Shown: in pieces, positions 1 to 64,000 of the stretch
Position numbering within the stretch: the first letter of the stretch is position 1
Layout of the letters: each line of letters starts with the position of its first letter
NCBI RefSeq assembly: GCF_000003815.2
Contig: NC_049979.1
Location: forward strand, 35,128,600-35,192,599
Length of the DNA: 64,000 nucleotides
DNA from: Branchiostoma floridae
Lineage: Eukaryota; Chordata; Leptocardii; Amphioxiformes; Branchiostomatidae
Direction of reading: 5' to 3'
Translations under genes and position numbers: made by a program
Notes under the pieces: generated by a model
Seen by the model: only the letters and a program-made list of their open reading frames with translations
What the model was told of the DNA's origin: nothing
The model's database searches: none

Positions 1-2574
1 ATCTCATCCAACAAGACTGGCACCAAAAAACTCAAGGGTAGGTTCCTCTAGGAAGGAAAACTTTTTTTCCCTCTCTTGTTGTTGTTGTATTATTCACCAT
101 ACACGGAAGAAGAAATCCAATCGTACAGTGGACTAACTTTCACGGCCACGGAAATGCCAAGGCTGCATTCATGAATTATTTCAAAAGCAGTTTCGGCAGG
201 TCTTTCTTGTTGGCTCCAGACCCAAACAAGATTCACCAGATGCTGCCTTTTTGTGGCTTTATGTTTGTTTCTGAAAATCTTTCCAAAGGGGATTATGATA
301 TACACAATGATATCTTTCTCAAACCATCTCCTTGCCGTTGCTTCCAGAGAATTTGAATCAGGATAGTTTTTGTTTGTTCTCACAAGCCAAAAAGAAGAGG
401 TCCTGCCTCAGGAACTGCAACTATTCCACAGAGATCCTGCAGCCGGATAGGGAATATTCTCCCACAGAGAAATGCTGCACCTGGGTTGGCTGGGTGTCAC
501 CAGGTCCCGAAGTGCTTGACTGCACACACGGATATTTAGAAGACTGGTATTCCCAGGAATCAATGTAATCTTGTAACACAATCCCTTGTAATCTGCCCAA
601 GTCTTGCACAAAGTCTCCCAGTCGTGTTGTGATGTTGTAGTCCGCTATCAGAGGTCCCGTGTTATGTGCAAAGCGGATCCTGATTTGTACTGATCATCCG
701 TCCACGGCGCTGTTCTAAGCCAAGCTCCAGTCCAAGGTTGCCGTTGCCGGACATTTCTACCGCTATCTCATCCGTTGGAGGACTGATGTTGCTTTTCTTG
801 TGCCAATGTTTGGGGATTTATTCCCGCTGCGCGACTCCGGCCGTCCAGATAGAAGATTTCAGATAGTATCCTCTCAAAGGGAGAGATACGCGGCATTGAC
901 ACAGACAGATGCACGATGCCAACACACGCAATAATGCGGGGTCTTCAGATGGGCCTGATCACCAAGTATCGATCCCCGTCCTCAGGCCCCATTGGCTGCT
1001 GGAGGAATGACAGAGGGGGGCCGGTCGTACGTTCCCTGAGCATGGTGATATTCTGGGCAGGTAATTCCCATTTATAGTCCGCGGGATGCGATCTTCCCTG
1101 GGGAACGGCAGCGACTCCTGATGATAACGCAACCGGGAAACGTTGGCGGGTCACCAAGAAGCATGAAAATTACAGATGATGTACCCCCCCGCCGTCTGAA
1201 GAACGCCTTTCTAGTGCAGCCCAGCTTCTTTGTATGGCTTGGCTGTGTGGGACTCTTCGGAGAGGTGCCGGCTATAATACTGCATTGATTGTGGGAGTAA
1301 TCTGTGTTGCCACGGTGCCAAATCTATTATTAATGGCTATTTATATGAAGTCACATGCCCATGGCAGCCGGAATGTGCCACAATGATGTAGGTATAGGGG
1401 GGTAACTTTTGTGTTGTTCACAATATGGTCAATATATTACTGGGATATAGAGTGCTAGAAATATGATGCAAATTAAAACATTTTACCTCAGAATATTGCA
1501 AAGTTGAAACTCTTTTTTCTGTTGCCTAATTTTGTATTCGTCATGTCAGCTAGTTACCATTTTTTGTCTCATATATAAGAAATCAATTACCTAATGACAC
1601 AGATAAGATACACGACAATGTTGTAGTAAGGCTACATGCAGTAATGCAATTTGTCAGTTCTTAGACATGAAAGTCTGTATCTTCAGTACACGTTCTTTTG
1701 GAGGAAGAGAGTACAGGGTGTGCATGGAAGGTATCTTTTCTGGCATTGCTTAACAGTTTTGGACAAATATCTGTGTCAGTATGCAACATTACATGGATTT
1801 AGGGTAATGTTGTATTACTAATAGATCAATAGGTTCAAGGCCTCACCCAGTAATAAGATTTGCACTTCAACTCAATTTTTGTTTGGGGGGGGGGGGGGGG
1901 TCATGTTGATAAAATATGCAATATTTTATGACAGTCTACCAAAATCTAAGTCATAATTTGATCATCACTGTATCCTACAGGCAACAGCCAGCAACGTTAG
2001 GAAAAAGAGAACTAAGGAAAAAACAATTGAGCTATGACCTGAGGTGTGCAGGTCAGCTTGCTCTGCTGAATGTCAGATACTTTCTAGTTGAAATATTTGA
2101 TTTTTTTAAAAGGTCTGGAGTGAAGATATATGGCTTGTCAACACAAAAAAATATTAGCCTGATGTAGTTTAGTGGCACTTTTTATGCCATGAATCCCTTC
2201 CTTTCATTTGTTAATAATTTTCTGAATAAAAGGCATTGTTTTTAGAATGAAAGCATGTGTAATTGTGGCCCTGAATGGCAATATTTACAGGTTTGTGATC
2301 ATAGCAAATCTGAATTATTTTCTGTTGACTCAATTTTCTTTTTTTTTGGTTGTAAAAAAATGGACAGGGAAATCCAAAAAGCAACAAATAGAATTGGTGT
2401 GGCCCCACTGATTTTCAAAAGGACGTTGACTCACTCAGGAAGTAATGACCACAATAATTTGAAATTTAGTGGATATTGATCTAAGGCTGCATACTATATG
2501 ATTATGCCACAAAATATGAGTCGTGCACTTTATTTTCTGTTGAGACTGCAAAGTTACTTACCACCCCTTATACA
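1..2574. other. No recognised gene
   Basis: I see no convincing exon here. The first 1.2 kb is mixed-composition sequence with only short open frames. It should lie upstream of, or within an intron of, TDP1 because the 5' exons of that gene are missing from the window, but I could not find the first HKN motif exon. A poly-G run lies near 1886-1900. At about 2340-2408 there is the right-hand half of the inverted-repeat element that is complete at 7686-8166, ending in a sequence like AATTGGTGTGGCC. Confidence 0.5.
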
Positions 2575-2766
2575 TAACGCTAGTTCACCTTTATCCGTAG
2601 CCTAAATATGTTGTTTTAGAAAAACATCAAGTTGACGGATGGTGGTTGCAAACAGATTGCAATATTTCTAAAATGTTACATTTTTTAACCAACTATATTG
2701 ACTAAATACCCTATTTTAAAACCAACGAATATAGGTTACCCCACGGATAAAGGTGAACTAGCATTA
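2575..2766. mobile_element. MITE family A, copy 1
   Basis: The left end TAACGCTAGTTCACCTTTAT is matched in inverted orientation at the right end with one mismatch. The inner parts of the arms (ATCCGT and ATAGGTTACCCCACGG) are also shared with a second copy at 5837-6064. The 192-bp length and absence of an open frame fit a non-autonomous DNA transposon. It is flanked by TA/CA-like dinucleotides, so the target duplication is not certain. Confidence 0.75.
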
Positions 2767-2905
2767 CACTACGTGTACTAGTCAGATGCAGGTGTTCATG
2801 TTGTGGTAAGTTTAGGAATGCCGCAGAGCTAATATATGGTGGCCTCTACTTTTAAATGTAGCAAACGTTGCATGATTAATGAGGAAGCTCTTATGTACAT
2901 GATGG

Positions 2906-3240
2906 CAGGGCTTGAAATACCACCTGCATATGCAGGTTAGTGCAAGTAGAATTGGAGCTGTGCAGGTATTTCTGGTGTCTACGTACACCTAACCTGCTCT
3001 GGTCCAAAATTGTACTGGGTTTTACATAAATGTCGTAGGTGTCTATGGATTGTTATTAGCTGCATTGTTACCACCTGTTAAGTATGAAAGAAAAAATAGC
3101 AATTATGGTTTCTGAACAATTTTAGTATGATCCATACTTCCTAATTTCAGATTGGTGCAGGTAGAATTTGTCTGGTGCAGGTAATTTTCAATGTTACCTG
3201 CACCGGTGCAGGTATGCAGAAAAAAGTATTTCGAGCCCTG
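2906..3240. mobile_element. Inverted-repeat element family B, copy 1
   Basis: The sequence starts CAGGGCTTGAAATAC and ends GTATTTCGAGCCCTG, which is the reverse complement with one change. Inside each end are several copies of CACCTGCA/TGCAGGT motifs. A second copy with the same ends lies at 15153-15502. It has no coding potential. The repeated TGCAGGTA blocks inside the arms could be binding sites for the transposase of an autonomous partner, but that is inference. Confidence 0.7.
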
Positions 3241-3989
3241 GATGGCTTCAGCATGCACTGCCTTATCCATCCCACCTGAAGTCTGGCCTGCAAGGCAATA
3301 AACACAAAATTGAATGTACTAATGGTCTCATCTTTAACCCTTTTTTGCTTCATGAAGACGGATGATTTGTGCCTGCAGCTGCCAGCCTTGTGATGATAAT
3401 TGAACTACCAGAAACGATGCCAGCAGGGAAATAGTATTTTGTATATTAAGCAAGAAATCCTTGATTGAATAAACTTTAACTTTTAAGATAACCTGAGGGA
3501 AAAGGAAATCACCATGGATTTGAATTTGTCCGGTTCAAAACGTACCCAAGATTGGAGAAGAAGGGGTGCAGCCCTCCAGATTTGTTTGCAATAAGCCCTG
3601 AATCTCAGTGCATTCTGTAGTCAGGTATCACCCTTTATTTAATGGCTCCATATACATTGTATTCATAAGCAACCTGCGTTTTGTAATCAATGATAGGACT
3701 TTTTCGATAGAAAATTTATGCATGTAAATATTGATATGGTCAATATTTGCAATGAGTTGTTGTGCACTTTGTTGTTGTGAATCATATTAATGAAATTATT
3801 TTTTCCCTCTACTTTAAGTACAAAATGCAGATTTAGTTAGTAAGAACAATATTTTTTTTAGATGAATTCATCATTATTAAAACTTACAAAAACTTTGTAT
3901 TATAATGATAGTTAAGGCTTCAGTTTTGGATTTGGTATTTTGCAGATTGCAGGACTAGAATTTTGGACTGTATTCTCATACATCTGGTG
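3241..3989. other. Repeat-rich non-coding stretch
   Basis: The sequence is AT-rich with only short open frames and no recognised exon. I see nothing else to annotate. Confidence 0.4.
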
Positions 3990-4245
3990 TATGTGTTTGC
4001 AGCCAGTAGGTACCCAATTTTTCTGAGTAATGAGGCTGATTTACATGCTCGAGGCACCTCCTCGAACACCGGAACTCTGTTTTACGTCCCTTCCGAAAGA
4101 CAATTCTTGGTCAAGCTACAGCATCCGGTCTTCCTCGGGGGGTCTCCCATCACAGTACTGCCTGGACTGCACGTTGCTTAACTTCCGGGATCGAGGGGAT
4201 TGGGTGTTTCAATGATGGGTGCACATTTTGGTTAACGTCTACGTC
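3990..4245 (-). mobile_element. 5S rRNA-derived SINE
   Basis: Read on the minus strand, about 4245 to 4115 resembles the 3' two thirds of 5S rRNA. GATCCCGGAAGTTAAGC corresponds to the 5S A-box region, and GTACTGTGATGGGAGACC and CCGGATGCTGTAGCTT correspond to the end of the molecule. The sequence then continues into a non-5S tail with GGGACGTAAAAC and GAGGTGCCTCGAGCATGTAAA-like blocks instead of ending. A 5S-like head joined to an unrelated tail is the structure of 5S-derived (SINE3-type) SINEs. A simple 5S pseudogene is less likely because of the tail. Confidence 0.7.
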
Positions 4246-4369
4246 ACAAAGGTAGTTTGTTTGGCACAAAACTTGAATCTGAGTTATGGGGTTTAAGGCA
4301 GCAGATAAGAGGTTTTTAGAAGGGTGTTTCAGGTTGAAATCTCAGTTTGGGATCTGGATCCTAACTCTA

Positions 4370-4860
4370 CAAGTACACTGCACTGCCAGGAGTTGCATGT
4401 TCTACGTAAAGACATAAATTATAAATTGCTTATCCCTCGTTATAGCAAAAAAAAAGCATGGCAAAACGATGTGATCCAAGGTGTGCAGGTCTGCTGATTG
4501 TCAGATCCCCAATTTTTCTCTCGATGAAATTATCATGAAGGGAATCCTCATCAAACATTTTGAAAAATGTCAAACTCTACTCTGCAGTGCCAGGAGTTAC
4601 AGTTCTGAACTGTAACTCCTGGCACTAATCAACATAGCATAGCAAAACGATCTGCCATGGTTCTTGAGCAGAGGAGGGAGACTCCTCGACCCTAACTTTC
4701 TACTCCACTGCCAGGAGTTGCACTTCTTTACGGAAAGACATAAATTATAAATTGCTGATCCCAAAATTAATGTTATGTTATAGCAAAAAGCCACACTTAA
4801 GCATAGCAAAACGATCCGGTACAGTTCTTGAGCAGAGCAGCGAGACTCCACGGTAGGCGC
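4370..4860. repeat. Locally multiplied repeat block
   Basis: The core CACTGCCAGGAGTTGCA, followed by AAAGACATAAATTATAAATT and then by AGCATAGCAAAACGAT-like sequence, occurs at about 4378-4480 and again at 4693-4825. A partial inverted copy starts at 4586. The repeats are diverged. No protein is encoded. Confidence 0.7.
4586..4626. repeat. 41-nt near-perfect palindrome
   Basis: Two 20-nt arms, starting AGTGCCAGGAGTTACAGTTC, are exact reverse complements around a single T. It lies inside the local repeat block and joins two head-to-head copies of the CCAGGAGTT unit. Confidence 0.9.
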
Positions 4861-5836
4861 AAGCTCCGACCTATCAGTACCTGATGCAGCTTGTAATTAC
4901 CAATTTCCAACAGAACCCGTGTGTCATGCTTTGTGGCAGCTCGCCGGTTATGCAATTTAGTCAAGGACCGTCGCAAATTATTCATGAGAGTAGACTTCAG
5001 CAGTGATACTGTAAATATGGAAATGTTTCCGGTGGTTTTATTTTTGCATTGACCTGTTTATGACAAATTGGTGACACATTCAAGCAGGTATCTAGCCAGA
5101 GTCCGTCCTTTCAACCTTTGACGTAATTTTGTTGCTGGGATGGACAAAAATTTTGCCCATTATGTCCGTTGTGACAGACAAAAATCGGCATGTAGAGATT
5201 CTAATTGAACAAAGCTGAGTATGCCAACAAAGTTTTTCTGTACTGTAAAGAAAATAGCATTTCAGAGGGTCTAGATTTCAAAATTTCCTCAGGGAATTTT
5301 CTGTAATGGTACCCACCCCTAATCCTTATAAGGTGTGTTAGGGTCTGGAAAATGAAGGCCAAGTTTAATTATCATAAAGAGCCCCTTAGGGCCTTTTAAA
5401 GTACTGCAGTGGAACTTCCAGTTTTGTTTCCAATGTATATAATATTACTTCAGCAGAAATCCTTGAACCGCAAGCTTTAATCATGATGGTGAAAACCTGC
5501 TTTTACAACAAAATGTACCTCCTGTGAAATTGAGGCCCTACAGAAATACACGCATTTCCAGTAGCTGAGTGGCAACAGGGATGATTATGGAGAGCGTTAA
5601 CTGTGATGGAGTGCTTTGGAGTTCCAATTTTGTTTCCATGTACAGCACATTCTAGTGTAGCACTGTGATTTCACACAATTATCCTTTGCGCAGGAAGCTA
5701 TGGCAAGATGAATGTCTTGAATGGTTGCTTTTCGGTGCTATTGATAGGATTTAGACCCTCGGGATAAAACACACTCAACCCAAAGATGTCTTTGGAATTC
5801 ATAATGCATTAGTTTTCAAACAATCATATACAACAG

Positions 5837-6064
5837 TTAACACTGATTCACCTTTATCCGTGAGGTAACCTATATCCGTTGCTTTTAAAAACAGTATTTT
5901 TCAGGGATATCAAGTAGACCAATGGTGGTTTCAAATTGCAATCATTTCAGAATATTTTGACATATTCCAATTTGAGACCAGGTCCGTCCATCAACATCCC
6001 TAAATACCCAGTTTTTAAAAAACGGATATAGGTTACCCCGCGGATATAGGTAAACTTGCGTTAC
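5837..6064. mobile_element. MITE family A, copy 2
   Basis: This has the same plan as 2575-2766. The left arm holds TTCACCTTTATCCGTGAGG and TAACCTATATCCGTT; the right arm holds AACGGATATAGGTTACC and CGCGGATATAGGTAAAC. The interior shares GGGATATCAAGT and ATGGTGGTT blocks with copy 1. A more decayed relative is at about 61690-61802. Confidence 0.75.
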
Positions 6065-6649
6065 TGTTTTTGGTGGATTTTTCTGAATTAAACCTGGTCC
6101 AGCCATCTTTTTTTTTGCATTACCCGGTTCATGTGTACACCTTCTTATACTCATTAAAGAAACATATTAATTTAATATCATTATCACCATTATTTGGAAA
6201 AAAGAGATATTAATAATATACGATTATGATATTATTGCAAAATATACATGGCACTGCTACATGCCACACACATTTAATGATGTTGACATAGTTAAGCTCA
6301 GTGAGAGCTTCAAGGGAGGTATAAGGTGGTGGAAGAAGAGAAATGGGCTCCGCCTTCCAATACTATTCTAGAACTCAGTGGATGAATAGCCCACAGTCTC
6401 TACAGCCTCAAAAGAGCTATAATTATACTGGGACCTTTACCTGAACTGTTCTCTTCAATCTGTTCTTTTGATTATGTCCATCTACCAAGAAATTGGCAGT
6501 TTAACCGACATGTTTTTAGGTGAGGTTTACCATTTAACTAAAAGGTTTCATCTGAGTTATTTGTAGTGAAACTCCATTCAGACGGAAATCTTTGCAACAT
6601 CACACACTGGGGCATACCCCTACTCTTTTTTGAAAGGTGTACAAGGTTC
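6065..6649. other. Non-coding stretch before the SINE
   Basis: AT-rich sequence with no exon that I can support. It lies upstream of the first TDP1 exon seen, so it is probably intronic. Confidence 0.4.
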
Positions 6650-6892
6650 TTTTGTGGGGGGTGGCTTGGCTATCCCCATACATGTACATGGGGCCCTGGC
6701 CCTCCATTTAAGTCCTATCTGAGGGCAGCCCTATCCGAAGTCAGGTACTCATTTTTATCTGAGTCAAGTGGGGAAAGTCGTGTAAAGTGCCTTTCCCAAG
6801 GGCACAAGATCGGTGACACGGCAGGATTCAAACTCGAGACCTCCCAGTCCTGAACCAAACACTCTGCCACTGTGCTGCTCAATCTCATGCAA
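6650..6892 (-). mobile_element. tRNA-derived SINE
   Basis: On the minus strand the head has AGTGGCAGAGTG (A-box-like) and GAGTTTGAATCCTGCC (B-box-like). These are followed by the conserved body GTGCCCTTGGGAAAGGCACT, then TTTACACGACTTTCC and ATGAGTACCTGACTTCGG. The tail continues to about 6650. The promoter boxes and shared body are typical of metazoan tRNA-derived SINEs with a conserved central domain. It lies just upstream of a TDP1 exon. Confidence 0.75.
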
Positions 6893-6928
6893 TTATTTTT
6901 GTTGACTACAACAAATTTGCGCACACAG

Positions 6929-9900
6929 GGTCTGGTTGAGTCCTCGGTTCCCCAAACTGAGCGACGGATCTAGCCCCTCTGACGGAGACTCCCCAACCCA
7001 CTTCAAGGCAGACCTGCTGGCATATCTGGCTGCCTACAAAAAATCTGCCCTGGATGGATGGAGAAGACACATACAGGAGCATGACATGTCAGAAGCAAGG
7101 TAACTGTTAGTAACAAGCTTTTCAGATTTAATCATCATCATATGAGGATCATAATGATAGTAATGACAAACTTTTTTTGCAACTTGAAGTTAACACATTT
7201 TTGAAGGCATGATTGCACGTACACACGAGAACGGTACAGACACTAAACAGAGGATACAAACAAGAGGGGTGCGGAGTCACTATAGATGATAAGCACACTA
7301 CAACTTAGCACAAGGGGTGTGGATGCTATACATAGGGTATGGACACTTAAGCCCGGGTATGGACTGTGCAGGCATAAAGACATTATGCAGGGGGTTTGGA
7401 CACTTTGGAGAGTACTGGACACTATTTTGCATTCAAATTATATATTACATATTTTCCTTTGGTTGGGCTTATTCTAGAGACGATCCATTGTTTAGAACAA
7501 TTAGGCATTTATAAAGCAGTGTTAAAGCCTTTTCTTATTATAATTAGACACCTGAGATACATTTTCAGAACATTTTGATCATGCAGCAAGTCCTTGCCCA
7601 CAAAGACATTCTTGTATGGACAATGGCTCTTATAAAGGTCCAAGGAATGGACCTTTTTGAAAACGGAAGAATGTATCTTCCACCTTAGGCCACACCAATT
7701 TAATTGATTGGTTCACAGATTCGCTCACTCCTATTTTTTGGAGAAAAAAAATAAAAATAAAAATTACAACTCAGCAAATTTTCACCATTAATGAAACCAT
7801 TCACCAACTTTCTGGTGTAAGCAAATTGGCCTTTATATTTATATAAGCTCCTTAAAATGTGGGTTTTATTATTCCAGTAATATTTTTTATTCATGAAGAA
7901 TGGGACAAACATAAAAACTGACACTACTTTTGTAATTTTCAACGAACAGGTGCTGTTACTGTACAGTAATTATAGTGTTTTTGTACTTTTTTCAAACTGA
8001 AAACATTTTTTCTTTATGTTTTGGATTAGCCCTTATCTTGGTCTAAGGTTTACCCCAACCATTTTACAATTTTTATTTTTTATTTTTTTTCGCCCTCTCG
8101 CTCCATATTTTTTATGAAAAAAGCCAAGAAATCCTTGAACCAAGAAATTAAATTGGTGTGGCCTTATGAGGACATTTCTTACTCTGACTTGACTAATTGA
8201 GCCTTGCAAACTTTTGATAATGGTACACTTGGGTATGTTATCCTGGAGGAGGACACAGAGTCAGTGTGAGCTAATTAGTCCCAGGACTCCTAACGAGGAT
8301 ATCACCTTTCTTCCTGCTTAATTAATCCCCTTGGCTTCAGCCGTTTGATTGCTTTTCTATTGCCTTGGTATTACTCATTCATGTCATCTCTTGTCGATTG
8401 ATATTCCTTGCATGTGTGTCATTGTATCAGAGATATTGTAATAATCGAAAAGCCTGCCAGGCATACTAATTTTACAATTCCACTGATTATATGAAAAATG
8501 AATATTGTCAGGAATATGACAGGTGTGATTTGCTGTAGTGGGTAATGGTCTAAGAGGGCAGGCATTGGGAATTGGAAACGAATTGCGTAGTCAAAAAGGT
8601 TGACCCAGAAATGTCGTGTTCAGTTTGGGAAATGTGCTTTTGAAGCTCTAAGGACGATCAATATGGAATTAATTGAGTTTAGAATTAGAATATCAGTTGT
8701 GCTGATGCCAATTTTTTTTTGCTGCATAAGGAGCTTAAAGGTATGTTTTGTAGAATTTCGGCACCAAATCTACAAATATTCTAAACTAAATTCTAAGATC
8801 TATTTCTGTCTGACACTACTGGGGTTACGGACACAAATGGGGTATGGACACTACTGGGGGAACGGACAATACAGGGGGTATGGACACTACTGGGGGTATG
8901 GACATTACAGGGGGTACGAACATTTCAGAGGGTGTACTCTCACTACAGGGGATAAGGATGGGGCATAGACATTACTGGCGGTACGGGGTATTGCAAATAG
9001 AAACAATTATTCCCCAGCAATATGTTGTGCCTGATTGTGTGTAGGGTTCATATCGTGGCCTCAGTACCAGGGAGACATCAGGGGGGACAGAAGAACCAGT
9101 GGGGTCACCTGAAACTACGACAGGTGAGATTATAAAGTGTGATTTTTAATAATGACTTTTTTGTTAGTTGATGAGAGTTAGTTGGGACAAACTGAGATTA
9201 GGCTATATACTGAAGTCAGGCTCCTGTAGTGCCATTTTACAAGTCAGACTAATATATACTTAGTCTACATGTACTAATCATAGGAACTTCTTCAGGATTT
9301 TCATATTTGGAGGTACCCTTGAATGAAAATGTACAGTGATGTGAAGCACATTTTGCTATCCCCCAATACAGGTGTTCCAAGAGAGAGGTCCACCTGCAGA
9401 CCAGGTGAAAGGTTGGCCTGTGATTGGCCAGTTCTCCAGTATCGGGTCCCTCGGTGCCGACGCCCAGAAATGGCTGTGTGGAGAATGGTTGTCCAGTCTG
9501 GCTGCAGTGAAGGGGAAACCAAGCCTCATGATGGGCACCAGACAGCCGCAGCTACAGTTGGCAAGTTGTTAACGGCAATTCTTCTGTGAAACCTAGTTAA
9601 AGCACTCACATTCTTGCTCTCTCTCACAGACTCAGTCTCTCACTCACTCAGTTTCTCACTCACTCATTTAGTCTCTTACTCAGTCTCTCACTCAGTCTCC
9701 CATTCAGTCTCATTCATTCAGTCTATCACTCATTCAGTCTCTCACTCAGTTTCTCACTCACTCACTCACTCACTCACTCACTCACTCACTCACTCACTCA
9801 CTCACTCACTCACTCACTCACTCACTCACTCACTCACTCAATAACCCATAAAATAAGTACACAATAATCCTCTCAGATACACACAATCACTCACTTGTGT

Positions 9901-12900
9901 ATGTATATGTATGTATCATATTTTAGAGAGTGAGACATGAGTACACGTCAGGTTTCTGTGAGTGCTAATATATTATGTTCAAATCATTTATCGATTTTTG
10001 TATAGTTGATTTTCTATGAAATGTAACATTATATGCAGAAGAAACGTAACGTTATATGCAGAAAGGAAACAGGTCATAAAACACTTTCTATTCAGCAGTT
10101 CTTCTAATACAAAATGCAGCAACAGCAAAAGGCCCATACAAATTCTTCAGAATCTAGTCACATTCTCACCCATTTGTGTGCTCACATCTTGAATTCTATA
10201 CGACACCTTTCACAATAATATTGTATTTGATTTGCTGAATTATGCATGTAGACACCCCTACAGTCCACACTCCACCTTTTGCATGTTTCGAAAAGGGCAA
10301 TCTTTACTCGTTCTCTCCTAAGGCCTTAATGTTTATATGGCAGTGCAACTCAAATGTTAAGGATGGTGCCATGCATGCAACTGTGGTGCGTTTTCTTATC
10401 TCAGGAATACAATGTACAAAATGTATAATCAAACCATTAGAGGGGAAGGTATGGGCAAATGAGCAACTTTTTTACCTGCATGATGGCGGCATACACTGTC
10501 CAGAGTCTCTCATACTTAAGAAAACACTCCTGCAGCTTCTTGTTTGAAATAAAGATTAAAATCAGATAAAATGAGCTGAAATCTGCAAAACCTTAATATA
10601 TTTTCCCACTGGCTCCCAGGGTATATAATAAGCCCCCATAATGAGCTGATATACTGTAGACAATTGAACACATTGTAATAAATTTATTCTGGGACCTTTG
10701 AACTAACTTCCTGTCAGTGTCCCAACCATGTGAAAATTAGTGTGAAAATTGCACAACTCAAAACTGTATGAAGGTAAATTTCATGACTTTATGAAATTGT
10801 CTCAATCTACCGATTAACAGATGAAGATCTAATCAATGCTGCCAGGTTTTTACTGTTTACAGTTTGGTGCACATTTTCCCTTAGATTCTGTGCATATCAT
10901 ATCTGATCATTCATCTTTTTATAAGTCATAGAACCTTTAGGTTCTTTGAGCTTTTTACTTTTAAGGCTGTACGATGTACTTATGACAAGCTCAGTACTTA
11001 AAACTAAATCCATTTCAAAAGACCAGCTACATTAGACTTTCATCCATGCAGTCTTCCCTTTTCTGAAGTTCCATTATTCGTCTCCATGTAGATAGCTGAG
11101 TTAAGCCTTGGCATACCTCAAAGCTGTAGCTTCTTATCTCACTGTCATCATACATCCACCCACATCTTCTAGAGGGACTTGAGGGGACCTTAGGTCTTAC
11201 GTTTAGACATTCTTGCTCCATCCTTGAGTCAAACGGTAGTTATGTCTACCCGGCAAACGGTATGTGGGCGGAGAATTTGCACACAGGCGCGTTATCCCAC
11301 AGGAATGGTGTGTGGGCGGATGTTCCTATGTGTGATGATTCAGATGCGAGATATACCGGCTAGATTAGGGTGTTTACTTTGTATGCGCTGCCGTAGGAAG
11401 GAGTAAAGAAAGTCTGAAATGTTTGATATCCTTTCAGAAGAGAGATGAGTTTGAAAGCCTTTGGCCATGTTGGTGACACAATATTGATGATTGCCTTTAA
11501 CGTCTGAAGGACAGCGAATGTCAACTTCAGATTTTATCTGTACAGTTAAAGGCAAAAGGCGACAGTGAAGAAGATGACAGTGGCCGTTGTAAATTTGGTC
11601 TGCGTATACCTTTGTGTTGGAAGAAAGTTTAGCATTGTACTAGGGCAGATGTTACACTTTTTACACAGTTTAAATGTTTTGATTTACACCCTAATGTTCT
11701 GCATAGCAAGCAGACTTCTGAGTCCCTGTTTGTATATTATCACACACAGCTTATAGATATTACATATTAAGCCATTAATACCACATGCTGGCAATATATA
11801 CCAGTTTCTCAACATCTCTAATTCAAACTGAACTTATATATTAAAGATCTAGAATCATGATAAATTATCCGGATTTCTCAATATAAAGGTTTAACTTAAT
11901 ATGTTTTTATACAGTCTTGTAGCATAATGTTATTTGTGATCATGAATTTTATTGTGCATGTTATATTCCTTCATAGATTTACCCAAGTGTGAACAATGTT
12001 CGGACCAGTCTGGAAGGATACCCAGGTAAGAAGTCATACTGAAGGTCTTATGAAATAGTTATCAAAAATTACCCTGACTCAAACTCACTCACTCACTCAC
12101 TCACTCACTCACTCACCTACTCACCCATTCACTCACTCAATCACTAACAAATCAGGATACAAAGGAAGATGACTTAGTATTAAGTACATTTATTTTGATA
12201 ACAAACATAATGAAAGATGCATTTACAATGAATTGGAATAAAGTAGCAAATCAAATATAATCAATAATAATTTATAATTATAGTAAATCCATGGTTGGAC
12301 AAGTCTACTAGTCTGATTGTTATGCACAAGTGAAAGTGCTGATAGGGTAAGCGCATGGCCAACCTTACTTGCCCGGTCGGTCAATTACATTTTTTCCAGG
12401 AGTGAGATTTTGATATACTTCAAGTTGTTATTTTTCAATGTCATGGGATCAAGGCATTGGTCAACACAGAAAATAGAGCAAATAATCAAAAGAGCAAAAA
12501 AGTCCATTGCTAGAAGTGAAAATATGCAGAAAAAATGTCATAATTTGGTTTGAGAGAAAACTTTAAGAAAACTTGTCCAACCCTGAAATCATAGAATCTG
12601 ATATGAAACAAATCAGGAGAGCTCCAAACAGTAACAACTCAAAATCAACAACTACGCAATCATGTAGGATCATGTCAGTAAGTAAATAAAGTCTACTTGC
12701 ACCTACAAGTGCAATGTCATGTCTTATGCACTTGTACTTACAATGCACACGTCATGTATCAACTCCCATGTATCAACTCCCCAGTCTTTGACTCATTAAG
12801 TGGGTATCTCACTGGACCGCAGTACCGTGGTGGTACCTTGGAATTTGTTTACAGAGGCACCTTTTTCCTTTTTTTGCCAATTTCCCCTTGTAGCCACATT

Positions 12901-15900
12901 GACGTGTGGCATATTGTCAGTCATAATGTGCAATTTGTTCTTAAGAGTTAATGCTTGAAATTAACGGACAAAATTCAAAATTGCTGCATCTCCCTGTGTC
13001 AGGTGAACCCAGCAGCAGACTGAATACTACTACAGTACCTTAACAGCACACACATGTGACTACAATACTTAATATGCCCTAAGTCTTTTTACAGGCACGA
13101 GGTGTTTTGATTATCCAGCCAAGTCAAAAGTAGTTTGAATATTTTACAGCACTTAGGGAAAGTGAACATTATATTCAATTTTGTTAGAGATACAAGCGAA
13201 GATTACATTTAGTTTGTTAGAGATATAAATTCAATACTACATGCCCGAGATGCCAGTTCAATGGAGGTTTGTTGATCTCTTCATTGTATCTTTATTTTCA
13301 TAAGCCAAGCAAAATTAAAGGAGGATCATGGTGGAATAAAATCTGCGGACAAAAACACCATGAACTGTGACATGTCAGAGCCTTGAAATGACAAGAGAGA
13401 GACTTGAGACTTAAGAATGTCTTAAAGTCAGACATAGTCTTGTAGATGGGCGTTCGTTTTTTCTCACAGCTGCCGACAGTCTGTCTTCTTGCAAATCTTG
13501 ATCTGCGAATGTCAGTAGATAGACAATCTCTGCAGGATCAAAGCCTTATATAGACAGATGACCAGTGGTATTAGTGTGTCTTAGATGACGAAAACTCTTT
13601 CACTGTCTTTTTGTGGACAGCATCAGCAAGTATGGCGCAGTCTGGACTGTCACAAAACAGGTTGGCATTACAAAATTTATGTTTTTCAGCTCAGATGCCA
13701 TGCACATACAACCAATATACATTTGTATGGTTCATTCAGTTAGTCAATGAAGATCGTATATACTGAGAATGTGATGGTACATCACTTGTCTCAGTCAGAC
13801 ATCAGAGGCTGAGGTAGATACAGCCCAACGCTGTTCCGTGGAGAGTGGTATCATTGCTAAGGCTTCAGGTGAGAAACTTCATTTGGCATCAGGCTTCACG
13901 GTAATTCAACATGTCTCTTGCAAATTCTTGGACACCTAGTGTTAGGAATGTATGTGTGTCCCTGATGGTAGATCGCTGGCATTTCAGTACGAGTCTATGA
14001 ATACAGCCTACCACATCAGTTCTGTGTTGGAATGGGAATGTCAATTAAAGCGGAATACACCAACGAGTAAACAGAACTATCTTCCAGAAGTTTGGTGCAC
14101 AATGTCTTTAGGGGTTATTGTCAGTCTTCCAACGTGGGTACCAACGGGTTGACCAGGATTTGAGTTGTTGACTGGATTTTCCATGGGCAAGATTGCCATT
14201 TGCTAGATCAGCACATGCACCTCACTAGTTTAGGTTCAGTCCATGAAAGTTGTGAGCTTTGACAAAGGACGTCTTAGTTATATAAAACGCCCTTGGTTTG
14301 ACGACAGTTGAGTAACTTGTAGATTAGAAATCACACACATTTACCATGTACATGTATTTGCTCAAGGCCCAGTGAGTGACAGTCACAGCTCATGATGGCT
14401 TGCCGTTAGATTTTTTTAAATTATGAAAGTCATTTCCTAAATAAATTCTTTTCCGATACAATATTTCCTCATTGAACTGGCAGCTAAATCACGACTTTTA
14501 CGAATGTACATATCTGCTTGCTATATATACAAGCAGTGAAATTTAATTATGATGTGGGCATCAGTAGTATCTTGCAACCAAACATCAAATGCTAGAAACC
14601 TATTTATAGAGGGATCTGACATGTTTTTTCAGCTTTTGTTTGCAAATGCTCACACACACACACACACATGCATGCCCACAAACACACAAACATGCCCACA
14701 AACACACACACATGCCCACAAACAAGTGCACACACACACATAATGATAATCATACGCAGTCACACATAGAACAATTTGGCTAAACATCCTTTGAAATTAT
14801 ACCCCGGGTCCTTAAGTCTATTATGCATAAATGCATACAACTTTCAAGTAAATATTTTCTTGCAAGGAACATGATAAAAAATCTCAGAATGCTGGTTCCA
14901 TGTATGTACTTTACAATGAAGCTTATTTAAAGAAAGTGAAACATGAAAAAAAAACACCTAACATCCACGACTCAAGAAACTACAAGAGACTAAAATCAAG
15001 ATCAGATTTATGCCTGCATATTAGCTTCTTTCTACAGATTATGTGCTGGATTGAATCTATTTTATTGTCTTATTATGAAATTAAACACAATTCTATTTCC
15101 TCAAAGCATAAAATTTAATGTACCAGCCATTAAGTCAGTTTAACAAATGCCCCAGGGCTCAAACTACCACCTGCAATTTTTATACAGGTTAGTGCAAGTA
15201 AAAGTTGGACTTTGAGACTTGTCGTTGTAATTCCTTTACATGAGAAATGACCCAGCTGATGAGGACAGTGATGGTAATCACTGATAGTTTTCTGATGTTT
15301 GATTTTAGTTTCTATGCATGCAAGGCAATTTTTCCAAGCTATTTTACTTAGTAAACAGGTTACTGTAAAAAAGTATGTTTAAAAGGTTTTTTATCGCCTT
15401 TCAGACTATATTTAAATGGTGCTGGTAACATTTCTCTGGTGTAGGTAATCTCAAAAGCTACCTGCACATGTAGATAGACAGACAAAAGTATTTTGAGCCC
15501 TGCACATTGTCAAAAGTGTACAATCATTGTTTTGATTGGTTTAAAGTTGTCTGATGTTAATAAAAGTCTTTTTCTTTAGTCTTGTTTGTTGATATGTAAC
15601 TTTCTAATAGCAATTGTTGTTACAGTTCTACTTTCGACAGTCGTTGCTTGTTTCAGGTGGCAGTATTTAATATTCAACAAATTATAAATTTTAAAATGTT
15701 TTATGTCAGTTATAGCATTTTTTTACCAGCCCTCTCTTTAACAAAATGAGGTATAAGACATTCTTACAATAAGGTTTTAGCAAATAACATGATGGTTTAA
15801 ATTTCTGTTGCCAAACCCACCCAATGCCCTCTCCAAAGAAAAGATTACAAAACAGCTTAGTTCAAAGTGTAAGTCTTTTTTAGAATTTTTCCAAGAATGT

Positions 15901-18900
15901 TACTCCAGCCCTCAGAAGGCCAGGGTCAGATAGTCCTGTGACTTGTTGCCATCGGAATATCTGATCCGACTGAGAGGCATAAACAATTTTCAAATGGAAC
16001 CATAATTTTGTCATTATAATTATAATACATGTTAGGTGGCATGAAAACAATTCTGTCTGCCTATTAAAATGTGAAAAGAAAATGCAGCAGCCTCACATTT
16101 GCAAAATTTCCACCATAAATCAGTGGATTAGGGGACCTTTTATCCCCTGTAGAATCAGGTTTATAGGTTATAAGTGTGGAGAGGAGTACACACTTATTAT
16201 GTTGTTTTACGTTCCCTTCTCTGGAATGTCCCATGGCCAGTAGGTGTTAGGCAGTGTGACGTGTTGGAGGGACGCACGCCGTGGTGTGTTACGGGCTCGC
16301 TCTACAGGAATCTCCCATGGCCAATAGGTATTGGGTAGTGTGACATGGGGGAGGGCCGCACGCAGTGGTATGTTATGGGCTCCCTGTACAGGAATCTCCC
16401 ATGGCCAATAGGTGTTAGGCAGTGTGACATGGGGGAGGGATGCACACCGTGGTGTGTTACGTGCTCCCTCTATAGGAATCTCCCATGGCCAGTAGGTGTT
16501 AGGCATTGTGACATGGGGAAGGGACGCACGCCGTGGTATGTTACGGGCTCCCTGTACAGGAATCTCCCATGGCCAATACATGAAGGTGTTAGGTGGTGTG
16601 ACAAGGGGGAGGGACACACGCCGTGGTGTGTTACGGGCTCCCTGTACAGGAATCTCCCATGGCCAATAGGTGTTAGGCATTGTGACATGGGGGAGGGACG
16701 CGTGCCGTGATGTGTTATGTGTTTCCTCGCCTGGAATTTCCCATGGCCAGTAGGTGTTAGGTGGTGTGACACGGGGGAGGGACGCACGCCGTGATATGTT
16801 ACGGGCTCCCTGTACAGGAATCTCCCATGGCCAATAGGTATTGGGTAGTGTGAGGGGGAGGGGCTCACGCCATTGTGTGTTATGTGTTCCCTCATTGGTA
16901 ATCTCCCATGGCCAGTAGGTGTTAGGTGGTGTGATATGGGGGAGGGACACACGCCGTGGTGTGTAACGGGCTCCCTGTACAGGAATCTCCCATGGCCAGT
17001 AGGTGTTAGGCAGTGTGACATGGGGGAGGGGCGCATGCCGTGGTGTGTTATGTGTTCCCTCGCCTGGCATCTCCCATGGCCAGTAAGTGTTAGGCAGTGT
17101 GACATGGGGAAGGGACGCATGCCGTGGTGTGTTACGGGCTCCCTCGCCTGGCATCTCCCATGGCCAGTAGGTGTTAGGTGGTGTGACATGGGGGAGGGGC
17201 TCACGCTGTGGTGTGTTATGTGTTCCCTCGCCTGGCCTCTCCCATGGCCAGTAGGTGTTAGGTGGTGTGACGCGGGGTAGGGACGCACGCCGTGATATGT
17301 TACGGGCTCCCTGTACAGGAATCTCCCATGGCCAGTAGGTGTTGGGCAGTGAGACATGGGGGAGGGACACACGCCATGTTGTGTTATGTGTTCCATCTCT
17401 GGACACATCCGAAGGGCAATAGCCAGGAGGAGATGTCAGGAAGGCAATATGAGCTTCAGAATCTGTGACATTCTGATTTCTCACACCTTGATCAGCAGGC
17501 TGGGATACCAAAGCTGTCCTCAGCTGTCTACAGGCTCTTATACCTTCGACCTCCGTCGCCTTTCTATAGAAGATGTTAGGCTGGACTTTGGTCTGTTCAG
17601 CCAATCCATATGTGGCAATGGATCTTCCAGATTGGTGTCTACTGAAAGTGGTGGTGCTATCCCGGGTGGCCAGACGATTCTGTCCTCTGTTTCTAACAAC
17701 GTGGAACGAAAAGTCTGCAGCATCAGCATAGAAAGGCATGGGTCGGCTCTCATCTGGGATCTCACTGTAGGTTTGGGGTGGGGCAGGCAGAGTGCTAGAC
17801 TGGGCTTTCGCCTGTTCAGCCGATCCATACGTGACACCGTTTTCTCGGATTGCCCTTCGATCCTGTCTCCGGTTTCTGACGACATGAAGCGAAAACTCAG
17901 CATCAGCATAGAAAGGCATGGGTCCGCTCTCATCATCTGGGATCTCACTGTAGGTATGTAGGCGGGTAGGCAGAGGGCGCTGTGCAGCGGTTTCGTGATC
18001 TGGGATCTCACATGATGTGCGCGGGAGAGCAGGCAGGGGTCGCTGTGCAGCGGCTATGTGATCTGGGATCCCACTGTAGGTGGGCTCGATGGACTGGAGG
18101 ACGGCTGGCAATGACCTACAGGATGCCGCATCATCTGGGGCGCCCCGGTCTGTGCATGTTACAACAGGGAGGGAAGCTGACCTTACCACGCCAGATATGG
18201 CATCATCTGGAATCTCCCAGTATGTGTGAGGGAGACAAGGCAGGGGCCTCTGAGCAGTGGCGATATCATCTGGGATCTCGCTGTAAGTAGGCTCAATGGA
18301 ATCCAGGACAGCGGGCAATGACCTACAGGAGACCGCGTCAACCGGCGCCATCTTGCTTGGGCGTGCAGGGAGGGAAGCCGACCTCAGCAAGCCAGGGAAG
18401 GCAACGCCAGGTGGGATTGTCCAGATGTGTGCATCGTCGCCGGTCCCCTCATCCCCAGCGTTAGACTTTGGTGTGCACACCTTCCATGCCAACACTACAA
18501 GGAGCACTATGACCAGACTGACCACTGCCGAGACAACAACTGAGATGAGAACACCATCTGTTGCTGTAGGCACGTCTGATCCAGGTGTGTTACCCACCTG
18601 CAGTGTGCTGTTGTCTCCCGGTTCTGAAGATGTGTAGTCGTTTTCTGTATGGAATTGTTCAGAATAGTGTGGCGGTTTGGTGGAGCGATCAGTAGTTTTA
18701 AAGTGAGTGGTTGATGTAGTGGGTGTCTTGCATTTGACTGGGGGCATGGTGAAGGACAACACCGCGTGTTCATCTTTGGTGAGCAGAATGCAGGTGATGT
18801 TCTTTGTATTGTCATTGGGGTCGTTTGTGGGGGTGGTGTGCATTTGGCTGCATCTGGTCTCTGTGGTGGTGAGTGTGTTTGTGTTGTGTGTCTGGACAAA

Positions 18901-21900
18901 TGTCATGGCAACACCTTCATAGCTTGCATTCCCTGTGGCCATGGAAACCAGCCGGACGATTGGGCTTCCCACCAGGCCCACTGATACAGTAATACCCACA
19001 TGGTACTCCCAAACCTGCCTGCATTGCTCAAGCGTGTTGGGGACCAGTTTGTCTGCCAGAGAGCCGGCAGTAGCCAGGACAACAGCAGGGGTCTGGATGG
19101 AGATCAGGCTCAGAGAACCATCCAAAGCACCGCATGATATGCCAGGGTTGACACGTCCCAACTCGATGTTACCAGGGACGTTGCTCGATGAATCAAACAT
19201 CCACCCAAACAAAAGTTCATAAGCCATGAACCTGGCACAGAAGAGGAACTTGGGCACCTCAACAACCATCGTTGACCCCCTGAACCAATTGGCCATCCGA
19301 TGTAGGCTCCACAACATTCCATGTGGTCTTCCATCATGGACAGATGCCAACATGCCACTGCTGACATGGAGCCTTAACAGCGAAGACTGTCCTCCCAAAA
19401 CATCTCCATCCAAGCATGACAGATCATTACCCATCAGGTCTAACCAGGTCAGCTCTATGTGTTGGAATGACCCTGGGGAAATGCTGTTGATTTCATTCAA
19501 CCCCAGGTTCATGGTCATTCTACCTTTCAGCCCAAAAAGCCAGGAAGGGTCTACAACCTGTAACAGGTTGTTCATTAGAGACAAGACATGCAGGCGTGTC
19601 AGGTGCACAAAGCTCCCAGGCTCTATCTGCCTTATGTGGTTGTTGGATAGCATCAGACTCAAGAGGTTCTCCAAGCCAGTGAACCAGGTCTGTTTGACCT
19701 TTGTAAGCCTGTTAGAATCTAGGGACAACTGGTAGAGATGGGAAAACCCAGCAAAGGTGTTGTTCTCTACCTCAGTGATCTCTGCATCTATCAGACCCAA
19801 AGTGTCGACCACAGACTGATTGAGCAATGTCAGGCTCTTTGGTGACAGGACATGGAATGGGTACCCTCGTATTGCAACACTTCTGGCCCTAGCAAGGAGA
19901 GGAAATGGACTTCCAGAAGCAGCCGCCTCCTTCATGACCTCACACATGACACACTTATTTGTGTTATACCCCGTGAACGCTGATCCCAGCTTGTTGCTGT
20001 AAGGCACACACTTAAACCATCCCGCTGTCTTACACAGAACACGCGGGCCATTTGACTCCACACAGGCAGATGCAAAGAGAAGCAAGAACAAGATGGCAGC
20101 GTTCTGCTTCCTACCACCCCTTAAATGCATTCTGATCATTCTATTCCAATCGTTTCATCCGAGAAAACATCTGTCACTTACCTAACTGCGGTTTGTGTAC
20201 TTGGCCCCTCAGATCCCTAAGCACCTGAACAGCTGATTGCTTCTTTCGTCTGTTCTAACGACGATTGTCGGTACCTAACAAGCTTTGCGCCTGTAGGTAC
20301 ACTGCGTTTATTTTAACTAGACTTATTAAGTCTTTGTGTTAGGTTCATGCATTTATCAAACATTGGGATTGACGTATTAGAGGGTTATTGAAAAGAGTTG
20401 CGCAGAACCACATGTTTCCTGATATTCAGACTAATCTCATGAAGTAGCCTATGAATAGTAAAATAATAAAGGTTGCTGAACTTGTACTGTATGTCTTGTT
20501 GATTCACAGTAAAAATTGCACAAAAGTGCTACACGACCTAATCTCAGTGGTGAGGAAGTTTTAAAATTACAGCATCTTACATAAAATTGGACTACAATAC
20601 CTGTAACACATGTGACTCCTTGCAGGTGGAAAATTAACATATACCAATTAGAAAAATTAGGGCATGATTTGCATATTAATTGATAAAAAAATTCATCAGT
20701 TCTAATTAAATGATTTCTTGCTGTTTATACTTAGAGTTGCCATTTTGAATTACATTTTATTACTTAACGGTGTTCCGACTGGTCCGTATTTTACGGTACG
20801 GCTCCGGGCTCCAAAGGTTGATTTGAACTATTCAAACTTACTTGAGTGTGCCGCCGTCAAAAATTTGAACAACTGTTTCATTCCTTTGCCCAGTTCTGTT
20901 GTTCAAATTGACAAAGTTGTTGATGTGATGTGTTATTACAGTAGTTGATATCAAGTCATTTCCCCCTTTTTTTGCGATAAACTTGAGTTATCTCGGGTTG
21001 GCAAGATATAAATAAAACAAAACTTGGGGTATTCCGCATCGCCCTTGGTCCCGGCCCTCCCACGGATTGTACCTCAGGTGATACAGAATACCCAGTGTAC
21101 TCTGTATTTAATACTATTGATAATAGCCATTATCATCGATAATAACGTCAAGTTTTAATGTATTTGTCCAGCTGGTGGGTCGCTACCTTACAGCATCAAT
21201 ACTGCCAGGAAGCAGCCATACCTGAACAAGTTCCTGCAGTAAGTCCTTCTGCTGATGTGTTGAGTTTCCAAAGCAGTCCTCGTCGTCGGACGAACAACAC
21301 AGAGTTTCCTTACAGAGCTGAAAGTTTGTTTCATGTGCACTGCAGTAGCAAAGTGGGCCCAGCATATTTTTTGAAAGACAGTGGGAAATTTTCGCACTTA
21401 CAATACTGTACTGTACTTAATTTTTTTTTTACAAAATTATGCTAAGCCTTACTGTGTTGAACAAAGCTTACATGTAGCTCTGTACCATATCAACTACCAA
21501 ACAGAAAACCCACACATTTTTCTTATTTTTAATGAGGCCTTAGAAGTAAGATTGTAATCATGATGTTGATGTTGATGACTGGCTTCTTACTAAATAACAG
21601 TGCCCTCTAGCAGCCACAAGGCAGAATTGCATGTGTGGCGCATATATAGGAAGTGAGCTACATGTAGATGTTACTGTTATATGTTCTCTATATCTTAGAT
21701 GATAAGAGTGAGTTTATGTTAACATTCTCTATGTTCCACTAGCCAGTGGAGTGCCAGTGCCCGAGGTAGGACTAGAGCTTCCCCACACATCAAAACCTAC
21801 ACCAGAACATCTCCTGACTACAGCAGACTGGCCTGGTTCCTGGTTACCAGGTAACAGTACAATTATTACCTGTGCCAAGGAGGTGATCTATTGAGTAGCA

Positions 21901-24241
21901 TTTGTGTGTGGCACTGTGTGTATTTGTAGAAGACCATCATAACTCGACAATGCCTTTATGGATTGTATGTGGGTAGGTCTTGATGAGAACTAGAAATGAT
22001 TAAATTTTGAGCCCCCTAGCGGCTTATTACATAACTGCAGCAGAGCCAATGGGTTTGATATCTTGAGCCCTGGACATGCTGTGATCACTATTTTTCGCAG
22101 TAGATAGCTCTTGTTTACATTAACTGTGTAGTCCAGTAGTTTAGCGCCCCTTTCTCTGGTCTGGACCAAGAAGCTGTGAGTTCAAATCTGGCCGTGTCCC
22201 TCACCCAACATGCACGCTACTGGAAAGGTCTGCAGTTCTTATATGTAGGATGGAATGTTAAGCAGTGATCCACAATGTACTTGTGGAAAAGAGCTAGGGG
22301 AATTTCCCAGATACAATGTAACTGTACAGTAAATACTGTAATAATGCCTGTCTGTTCTGTCCAGACCAGTCAAAGCATTATAACTATTCAGGGAGATAAC
22401 CTTGAAACACTTTTATTTTCTTTCCCTTTTTATCAAAGCATGGCATTAGTTGCACTGAAAAAAAGTCTGAGCTGACTTAAAAACAGGGTTGAACATATGA
22501 TGCTCTGCCACAATGATGAAATGACGAGAGATAGACTTGTTTAAGGACTGTAACGTCAGCTTAACTTGCCATTATATGTGAACTAGTCCATAACAGGATA
22601 TGTGTACATATCTATTTTTAATGTACTTGGACATTAGACACTCACACTTTGATGCTGATTGTTGTTGTCCATTTCAGTGCTAACCTGTCCAAGGCAGCCT
22701 GGGGAGCCCTGGAGAAAAACGGTGCCCAGCTGATGATCAGGTCCTACGAGATCGGAGTTCTCTTCCTCCCTCAGGACTTTGTGAGTTGTCTTGTTTCAGG
22801 GTTTTTCATTTGTTTCTTTGTTTGAGCCCTGGTTTATCCACAGAAAACTTAAATCGGCCAACTGGCTGCTTCTAGTTAAGAAGAAAAGATTGATATATTC
22901 TACTTGATACAGAATTACATGATTGAAGTTAGAGTCTACTGTGTATATTTTGTTATTTAATGTCTGCCATCTGCATGCCAGAGAGGCTCCTGTATGTAAG
23001 GAGGTTATAGGGAAACCCCTTTAAACTCCTCACTGTAAGATAGAGGTGATGTCCTTGGTGCTGATACTATAATAGTTGTTATGAGTTCAAAATGTAAGTT
23101 CCATTACAAGTCACAGAGAGGGTTTTGAAATAATATCTGTAATAAGTTTGAACTATTTTAAGCAAAAGAATATTTAAGTCACAATACAAAATTTAATGTA
23201 GTTCTCAATTGTTAAAAGAATTGAAGATGAAAGTTTGAACAATTTTTTAACTTATTTATATATGTTGGAAACATTGTGAGCAAAGTAACAGTGAAAACAA
23301 GGGTAATGCAGTCTGACTTTATAATGGTGAATTAATTTTTTGCTGTCATCACATTTCAGATTTCATCTGCAAGATTTGATTTATTGCTTTATGATGTTAA
23401 AAAGTAATGAAGAGGCCCCTACCATACTGGTGGTTTGTTCTGGAGTTCATAAAAACACAGTGTGTTGATGTTGTTGTATATTCCCTTCAGGGTGAGGACA
23501 CAACATTTGCTGTGCACGCCTCCAACTCTGAACCCTTCCCCATTCCATATGACCTGCCACCACTTCCTTATGGCACAAATGGTAGGTACATGTAGTTTAT
23601 TATATTATTTCATAAGACAGCGTGTCAGAATATGCAAAAACTTAAATTGTTAAACTGATTTCTCCAGAATTGGATATGGTACTACAACATGGTCATACTG
23701 AAACTTGTCCTCTCTCCATGTAATCATACAAATGTGTAGTGTATGACACAAGTGTGACTTTTTTATTTTCAATGTACATGCAAGAGGTTAAATCATAGCT
23801 AGCAATTATTATATTTTCCTCGTACAGAAAAACATATTATTTTTGCTGGTGTGTTCTTTTACTTTCTTCTTCTGTCAGTAGCCAATCAGAGCTTAGATTA
23901 GATTAGATATTAGCCGTTTTTGTAAATATGGAGAATCTTTTTACTGGCCCACACAGTACTATAAGACACGCCTGATGGTATAATTATGTTAAAGACTTGG
24001 TCCGAAAACCAAGTAGATGTAGTTTGTTTCTTTACCGGCCCTCAATGCGACAGGCCTATAATGGTAGAATGTTGTGTGCGAGTTTGACAAAAGGCTACAG
24101 GGAAAATATTCTGAATTTAACACCATGATTTAATGTAATTTTATATTTCCTCTCTCCCAACTCACAGACCAGCCTTGGGTTGTGGACATTCCATACGTCA
24201 ACAAACCGGACAGTCACGGGTGCATCTGGCAACCTTCATAA
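6929..24241 (+). CDS. TDP1: Tyrosyl-DNA phosphodiesterase 1 (3' part of gene)
   Basis: This enzyme hydrolyses the bond between stalled topoisomerase I tyrosine and a DNA 3' end, a nuclear repair step. Nine exons join in phase: 6929-7099, 9045-9123, 9372-9560, 11977-12025, 21172-21238, 21743-21850, 22678-22780, 23491-23581 and 24168-24241, giving about 309 residues to a TAA stop. Landmarks in order are [75 protein letters not shown], the second HKN motif (PHIKTY for His and Lys, then [16 protein letters not shown] for Asn) and [11 protein letters not shown]. The first HKN motif and N-terminus should be upstream but were not found, so the entry is partial. The donor after 9560 is GC (TTG then GCAAGT). 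The 12025-21172 intron contains another gene on the opposite strand. Catalytic residues present look intact. Confidence 0.93.
7100..7685. other. TDP1 intron, diverged GGGTATGGACACT repeats
   Basis: At about 7310-7425 degenerate units of the form GGGTATGGACACT occur, related to the tandem array at 8821-8990 in the same intron. Otherwise non-coding. Confidence 0.5.
7686..8166. mobile_element. MITE family C, complete copy
   Basis: The ends are inverted repeats: TAGGCCACACCAATTTAATT at the left, and AATTAAATTGGTGTGGCCTTA-like sequence at the right, extending inward through TTGGTTCA. The interior is T-rich and non-coding. Partial or diverged relatives lie at about 2340-2408 and 52406-52634. It sits in a TDP1 intron. 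Confidence 0.75.
8821..8990 (+). repeat. About 20-bp tandem repeat (GGGGGTATGGACACTACTG)
   Basis: Eight or so imperfect units of GGGGGTATGGACACTACTG type, in the intron just before the TDP1 exon at 9045. Apparent open frames here are repeats of MDTTGGT and are not genes. Confidence 0.75.
9561..11976. other. TDP1 intron with microsatellite
   Basis: This intron starts with GC instead of GT and ends with TAG before the 49-nt exon at 11977. It holds the ACTC microsatellite and a weak open frame at about 11238-11369 (+) that contains [18 protein letters not shown] but ends in a stop and has no recognisable family, so I do not call it a gene. Confidence 0.6.
9602..9841. repeat. (ACTC)n microsatellite
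   Basis: Imperfect CTCACTCAGT units run into a pure ACTC tract from about 9752 to 9840. A second short ACTC tract lies at 12081-12140 in the next intron. Confidence 0.9.
14652..14745. repeat. CA-rich microsatellite
   Basis: Alternating ACAC tracts interrupted by CATGCCCACAAACACACA units. Confidence 0.85.
15153..15502. mobile_element. Inverted-repeat element family B, copy 2
   Basis: Starts CAGGGCTCAAACTACCACC and ends GTATTTTGAGCCCTG, matching the ends of 2906-3240. The interior shares CAGGTTAGTGCAAGTA with that copy. Non-coding, inside the large TDP1 intron. Confidence 0.7.
16207..17402 (-). repeat. 84-bp coding tandem repeat (14 units)
   Basis: Fourteen units of about 84 bp, each encoding a variant of [14 protein letters not shown] then [14 protein letters not shown]. 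One unit is a codon shorter (PLTLPNTYW) and one is two codons longer (NTFMYWPW); all length changes keep frame. The tract CATGGCCAGTAGGTGTTAGG on the plus strand marks each unit. Because the unit is a multiple of three, other frames are also open, which produces long false open frames on both strands. Confidence 0.95.
16207..20139 (-). CDS. LRR transmembrane receptor with YWPWEIP-repeat tail
   Basis: A single uninterrupted frame of 1310 residues, start ATG at 20139-20137. Residues 1-30 form a signal peptide ([14 protein letters not shown]). A Cys-rich N-cap (about 36-66) precedes about six LRRs at 102-260 ([16 protein letters not shown] type). A membrane span lies at about 529-552 ([20 protein letters not shown]), followed by a cytoplasmic tail of about 758 residues. 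The tail first has Tyr motifs ([38 protein letters not shown]) and a duplicated segment with MPFYADA and HVVRNR. From about residue 913 to the end it has fourteen 27-30-residue repeats with [16 protein letters not shown] receptors usually bind ligands or act in adhesion or immunity; the tail suggests multivalent phosphotyrosine or adaptor docking, which is inference. The gene lies wholly inside a TDP1 intron on the other strand. I do not recognise a named orthologue. Confidence 0.88.
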   Translation of the reverse strand: MIRMHLRGGRKQNAAILFLLLFASACVESNGPRVLCKTAGWFKCVPYSNKLGSAFTGYNTNKCVMCEVMKEAAASGSPFPLLARARSVAIRGYPFHVLSPKSLTLLNQSVVDTLGLIDAEITEVENNTFAGFSHLYQLSLDSNRLTKVKQTWFTGLENLLSLMLSNNHIRQIEPGSFVHLTRLHVLSLMNNLLQVVDPSWLFGLKGRMTMNLGLNEINSISPGSFQHIELTWLDLMGNDLSCLDGDVLGGQSSLLRLHVSSGMLASVHDGRPHGMLWSLHRMANWFRGSTMVVEVPKFLFCARFMAYELLFGWMFDSSSNVPGNIELGRVNPGISCGALDGSLSLISIQTPAVVLATAGSLADKLVPNTLEQCRQVWEYHVGITVSVGLVGSPIVRLVSMATGNASYEGVAMTFVQTHNTNTLTTTETRCSQMHTTPTNDPNDNTKNITCILLTKDEHAVLSFTMPPVKCKTPTTSTTHFKTTDRSTKPPHYSEQFHTENDYTSSEPGDNSTLQVGNTPGSDVPTATDGVLISVVVSAVVSLVIVLLVVLAWKVCTPKSNAGDEGTGDDAHIWTIPPGVAFPGLLRSASLPARPSKMAPVDAVSCRSLPAVLDSIEPTYSEIPDDIATAQRPLPCLPHTYWEIPDDAISGVVRSASLPVVTCTDRGAPDDAASCRSLPAVLQSIEPTYSGIPDHIAAAQRPLPALPRTSCEIPDHETAAQRPLPTRLHTYSEIPDDESGPMPFYADAEFSLHVVRNRRQDRRAIRENGVTYGSAEQAKAQSSTLPAPPQTYSEIPDESRPMPFYADAADFSFHVVRNRGQNRLATRDSTTTFSRHQSGRSIATYGLAEQTKVQPNIFYRKATEVEGIRACRQLRTALVSQPADQGVRNQNVTDSEAHIAFLTSPPGYCPSDVSRDGTHNTTWRVSLPHVSLPNTYWPWEIPVQGARNISRRASLPRVTPPNTYWPWERPGEGTHNTPQREPLPHVTPPNTYWPWEMPGEGARNTPRHASLPHVTLPNTYWPWEMPGEGTHNTPRHAPLPHVTLPNTYWPWEIPVQGARYTPRRVSLPHITPPNTYWPWEITNEGTHNTQWREPLPLTLPNTYWPWEIPVQGARNISRRASLPRVTPPNTYWPWEIPGEETHNTSRHASLPHVTMPNTYWPWEIPVQGARNTPRRVSLPLVTPPNTFMYWPWEIPVQGARNIPRRASLPHVTMPNTYWPWEIPIEGARNTPRCASLPHVTLPNTYWPWEIPVQGAHNIPLRAALPHVTLPNTYWPWEIPVERARNTPRRASLQHVTLPNTYWPWDIPEKGT
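20140..21171. other. 5' flank of the nested LRR gene / distal TDP1 intron
   Basis: About 1 kb between the LRR start codon and the TDP1 exon at 21172. It must contain the LRR promoter if the gene has no upstream exon. I see no clear TATA box. Near 21025-21105 the sequences GGGGTATTCCGCATCGC and GTGATACAGAATACCC form a short inverted repeat. Confidence 0.4.
22120..22290 (+). mobile_element. tRNA-like SINE fragment
   Basis: TAGTTTAGCGCCC (A-box-like) and GAGTTCAAATCTGGCC (B-box-like) are spaced about 40 bp apart, as in a tRNA-derived SINE head, followed by non-tRNA sequence. It lies in the TDP1 intron between exons 21743-21850 and 22678-22780. It is not an intact tRNA: I could not fold a full cloverleaf. 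Confidence 0.5.
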
Positions 24242-25152
24242 TTATCATGGATTTGTCTAGAGTCCTTGGGGCATGTGGAGAAACAGGGAACCATAATGTA
24301 CAACAGGGATAGGTATACTGGGGTTAGGGATACAATCATAGCTAATCATAACATCAGGTTCATTGACAGATACCAGTAAGTACCAAAGATTGCACAGAGA
24401 AAAGTATGACATGTCTTTCTTGAACAAACAATGTAGTTTAACTGCAATATCCAATACAAAAATTGGACTCACTCAACTGAACAGCACCAGTCTTTGTCAA
24501 GGAATGAACAATCCACTGCTGTCGTGACGTCACGTTATGCAGATAGAACACGTGACTCAGTATTAAGCAGTGGATCGTAAGTTGCAGGAAGTCTATGGCG
24601 CCCACCATCTCTGTTTAGGGGTGGTTGTAAAGCTCTGATTTTACATTGCTTCTAGTGGGCACCATAGACTTCCTGTAACTTATGATCCACTGCTCACTGA
24701 GTCATGTGTTCAGTCTGCATAATGTGACATCCCAGCAGCAGTGGATTGTTCATTCCTTGACAAAGACTGGTGCTGTGTAGTCAAAAATTTGGGTGAGTCC
24801 ATTTCTTGTGTTGGATTTGATTGATTGATTTTATTTTGCACTTTAAAAAATGATACATACAGAAAATTATAGAATACAACAGAATGTGCAAGGGGGGAGA
24901 AAAAAGCCATGTGGCTTATACAAACTCTCCTGGATATTACAGTTAACTAATTCAAGAATTGACTTCTAACAACACAGATGAACTTTCAAGTTATGACACA
25001 TCTCTGTTAGCTAATATTTAATGTGCTGCAGGTCACATGTTCAACCAAGAACTCTAGGTCACTCAAACTCTTCTCAATAAGTGTGTTGGGTTCTTATACA
25101 ATGTCATGCAGAGCTTTGTTGCTTGAGGCACTCGCTTGAAGCTCCCTCATGC
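24242..25152. other. TDP1 3' flank
   Basis: Contains the fold-back element at 24449-24816. Just after it (about 24818-24915) is TGATTGATTTTATTTTGCAC and GTGCAAGGGGGG, which look like part of a dispersed repeat. No further exon was recognised. Confidence 0.45.
24449..24816. mobile_element. Large fold-back (hairpin) element
   Basis: Two arms of roughly 160 nt, 24449-24609 and 24653-24816, are inverted copies. Shared blocks include CACCAGTCTTTGTCAAGGAA, TGAACAATCCACTGCTG, ATTATGCAGA/GTTATGCAGA, GCAGTGGATC and AGGAAGTCTATGG. About 43 nt of unrelated sequence forms the loop. Small internal gaps show it is not brand new. It is probably a fold-back MITE. It lies 200 bp after the TDP1 stop and may be transcribed in its 3' UTR. 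Confidence 0.85.
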
Positions 25153-25407
25153 TTACATACAGAGTACCAGTACATACGGAGTACCAGTACACACAGAGTA
25201 CCAGTACATACAGAGTACCAGTACATACAGAGTACCAGTACATACAGAGTACCAGTACATACAGAGTACCAGTACATACAGAGTACCAGTACATACAGAG
25301 TACCAGTACATACAGACTACCAGTACACACAGAGTACCAGTACACACAGAGTACCAGTACATACAGAGTACCAGTACATACAGAGTACCAGTACATACAG
25401 AGTACCA
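25153..25407 (+). repeat. 17-bp minisatellite, left block
   Basis: About fifteen units of CAGAGTACCAGTACATA with occasional substitutions. All six frames are open, so the TEYQYIQSTS-type and VLVLCMYWYS-type open frames here are artefacts. The same repeat resumes at 31860, on the far side of the 6.45-kb insertion. Confidence 0.95.
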
Positions 25408-27088
25408 CCTGTGTGAAAATTTGCCCGTCCCGGACTAGTCCGGACCGGCATGAACCGTCAGTTCGAACCATGCAATAGTCCGGGGGTCGGACGGGTCGGT
25501 CGGACGGGACGGACGCTCGACAGTTCGCAGAACGGTTCGGACGGCCATAAAGGGTCCAGATTGGCCGCTTGGACTAGCCCAGACTACGTCCCGGACTGGT
25601 CCCGGACGGCATCGTTCGAACGCTTTCGGGCGGCGGCCTGGAGCGGGCCGTTCGAACGGTTCGAGCCGGTACGGCTCCGCCCGGGCCGGACGGCCGAACG
25701 GGCGGTTCCCATAGCAACAAAGCGATCCGGACCGTCTGGGGGCGTGCAGAGCACCGCGGGGCGCCGGTTCGGACGTCTGCGGACGTCTGCGAACCACCAA
25801 TTTACATGGCAACTGTACCTCCCAAACACCCGTGGAATGCGTAAAATCGTGCTGTTGTGAGGTGGAAATCGCTGCCCAAACAGTTCGGACGGTCTGAACC
25901 GCCGGAATGCCGTCACAAAATAGAAAGAATTTGAATGCAATTCATCCCTCTGCCGCCAGCGCTCCTATAGACAAAGTATTAATGACGGCTTGAAGTTACA
26001 GAATGACACCAGCCGCAAGACAATCAATGTAAATCACATGTGCCCTCACTTTGACGTTATGTGCGTGCGGAGTCCCAGGAAACATTTGATTGACCATGTA
26101 CAAAGCGTAAGTAATGGATTTCTGATGTCTTTCCGACTGAAGCGTGGTTACCAAACATGTGGTGGAGACACTATCACTAATATATGATATACATTCAAGT
26201 CCATAATCTAGAAGATTCATTTATAAACATCATTGAATGCCCTAATATATTCATGTCAACGCTAGGCACGTTACGCACCAGCGGCGGCGAGGGTTCAGTG
26301 ACCCCATCTCAAACGTAAACAAGAAGACGATCCTATGAAGAAGCCAAACATTTTGTTGGTGTGTGTTGAACTTTATTGTATTTTGTTGAAAGAAAGTTGT
26401 ATCTAAATATTGAATTGTAATATATATGTTAATCTAGTGCCACAAAATATTATTCTACGTGTCTAAAATAAGACTAGTTTTGATATAGGTGCTGGCCCCC
26501 ATACGTGAATTGAACTCTCCCACACTTGATTGAAGCCTCCCGGTCCTTTGGGACAGCCGCCCGACAAGTGCGCACATGTCTATAACTCGTTGTTTGTTGT
26601 TTATTTTACGTTCCATGTGTTAATTTTTGGCACAGTTTGCACATCCATTGACAGGAATACCACTAAGAATGATGTCGTCATTATACCCATTTCCTTTGTG
26701 TTTCTTGCCTTTTTTCACGAGCAAGTTATTCAAAGACGGGAAAATACGATCCAGATATCAATTTGCGAGCCAGTGGCTAGGCCACACCCGCACAGCGCGA
26801 AACTTTAGGTATAGAGGCGTGCCGCTGTCCATCATCGCGTGGCGACCGACAAAATAATTAGCAACCATATATCCGCTAGCTGGGTGTCATGCTGTCCGTA
26901 TTATAAAACGTCTGCACAATTATTATTGGAATCTTTCGGCAGTACATTTACTTTGCGCACTTGTAAGCGACTTTTGACAAGACTGGCCGGTGTTCCCGTA
27001 AAGCTTTCCTTCTGTCCTAATCCCAGCAAAACTGGTCTCCGGCCGGGGACAGCCGCCTACCAGACCGATTCGTAGGGCAGGAATCAAA

Positions 27089-27174
27089 ATGTCACACTAC
27101 AACGGGTCTCCAATTTCTGGAAGGGTGGCAAAATCACCAATTGCAACGTCCGGCCGCACCTTTGAGCTTCGGCC
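27089..27174 (+). CDS. Possible first coding exon inside the insertion
   Basis: An ATG opens 28 codons (starting MSHYNGSPISGRVAKSPI, ending TFELR plus two bases) that stop exactly at CGGCC followed by the perfect donor GTAAGT. The upstream 250 bp is GC- and CpG-richer than the surroundings, as for a promoter. I do not recognise the protein, and no following exon could be joined. It could be a captured host exon, the first exon of an element gene, or chance. Confidence 0.35.
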
Positions 27175-28426
27175 GTAAGTCTAGAATCTACTTAAATTAT
27201 TCAGCAAAGCAAATAGGATATAAAATCTGCTTGTCTCTAGTGTATAGTTATTGTGCATGTGATTTCATTAACTTTTGTAAAATCAACGATATTCAGAAGG
27301 CTTCAGAAGTACCACGAGTGATATCATACAATGTTGATTGAATGAGTAGAGATTAAAAGACGTCACCCTAGAGGATTATTGTTAACCTACGCCGTAGACG
27401 TTTCAACTTTCACATCGCTTGATAGATTTTTATGCCCGTCAAAGGCACATGTGTGAATAGCAGGCGAAATCTTTACTTGCGGCACAAGTAAATAAACGCT
27501 TTTTGAAAAGTTGGTAAGGAGGAACAATATTAAACGGGGAGGATTATTGTCGAGGAAATTCCGCTCGTGAGGACATGGATATAACGTCCTTGGGAGGAAG
27601 TTACTAGTATGCCATGGTGAGGAGAAGTAATTCTATGGAACGTTGATATTAATATTTTTCAGTTGTAGTTGTACTCTACTCTCTCTACTCTATATGAAGC
27701 ATGGACATGGACACCTGACGTGCTAATTCAGATTACGCTTAGTCTACAGTTTAGTCTTTGTTCTGTGCGTTTAGTCGTTACACAGCATTGGGCATGTACA
27801 CAACCAAGATACACTTACTGAAGTACAGAGAAGAAAACAAATTCGCTGGAATTTCACAGGTTTTATCCCCAGGGGCAGGCAGGCGAGTTTCTAAAGCTTG
27901 ACTCCCTGCTGACAATAATCCCGATAGCCCGTCCGAACGGTTCAAACGGTTCGGGATTTACTGTGGCGTGTCCAGAGATCCGCCTGGCTCCGACATGTCC
28001 GACCCGTGAGAACGTTGCCCCCAACCAGGGAGGTTTTATCAAACCCGGGACATTGAGGAAACAACTTCGTTACCTTCGTCATGGATTTAAAATTACCTCC
28101 GATCAGTGGTGTATGCGGAAATTGTAAGACGATCATAATCACATCATTATCTTCGCCGAGAAGGTTATATTTATGATATAATTTGCAACGGTACGTGGAA
28201 ACATGACTTCCTCTTTGCTGCAACAAGTGAATATTACGTCATCATACCACTGTGTTTCCACGAAAATGGGCGCTGAAACAACATTGTGCATAATACAGCC
28301 CACAGGAGTCCCAGTAAGTGCGGAAAAAATACATGCCTTCAGTTAGCCAGGATTTTGACTGTGCTGTTGATAATTTCACATCTAACACACTTGGTAACAC
28401 AGCTAAACTATGTAAAACAGTTTCTT

Positions 28427-28641
28427 ACCAGTTCAGTCTTGAACAAGAAGGGATGTTTGTATTCCAGTCCGTTCGTATTCCACGGAAGTTTCGGCAGTCG
28501 GTTGGAACAGCACCAGAACATAATTCCACACAAATTGTTTGTGTTGCTAGTCCTTTTCCATCTCTCCATGGTAGTTTGATGCATCCTGACCCGAAACGAC
28601 AACGTACAAACCCCTCACGCGACACCTCTTCCAACTTATCC
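28427..28641 (-). CDS. Possible exon inside the insertion
   Basis: On the minus strand an ATG opens a frame starting MDKLEEVSREGFVRCRFGSG and containing WRDGKGLATQTICVELCSG. It ends at a good donor (AACTG then GTAAGA). The frame also extends upstream to about 28766. Cys and Trp content looks protein-like, but I recognise no family. It lies between the two internal direct repeats of the insertion. A long plus-strand frame (28318-28737) overlaps it and is the competing reading. Confidence 0.25.
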
Positions 28642-30168
28642 ATGATAGTCTGTACATTTAGCCTTAGTATAAGACTAAAAAGCGGAAAAATAACACAGGA
28701 CATCAGGAAACGGTTTACTGATGAGTTTTCAATTTGAAATGACCGCGACGCACGCGCAATGCTCATGTTATCCCCAGGGGCAGACAGGGGAGTCTTTCAA
28801 GCTTGACACCCTGCTGACAATAATCGTGATAACCGGTCCGAACGTTCAGAACGGTTCGGGAGGCACTGTTGCGTGTCCTGAGATCCGCCTGTCCCTGGCC
28901 AGATCCAGGGCAGTTCTCTAAGTCTAACCTTTCATATTACGAAGGATGAAGCGTCCAAATTTCTCAGGGGAACATGACACCGACCCCTAGATTGTGCGTC
29001 ACCATCCCCAACCCCTATCAATTTGCGACGCACGGGTAGTGCATAGTCTCTCCTTCTGTAAGTGTAACGTGCTGGATGCAGCCATCCACGGCGTTTCTTG
29101 ATCCAGTCGTCGCTTCGACTAACGAGTAATATATTTTCGAATTTTTATTGTACGTTTATGCTCTTAAAGCTAAGTACAGGTCAAAATGATAAAGTAGTTC
29201 TAACGCTTCTAACAACAATATGCATATAAAATGGTGGCGTTAGATGTTCGGCTAACCGTTCCCCGTGTCCTGTTTTGGATACCGTACTCCAGCGTGACAC
29301 AGCACTGTATACGTACTTGTTTTTAGTCCCACTTTCTTGATATAATGTCAAGGGGAATATCACTGGTCGATTGAAGTCTCGCTGCTACAGGTCGTCCAAC
29401 AGGTGATCCAACCAGGTACTGCTCACAAGTTCCTTTCCGGCCAAAGCATGCGCTTTGACTCCAAACGATGGTGGAAATTTTGGTAAGTGAGAAACATTCA
29501 AAATGTTGCACTTCACAAATCATGTTAGGTATTGTCCACAAGGCGAGATAATGCCGGACGCCATGAAAGGCAATAAAGATGCTAAATACATTTTCAACAT
29601 TATCTCCCGTATTATTGCACATTTGGACAGAATCGTCGCTTGGTACAATGACAGTCAATCGAAACGTAGCGCAACTCAATGTCGTCTTATTTGTAAAGCG
29701 CCAGAGACAATTATTTAATCATAGGGTAGAAAGATTATATTTAGTTCTACAGAAAACAATGGTGGTCTGTAACTTTTCCCCGCCCGTTTTAACGCCGTGC
29801 GAGCATGATCAATCCCGAGTCGTATGGTGAAGACCTCAGGTGCCAGGGTGACCTACAATAGCATTGTCGTTTATTCTTCTTATAGTACTTTATTACACTG
29901 CGCTTGGAAGACAACGATTTTATTGGCGTGGGCAATGTAGTTAGTAAATCAAACACGACAGCAGAACGGACAATATAGCGTTCGTGTGATTTAGAAACGA
30001 AATACGGCGTGCCGAATTCTTATTCGCCATGCCACTGCGATTATCCAAGCGGTATCTGCTGTTACGTGTTTAAGACTTTTTTCTCATTTATCGCTAGAGA
30101 AAAATAAAGAGACAAACAGGACTAAAACATATTCATTCTTCATGAGAACAGACTTCGTAACAATGACT

Positions 30169-30256
30169 TGTTCATACCTATAGATATTCATATGTCTGTT
30201 TAGTTATAGACCTTACGAAAGTCGCTTTACTTTTGTCGTGTCAATAAAGATTTTAT
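30169..30256 (+). repeat. Dispersed retroelement-like 3' tail, copy 1
   Basis: CATACCTATAGATATTCATA, TATAGACCTTACGAAAG and TTTTGTCGTGTCAATAAAGA closely match 44461-44576. The AATAAA at the end suggests the polyadenylated 3' end of a retroelement. It lies inside the 6.45-kb insertion. Confidence 0.55.
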
Positions 30257-31859
30257 ATGCTGCATGCACGGCATTTGGTAGTGTACGATCGAGATACGAT
30301 ACAAAGACTGGTACTTCGTGGCAGATTACCCTTTAATAATGGTCGAGAGGATAAACATGTAGGTGTGATCCGCGTACTCAACGCTGCATGGGCGTGATGG
30401 GCAATCCAAACTGTGCAGGTCGCGTACTGTTCCCTGGCCGGCTTACTCTTCTATTCATTCTATTTCTACGGTTTTCCAGCGACCCGGAGTCTGGTACTGG
30501 TAGAGACTAACATTTTCCTGCAAGGAGAGAGCAAGCCGACATGCAAGTCGGCAAGCAAGCCTGCCGACTTCATTAGACAAACAGGCATTTGTCGCAGTTC
30601 TCCCAGACGTATTTTCCCGTCCATAAAACTCGGACAGGGCCCACAACCTAAATTATGTCACAAAATGTGGCAATATGTAACTGCGAAAATTTTGGCATTG
30701 TCTTAATCACGTGGTTGAACAACGTGTTTTGGCTCGCCATATTCAGATGAATTTCCAAGAAACTTGATAGTGGGGCATAGGATTTCAGTTTCAGTTTCTT
30801 ACAACCAATCATGTGGCTCATTATTTGCAGTGAAAATCGACGTCTCCGGCTCATTTCGTACAAATCGTAGCGATTGGCTAGCCAGTAAATAGATTGTCCC
30901 ACACTGTACACATCAAACGGCTGCCGCCAGCATGGCGCCATGGCAACGGCCAATGTGTGGTGGGAAGACCACCAGAGCGCCGCTCACGTGCGCCTCACAG
31001 GCGGGATGTCAATCAATCCGCTGTTTATTTCAGCGGGTGTAGCCTGGAACTGGGGTCGCCGTGTTTTCCAAAATCATCTCGCACACTGGACAGCCGGGCT
31101 TTCTGAGCAACGTTCGCACATGCAGAAAAACTGCACTGAGTAGCGGAGCAGATTCTTCAAAGGGTGACTCAACACTGTAAGCTGGAAATTGGAAAATGAA
31201 CAGCATTTTATAAGTGTATGTAAACTTTACTAGAAGACCCATCAGTTGGTTTTTGCTACTCTATTGAGTATTGTATTATACTCTACTCTTCACTTCAGAC
31301 AGCCGTGCGTGGTGACATATATGTACAAGAAAACACGTCACCCATTCATTAGTCGCGGCCAAAATATAATATAGAAGAAAAGTTGTAGATTTGAAGGTAG
31401 AAAAATCTCAATTTTTTAAATTTTCATAGTACATTTTGTATTGTTCTGGCGATAGTGCAACGCTATTACTATTAGTGTTCGCCCGCTCTGGCTGTTGCCC
31501 CGCAATAATGGACGTAATGCATGCCTCTAACAATGTCTAATAGTCTCACCTACGGACTTTACTGCTCTTCTGGCCGCTGCGCCTAGTGTACGGAAGGGGG
31601 CGCTGTCGCACGGCTTCATACAATTTAGGGACTTAGACAAAATTTGGCAGGGCGGCGGCAATTTTTTCTAAGTGTTTTACGGCGCCCGAAGCGTCCGGCG
31701 GTCCTGAACTGCCGAACGTGCTGAACCACTTAATGACGGTTCACCGCCCGGCGCTCGGGCTGGCAGCCTCGCGGGCCGGACGGCTTTGACGTAGGCGGAC
31801 CGCTCGGACTGCCCTCGGACCGGTCCGAACCGTTCGGGGCGAGTTGATTTTCACACAGG

Positions 31860-31920
31860 CAGTACATACAGAGTACCAGTACATACAGAGTACCAGTACA
31901 TACAAAGTACTAGTACACAT
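31860..31920 (+). repeat. 17-bp minisatellite, right block
   Basis: About three and a half units of the same CAGAGTACCAGTACATA repeat as at 25153-25407, resuming exactly at the right inverted-repeat end of the insertion. Confidence 0.9.
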
Positions 31921-32075
31921 GTACATGTACAAAAGTTTAGATACCTGGATCTGAACTATTGAACAAAGTACATGTGGTTGTCAATGATAATGTACAGGGA
32001 CAGTAAACTGTTGATTGCTAGCAATGTGTATGAAGACTTCTAGCATATAATATGCAGAGAACATACTTTCAATAG

Positions 32076-32113
32076 GATCAAGGAGCTTTTATCCTGATAA
32101 AAGCTCCTTGATC
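32076..32113. repeat. 38-nt perfect palindrome
   Basis: Two 18-nt arms (GATCAAGGAGCTTTTATC and its exact reverse complement) are separated by CT. There is no T-rich tail of bacterial type and no surrounding gene, so its role is unknown. Confidence 0.9.
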
Positions 32114-32999
32114 GGATTTCAAATTAAAGATGGTGCTAGCTTGAAAGCCCAATACAATATTTTTATCTTTTTACCATCCTAAAGTTTCAGTTTTGTGCAT
32201 GTATGGCATAACTCGGTTTTGGAAACAAAATAAGTAAAAAAGTTATTCACATGACTGTCTAAAAAAGTATTCAAGTACAGTATCAGTATACATAACCTGG
32301 TATTTTAGACCTGTACCTACAGTGTCAGTGATTTTTGCAGTTTGGTACTCCATGAACAATCTTGATCATGCTGTGACATGGGCAGGGTTGGTAAATGCTA
32401 TAATTAAGTTAAAGAGTCATGCTATCAACAGCTGTACCAAGATACATGTATTGTACTTTTCTTTGATTACCGACCATGCTCTTACAATATTTGGTCATAG
32501 AGTCTAAAAGGGAAATTCTGTGCCTGTAAATGAAATTTTATCAGATGTAATAGATGACTGAATTATACTTGATTTTGGACTTGAATTTGGATACATGATT
32601 GTATGTTTTGTCGGAAAGATTTTTGACTCAAATAGATAATGGCAAATATGTTAAAATATATGTAATGTTGTATGATTTGAAAGTACATTTTGTGTGTAGC
32701 ACTAGATGGCCGCATCCTTGGATCCTGCTGCACATGGGATGTGTATCCATCTTAATCTTCTGTGTGGAGGGTCTCTTGTAGGCCAATTTTAGTGTTATTG
32801 GATGTAGATGACAGGGTTTAATGTGTCCTTATGTTCATTTTTTGTTTTGTTTACATAGTTAGACCGCATGACATGCCAATATCCAACAGCCTTTCTGCCC
32901 CCCTCCCACTCTTGTTTATATATATTTTTATTGACTTTTTCTTCAATTACTTTGGCCCATCAACATTTCTATAACCCACTTTAGCAGTTTTCCGTCCCT

Positions 33000-33275
33000 C
33001 TTCGATAAGGGACAGGATCTGGCAGCCCTCGACCCCTCCCCCTACTCAGGGTTATCGAGTTGGCCAGACAGGGGTCATCAGCTGAAGTGGAAGCAGCCTG
33101 TCTAAGGGACGAGCTCCCCGATACAAAGCTCCTACCTGACCTGGGGTAGCTTCATCGCGGCAGCTGGCGATAAACTGACAGACTGGTGTGATGGATGATG
33201 TGATACTGATAGCCCAGTTAGTGCGGTTACAGGTTGGCGTCAGGAAGGATATCCGGCCGTAAAAAAAAAAAAAAA
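33000..33275 (+). mobile_element. 3' tail of an RTE-like LINE or its SINE
   Basis: The block GGCGTCAGGAAGGATATCC followed by GGCCGTAAAA and an A15-type run resembles the 3' end shared by RTE-like LINEs and the SINEs they mobilise. The upstream 200 bp (CATCAGCTGAAGTGGAAGC, GACGAGCTCCCCGA) fits a non-coding 3' region. The call rests on remembered motif similarity. Confidence 0.5.
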
Positions 33276-33774
33276 CCCTATCCAAACCGAAATGGAAAGT
33301 TCTTCATACAGATAAAGGCACAGGCAGTGCCGGTAGCAGTCACCGACGAGCAGCCGGTAGTGTCGCGGGCCTCGCTGACTTGCGGGTGCGGAAGGTAGGG
33401 TCCGGCCATCGAGGCAAACCATGGAGTTGAAGCCCAGAGCTGGACTCACTGGACGGACCAGCAGCATGGAAGCACAGTGTGAAGACTATTCCGACTGCTG
33501 CCTACCCCTGTGACAGGGATCCCAGCAGCAGTATAATCAAAAATGGATACGACACTAATAGCAGTTAGTTATAATAACAAAGGGCTTGTGTCAATTACTT
33601 TGGTCTATGTACGTAATGCTTGTTTTTACGTAATATGTAATGTGAGGCATATTTCAAATCACTAACTGTAATACCTCCTTCACACGGTAGGGGGTGCTAA
33701 GAGACTATTGACAGTGCAAATAATTGACAGATCTATAGCTAACAAAGATGACCTAACCACACTAAAAGAAAACT

Positions 33775-33986
33775 GAAGTGGTACGGCCACGTGTGACGGT
33801 CATCGGGACTAAGTCAAAACTATCATACAAGGAACCGTCCATGGAGGAAGAAAGAGGGGTAGACAATGGAAAAGATGGGAGGATAATATCAGAGAATGCA
33901 TGACACTGAGTGAAACACTAAGAAAAACAGAAAATTGCGGAAGATGGCAAAAACTATTTGCCCCATCGGTAACATACTTATACTGA
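33775..33986 (+). mobile_element. LINE reverse-transcriptase C-terminal fragment
   Basis: A frame reading GGRKRGRQWKRWEDNIRE and ending ENCGRWQKLFAPSVTYLY followed by a stop has the Arg/Lys-Gly-rich, Trp-x-Asp-Asn-Ile end common to the C-termini of many LINE reverse transcriptases. The upstream part is broken by stops. It is a 5'-truncated dead copy. Confidence 0.6.
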
Positions 33987-34630
33987 GGGATACAAGAAGA
34001 AGATTATTTATTTCATCTGAAGATGAATGGGATTTATTTATTTCATCTCAAAACAAGTGGGTGGCCCCTTAAAGTTGATTTCCAAGGCAGCCCCCCATAC
34101 ATATAAACAATACTAAACGTGTTACATTCAGTGACATCAGTAGGTCTCATGAAAACCGAGGCATCTAAACAAAATCAGCGTCCATTACTCAAGTCCGCTC
34201 TCCATATGGGGCAACATGACCAACATGCTGGGACTTACACACTGACCTTCCAGTATACTGGTTTCAAGTTATTCCAAGCTCGAGTTGTGGAAATACCAAT
34301 TTTTATTTTTCATTGGAGAAAAGAAGAAGAGCAAAAACAATTATATATTTCCCTTCCATGAAGATAAACATAATTACAGGATAACACTGGCACTATCTTT
34401 ACATTAAGATCTTAAAAGTTGAAAAGAAGTCAAAAGTGACAATTCCTAAAGCTTATACCATTCATGGATAAAGTTACACATAGCTTCTTTCCAAAACATT
34501 TGCATAAGCTCCCTACCAGAATTTTTTCTTGGATTCCAAGTAAGCTCCTGACGTACAAAATGTACCACGTTAGCAAGTGAATGTTTGGAATTACCACTGA
34601 TATTTTGTATCTACAGCATTTTGCATGTCT

Positions 34631-36935
34631 TCAGTGTTCAAATCTATCTAAGACATCGAGTACGGCACCAGACTTGAAGGAATTTTCCTCCAGTATTTGG
34701 ATCAGTTTCTGTGCGGAGAAATCCGGCTTCAGGAGTTTGCCGTTCTCTGCTAGCTGGCACAACAGTGCCCTGACCTCAGGGTCTCCCACGTGCGTTCTGT
34801 AGTAGTCAAACATCTCCGTGTCCATGGCACCCGGTGAGAAGGACAGCACACGAACGTCTGGCGACTCTTCTGCCAGCACCTGTTATCAAGGTAGGGCAGA
34901 AGTTATATCATCAGTCACCTCAACGGTCTTCTTCAACAGTTAATCAAAAGTTCAATATAAATTTTTTACTTAGTCAGCTATTTCTGATGCCCAAGTGATA
35001 TCTTAGAAATGTTTATTCACAAATCTCTTGAACTTCAGGGTCCAGCCTTTTCATTGATTGAATATGACTGTCCATTACAGTTAGCAGCTCGACCAATTAA
35101 AGATGGGCAATTAGCGGTTCAAACTCCTCGAGGTTAGGCCACGTTGACTTGATTATGTGGATGATATCTTCTGGGAACCTCAAAACTGATGAAGCATTCG
35201 AATAAAAAAATGGCAAAAAGAAGTTGCCTTCATGATCATTACAAAACTTAAATGGTGAGGAAGGTTGAACACTGATGATCAAACCAAGGTGGGGGGGGGG
35301 GGGCTGTCTATGGTACCTGTCTTTTGTGTTGGCTGTGGTCAGGCTGTTCATATGAGACAAACTAGGTACATTTCCACAGTTCCCTTACCTTGAACATGAT
35401 GTCCCTTGCTGCTTTACCACTACAGTATAGAGAGTTGGTCTTGATTGGAGTGAAGCCTGCACTGGAGGTGATGTTTATCACTGTCCTGGTCATGCCACTA
35501 CTGGGAAATATCTGAAGGGCAGATGTAGTATACATGTTTTTATTATAACATTGACGAGCAACAATTAATGACTCAACAGGAATATTGCAATGCTGCCTTT
35601 TCCTGGGTAACTCGTATCAGAAAAATCTTTTTTCGCAAATATCAAACAAGGATATTATACAGGATAATGCATGTTGAAAATCCTGTAACATAATTAACAA
35701 GGGTTATTGTGAACATAAGTTTAATAAAGTATCAAAACAAAGACACAGCTGTATATGATATCTGCCCGCAAACACATGCAGAGAGGACTGACATAGTCTC
35801 TTTTTTTTTCAACAAAAGTAAAGGAACCATTCAGCAAATACAAAAATTATAATAAAAGTAATCAATTATGTCAATAGAAATGTCTAAAATAGTCATCTTA
35901 TCAACAATGTATGAAATCATTATATCAAACAAAATAATTATATCGAATGAAATAGTCGAACGACTGACATAGTCTTACCTGTAGGAATTTTGCTGTGAGA
36001 GTGATGGCAGAGGTCACGTTCATGGTGAAATACTTCTGTAGAACCTCAGCATCACTGTGCTCTACTACCCTCTTACTAACATCTCCCAGTGTGGAGGCAT
36101 TGTGGATCAGCAAGGCATGTTGGAATGCACCTGGAAGGAGAATTTTGTGTGTCTATATGTGTGAGTGAATTTTGTATTACTCCTAGTCACCAATGATAAT
36201 GAGGAATAGAATTGAAATGCCCCTGTTGAGATCATTCTCCCAACCAGCATTACTGAAATTTGATCCACAGTATTGTACATTACAGTATAAAGCAAAGGGG
36301 TCGCTTAAGTAACACAATACAGTGCTCCAAACCGATGCCTCAGAGCTATTATACGTAATAACTTTTGGTGCAATTGCATACTGAGTAATTGGCTTTCTGT
36401 GTGTGTTGTTGTTTTTAACTTTTTGGCAAGGCTAGGGTATATCCTTTGGCCTCTGGCGAGCTCCCAGTTATGGACATGTTTCCTTCGGGATAATATGTTA
36501 CTGCTAGCCCTTAAAATGAATCCAGGTATTAAAGACATTTTAATGTTAATGTTTAAAAACGTTTAACAGTGGTCAATCTATTTTGATTCGTTACATGATA
36601 CTCCTTAGTATTCATTTGGTCACTCGAAACTCAAACTTACCTGAAGTAATGTCGCTGAAAATCCCCTGAAATAAGTCCTGATATCTGTCGGAGTCTTCCA
36701 GGTCACCACTAACCAACTTGACGCTTACCGCTGTCGTCTTATTCTTTACCAAGGCCTGGGTCTGTTCTAGTCCGGACAGCGACCTGGCCGTGAGCACCAG
36801 GCGGGACCCCTCCCCCAGGCGGCCCGACAACTCCACCGCCAACGAACGGCCCAGACCCCGACTAGCTCCGGTGATAACACAGAACGTCGGTCTTCCTAGC
36901 AAAGAAGAGTTCTGTACACTTTCAGAAAGAGCCAT
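34631..36935 (-). CDS. SPR: Sepiapterin reductase
   Basis: A short-chain dehydrogenase/reductase that makes tetrahydrobiopterin in the cytosol using NADPH. Four exons join in phase on the minus strand: 36935-36641, 36130-35979, 35511-35389 and 34879-34631, giving 272 residues (human SPR has 261). The Rossmann motif is TGASRGLGRSLA. The active-site Tyr and Lys are in SLYCSGKAARD after a Ser-containing NITSSAG. The C-terminal FKSGAVLDVLD carries the Asp expected to hold the pterin substrate. The usual NNAG motif reads HNAS (LLIHNASTLGD), a change in the adenine-pocket loop that is worth noting. All donors are GT and acceptors AG. The start was chosen because the ATG is followed directly by the Rossmann strand, as in the family. 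Confidence 0.95.
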
Positions 36936-37768
36936 TTGTCCCTTGCAGTCGCAACAGTACAGTTACTTGGTTTTACTTTACTGGGTCAGCTGCAAGGCGA
37001 ACTTTGACCTTTCAGATTACCTTTGTCCTGATACCTCATATAATGTAGCTACACCAGATTGTGCTATCTGCGCCAAAAAACAATACGGGCGAGCGTTCGT
37101 TCAGTGAATACATACATTTACAAAGTTGCGTGACTAAACATTTTGAAGTAATTAATAGAAATGACGATAAAGATTTATTTGATGGTACGGCTACGGACTG
37201 TGTGGAACTAAAATCTGTGTGAAGAAAGACATTCGGCTTCATTTACATGGCATCATTTGCTTTTTCGGCTACATTGAGTTTTGGATGACATCCCCGCGTG
37301 TATTGATTGTCACCTGTTCTAAAATAATAGACAAATAGCATAAAAACGGATAAATAGCATCCCTGGTCAAACAGAATTTCATGCTTGCCAGAGGATCTGC
37401 TCTCCATGGTAAAGGGGCACATAGTCAGGGCATGGGGCCGGCGCGTCAGCGCCCTTGTTCTCAAGGGCAATAAGCATTATTGAAATGGCTAAGATTGTCT
37501 TTTTCAGTGTTCTTCTCTTCTTTCATTAGGGCTGCCACCCTCAACTTGTTGAGTATTCTGCAGCCATAGCTTACTCGGAGAAGACCACTGCGCAAACGGA
37601 GGGGGACTTTAAATTTTGGATTTGAATACTGACAGGGTTGGTGACAAAGCTACCTCTGCTGGGAGGTTGTTCCATTCCCTAGTTGTACGTGGGAAGAAAG
37701 TATTTTGCCTGTATTGTGTTCTGCTGGCGGGGACCTTATAAGCCGCAGGATGGGTCGAGCGGGAACTT
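36936..37768. other. SPR upstream region and LINE 3' flank
   Basis: Between the SPR start codon and the LINE fragment. It should contain the SPR promoter. The part from about 37500 to 37768 reads as the 3' untranslated end of the minus-strand LINE. No other gene seen. Confidence 0.45.
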
Positions 37769-38790
37769 CTAGTTTGTGTTGCAGGATTTAATTTGTCTTA
37801 CAGTTAATAGAGAGTTCACCCGTGTGGTACTTAAAAAAGGTGACGAGTCTGGCCTTCCGTCGCCTTTCCTGGAGTGATGGCCACTCGAGGTCGTGGAGCA
37901 TTTCGCTGACACTAGAAGTCTGGCGGTACCTATTGCACACCCAACGGGCGGCACGACGCTGGACCGCTTCGAGCTTCTGGATATCCTTTGCTGTATAGGG
38001 ATCCCAAACAGGACTGGCAAATTCTAATAACGGTCGAACTAGTGTAATATAAGCAAGATTTTTGATCTTTTTAGATCTTTTTAGATCTTACCTTAAGATT
38101 TCTTCTCAGAAAACCTAGTGTTTTGCTGGCCTTGTTTGAAATGTTACCAATGTGGGTACTCCAACTGAGATTGTAGGTAAGTGTAACTCCTAGGTACTTG
38201 GCCTCCTTGGGAGAGTCTAGGGTGTGACCATGAAGTTTATAGCTAGTTGTCAGGGGGACTCTCTTCCTTGTAAAGTGTAACGCATGACACTTATCTGGGT
38301 GAAAGCTCATCAACCAGGTTCGTTCCCACACGTCCAGGCGATCCAGGTCTTCCTGGAGTAACTCTTGGTCCCTAGTCGAGCAGATGGTCTTATGCGCCAT
38401 AGTGTCATCTGCGAATAGTCGAGCAATGGAGGACAAGCTGGTGGGAAGATCATTTATATATAACAGAAACAGGGTTGGGCCTAAAACAGACCCCTGCGGT
38501 ACTCCTGATTCCACTGACACAAAACTTGAAGTTGAGCCTTCCACTACTACCGCTTGCCGGCGATCAGTGAGGAAACTCTGAATCCAGGTCTGCAGCGCCC
38601 CTGTGATGCCGTAGCAGTTTAACTTATGGATGAGGAGGGAGTGGCAAACTTTATCAAATTCCTTGCTGAAGTCCATAAGTCCAGTGTTACTGGGGGTGAA
38701 CAAAAGACAAATTAAGCCTGAGAGATAATGGACTGGGTGTTTAGTCGTGTGGCTTGGCAGCATTTTTTTTGCAAGATTTGTCTTTTTTGC
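37769..38790 (-). mobile_element. LINE (CR1/jockey-type) reverse transcriptase, broken
   Basis: On the minus strand 38763-38071 encodes most of an RT domain: MDFSKEFDKVCHSLL, ESGVPQGSVLGPTLFLLYIN, the palm motif FADDT, and HPDKCHALHFTR. The protein continues in another frame from about 38060 to 37800 with LAYITLVRPLLEFASPVWDP and VQRRAARWVCNRY. The frame is broken where AGATCTAAAA is tandemly duplicated (38070-38090). The endonuclease half is absent, as in a typical 5'-truncated insertion. The motif style is that of CR1/jockey-group non-LTR elements. It is inactive. Confidence 0.88.
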
Positions 38791-39015
38791 CTTCGCGCAT
38801 TATAGTTTTGGGGTCTCCAGAGGATGTCACATAAAATTAAGTCGGTCTCATAATGACATTATGTGATAAAGAAAACCATAGCCAATAATTAAATTGGACT
38901 TTGTAACTTTTAGACATGACTAAGAGGGGTCTACCTAACACAAGTGTCAATCCAATATTACTTTAGGTTGCACTTCAGAACCAGGTTGTTCACTTTAACG
39001 ATTTATGATTCCATA
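38791..39015. other. Short spacer, nothing recognised
   Basis: Non-coding sequence between the LINE remnant and the duplicated collagen exon fragment. Confidence 0.4.
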
Positions 39016-39187
39016 ACCTCTGACGCTGTCATTGTTACGCCACATCTTTTGCAAAACACAATTTTCACAGTAGAACAGTGTACTTGTTTTAAAGCACGAA
39101 ATGACTATTTTGGTGCCGGGAGCCTCTTTGAAGAATAAGAACTTTCTCGGCGCTATACAACAAGCAGGCTGCAGGCAACAATATTAG
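39016..39187 (+). pseudogene. Truncated copy of the collagen gene first exon
   Basis: This region aligns with 45238-45395, the 5' UTR and start of the collagen gene. AACCTCTGACG, CGCCACATCTTTTGCAAA and the coding start at 39101 ([20 protein letters not shown] against [20 protein letters not shown]) are conserved. The copy diverges after GCAGGC, reaching a stop at 39185-39187, and the rest of the gene is absent. A 28-codon peptide is unlikely to be functional. The upstream similarity shows a genomic, not RNA-mediated, duplication. Confidence 0.85.
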
Positions 39188-40608
39188 TAGTATCGACATA
39201 TTTGTATCGACTTATATTTTTATATTATTATATTGCATTAAGAAAAAACACAAAGTCAAAAATAATGTTAAAAATGGTTTAATCCATGTGTATCAAATCT
39301 CTAACATTAACATCTGAAGTGGAAGCAAATCTAACACACACCTGTCACAAGACAGAGAACATGGTCAACAGGCATTAAAACAATATCGTAGTAAGTACTA
39401 ATAAACTGACAGGCCTGATGTTGTGTTTAAGGAGTTGTTAATGTATAACTTTCATATGTTGATTTCAGTCAGGACTCATACATAGTGTGTCAAAATGTCG
39501 AAGGCATTACAGGAACTTGTTTTTCAACCCTCAAAAAGCCCTTTCACTGAGGTTATCATGCATGCGCGGGTGAAAGGAACTCTGGGTAATATGTCAAAGT
39601 TGAAAGCCCTCAGACGTAAACAGTTTCGTCTCTACCATTGTTTCAATTTGTGTAACAATGTAAAGAACATAATGGCGGAAAAATTGGAAGAATGTCTATG
39701 TCTATGACTATGCTCTGGGGCCTTCAACTTTGACATATTACCCAGAGTTCCTCTCACTGGCACATGTGTTGTAACCTCTGTGAAAGGGCTAATTGGTATA
39801 CGTATCTAGTAACATTATATTAGTATGTGATAATTTGTCGTCAATTTTTTTACTGAAATGTAAACAAGGCAACCTACAGAACTAACATAATACAGATATA
39901 TACTAAAGCTAAAAAAAGTAGTAGTTCTAAGCTAAATAAAATACATTGCTCAAATCATCATTTTGGGCAAGGTATATATGTAACATTACACATGCATATA
40001 CATGGAAGAAAGTTATAAACATTGAAACTGTAACCAACAAAAGTAACAAATGCCAGTAAAAGGTAAAATCCAAGCTGTTTCAAAGTACACTGTAGCTACA
40101 TGTAGGCATGCTACAAATACAGGGGTTCTTCTCCTACAAATCTCTGCTGCATAATTTGTCTGACAGCCTATGATAAACCGGCAACTGTTCTTGCCATGGA
40201 TGCAAGTACTAGTACCTTCCTCAGTTCCTTTATCTGCTGGTTGGCTCTGAGGTGCGTTACCCTGCCCAGTGCTAAGGCACCGACTTGCTTCTGTCAACCT
40301 GTCTAATTAGCTGCCCTTTGAGATTTCACCGCTAGAGCTTGTAGCAGGTCTTAAGAGTTTACGCCGCCAGCAGACAAAATCTAACCTAACCCCGTAACAA
40401 CTCCCCCCCCCCCCAACACACACACACACACGGCCTGCACTAATTAACTGCATGGGCCAGCTACCCCTTCAGCGCCGTAGACAAAACGGCAAGCGCCCTG
40501 ATGGTATGGTTACCAGGCTATTACTTACTTGTCAACAGACAAGATTTCACTAACAGTGATGGAAGATGTATGAAGAAACAGCGAAACCCAAATTACAAAG
40601 TCTGGGAC
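39188..40608. other. Intergenic, repeat-bearing
   Basis: Contains an inverted-repeat element (39537-39790) and a C-run followed by an AC tract (about 40402-40432). No gene recognised. Confidence 0.45.
39537..39790. mobile_element. Inverted-repeat element (254 bp)
   Basis: The left end AGCCCTTTCACTGAGGTTA is matched by TAACCTCTGTGAAAGGGCT at the right. The arms continue for about 85 nt, with GGAACTCTGGGTAATATGTC then AAAGTTGAA shared exactly. The centre is short and non-coding. It is a fold-back MITE by structure. Confidence 0.85.
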
Positions 40609-42609
40609 TCAGAGGTACTGCTCATCATCTGAGCTTAAGTAATAATATCTTAACAAATCCTGTAGTTCCCTCTCCTTCTCCACTTTTGCTAGCTGGTCCC
40701 TGCAGTACCATCCAACATGAATTTTCTTGGTTGCCAGGAATCCGTGGCCAAACAGAGCAAAAGGAAGGGTCAGTTTGGTGTGTTCGTTTACAACGTATAA
40801 GCTTCTTGTCTGACCTGCACGGCGCAGTTTGTAGTTTTTTCTTGACATGGTGTTGATGATACCCTTCTGTCCATTGACATAGCGCTTGCGTCTCCTGCAT
40901 ACTCTATCAACTATGTGAAGCTCCTCTTTGACATCTTGTGTGTTTAGCTTCTCCTCTTCAATTGATGGTGTTTCCTTGTCAACATCGTAGGTGTAGACCT
41001 CCCCATAGCAATACATATCAACACAGAAATGAACCTTGTTGTTAACGGCTGTCACTCTAAAGTCCACATCAAAATCCCTGGCTCGTGCAGACCTGCTGGC
41101 AGAATTCCAACGTTGAGTTTTAACATCTAAGGCATGGACGCTGAATCTTTTCTTCTTTCTGAGTCCCTGAATGAGCACAAGCTTACCCCCGCATCCTATC
41201 ACTGTCAAGTTGGGTGACGGGATGATTGCAGGCACTTTAGGAGGCTGTATCCAAGCTTCTGCTTCAATATCGAAACACTCCATACTGAGCATATTGAACA
41301 ACGTCGCCGTAGTGTCGCCTCCAACCAGGAAGAGCTTTCCATCAACAATGGCGGACCCGTGCCCCGCCCTACCGCGAGGCAAGTCAGGTAACCTCGTCCA
41401 AGTGTCTGTAGCGAAATTGTACCGAAAGGCTTGTTTGGATGGAATGTTGCTGCCACCAGGGTCTGGGTGAAGTAAAGACGAGGTGCGCCCTCCCGTCACG
41501 TACAAGTATCGTCCTGCACTTGCCACACTCATGCATCCAACGATGGGTGTCGGAAGGTCGGTGACATGGTAGCATTGCTCACGAACTGGATCCATACAAA
41601 TTATGCTTTGGAAAGGCATCGGTGGTGTTGGATTTTTGCTGTAACGTTCTTGAGTGACCGCCTTCCAACCGCCCACAATAATTGCCAGGTCGTCTGAAAT
41701 CCCACACCTACTAGTAGGTCTTCTTCCATCTTCCTCTCTTCCTGTGTCTGCCATCAGCCGAGGTGACCCACTTAGATGTTCCTCCTTTGCAGCTGTGACT
41801 TTGGCAAGACATTCGGGTGAATCCTGTATCGCCGGGTGGACTTCAAACTTCTTTAGCACACTGACCCTTACACGTGATAAGCAAATCACTGGCAGAATTC
41901 CGGATACCTCAGCCTTGCGGCTTTCTGGTTCATGATCGAGCCATTGTATCACAGAAAGGAGGATATCGTCTTCACTCTCAACTCTCAATTCCTTGTCGCC
42001 GAGTAGATCCAAGAGCTGCTGAGTTGAAAGGCTCAGAAACTCCTCACTTCGTCCAACCACCGAGAACTTAGACATCACCATGCATCTTGCTGTAGTTTTC
42101 AAACTACACAAGCCATACATGTCAGCAAGGCACATGACACCCACACAGTTAGAAGCACAAAGGTTGTTTTCAATGAACTTTTCGCAGTACTCTAGGACTT
42201 CCTCAGCTTGCAGCATGTGCGCTGCCTGCAGAATGTCTTGAACGTCGTCTTTAGCCATCAAGATTTCTCCCGTGTACACAAAGTCCAGAATCTTGGAAAA
42301 GCTGCCAGAGTCAATATCGTGTAGTGTTATTACCTTCGCCTTGCTTTCCGCAAGGTTGGACGAAAACATGGTGTGAAAGTATGGTGTGACTGCCAACACA
42401 GCCCGGTGACAAGGGAACTCCCTGCCTTCTACCTTCACCACCACGTCCACAAACTCACCACTCTTCCGCTGTCTGATGAGTTCAGCACATAGGTCGTAAC
42501 TTTTGTCTTTATTTCCAAAGGTACAGGAACCATCCTCATGCCAGTCATGGTACTGTTCAGAATGTTTGCCACGGATTTCACGATCACAGTTGTCACTATA
42601 GTCCGACAT
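40609..42609 (-). CDS. BTB-BACK-kelch protein (KLHL type), intronless
   Basis: Proteins of this type are usually substrate adaptors of cullin-3 E3 ubiquitin ligases. The frame encodes 666 residues from the ATG at 42609-42607 (MSDYSDNCDREI). The frame is open for 19 more codons upstream, but these begin with TTG, so I do not use them; an upstream spliced exon remains possible. A BTB domain spans about residues 40-145 (FVDVVVKVEGREFPCHRAVL, FVYTGEI), a BACK domain about 150-255 (YGLCSLKTTARCMVMSKFSV), then kelch-type repeats from about 305 to 560 (AIIVGGWKAV, YLYVTGGRTSS, LPDLPRGRAGHGSAIVDGKL, FLVGGD). A basic C-terminal tail (RRRKRYVNGQKG to DDEQYL) follows. It has no introns. The exact KLHL orthologue is not recognised. 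Confidence 0.9.
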   Translation of the reverse strand: MSDYSDNCDREIRGKHSEQYHDWHEDGSCTFGNKDKSYDLCAELIRQRKSGEFVDVVVKVEGREFPCHRAVLAVTPYFHTMFSSNLAESKAKVITLHDIDSGSFSKILDFVYTGEILMAKDDVQDILQAAHMLQAEEVLEYCEKFIENNLCASNCVGVMCLADMYGLCSLKTTARCMVMSKFSVVGRSEEFLSLSTQQLLDLLGDKELRVESEDDILLSVIQWLDHEPESRKAEVSGILPVICLSRVRVSVLKKFEVHPAIQDSPECLAKVTAAKEEHLSGSPRLMADTGREEDGRRPTSRCGISDDLAIIVGGWKAVTQERYSKNPTPPMPFQSIICMDPVREQCYHVTDLPTPIVGCMSVASAGRYLYVTGGRTSSLLHPDPGGSNIPSKQAFRYNFATDTWTRLPDLPRGRAGHGSAIVDGKLFLVGGDTTATLFNMLSMECFDIEAEAWIQPPKVPAIIPSPNLTVIGCGGKLVLIQGLRKKKRFSVHALDVKTQRWNSASRSARARDFDVDFRVTAVNNKVHFCVDMYCYGEVYTYDVDKETPSIEEEKLNTQDVKEELHIVDRVCRRRKRYVNGQKGIINTMSRKNYKLRRAGQTRSLYVVNEHTKLTLPFALFGHGFLATKKIHVGWYCRDQLAKVEKERELQDLLRYYYLSSDDEQYL

Positions 42610-43623
42610 CCTTTGAGTTGCTGTTGTGTCAGGATCTATATAACATAAAGTTCTTCCATTGGGCAAATAGCAGCTATGACCGAGTCTGAATTGTGCATCT
42701 GATTCCTGAGTAGATCTGAAAGTTGTAATGCTACAATAATACTAGTAGTACGGCACAGTTGGTATGGGAGATGCTATAATCACAGCTTGACTTTGCACTG
42801 GTGTTTTTTCTTCTATCATCATCAGATGCTGGATTTGTATGGGGCATTGAGCATCAAACTGCTCCCTCAAATTGCTTGTCAGTGAGTCAACTGTAACAGA
42901 GTGGGAGACAAAGGAAGTCAAAATGTGTGGAACTTGTATGCCAGTAATTACCACTATTATCTATAATTCAGTATACATATTATGTTTGCTTTTTAGATCA
43001 GTCTGTGTTCCCATGTTGTGGTCTCATCATGATGTAGTTAGCCTTGTAACTAATATAATAGTACCATCCTACAACTGCTAATAGGCAATTTTCGTCTTTA
43101 GCAATGCATTTGTCAACAGAAGAGGAAGCATTTGAGAGTAAATTTTCATAGTTTGAATTTTGATTCTTGAGCTTATGACACTTTTTTTTATCCTCCCCTT
43201 TCCAATAGGACTAAATGCATTACTAATGGTATATACTGGAACTGTGAGGCTGCCCTGTCACCATGCATGTGCCTCTGCCCTTTTCAATAAACGCGACTAA
43301 AATGCACTTATACATGTATCTCCAAATGTTTAACAAATAAACAAGATGGCCCCATGTGACGTCAGATCCAACTTGGCGGCGCCCTTGAACGCCAATGAAA
43401 ACAATACAGGTTTTGCCACCGCAAACTTGTAAACATAAGAACACTGTAAGGAGTTTTATAATTGTGCTGGCGCCTCTAGGCTGGCTGATGCAGGGGCCTG
43501 TGCCTGCAGCAAAGCATGTGCCCCCCTCCCCACAAATTATATAAAACTAGCTACTTTACTCGCGGTTATTTCTCTAAACACGGCGCTCGATCAGTAAACC
43601 CAGCCGTCCCCGTAGCTCGGTAC
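42610..43623. other. Upstream of kelch gene; no second gene seen
   Basis: Should hold the kelch promoter. If the EXOSC2-like exon belongs to a real gene, this is its first intron, but I found no later EXOSC2 exon here. Confidence 0.4.
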
Positions 43624-43742
43624 CTCATATATCCCGTGTCCGGTGTGATGACGTCTCCCGGCGTCACCAGGTGTTTGGGTGCGTCAGGTACCGCCGGCTT
43701 CTTCCGACTCTCCGCCAACGTGATGTGCTGCGCGCCTTCTTT
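43624..43742 (-). pseudogene. EXOSC2/RRP4-like first exon, isolated
   Basis: On the minus strand the frame contains KHLVTPGDVITPDTGYMR and then a donor (ATGAG then GTACCG). This matches the N-terminal signature of exosome subunit RRP4 (EXOSC2), where the first intron falls in the same place. Upstream the frame reads HITLAESRKKPAVPDAP and hits a TGA with no ATG; an ATC stands where the start Met might be expected. No later EXOSC2 exons were found on this strand in the window down to the kelch gene. It may be a decayed duplicate, or a gene whose start is non-canonical or misassembled. Confidence 0.55.
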
Positions 43743-45324
43743 TCAAAGTGGACCAGTCCATTACAACTTTGGGTAAATACACTGGATTTGATGGCGAATG
43801 ATTATGACAACAAAGGTTTGAATGTTACAAATTAAATGAGACAATCCGAAAAATAAGACGTTTTGATTTTTTTTGGTAAAAACAGTCTAATATTGTAGTC
43901 TTTAATAACTGAAAGCAGTTACTTCGCCCATCTAAAGTAGACACTAACGTTACCGTAGTCAACTATTCGGGGGCGACGTCTACTGACTGTATCAGTTATT
44001 GCATGGCATAATCATAAATATGTTTGTTTGAACCTTTTTAATCTCAAATCGGCCTACAGGCCGCTTTTCCTTTAGGTCATAAAAGGGTCAGACAATTAGT
44101 ATATATTAAACAGAGACACAAGTCCTAATGGGTCTTATGCCTGTAAATATTACCTTGCGTACATTTATATATCATATTACCTAGATGTCTAACTTGTAAA
44201 AAAGTATTGAATAAGCCTGCCAACAAACGCTTTTTTGTAAGTTACCGAGTGCGACCATTTTTTACTTTTTTGGAGACTACTAGTACCATATCATTGGGGG
44301 CAGGGAGGAAAGCGAATATGTTTTCGCGAGATTTAAGCCTTCATTTGAGTACATTCTGGGAGGCGATAATCCTCACTGTGTACAAGTAGGCAAATATATC
44401 CAAGAATGTCTATACCGTAGAACTAATAGTGTTAATGACATGCTAGACCCTTTATGTTGACTTACTCATACCTATAAATATCCATATATCTGTGTTTAGT
44501 TGTACTGTAAGTAGTTGTTATACATGTAGACCTTACGAAAGCCGCTGTGCTTTTGTCGTGTCAATAAAGATTTGATATTTGAGGCATCAATTAGCACATA
44601 AATGTTGGAACATCCACCTAAATGCTATCCGCCATATCCAATTCCAAGCGCACTGTACCTTACCGGGAGCACACTGGCATGAATAAAGACATATGTTTAC
44701 TCATACAACAAGCGCAACATGAGCTACTATTCTTAGAGGGGGGTGCTACGTTGACACGAAGTTCTTTACCTACTCATGCAGTAGTCACAATAGCATGAAT
44801 AAGAAAAGACATTTGACCCTTACATAAACGTGTGGGGACATGAGTTTAATTGGCAAAATGCTTAAATTTAAACCTCAATGGCAATCAATGACAATGAAAC
44901 GACCACAGTATCACTTTTTTATCCAGACATGATTTCACCGGTAGAAAGAAGGATCATGATTATCATGTGCATTTTCGAGGGGGTTTGATAGAGAAAGAAG
45001 GTTTGAAAGAACGTTTCATTGATAACCTCATTGATATTTATGGGTACTTTTTCCGTGATACCACCCAACCACACCAGCTAACTCCAATGAAATACAAACC
45101 ATTTCCCTACTCTGTGATGAATGTGGTATGGCCCTACGTACACGCCGCACCCACCATACCACAACTAAAAGCACGCTTAAGTAAAGTTGTCACCTGATCT
45201 CATCGCCTTTGTCAGTTCTGAGACCACCTCACCTGCGCCGTGACCTCTAACGTTATCCAGACGCCATTTTCTTCGCAAAGCAAATTTCTCACGGAAGAAG
45301 GGTGTAGTTGTTTTCGAGCACAAA
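43743..45324. other. Upstream of collagen gene
   Basis: No gene recognised. It contains the retroelement-like tail at 44461-44576 and segments at about 44583-44640 and 45125-45215 that recur downstream of the collagen gene (see findings). The last 100 bp is probably collagen 5' UTR. Confidence 0.45.
44461..44576 (+). repeat. Dispersed retroelement-like 3' tail, copy 2
   Basis: Contains CATACCTATAAATATCCATA, GTAGACCTTACGAAAG and TTTTGTCGTGTCAATAAAGA, matching 30169-30256. The AATAAA suggests the 3' end of a transcribed element. Confidence 0.55.
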
Positions 45325-48300
45325 ATGGCAACTATTTTAGTCCCTGGAGCCTCTCTGAAGAACAAGAACTTTCTCGGAGCTATACAGCAAGCAGGCAGTG
45401 CCACAATGTACCCATTGCCAGCCGAGCCGGCCCGTTTCGTGACGGGAAAGTCGCTGTCCAGCACTCCGGTGGACGAACTGAGCCGCAGGATTCGACAGCT
45501 CTGCGACACAGACCCCAGGGTCCTACTTACCATGGCGAAGATGGAGGAAGACGATCGGAAGTCTTGGGTACGGCTGGCCCACTTCATGATTCTTCTGGCC
45601 AATGAACAGCACCAGGAACCAAATGGCGCGGATCGTTTTGTTGGATGGACGACGGCGTGGCCAAAGTTCAACTTTGTTTTGTGCGCACTTACCGTTCTTA
45701 ATCTGGCCATATTTTACGGACTTTCTACCGGCAAGTACGGTGTATCGTTAACTACCGCTAGGTTAGTTCTTCTGAATAATTTCATTTCTGTGTTTCTATG
45801 GTCAAAAGTTTCGGCCATTATGCCCATACTTGTCATGCAATAGGGAATATCTTTGACCGTATTTGCCACTCAAGACTCCCTTTGCTTGAGTCCAAGCTAT
45901 CTCATATTATTAGTATAGTATAGTAATCGTAGTACAAGAATTTCTGAGGGCTTTCCGACAAAACGTTCATGTATGTATTATATATATATATATATATTAA
46001 CGAAGCAAGGTACATGATGGTGGATATAAATTCCTTAACCTCTCCCTAATGTTATCGCCAGGGAAGGTTCGGCATGGTACATGTGAGCCCATACACTGGC
46101 ATGCGCTATACATGGATATTAGCTGTTAGAGTAACGGTACATCAATTTCTACTGCATCATGTGAGACGCATTGTTATTGAACCCTGAGAAACTGAACGTG
46201 TACATTGTCTATTAAGTCTCCCCAAGAAGGAAGACCTTCTTAATCTGTAGCCGTTTCCGGCTTCTTCCGAATTTAGCCAATCAAAACTTAGATTTGGAAA
46301 TGACGTAATGAACACTGCTCTATATCGTCTGGTACATAGCATCTTCGCCCCCCTTATTACTCTGACACTGGAGGGTAACCTCCAATAACAGAGTATTGTA
46401 ATCACTTTGTGCGTTGGGTGTTCATTTCTTATATAGTATACGATACATTATGACAATATATAACTCACTATAAATACTCAAGGTTTAGACTGTACAACAA
46501 TTACACAATGGAGTGTGTTTTTTTTACTCGGACCTTCACAGTCCGACATGTGATGTACAGCCGCAAAACGGCGCCCGCTTAAACATTATCTTCACAAAAG
46601 GCCATGGGGAAGACTTTACATTTTCGCGAAAATGTTGCCTTTCTAGTAATTGATAAATGATTACCTCGTCTCATGAAGGTTTGGCTTTCGACACCATTTC
46701 GAACTAATGTAAGGAAAACTGATATGTCGAAAATTTTTCGATGATTCCACAGTGCCTTGTACAAATTGTTTTATTTCACTACTTGGCAGTTTGCGGCGTA
46801 ATCATATGGTATTCTCAGATGGATAGATGAATAAAGCTCAATCTATCACGACTTTCACCCCAGGTACCATTCAAGGTCCCCCAGGCCCACCTGGTCGCCT
46901 CGGCCCGCCTGGTCCCCTCGGCCCGCCTGGTCCCGGCGGCCCGCCTGGTCCCCCTGGTAGAGACGGACGGGATGGACTAGCTGGGCAGCCCGGAGTAGAT
47001 GGACGGCCTGGGGTGTACGGAGTTCCAGGGAACCAAGGTCCAGTCGGTCCCGTAGGACCAGCTGGCTTGCGGGTATGTCGTCGAGCCTTCCCTTTTATTT
47101 CAGATATTTGTTTCGCTATATATTATCTTCAGAAATAACAAAGATTTTTAATCTTATCACAGGGACCCTCTGGAGACAAAGGTGCGCCAGGAATAGACCG
47201 TTCAGGTAACTTCTTATTGTTACCCGTGGATTTGATATCCGAAACAAAAATCTTTTTTTTCAGTTCAGGGGGGGGGGAGCCGTTGTGGGCGTACTTACCG
47301 TTCTTTAACTTGTAAGTTTGATCCTATTTGATCCGTTAGGTAGCGTTACGTTAACAGTGGAGCGTTAAAGTTAATATTTCCGATACGTTTGATGGATCCA
47401 GAGCCAGAGGTTCGTCGTTTGTGTGCGTATGGTCACAACGTTGGGACATTATGTTCATACATAATTCTTTTCATGAAATTAAAATTCTTTTTAATAAATA
47501 TTCTGTCCACAGAGACCTCTGTCTATGTCCGCTGGGGGAAGAAAACGTGTCCGACCGATCTCGGGACAGAGCAGATTTATTCCGGTATTATGTTTCCTTG
47601 GTTTAACAAGCAGCAAAAGCTACAAGGTTTCCAAAAAGCAAATAAGCGTTTATGGTCCTATAGACTTCAGAACTTTGTAAAACAGGCGTCAGCACTACAA
47701 CGTGTATACCATGCTCTGATTGTTGATGTGATGACAATTTATTGTCGAACATTTGCACTCTCTTGAACATAAGGGACTCTGCTATCAAAAAGACATGACA
47801 ATCTGCGCTTATGCTCCTTGTAATCGGAACAATGTGAACCAGGTGACAACAATACACGAGCATTTCATGCTCTTATTTTTAAACAGTAAACGTACATGAA
47901 CACTTTCCCGAATGCTCTTTATAGTCATTTCCTCTAGACGCAAGCTGTCTGGTAGAAGTGCATGGGAAAGTTGAAGAGTAACAAAGAATTAGAATAAACA
48001 ATCATCTTAGATGATTGGTATGGAAGCTGAGTTTAGATAACTACATGAATGATCAAGTGTTTTATACCATTCAGGAACGGCTGGAGGTTCATGGTTCAAT
48101 GACAAAGGCGGCGGCGCCAATTACCAGTGTCTGCCCCCCGACCCACAGTGGGGAAAGTATCAAGATGGAACCCAAGGGTGGAGAGCTTTCATGCACGGAG
48201 CGGAGTACAAGTTGGACACAAACGTCCCGTTCGGCTCCACCTCCCTTCACAATAACGACGTCCCGTGTGCGGTCTGTCACGTCCCAACCCGCGGCAGTAA

Positions 48301-48556
48301 GTTGATGATCCCCGCCCGTAACACCTGCCCCGCCGGCTGGACCCGGGAGTACCATGGCTACCTTATGAGTGAGAATTTCAAACACTCCAGTGCTAAAGAG
48401 TTCGTCTGTGTAGATGAACAGCCTGACGTGATACATGGCGGACATGCCGACCAGAACGGAGCGATATTCTGCCCTGTGGAAGCTCGCTGCGGGTCCCTGC
48501 CGTGTCCCAACTACGTGGAAGGGAGGGAGCTTACCTGTGTCGTCTGTACCAAATAG
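45325..48556 (+). CDS. Short-chain collagen (spongin/C4-like), probable type II membrane form
   Basis: Proposed exons are 45325 to about 45739, 46864-47072, 47163-47205, 47513-47584 and 48075-48556, all in phase, giving about 406 residues. Exon 1 encodes a hydrophilic N-terminus, then a membrane span at about 114-134 ([20 protein letters not shown]) without a signal peptide, so the N-terminus is probably cytoplasmic. Exons 2-3 encode about 27 Gly-X-Y triplets ([19 protein letters not shown]). Exons 4-5 encode the Cys-rich C-terminal domain of sponge-type short-chain collagens ([64 protein letters not shown]). The exon 1 donor (TACG then GTGTAT) is weak, so the link of exon 1 to the rest is the least certain part, supported by matching phase. 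Function is probably extracellular matrix or cell-matrix attachment. Confidence 0.82.
45978..45996. repeat. (TA)n microsatellite
   Basis: A pure TA tract in the proposed first intron of the collagen gene. Confidence 0.9.
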
Positions 48557-48569
48557 AACACCTTTAAGC

Positions 48570-48895
48570 TAAAGGCACAACCCGCCGTAAGTGCAATTTG
48601 TCTGTACGTTTTTTGGGAAGGCCACGTCCGCCACGTATTTCGCAAAACGTTCAGGCTGTACAGGGCAGGCGCGTCGCCCGTACTGGCACGTACGGGGGTC
48701 GAATCCGCAGCCCGATGGCACACAATTTTCTGTCTGCACGTAAAGTTCTACGGCGTGTCTGCGTGCTCCAAAATCCGTCGGATTCCCTACGAGTTCGTAC
48801 GGAGGCGGTACTTAGTACTTACGGATCCCAAAAGATTGCCCATGTTTTGGCACGTAGACAGCACGTATTTGCACGTACGGCGGGTTGTGCCCTTA
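48570..48895. mobile_element. MITE family D (326 bp)
   Basis: The left end TAAAGGCACAACCCGCCGTA and right end TACGGCGGGTTGTGCCCTTA are inverted repeats with one mismatch, continuing inward (GTGCAA). The interior is full of CACGTA/TACGTG palindromes, giving strong self-complementarity. It inserted 14 bp after the collagen stop codon and so is probably part of its 3' UTR. Confidence 0.88.
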
Positions 48896-50420
48896 GATTA
48901 AGTTAGTAATTGCGTGCGCCACTTCTGGAGAAAGGGTCTTCTCCGATCCGCTAGAAAAAGTAGACTGAAAAATTTCAGCAGTTACCGTTTTAGTCCAACA
49001 TACATGATTACAGATGTAGACGTTTTCATATGGAAAACGAAGGTCGCCAGACCCAGTTTAAGTATCAACATAGTCACTTGTATTGAAGTCCTAAATTAGT
49101 GATTTGACTTTCAATTGTTTTCTCATTAATGAGTTACGAAAAAGCTGTAGTTGTACACTTTCTATAGGAATGACGTCATCAAGTTAGTGCCACTAATATT
49201 GTTTTTACAAGATACAGCACACATACCACTGCAATGAAACGATGTTTTCCACGTGCATAATAATCAAAGCTACACGCATACGTTCGCACATCATGATATC
49301 TACTAAGTCTGTATGATCATTAGGAAATAATTGATTTCGTTTAATTAAAATCACTTTGTACTAACTACAGACAATTATTTGATGTCAAAAAAAAATAAAA
49401 TAACAGGCTGTTAATTGTGAGACCTTCACTTGCACACTTTGATTTCACCTTGACTTGAATATCCTTAGTAGTGCACTTCTCTGTTTTCACGAAATTCAAA
49501 CTTTCATTTAAGGCATCAATTGTTACAGAAATGTTGGAACATAAATGTTACCCGCTCTCTAGTTCTGAGCATGCTATGGTCGTGATTTCTCCAGTGACAG
49601 AATAAAAGTACTAGTAGTTGGAGTAGGTTTGGACCCCATAGCGGTTTTTTCTGGAACTGCAAGAGCCGGTAGTTAAAAACAGAATTTGAAATGGCATAAC
49701 TCAATAAAGGGCCAGCGGATCAGCATGAATTTTGGTATGTAGATGCTTGATATAATGAGATGGTAAATTACACAAATCGAAAACTAATTTGCATAATTAA
49801 AGAGGGAGTTTTTAGACCCGATACCTTTTCTTGATAAAACTGTGAATGAGAAAGAGGGGATACCGTTGCGCGATACATTATGCAAATGAATAACTATCAT
49901 TAATTTGAAAATACTATAATTCCGTAAATGGCAAAATTACGGGAATGATATACTTTTGGCATTTGAAAGTCACTTGAAAGTGAACATCGTTGAATACGAA
50001 TGGGAACCTCGGTGTCCAGGATCTCAAAGTGCACCTGACAGTTAGACTTTTTTTATGTTCGAGTTGTGTCTATAGATACCCTCTTGTGGAAACAAACATA
50101 TTTGACCTTTTTGTTTATCGTCGTTCTGTAGATTATGGTAATGAGTTTTGCTATATTTCTTTAAAGAAAAAACTTTATTTTGTGGATTATAGGGTATGTC
50201 ATATTCCTGCAGTATATACCTTCAAAGTCTTCAAAGGGTCCCATTGCCACTGCACACTGCGATTCACAACAGATTCGATAGATACGGCAACTGAACGCTG
50301 GGTCGCAGCCACATTTCAAGCGCCTTGAATCTTGGCAACTCCACCGGTCTGTGTGCGTGTTGAAATGCATTGGGTTTTTTCCTGGAGATTTCAGGAGGAG
50401 AAAAGGAGAATTGTGATTTC

Positions 50421-50550
50421 TCTAAGCAGAGGTTTCGATGGAGGGAGCGGGAGGGTAGTGGACGGGATTTCTTATGGCTGAGTGTCCCCAAGAAATCCCG
50501 GTCACTACTATCTACCCCCAACCCCCAACCCCAACACCTCTGCTTATAGA
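50421..50550. mobile_element. Small inverted-repeat element (130 bp)
   Basis: TCTAAGCAGAGGT at the left and ACCTCTGCTTATAGA at the right are inverted. A central inner inverted repeat (CGGGATTTCTT and AAGAAATCCCG) makes the whole fold back on itself. Confidence 0.65.
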
Positions 50551-52405
50551 AAAAGACCATATCATGTCCAGATTAAAATATCCTAAAATGTTTGACTGCA
50601 GTAACAAGGTTTAACACCAGGAGGCCTAAAGTTGACCTTGACTTTCGTCCTCCCAACAATGTCATTACAATCTATCCACCCATGAATAGGCTCAAAAGTT
50701 ATGCTGACCACAAATATTCGGAAACAGAAACAGACGTAACTCAAACGCACATACACAGACACACCAAAAATAGCACCTCCACTTTTCATACCAACTAATA
50801 ATATGCCTAGCCTATATCGCCAATACCCCAACCCCCTACTCGAGTGCAAAGTGGTATGGTCCCGCACGCCGCACCCACGTGACAATACTAAGAGCACGCT
50901 TCATCAAGTTTGTCACCTGATCTCATCGTCATTGTTGTTGGGAACACCTTGCACTACAGGAAGTAGGCGGGGAACGCTGCTGTACACCATCTCTGTCAGT
51001 ATGCTCCAGAAAAAAGGTATTAAACTCTACTTACTTGCCACTTAGAGTAAAGAACTATCACGTTTAAGCAGCGTAAAGCTTTAAGGACATGTTCGCTCTT
51101 GCCTGGTCTCTTTGGGACTTACCAGATCAGTTCTCTGCCCGGGATTTCTATCTTAGGACAGTCCTTTGAATCTCTCAACTGCGCTTAATGTGGCAGTGTT
51201 TGTTCTCGTCTGTTCAGCACTTGACGATCTGTTAAGGGCATAATTAGGTTTCCTTTCAAGTTTGTAATCTAGACATTAAGCTAATGTGTCGACTGAAGCT
51301 TGGGGATTCCTGTGGTAACTGTTGAATGATACACACGGCCAAGGAGGAGGGAGCAAAACATTGTGAGGAATACCCTTACCGGACAGCAAGGGTTTGAGTA
51401 TTATCTTCAATCGGATATTGCGATATTGTTATGAAATGATTACCGTAATCCTTGCCATATTAGACAGTTGTCTGTGCATGTGTTGTTTGCGTGAACAGCT
51501 GAATAACGTTACAATTTGGTATTTGGATATGGACATGTCATTTTCATTTGTTCATGTTCAGGAAAAGGTTTGCAGGTTTGGGCCCCCCCTAGTATCTTGT
51601 TTTGGAACTGCAGCAGTATTTTTGTCAAAGGAAGAGGATGTAACCTAAAAAGGATGGAATGATTGAGATGATTTAGGTATCAGGATTCTTATCATGTAAG
51701 CTTAGTATTGGTATATTTAGTTAGATGCTAAGCATGCAAAATCGAACCTAAGAAAAGTGAAGACTATAATAATATTATATGGATTTTCTTATTCTGGCTT
51801 GTTCCATTAATTTCATGGTGTGAGTCACTGTAATAATGATTTTCTAGAGGTGAACAGGAAATTAAAAAATATATGCATATTTAATGGCTAAAAACTATAA
51901 TTATACCTTCAACCAAGTGTATAAAATTGGACACTGTATTTGCATAATCAATGGGAAAAATTATCACAGAGCTTCCTTCCAAATTGGAGTATTCCATTGG
52001 AGAGGACCATCAAATACAGTATCATATTATTAGTACTCAGTTATCATATTTCAAAATCGAAATCAAATTACAATATACATTGCCATCGTGTTCAAATTTC
52101 CATTCTTCATACAGATTATAATCATCTGTCTTGATAAATGTGGCAACCTTGTAATTGATCTCTGGCTAGTGCAAAGCAAAAAATAGTTCATAATCTGTGA
52201 CATGGAGGATATTGACGATCATTTGATTAATGCCCAGCATATATAGTGCAAAGTTACTGTCAGTGAGTGATTATCATGATCACAATCATTGGATGGCGTG
52301 ATTGATATTAACTCTATGATTATACAGATGACACTGAAGGCAAAAAATTGCCTGACCTTAATATATAATTATGTCTAATTCCTCCTTTGTAAGCTGATAG
52401 CTTTT

Positions 52406-52634
52406 GGGGCCATACCAATTTGACCTGTTGTTTCTCATACATCTTTAATGTGAAATTTTTGCATAAGGACATCACAAACACAAAGGAACGAAAATTTGCA
52501 CCTGACTCTGTTAACGTTCTCTCCCTAAATCTGTGACTGCACTGAAGTACAGACTATCCCCTGAGACTTAATATTCCAATATGCGTTATTTTTTTAAATT
52601 TTGAGAACCAAGAAATTGAATTAGTTTGGCCTTA
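52406..52634. mobile_element. MITE family C, diverged copy
   Basis: Left end GGGGCCATACCAATTTGACC and right end GAACCAAGAAATTGAATTAG then TTTGGCCTTA resemble the ends of 7686-8166, but it is shorter and more diverged. Confidence 0.55.
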
Positions 52635-53104
52635 GCATAGCATTACATATAAATCTACAAACATTTGGATTTGTCATTATTCCAACTGAAGATGAAAGAT
52701 GTAAGTATAGATTGGAGTCAAACTATTTGTTACAACTCAGACATCTTTGCATCATGTTTTTTTGTTTGTTTACAATTTTTTCAATGGCTCAGCCACATCG
52801 CGAATAAGTCAGTACTGACCTAATGTGACTCGGTTAGCTGGGTTTTATGATAAAGCAGAAACTCAGTTCAATTGTATACGTACGCCCACTCGGCTATGAT
52901 TGACGTTATGTCCCCCGAGACTTGCTGATTTCCCAGTGACTGCGTGATAATTCACAGTTGGTGTTGCCTCCGTCACAATGTGAATAATTGATGTGATAGC
53001 TGCGTGGGTAATGCTAAACATTGTCTGCCATGTTGTATTTCAGATCAGCTGCCTAGCAGGTAAGTGAACGTTTGCGCCGTGTACGACTCACATTGGGATG
53101 GACC

Positions 53105-56100
53105 ATGGCGCCCTCGCACGCTCGTCTGCGCCCCCGACCAACGCTGTGGCTCCTAACAGGTCAGCTTTTTATTCGGACGTGGTAAATTGATAGCCCGCAG
53201 TTCTAACGCCCTATCAATTGTTGGGGAGTGGGGGGACATAATAGGAGATACACAATTGGACAAAGGGAGGGCTAAAATTTAAAGTGGGGGGGGGTGTTCC
53301 CTGAGTGTCTTAGATATGGCTCATACTTCAATGGCTTAAGTAGTGGATTGATCCTAACACTATTAGAATAATGACAATTGAATTAGCAACATTCAATGCT
53401 GATGTATCAATTTAATTGCCGAATTCTGAGTCAGTCTGTTTTCTGTATGTCACATTTCAAATTGTGTCACTGATATCACCGTTTACTGGATGTTTATGTG
53501 TTTAATAGGTTTAATTACAGGTAATTTGACTACTAGCTATTAGTGTCATAAGAAATTCTGTGTTAAGTAATGATCATTACAGGGAACCTGGAAGCTGTTT
53601 TAGAATTATCACATCATGATAAATATTCAATTTGGTATTTCTTTGTCACCAGAAGGTTTGTTTGGTTGGGGTTGGCCATATAAGTATTCTGCCCACATAA
53701 CACGAGAAGCCAATATTCACTCTTATCTATTGGCAGTAACCGGTGCCATCCAGTAGTTACCAGCACCACAGGCTATCAAGGAGGGTCTGCATGGGGGGTC
53801 TCAACAACGCTTTATGCTGAATTTGGAAGACCACCCTAAATATTATGCTTAAAAAAACAAGGAGGGCATGAATTATGCAAAATTGGTCGCCTGGCTACAT
53901 TTCATAAATACAACACTCTAGCCTTTCTTACAAATGACGGGAAAATGAGAATAAATGGTCATGTGGGCCCTTGTTGAGTTGTAAGGTTTTGCAGACTATT
54001 GTTCTGTCACATTCTATTGAAGTCTGGGTATTTGTAAACCGTTGTTGTGCATAATCCACTAAAGTCTGAAATGGTCTGCAGTTATTAAGGCTAGGTATTA
54101 AAGGCAATTAATAAAGATTAACAGTCACTGAGACAGCACTGTGATGGTAATAAAAAATATTAACCTAAACTTAATGTAGTTTAGGAACCTATACATGATT
54201 AATACAAATTTGGTACTAAAGGTTACCTTAAATAGTGAGATTCAGAATGATAGATTTGTAAAACAAACCTGTAAGTCTAAGTAAAAACTAAAATCATTGC
54301 ATTCACATACAGTTTATTTACACTTATTAAGATTTTCCATCTGATGTAGATTCAGTAAATGTAGCCTTAGGCTTACGGTGCAATTAATGCAAACCGGAAA
54401 ATTGAATTCTTATTCTAAAAGAGCATGCCATAATGCCTGTGCACTGTGAAGTTAAGTCCACTTGAACTTAATGAAATCATGGCAATAATCTTTTCAATTA
54501 CTTGAAATTTAATATAATTATGTGATTCTTTTCTGTAGCAATTTGTACAGTGGTGGCAGCACAATCTCCGACAGGTGACATGCTGACAGGTAAGCAGGGA
54601 TTTAAGACTCTTCTTTAACCAAGTGGACATTATAATTACCTACGCCAAACGCTAGACCCTAAGGCAAAATTACCTCTGGAAATTGTTGCCCAAGCATGAC
54701 CTTAGTAAAATGTATTACATGACTGTAGAATTCGTGTTGCCTTGAATTGAGTGGCACCGAGTATGCTTGAGTGGTGAGACTCAGAATAAGTGGGTAATTT
54801 GAGCTCGTAGGCAAGGCTGTAATTTTGAGACTAAGTAAGGAGCATGATTTGTATGGTAGTAATATACTGAACCAAAATACATTTTTGCATCAAGTAATAA
54901 TGGTTGAGTGAGCTACGTGCCTCTTGGCATGTACACATTTAGCTGAGGACCTCTCACAATCAGTACTTTAACTGGTCTTATCTGCAATGAGCTACAATCT
55001 GAATTGGATTAAAGTAACAATCAATACTGATAGTAAAGGCTTCCTTAGCTGCCTTCTAATGGGAAAAATCAGAGTTCAAGCTAGAAAATGTTTAACGACC
55101 TTCATAACAGATTTTTGTATTTACAGGTCTTATAATCTTACTGAAGCTGTGGCATGTTGGCATCTGATTACTCACTGCATCCTAAATTGGGTTTGTGTTA
55201 CCTTGACTTGATGATATCATGCAAAATGCAAATGTATGACTAAGATGATAACAAAATGCACAAAGCGTGAAAAGAGATGTTATTTATTGATGAAATTCGT
55301 TAACTGCTCAAATTGCCTGGATGCAGTGAATAATGTTACCAACGTGAAGAAACGTCTGACTCAGATCATAACCCACTTTAGTAATGATTTCGTACAACCA
55401 AATACACTTGGTCAATGATACTATTACTGTTGTTGAATAGGTAACGTTATATTGAAAATCATTAGATAAGTCACACTTGATTTTTGTAAGTGAAAGTTTC
55501 TATAGTTTCAAACATTTTTTTAAAGTTCGTTTCAAGGATAAAATAGAGTGTTCAACGTGATTTTTGGTTCATGATCATACCAGTTACTGTAGCACATTTA
55601 ATTTAATATCATCATAGTCACACAAAATGGAAGCACAGATACTTTTACGGACAGCCACTTGAAAACCACCTGCTATAGACTCAGCAGAGATGCCTACAGA
55701 CGGATAGAACAGTTATCTCCAACACATCATAATACTGTACAATATTTAATTTGTGCAGTGTACAATTGTAAAGCTTTATTAAGACAAGGTGATAATTAGT
55801 GGGTAGAATAAAACTTTTTGCAGCGGTTTTAAATTCATGGTAAATTCACTGCAAAAATCATGAACATAAAACCACTGCAAACTGAAATGTATAGTAATAC
55901 AGTATTGCACACTGAAATACCTTATTATATAACAACGTTTGCTCCCGCATGATAACTAGGTTGCTGTAGTGGGAGGGGGGTGCCCACCAACTGTCAGCAC
56001 CTCTGCTCCAGGACAGAAGAGATCACCTTGTTCGACTTCCTGACATGCCAAGATCACCTCACCTCCGTCAGTCACTGCCTTAGGGGTACGCCTGACAATT

Positions 56101-59100
56101 ATTACAAAGTGATATTTTGTACTTTCTTTGTAAAAGCAGGTAGATGTATAAACTCTTAAAATGATACTTTAGGCCATGTTGATTTGATAACACCATCTGG
56201 GCAGTCTTAAACTGATGCGAGGATGGGAAGTAAAAAAGTGCAAAGAGACAGTTGCCCTCATCATTACATCTATTAAGTGGTCAATTAGGTTCCATGATGT
56301 TCAATTATAAGACACACAGAGTACAAAATATATAATCTAATCATTTTTGTTCTGTCACATTTTCTTTTTTGACTTTTTGTTTGACTAATAGCTTAAACAT
56401 TCTATGACTTTGATAGTTATTTTGCGATATTTTTATGACCGGTTACAAATGCCATAACAAACATTAAGTATTGCCACAATTAGTCATCTAAGATATTGTC
56501 AAACAACAATTATAATTATTACTAACTAATTTTTTTAAGCAGTCCCTGAATAAAAGTGACAGATGCATGGTCATCAAAAAGTTTGCTCCTGTAATATATT
56601 GATAGCTATTTAATACTGTATGTGGTTATGATTAAAGAAGTAAGTTATTAATGTAGTCATTTATGAATAGATTATTGTTCCTCTGTATAGGTGGTGAGGA
56701 CCGCTCTCCCTGCTGTAGAGATAAGGGAGTGCCGGAGCTGTGTCTGGGCTTCTGCTCTGGGGACATGCTGACCATGGACAGCTCCCACTTCTCCTGTGTA
56801 CCACATATCCAGGACCTCACCACATGCATACAGATGCCCCCTACAGGTAAGGTGTTCATCTTTCATCATTATGGCATTTAAAGGCTGGCGTCTATTGTAG
56901 GGTCAATGGCAGAGTGGATAGTGTTTGCGTAATACTGCTGCAAGAACATGTTTTGCCACTTCCACGGAAGCAAATCATCCTTCTTTCTCCATAATTAGGA
57001 GGAAGTTCCACCCTGACAGCTCTTTCCTAGAACTACATCGTTATGGAACATTTAGCTAATCCATGGACTTGCTTCCCTGTGGGGTACAATGTGAAACTTT
57101 TAAAGTCATTTAGGGTTTGAATCTTTCTTCACAATTCAGTATTGTAAGTCCCAAAACGCTTGAGTGGCACCATGAGCCTTGTTTTGCGGTAAATCCTAAG
57201 TAAAGAAAAAAATGCAATTGGAACTTTGAGTTCATTGCCACGGCCAACTCATACCAAAGTTGGTTGGAGAGAGGCTTGAAAGAATTCTCCCTTTATCATC
57301 TGATAGCTTAACTAACTCATTGATACATGATGTATTTTATTTCAGTCATCATATTGACTTATGTGGTGTGACTAATGTTGATTTACAGGTGATACACAAA
57401 TGTCCACTTTACCACCAACAATGTATACAACATCTGGGCCAAGAGAAATGTCTGGTAAGTTTAAACCCAGTGTGTACATTTTTTAGAAGAATATGTGTCA
57501 CTATGTATATTTATAACATTTGCAAGGACATAGAAACATCATGATTATTACAGCTCCAAATACTGAGATTAAAGGGGGGGGGGCTATTATAAATCTGCAG
57601 TGAAGTCAAAGTGAATGAATGAATAAATTAATGAACTTTATTGCACGACATCTTAGCTTTATAATAATAGGGTGTTGTGCTTGCTTTTTTGTTTCACCTT
57701 TTTCTTGATTTCTGAATGATGATTTTGTATTCTAAATCTGAATGAGGAAGGCCGAAGAAAATTACTAGACGAGTAAGTTTCTGCTGCTCCTGTTCATGTT
57801 TCAACATATTGATATTGTATTGTTTCGTGTTGTATTGTTACATATATGATTGTGCAATAAAACAATAAACAGGCAATAAATAATCAGTCCATACTAATAT
57901 TATCATGTTGATATCACGCTCTAGCTCCCAGTTCTCCCAGAAACCTGACAGCAGAAGCGGTGTCCTCAACCTCCATCCAGCTGTCATGGCTGCCTCCCGC
58001 AGTGTACGCAGCGGACGTGACGGAGTATGTGGTGCGTTACCTGGCGTACGGGACCGACATCTTTCAGCAGGTCAGCAATGACTACAGACTGTTGTCTACT
58101 TACACCCTCTCACAATCCCGGTTATGAACTGTTGTTCCCCATTTTGCAAGGATTGTGCCATTTTGATTTCATTAAAATATATGAATGACAGTTCACAGCT
58201 AGGATATAAAAACTGCTCTCCAACAAGATCTCTGCAGTGTCACAGACGAAAGACACCAAAATCATCTGAAATGTCTGACGTGATATTTCCAAACCCGTAT
58301 CCACTGTTGCTTAAGTAACTGCTTTTTGGAGTAACTTGTTCTTTCACACATTATTCTTTGATTTTAGCATTCTTTGACATTGGTATTAGTATTCTGATAT
58401 TTTTTCTCAACTTTTGTGCACACAGGTCACACATGCTGCAGCAAATGGAACATCAGTTATCCTGGACAGCTTGAGTGTGAACACCACCTACCAGTTCCAG
58501 GTGTCAGCCAGGAGTCCTAATGGCACCAGTCTGCCTTCTGAACCTGTGGTACAAAGTACTGCAGGTAAATGCAGTATTTATAATACACACCCTTCACCTA
58601 GGATTTTGTAGGATCTTAATATGTGATGAACAGCCACTCATAATCGAGTGTGGCAAGTGTACTGATTCCTCCAACACAGACGCGGATGCTGTCCTTGGTG
58701 CTGAATGTTGTTTTAACACCATTCAGTACCAAGGAAAAACTGTTACACAAACCTACCAGTCTACCAGTATAAATTGTATGGAACAAAATTTGTGAAGTAT
58801 TTTTTTGGCTAGATTAACATAATATGACAGTCATGGTCTTAAAAATGTATTTTGTACTGAAACGAATAGTTATTATGTGAAAGTGTTCACTTGTACAGGT
58901 TTCACTGTATGTAAAAAAAAGCACTCCAAACATCAAGAGTGTTTTAAAGTCCTGTTGTCTCTTTGTGATGTTTTCCAGGAGATGTGGGCAGTGATGGTTT
59001 GCCCGGTAGACCCAGGAATGTACAAGCCGTACAGTTCAGCCCCCTGTCGGTACTGCTGTCATGGGACCCACCCCAGCAGAGACCTGGCACTGTCACTGTC

Positions 59101-59911
59101 TACATCATCACCTACTGGGACACGGCGGAACTGCAGTCTCACACTGGGATGGTAAATATAACTTGCTATTTTATAAAACATGCTGCATCCTAGGTACTAA
59201 TGATCTGATGCAAAACTAGGGAAATTTACTCTTTGCTGCCTAATTATATAACCAATACAAATGTGGTGCCAAAAGGCTCCTTTAGAAGGTAAAAGGGCCA
59301 GGAACATCCACTATCTCTAACTGTGAAAATTAAGTTCCTGTGATGTAGGATTCAGACCTTTGTGAGTCTTCTTTTCTCAACCATGTTTAAGGTCTTCTTT
59401 TTCATGTTTTTAATGTAAAATTCTTTTAGTACCTCATTGAAAATGGTGGTTGATAGTTTTTGTGTGACATTCATTTATTAAGGAGTTCGTCTGTAGTTGA
59501 ATGTTAGTATTGGCGAGTGGCAGGAGATGAGGCAGTGTCACTGAAGACTGGCAAGATGGAAAGGTTGGTGTGGCGCTGATCAAAAGTTGTTCCCTCAGGC
59601 TCAGGGAGGAAGTGATGCTTGTTACATCTGCTGTAGAGTGACAGAAAGTGATCAAAGGACACATTTTATGTCATTTGAAATATCACTTTCTTGATTTATG
59701 AACATAAGTTAAACAAGATGTGAGAAATTCTCACTGTAGGATTTTCAATTTATTGTTCTCTCGTAGCTGGAAATATCTGCAGCTGCAGCTGACAATGCAG
59801 CTGTAGTCCACCACCTGCAGGAAGACACCACCTACCAATTCCAGGTGGCAGCCAGAAATCCCAACGGAACTGGACTACCTTCTGACATTGTGCAGGCCAC
59901 AACTGGATATG
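53105..59911 (+). CDS. Secreted/receptor protein with two DB modules and two FN3 domains (3' end not found)
   Basis: Nine exons join in phase: 53105-53159, 54539-54589, 55960-56085, 56691-56846, 57389-57454, 57925-58070, 58426-58564, 58979-59151 and 59767-59911. The first two give a signal peptide (LWLLTAICTVVAA then QSPTG). Exons 3 and 4 each encode a DB module: GCCSGRGVPTNCQHLC and SPCCRDKGVPELCLGFCSGD, with four later Cys. Exon 5 is a Thr/Pro linker. Exons 6-7 and 8-9 each make one FN3 domain (SSTSIQLSWLPP, NTTYQFQVSARSPNGTSLPS; SVLLSWDPPQQRPG, TTYQFQVAARNPNGTGLPSD). Domain-flanking introns are phase 1 and the FN3-internal introns phase 0, as in exon-shuffled modules. DB plus FN3 resembles the nematode C25G4.10 type of protein. 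After 59911 (donor GTAATA) no next exon was found before the convergent LRR-Ig gene. Confidence 0.85.
58678..58865 (+). repeat. Duplicated intron segment, copy 1
   Basis: GCTGTCCTTGGTGCTGAATG, AAAACTGTTACACAAACCTA and TTTTGTACTGAAACGA are shared in order with 60258-60461. This copy lies between the FN3-1 and FN3-2 exon pairs. Confidence 0.9.
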
Positions 59912-61804
59912 GTAATAAGTGACACCTACCTGATTGTATCAGTACTACAACATTTGTCAGTGTTTTTTAATGTATGTCAGTAATATCTATCTCAAATATG
60001 AAACACCCATAAGAATGGTATAATAAACAATTTATTAGATATTCCATATCTTAGCTATAGTATATGACTGCTGCTGTAACAACACTCTCAGTATACATAT
60101 TCATTTGGTACATTCAACTTTATGTGATAACTCTTAAAAATACATATTGATTATAGTAAACCCTTTACTAAGGCTCTGAATTTAGGGTCTACTTGGTATT
60201 GCCATGTTAAAAACAGTGTTGCATTGAAACAAATCCAGTGAATCGTTCAGCACCATAGACATGGGTGCTGTCCTTGGTGCTGAATGTTATTTTAACAACA
60301 TTCAGTACCAAGGGAAAACTGTTACACAAACCTACCATTCTACCTGTATAGGTTGTATGGGACACTAAACAGGAAGTACAACATCTGTGAAGTATTTTGT
60401 TTGGCTGGATTAACATAATATGACAATCATAGTCTTAAACATCTATTTTGTACTGAAACGACAAACTTAAGCACAAACTATTTTAGAATAATGTTGTCCA
60501 AAATCCATAAACTCAATGATTCTTTTCTAGCAGTTATTTTTTTAAATCTCTAACGGGAGGTGCCCCAACACGGTACGCTTTTTCTTGCGCTCAAACTCAT
60601 GGCGCTCCATCGCTAGTTGCTTGAGAGTGGTCAAATTTTGATGACTGAATTTTTTACTCATAGATTTGAACAACATACGTGAATAAGAAATGCATTCATG
60701 TGGTTCATGAACCTTTCGCGCTGCGTGTTACAAGCGGCAAACACTGAGAGACAATTTCGTGTATGTAACCTTCCAATTTTGTGCTACGCTGGACAGTGTG
60801 CCTAACTTGGTACGCTTTTTTTAATATTTTGCTCTCTTCAGAAGTAAGTGGTAAATCTAAGTACACAGAAAAAATTAATAGTATGATATTTTAGCTTTCT
60901 TTTGACAGTAAAATCGTGACTGTATGTACTTCTTGTCTCACATGAGGAAGGCTGTACCTAGAACAATCCAGCAGATGTTTTACGGGCAATGGGCTGAATG
61001 CACTGATTGTGAATGCCCGACTAAAAAAACCATTACGAAATAACGACACCACCAACATCAACAAAACTCTGTCTGATTATATGAAAATATCATCTACATC
61101 TCTCTGTCAAGTCTTATTTTCATAGACAGCACGAATCATTTAATTTGTTACAGCCAAATAAATCTTTGGAGCGTTCTCTAGTCTGCCACCTTCACGGCCA
61201 CACTCCCTTGGGAGTACAATGGTCGCAATGTTCATGTCGCTTCCTTTTGGTTGCTTTTCTACTCAACAAACATTTGAAGACCCATATTCATAGTGTTTTA
61301 TGGAGCTTTATTTATGTGTATCATGGCAGTTGTGTGACTGCTTGGAAGAGTTCGTATAGTTAGCGACACGAGCCGCCAATACGCAGAGGCCGGTGACCGC
61401 AGTGATTCAGCACTGTCAACATTACTGTTAGAATTCTGCTCTTAAAAAAACATGATGTAAATATGTTAAAGTATACTTGGAATGCAAATTAAAGCTGTGT
61501 GCATGGACTTGGTTTATTTACCTTTGTAATCAGCATAGTCAGTGGCAACAAACACAGTGTACTTATGGATAATAAGATCAGCAAAAAATCCGTACCGTCT
61601 TACGACGGGGACCGTCTTAGGGCGGCCCCCGTTAAGTTGAGATCCATCATATACATGTACATGTAACACTACATGTAGGTCACCTTCATCTGCAGGATAA
61701 CCTATATTCTGATTCTGTTGTGTTGTGTTTAAAAACACATTTTTTAGGGATACCAAGTCCATCGTGAATGTAGCTTACCCCACTAATAAAGGACTAGAAT
61801 TTTA
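59912..61804. other. Region between convergent genes
   Basis: After the duplicated intron segment, the sequence from about 60530 is unrelated to the first copy. It contains two similar pieces (CACGGTACGCTTTTTCTT at about 60573 and CTTGGTACGCTTTTTT at about 60806) and a decayed family A element (about 61690-61802). No exon was recognised. Confidence 0.5.
60258..60461 (+). repeat. Duplicated intron segment, copy 2
   Basis: Matches 58678-58865 with small indels. It follows the FN3-2 exon pair at the same relative place, showing that the FN3 unit was duplicated together with its flanking intron. Confidence 0.9.
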
Positions 61805-64000
61805 CTAAGTCTGATAGGTTTCCATTAAGTCCAAGGTAAATTCAGATTCTATATAACAAACTAGTTTCTCCATGGCAAGAACCTCAGAGGCGGGACGTTG
61901 CAGGGCATGTTCTGACTTTCTGGCATTCTTTGAGGACTCATTTGTGGCCTTAGTCCCACCATACCCTGTTTGTTCAAAGCCATTGACTGTGGCATTAGCT
62001 GTCAAGCATTACTGAAAACTGAGGGGGTTGAGGGAAAATTCTGGGTCTCCTTTTAGTTTTACACCAGATTGTGAGAATTATGGCACCAATGAAGACAATA
62101 CCAGCTACTGCACCACACACGGAGCCAATGAGAACAGGGAGAGACAAGCTGGGAGCAGATTGAGGTTGTTTTGAGGGTTCAGAAGCAGACAGAAAAGGTG
62201 TGGAGAAAGTGGGAGTAGGGCCATGGTGAGTAGAACTGCTTTGTGGTAGTTTTGAGGGTACAGAAGCAGACAGAAAAGGTGTGGAGAAAGTGGGAGTAGG
62301 GCCATGGTGAGTAGAACTGCTTTGTGGTAGTTTTGAGGGTACAGAAGCAGACAGAAAAGGTGTGGAGAAAGTGGGAGTAGGGCCATGGTGAGTAGAACTG
62401 CTTTGTGGTAGTTTTGAGGGTACAGAAGCAGACAGAAAAGGTGTGGAGAAAGTGGGAGTAGGGCCATGGTGAGTAGAACTGCTTTGTGGTAGTTTTGAGG
62501 GTACAGAAGCAGACAGAAAAGGTGTGGAGAAAGTGGGAGTAGGGCCATGGTTAGTAGAAATGCTTTGTGGTAGTTTTGAGGGTTCAGAAGTAGACAGAAA
62601 AGGTGTAGAGAAAGTGGGAGTAGAGCCATGGTGACTAGAACTGCTTTGTGGTTGTTTTGAGGGCACAGAAGTAGACAGAAAAGATGTAGAGAAAGTTGGA
62701 GTAGGGCCATGGTGAGTAGAACTGCTTTGTGGTTGTTTTGAGGGTTCAGAAGCAGACAGAAAAGGTGTAGAGAAAGTAGGAGTAGAGCCATGGTGAGTAG
62801 AACTGCTTTGTGGTTGTTTTGAGGGTTCAGAAGCAGACAGAAAAGGTGTGGAGAAAGTGGGAGTAGGGCCATGGTGAGTAGAACTGCTCTCTAGTTTGCT
62901 AAAGGTGCCAGTCACAGCAAGAGGGGGAGTTACTGTTGACACTCTATCAGTTGTGGTGTCTTTCAGTTGGACTCTTACAACTAGTGTGGCAGATCTAGAT
63001 CCAACATAACTTGTTGCTATACAGATGTGCAGACCAGCATCTGCTGCGGTGACCGTTCACCTCCACAGTCACCCTCCCAACCGACTCAACAGTTGCATTC
63101 TGTCCAGATGGGGGAATGAGTGTAATGCCTGGTGTGGGGATTCCTGAAGCTTCACAGATCAAATGTAGAGTCTCCCCCTCTACCACCGTGTTGTTATAAA
63201 CCCTTTCAAACCTCAGTATGGTTGGCTCTTCACAGACGAGATTTTCAGGACTGATGTCTTTGAGTTTTTGTCCGTGGAAGTTGCTCGGCTCTTCACACGT
63301 GATTTGGTTTTCAAATGAATAAGAGCCATTCATCTTTTGCTTGAAGGGACGCATCCTACAGTCACACTGCCAGGGATTGTTGCTAATGTCTATGTCCAAA
63401 AGTGATGACAGTTTTGCAAATATCTCTGCTTTTAAGACTGTAAGTCTATTGTCCTTCAAAGACAAATATTCCAGTTGTGGTGTTGAATCAAAAGTTCCAA
63501 ACAGGATGTCACTGATCTCATTATTGTGTAAGCTAAGGCCTTGTAAGTTTCTCAGCCTTGTAAACATGTCAGATCTTAGGCTTGTTATCTTGTTATGGTT
63601 CAGGGACAATTCTATCAGTTGTGATGTTGAATTGAGAGCTTCAGCCTGAATGTCACTGATCTCATTGTTGTATAACTGAAGTTCCTGCAAGTTTCCCAGT
63701 CCTGTGAACATGCCAGATCTGAGGCTTGTTAATTTGTTATGATGCAGGTATCAGAATCTCAGTTGTGAGATGGTACTGAAAGATCCAGACTGAATGTCAC
63801 TGATCTCATTATTGTGTAGGTAAATCGTCACCAAGTTTCCTAGCCCTGTGAACATGTCAGATTCGAGTTGTTTCAACTTGTTCTGAAACAGCCACAAATT
63901 TCTCAACTGTGGTGTTGAATTAAACGTTCCAGCCTGTACGTCATTGATGTCGTTATTGTAGAGATAAAGGGTCTCCAAGTTTCCCAGTCCTGTGAACATA
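61805..64000 (-). pseudogene. LRR-Ig transmembrane receptor, 3' part, with disrupted frame
   Basis: Minus strand, entering from beyond the window. About five LRRs (LRNLQGLSLHNNEISDI type) lead to an LRR C-terminal cap (NPWQCDCRMRPFKQ) and an Ig domain (VEGETLHLICEASGIPTPGI; VTAADAGLHICIATSYVGS). Then come a Ser/Thr/Pro stalk of nine 27-residue repeats (62157-62886), a membrane span (VLIGSVCGAVAGIVFIGAII at about 62130-62060) and a short basic tail. Lesions: an in-frame TGA at 63749-63751 inside an LRR, where a Leu codon is expected, and a +1 frame change at about 63053 inside the Ig domain between VTVEVNG and VTAADAG. A further frame change near 62005 may truncate the tail, since a 66-codon frame (TANATVNGFEQTGYGG) continues to 61805. 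It is either a pseudogene or a gene with sequence errors. Similar receptors are numerous in amphioxus. Confidence 0.7.
62157..62886 (-). repeat. 81-bp coding minisatellite (9 units)
   Basis: Nine head-to-tail 81-bp units encode SSSTHHGPTPTFSTPFLSA then SEPSKQPQ or SVPSKLPQ. The membrane-proximal units are almost identical in DNA sequence, so they expanded or were homogenised recently. Rich in Ser, Thr and Pro, the stalk is probably O-glycosylated like mucin. Confidence 0.93.

Follow-up and report, generated by a model that had tools for sequence, protein, structure and literature searches.

A fourteen-unit YWPW repeat closes the cytoplasmic tail of an amphioxus LRR receptor: a tentative multi-tyrosine docking strip with a likely ancestor in the same protein

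Tyrosine motif arrays and coding repeats in signalling proteins have both been described, and the following statements are taken from passages of the papers cited. In p130Cas the sequence RPLPSPP binds the SH3 domain of Src and thereby recruits the kinase to phosphorylate the substrate domain, which contains fifteen YxxP motifs, ten of them phosphorylated efficiently by Src (PMC2956669). This substrate domain is disordered, with variable positions between the conserved tyrosine motifs (PMC3983058), and the SH2 domain of Src itself binds pYEEI (PMC7337045). In amphioxus, the LRR receptor BbLcLRR is phosphorylated by Lck at three tyrosines including HDY655SEV and binds SHIP1 in Jurkat cells after stimulation (PMC8211107). 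The exon 3 VNTR of the dopamine D4 receptor is a coding minisatellite that contains SH3 ligand motifs (PMC3877354).

The receptor presented here is encoded on the minus strand of a 64,000-nucleotide stretch of amphioxus DNA, called the window below. Its open reading frame of 1,315 codons (16207–20154, first ATG at 20139, stop codon at 16207–16209) shows no interruption and is apparently a single coding exon; by eye only, a hydrophobic, signal-like stretch follows the first ATG. The Pfam scan of the whole ORF returned six families at E values up to 1, and only LRR_8 passed its cut-off (98.8 bits against 27, E 1.5e-28). The PDB matches listed, 60 of 259, belonged to the LRR proteins, with IGFALS, LRRC15 and TLR3 among them. 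The ectodomain is followed by one transmembrane segment of 23 residues (18484–18552, Kyte-Doolittle peak 3.23), a lysine and a long soluble tail. Among the other maxima listed, the highest value (1.65) belongs to two windows in the ectodomain, and the tail never exceeds 0.93; with an LRR ectodomain and a single transmembrane peak, the protein has the layout of an extracellular-LRR single-pass receptor. The tail comprises approximately 758 residues with the repeat units at its end. It contains 26 tyrosines, 11 upstream of the array and 15 in the array region, whereas the sequence-only reading had counted about twenty regularly spaced ones; regular spacing applies to only 14. RNA families and tRNAs were searched for and none were found.

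The array of 14 units occupies 16222–17400 on the minus strand, and the protein ends directly after unit 14 with EKGT and the stop codon (16207–16221, from the ORF). Tandem Repeats Finder describes it as 84 bp in 13.8 copies with a score of 1474, thus it is not a chance arrangement. The majority unit consists of a linker of eight residues, the sequence RRASLPHVT and an 11-residue core around YWPW. Twelve units are 28 amino acids long, unit 7 (16816–16896) has 27 and unit 10 (16558–16647) has 30. The earlier description of an LRR receptor tail that closes in fourteen in-frame units of about 28 residues is therefore correct, but the 11-residue core that it called invariant is found exactly in only five of the 14 units, or in eight if the first residue may be L, P or M. 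What is shared by all units is YWPW (14/14), with PNTYWPW present in 13; the closing EIP occurs in nine, the other five reading EMP (twice), ERP, EIT and DIP. At the DNA level the units are 73–94% identical to each other in pairwise comparison. Identity was 0.866, 0.856 and 0.863 at lags of 2, 4 and 6 units versus 0.829, 0.830 and 0.826 at lags of 1, 3 and 5, which hints at a period of two units. In kind, the distal tail is a coding minisatellite. It had also been argued that every length change keeps the frame and that this speaks for selection. The observation is right, but since 12 of the 14 units have the standard length and the two deviating ones would both be in frame by chance in one of nine cases, the argument is weak. 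Further frames of the array are open over 123–321 codons (16339–17435); this is expected of an 84-bp repeat, so that open frames alone are no evidence.

Compared with the known systems, the tail resembles p130Cas/BCAR1, as far as the cited passages describe it, which has fifteen tyrosine motifs separated by variable stretches within a disordered, proline-rich strip and, in the same protein, an RPLPxxP ligand for the Src SH3 domain. In contrast to the receptor tail studied here, p130Cas is a soluble adaptor with SH3 and CCH domains, and its motif is YxxP, bound by Crk and Nck, whereas our array is built on YWPW, contains no YxxP and consists of units that are still 73–94% identical in DNA. No SH3 or Cas-family domain was found by Pfam in the whole receptor ORF, which places it outside the p130Cas family. 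BbLcLRR shares the LRR ectodomain, the transmembrane segment and a tail tyrosine, HDYSEV, that is close to HTYSEI here. It differs, in a comparison by published description only, in its length of 699 amino acids, its LRRCT and WSC domains and its three mapped tyrosines, and no repeat array is mentioned in the passages cited. The dopamine D4 receptor repeat is likewise a coding minisatellite with SH3 ligand motifs, and the cytoplasmic region of the receptor that it encodes is disordered, but its units measure 48 bp. It is located in a GPCR loop and is not known to have a comparable tyrosine core. The inhibitory ITIM/ITSM receptors have the pattern Yxx[ILV] in common with five proximal sites here, but the tail contains neither a strict [ILVS]xYxx[ILV] nor a TxYxx[VI].

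In the literature searched, the strings YWPWEIP, TYWPW, YSEIPD and TYSEIP are absent, tandem 14-3-3 sites in receptors did not appear, and, in the passages retrieved, the occurrences of EIPDD are apparently unrelated and coding-region tandem repeats or minisatellites of amphioxus are represented by globin work only. A pattern search for relatives gave no match in a collection of viral contigs and 24 matches in bacterial and archaeal contigs, none of which was confirmed by tblastn; both collections are uninformative for amphioxus. With a 168-residue piece of the upstream tail as query, all matches were at chance level (best E 0.28).

The motif classes tested agree with the earlier statement that the array fits no ITIM, ITAM or YxxP pattern. 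Strict ITIM motifs and YxxP number zero both upstream and in the array. The array also contains no Yxx[ILV], with I, L and V as the +3 residues tested, and it is not an ITAM because an ITAM needs two Yxx[LI]. Upstream of the array Yxx[ILV] occurs five times, a number reached in 43 of 2000 shuffles. The two scaffold types suggested besides SH2 are unlikely: a WW scaffold finds no PPxY in the array (one is located upstream), and a clathrin-adaptor scaffold finds no YxxPhi site, judged by the lack of Yxx[ILV]. A multivalent SH2-type scaffold would be plausible, although Yx[ED]I is likewise absent from the array.

Such sites are found in the proximal tail, which contains six T[YS]xxIP modules. Five of these have the tyrosine and four of the five read Yx[ED]I (equalled in none of 2000 residue shuffles), while one module reads YSGI. 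The first tyrosine module, 20 residues long, was located by motif scan at 18265–18324 (all positions here are on the minus strand), and two more with a 16-residue motif were located at 17932–17991 and 17749–17808. RPLPCLP (18229–18249), a class I SH3-type sequence by motif only, directly adjoins TYWEIPDD, so that an RPLPxxP-type ligand and a Yx[ED]I tyrosine stand side by side in the proximal tail. The second SH3-type motif, RPLPALP (18022–18042, also by motif only), adjoins TSCEIPDH. We infer the SH3 and SH2 assignments from these patterns. RSASLP, which fits the 14-3-3 mode I pattern RSxSxP by motif, occurs at 18367–18384 and again at 18166–18183. Neither RPLPxLP nor RSxSxP figures in the sequence-only reading. 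Two RPLPxLP were equalled in none of 2000 shuffles and two or more RSxSxP were found in one of 2000; these counts ignore that some of the copies duplicate each other. The modules ending in TYSGIPDH and TSCEIPDH (17995–18117) are a duplicate of the block at 18202–18324, with a dN/dS of 0.14 over 42 codons (Sd 16.0/31.0, Nd 11.0/95.0). A second pair of duplicated blocks gave 0.23, also over 42 codons (Sd 13.5/29.2, Nd 14.5/96.8), and these two values indicate that the proximal tail is under purifying selection. The TSCEIPDH module (18001–18018) has lost its tyrosine although the surrounding block is constrained.

The search for the origin of the repeat led to one segment of this proximal tail. 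Read in the register core, linker, SLP, the 28-residue unit matches throughout a single contiguous segment of 26 residues (78 bp, 18157–18234, minus strand), identified by protein and DNA segment alignment against shuffled tails and referred to as the founder. It includes the second RSASLP copy. The parts follow in the same order and the linker has eight residues in both, but the unit has two extra codons, which the aligner places between Y and W (YW to YWPW). The founder scored 66 at the protein level versus at most 41 in 300 shuffled tails, and 45 at the DNA level versus at most 28.5 in codon-shuffled tails (0/200). The consensus for this comparison was made from 12 of 13 rotated units; the unit carrying the FM insertion was excluded, as was unit 14, which lacks a complete linker after it. 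Read off the alignment, founder and consensus share 15 of the 18 motif residues and none of the eight linker residues. A common linker sequence was thus rejected, the agreement being in length only. Outside the core, gaps put the DNA alignment of founder and array out of frame (53 of 68 aligned bases).

The core itself was traced to the module CTCCCTCACACATAC-TGGGAGATTCCA (LPHTYWEIP), which matches the array core DNA at 24 of 27 bases apart from a gap of six bases. Its score of 29 compares with 13–18 at the other five modules and was reached by none of 500 codon shuffles of the tail. This module is the best local match for all 14 single units; the matches of single units to the tail DNA are mostly weak, with three of 14 above all 200 codon shuffles and the worst equalled by 59 of 200. 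When the whole upstream tail was compared with a profile built from the 14 units, the score was not significant for the full sequence (-2.3 bits, as high in 540 of 566 reported shuffles), while the best domain of 5.3 bits was reached by none of the 566 reported (1000 shuffles); this test has been superseded by that of the founder segment. The proposal that the unit arose from an upstream tyrosine motif has thus held up, with the HTYWEIPDD module and the RSASLPVVT after it as the source. The PTYSEIPDD module, tried as a source, scored far lower. The alignments support amplification of the unit from a single contiguous stretch upstream, with two codons inserted. An insertion in the array would fit better than a deletion upstream because the other proximal modules also are without the two codons. 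Synonymous differences (pS) are 0.21 between array units versus 0.46–0.52 between the duplicated proximal blocks, and since the value is lower the array is probably younger than these blocks.

Differences between the units are distributed unevenly. PNTYWPW has four variable nucleotide columns; each is a third position, and each is synonymous. First and second positions vary in none of 14 columns there versus 21 of 34 in residues 1–17 (Fisher 5e-5), while third positions vary alike (4/7 and 8/17). This block of seven codons was chosen after seeing the data; under permutation of codon columns, any run of seven codons without a non-synonymous difference has a probability of 0.00015. For the 11 codons named in advance by the sequence-only reading, 4 of 22 first and second positions are variable (p 0.002). 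Pairwise pN/pS was 0.16 for this 11-codon core and 1.47 for the linker (residues 1–8). It was 1.36 for the serine motif (residues 9–17), which was therefore rejected as a constrained part of the array. In a codon model, omega = 1 was rejected for the core (2dlnL 17.5) but not for the linker (2dlnL 1.78) or the whole unit (2dlnL 2.25). The model compares log-likelihoods only, with omega = 1 taken over nine kappa values on one fixed unit tree, and this tree is approximate because the units may have recombined.

For the whole unit, dN/dS is 0.63–0.67, with 0.66 in the coding frame versus 0.63, 0.67, 0.72, 1.11 and 1.38 in the other five (13 of 14 units, without unit 7). The bootstrap over codon columns gave 0.36–1.26 for the whole unit, 0.82–4.19 for residues 1–17 and 0.02–0.44 for the 11-codon core. 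We thus rejected the whole-unit ratio, the test that the sequence-only reading had itself proposed, as proof of selection: it is inseparable from 1 and no lower than in three unused frames. The earlier claim of selection on the array is supported for the core and for the core only. The comparison between units supports that the core is under selection and that the linkers are free to change.

Several other features were observed in the window. A second LRR gene is located at 61995–63999 on the minus strand (LRR_8 93.7 bits; weak Ig_3 and LRRCT below cut-off). The next ORF, which we assume to be part of the same gene, carries an in-frame repeat of 81 bp in 9.0 copies with 95% match (PSKLPQSSSTHHGPTPTFSTPFLSASV-like), located just before a segment that is hydrophobic by eye. 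A BTB-BACK-Kelch protein is encoded in one frame of 710 codons at 40609–42741, and a reverse transcriptase fragment (RVT_1, 38071–38799) is probably part of a LINE-type element, both on the minus strand. A 17-bp tandem repeat of the TACATACAGAGTACCAG type occurs twice (25154–25407 with 14.9 copies, 31860–31917 with 3.4). On the plus strand, an 18-bp repeat (46875–46953) would read Gly-Pro-Leu-Gly-Pro-Pro; 1.1 kb further on follows an ORF (48053–48556) that contains cysteines and has no Pfam match, an arrangement like that of short-chain collagens.

The array might also be explained without a role of tyrosine phosphorylation. With a tyrosine and two tryptophans in each unit and arginine-rich linkers, it could cluster receptors by cation-pi and stacking interactions. 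The array is indeed rich in aromatic residues, arginine and proline (3.8% Tyr, 7.6% Trp, 8.3% Arg, 17.9% Pro), its net charge (RK minus DE) is +8 versus -9 in the proximal tail, YWPW is kept in every unit, and linkers may drift as spacers do. However, plain stickers need no constraint on the P, N and T before the tyrosine, and the tyrosine of YWPW is replaced by phenylalanine in none of the 14 units; thus we regard this explanation as unlikely. It might also be possible that YWPW is a linear motif for one folded partner, such as a trafficking or cytoskeletal adaptor, that binds independently of phosphorylation and gains avidity from 14 copies. The constrained PNTYWPW spans both sides of the tyrosine, which is more like the ligand of a peptide groove than that of an SH2 domain. 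The descent from a YxEI tyrosine module speaks against it, no PDB chain resembled a profile of four array units at E values up to 1, and we know of no linear motif that matches PNTYWPW, so that we consider it rather unlikely.

Two further explanations concern the serine motif and the repeat as such. RSxSxP has been described as a 14-3-3 motif (in the passages cited of PMC6770128), and the tail could be a strip of phosphorylated RxxSxP sites bound by 14-3-3 dimers. The two upstream RSASLP fit this pattern, RxxSxP is kept in eight of the 14 array units, and the motif was retained between founder and array. Against this, the serine is present in only ten of 14 units and the nine codons of the motif are unconstrained, which makes such a strip improbable. 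Just as improbable is a neutral minisatellite, in which an 84-bp repeat would have expanded and simply be tolerated where the disordered tail ends. A unit length divisible by three keeps the frame for free, the whole-unit ratio is like that of three other frames, omega = 1 was not rejected for whole unit and linker, and the second LRR gene of the window bears another such array. Yet PNTYWPW varies at third positions only, and omega = 1 is rejected for the core.

The reading that we prefer, with a probability of roughly 0.4, is that the proximal tail carries docking motifs of the Src-family type and that the distal array serves as a docking strip with many tyrosines, p130Cas-like in layout but with a different motif. 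One proximal stretch of 78 bp, which encodes the Src-type tyrosine motif LPHTYWEIP together with the basic serine motif RSASLPVVT, would have gained the two codons that turned YW into YWPW and would then have been amplified to 14 copies. The proximal modules, in which an RPLPxLP ligand of the SH3 type stands beside a YWEI ligand of the SH2 type with further YSEI sites, would bind a Lck-type kinase of the Src family, which would phosphorylate the flexible array. Each phosphorylated YWPW could recruit the same SH2-type effector, and engagement of the receptor would then bring about a high local concentration of one partner. The similarity of RPLPxLP to RPLPSPP and of Y[SW]EI to pYEEI, together with an amphioxus LRR receptor phosphorylated by Lck, makes kinase docking at the proximal tail possible, with the array as substrate strip. 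Yx[ED]I is no longer present in the array, so that the protein reading it need not be the kinase itself; its +3 position holds a tryptophan. Among the observations against the docking strip, the constraint on the core includes the P-N-T before the tyrosine, which is unusual for an SH2 ligand, and the RPLPALP copy is located beside a module without tyrosine. The loss of Yx[ED]I, the whole-unit ratio, the choice of the seven codons after seeing the data, the weak matches of single units to the founder module and the modules reading YSGI and TSCEIPDH also count against it. To our knowledge, YWPW has no precedent as an SH2 ligand. It is conceivable, though rather doubtful, that the insertion of two codons which turned YWEI into YWPWEI in a Src-type SH2 motif created a new recognition motif, P-N-T-Y-W-P-W, which was amplified 14-fold. 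A multivalent signalling code, read by a protein of its own, would then have arisen recently and in a traceable way.

Arrays of tyrosine motifs, as in p130Cas, and coding minisatellites in receptors, as in DRD4, are each known, and the present tail combines the two. The protein still contains what is probably the ancestor of the repeat, and seven constrained residues stand out against drifting linkers. Taken together, these features open the origin of a multivalent docking strip to testing.
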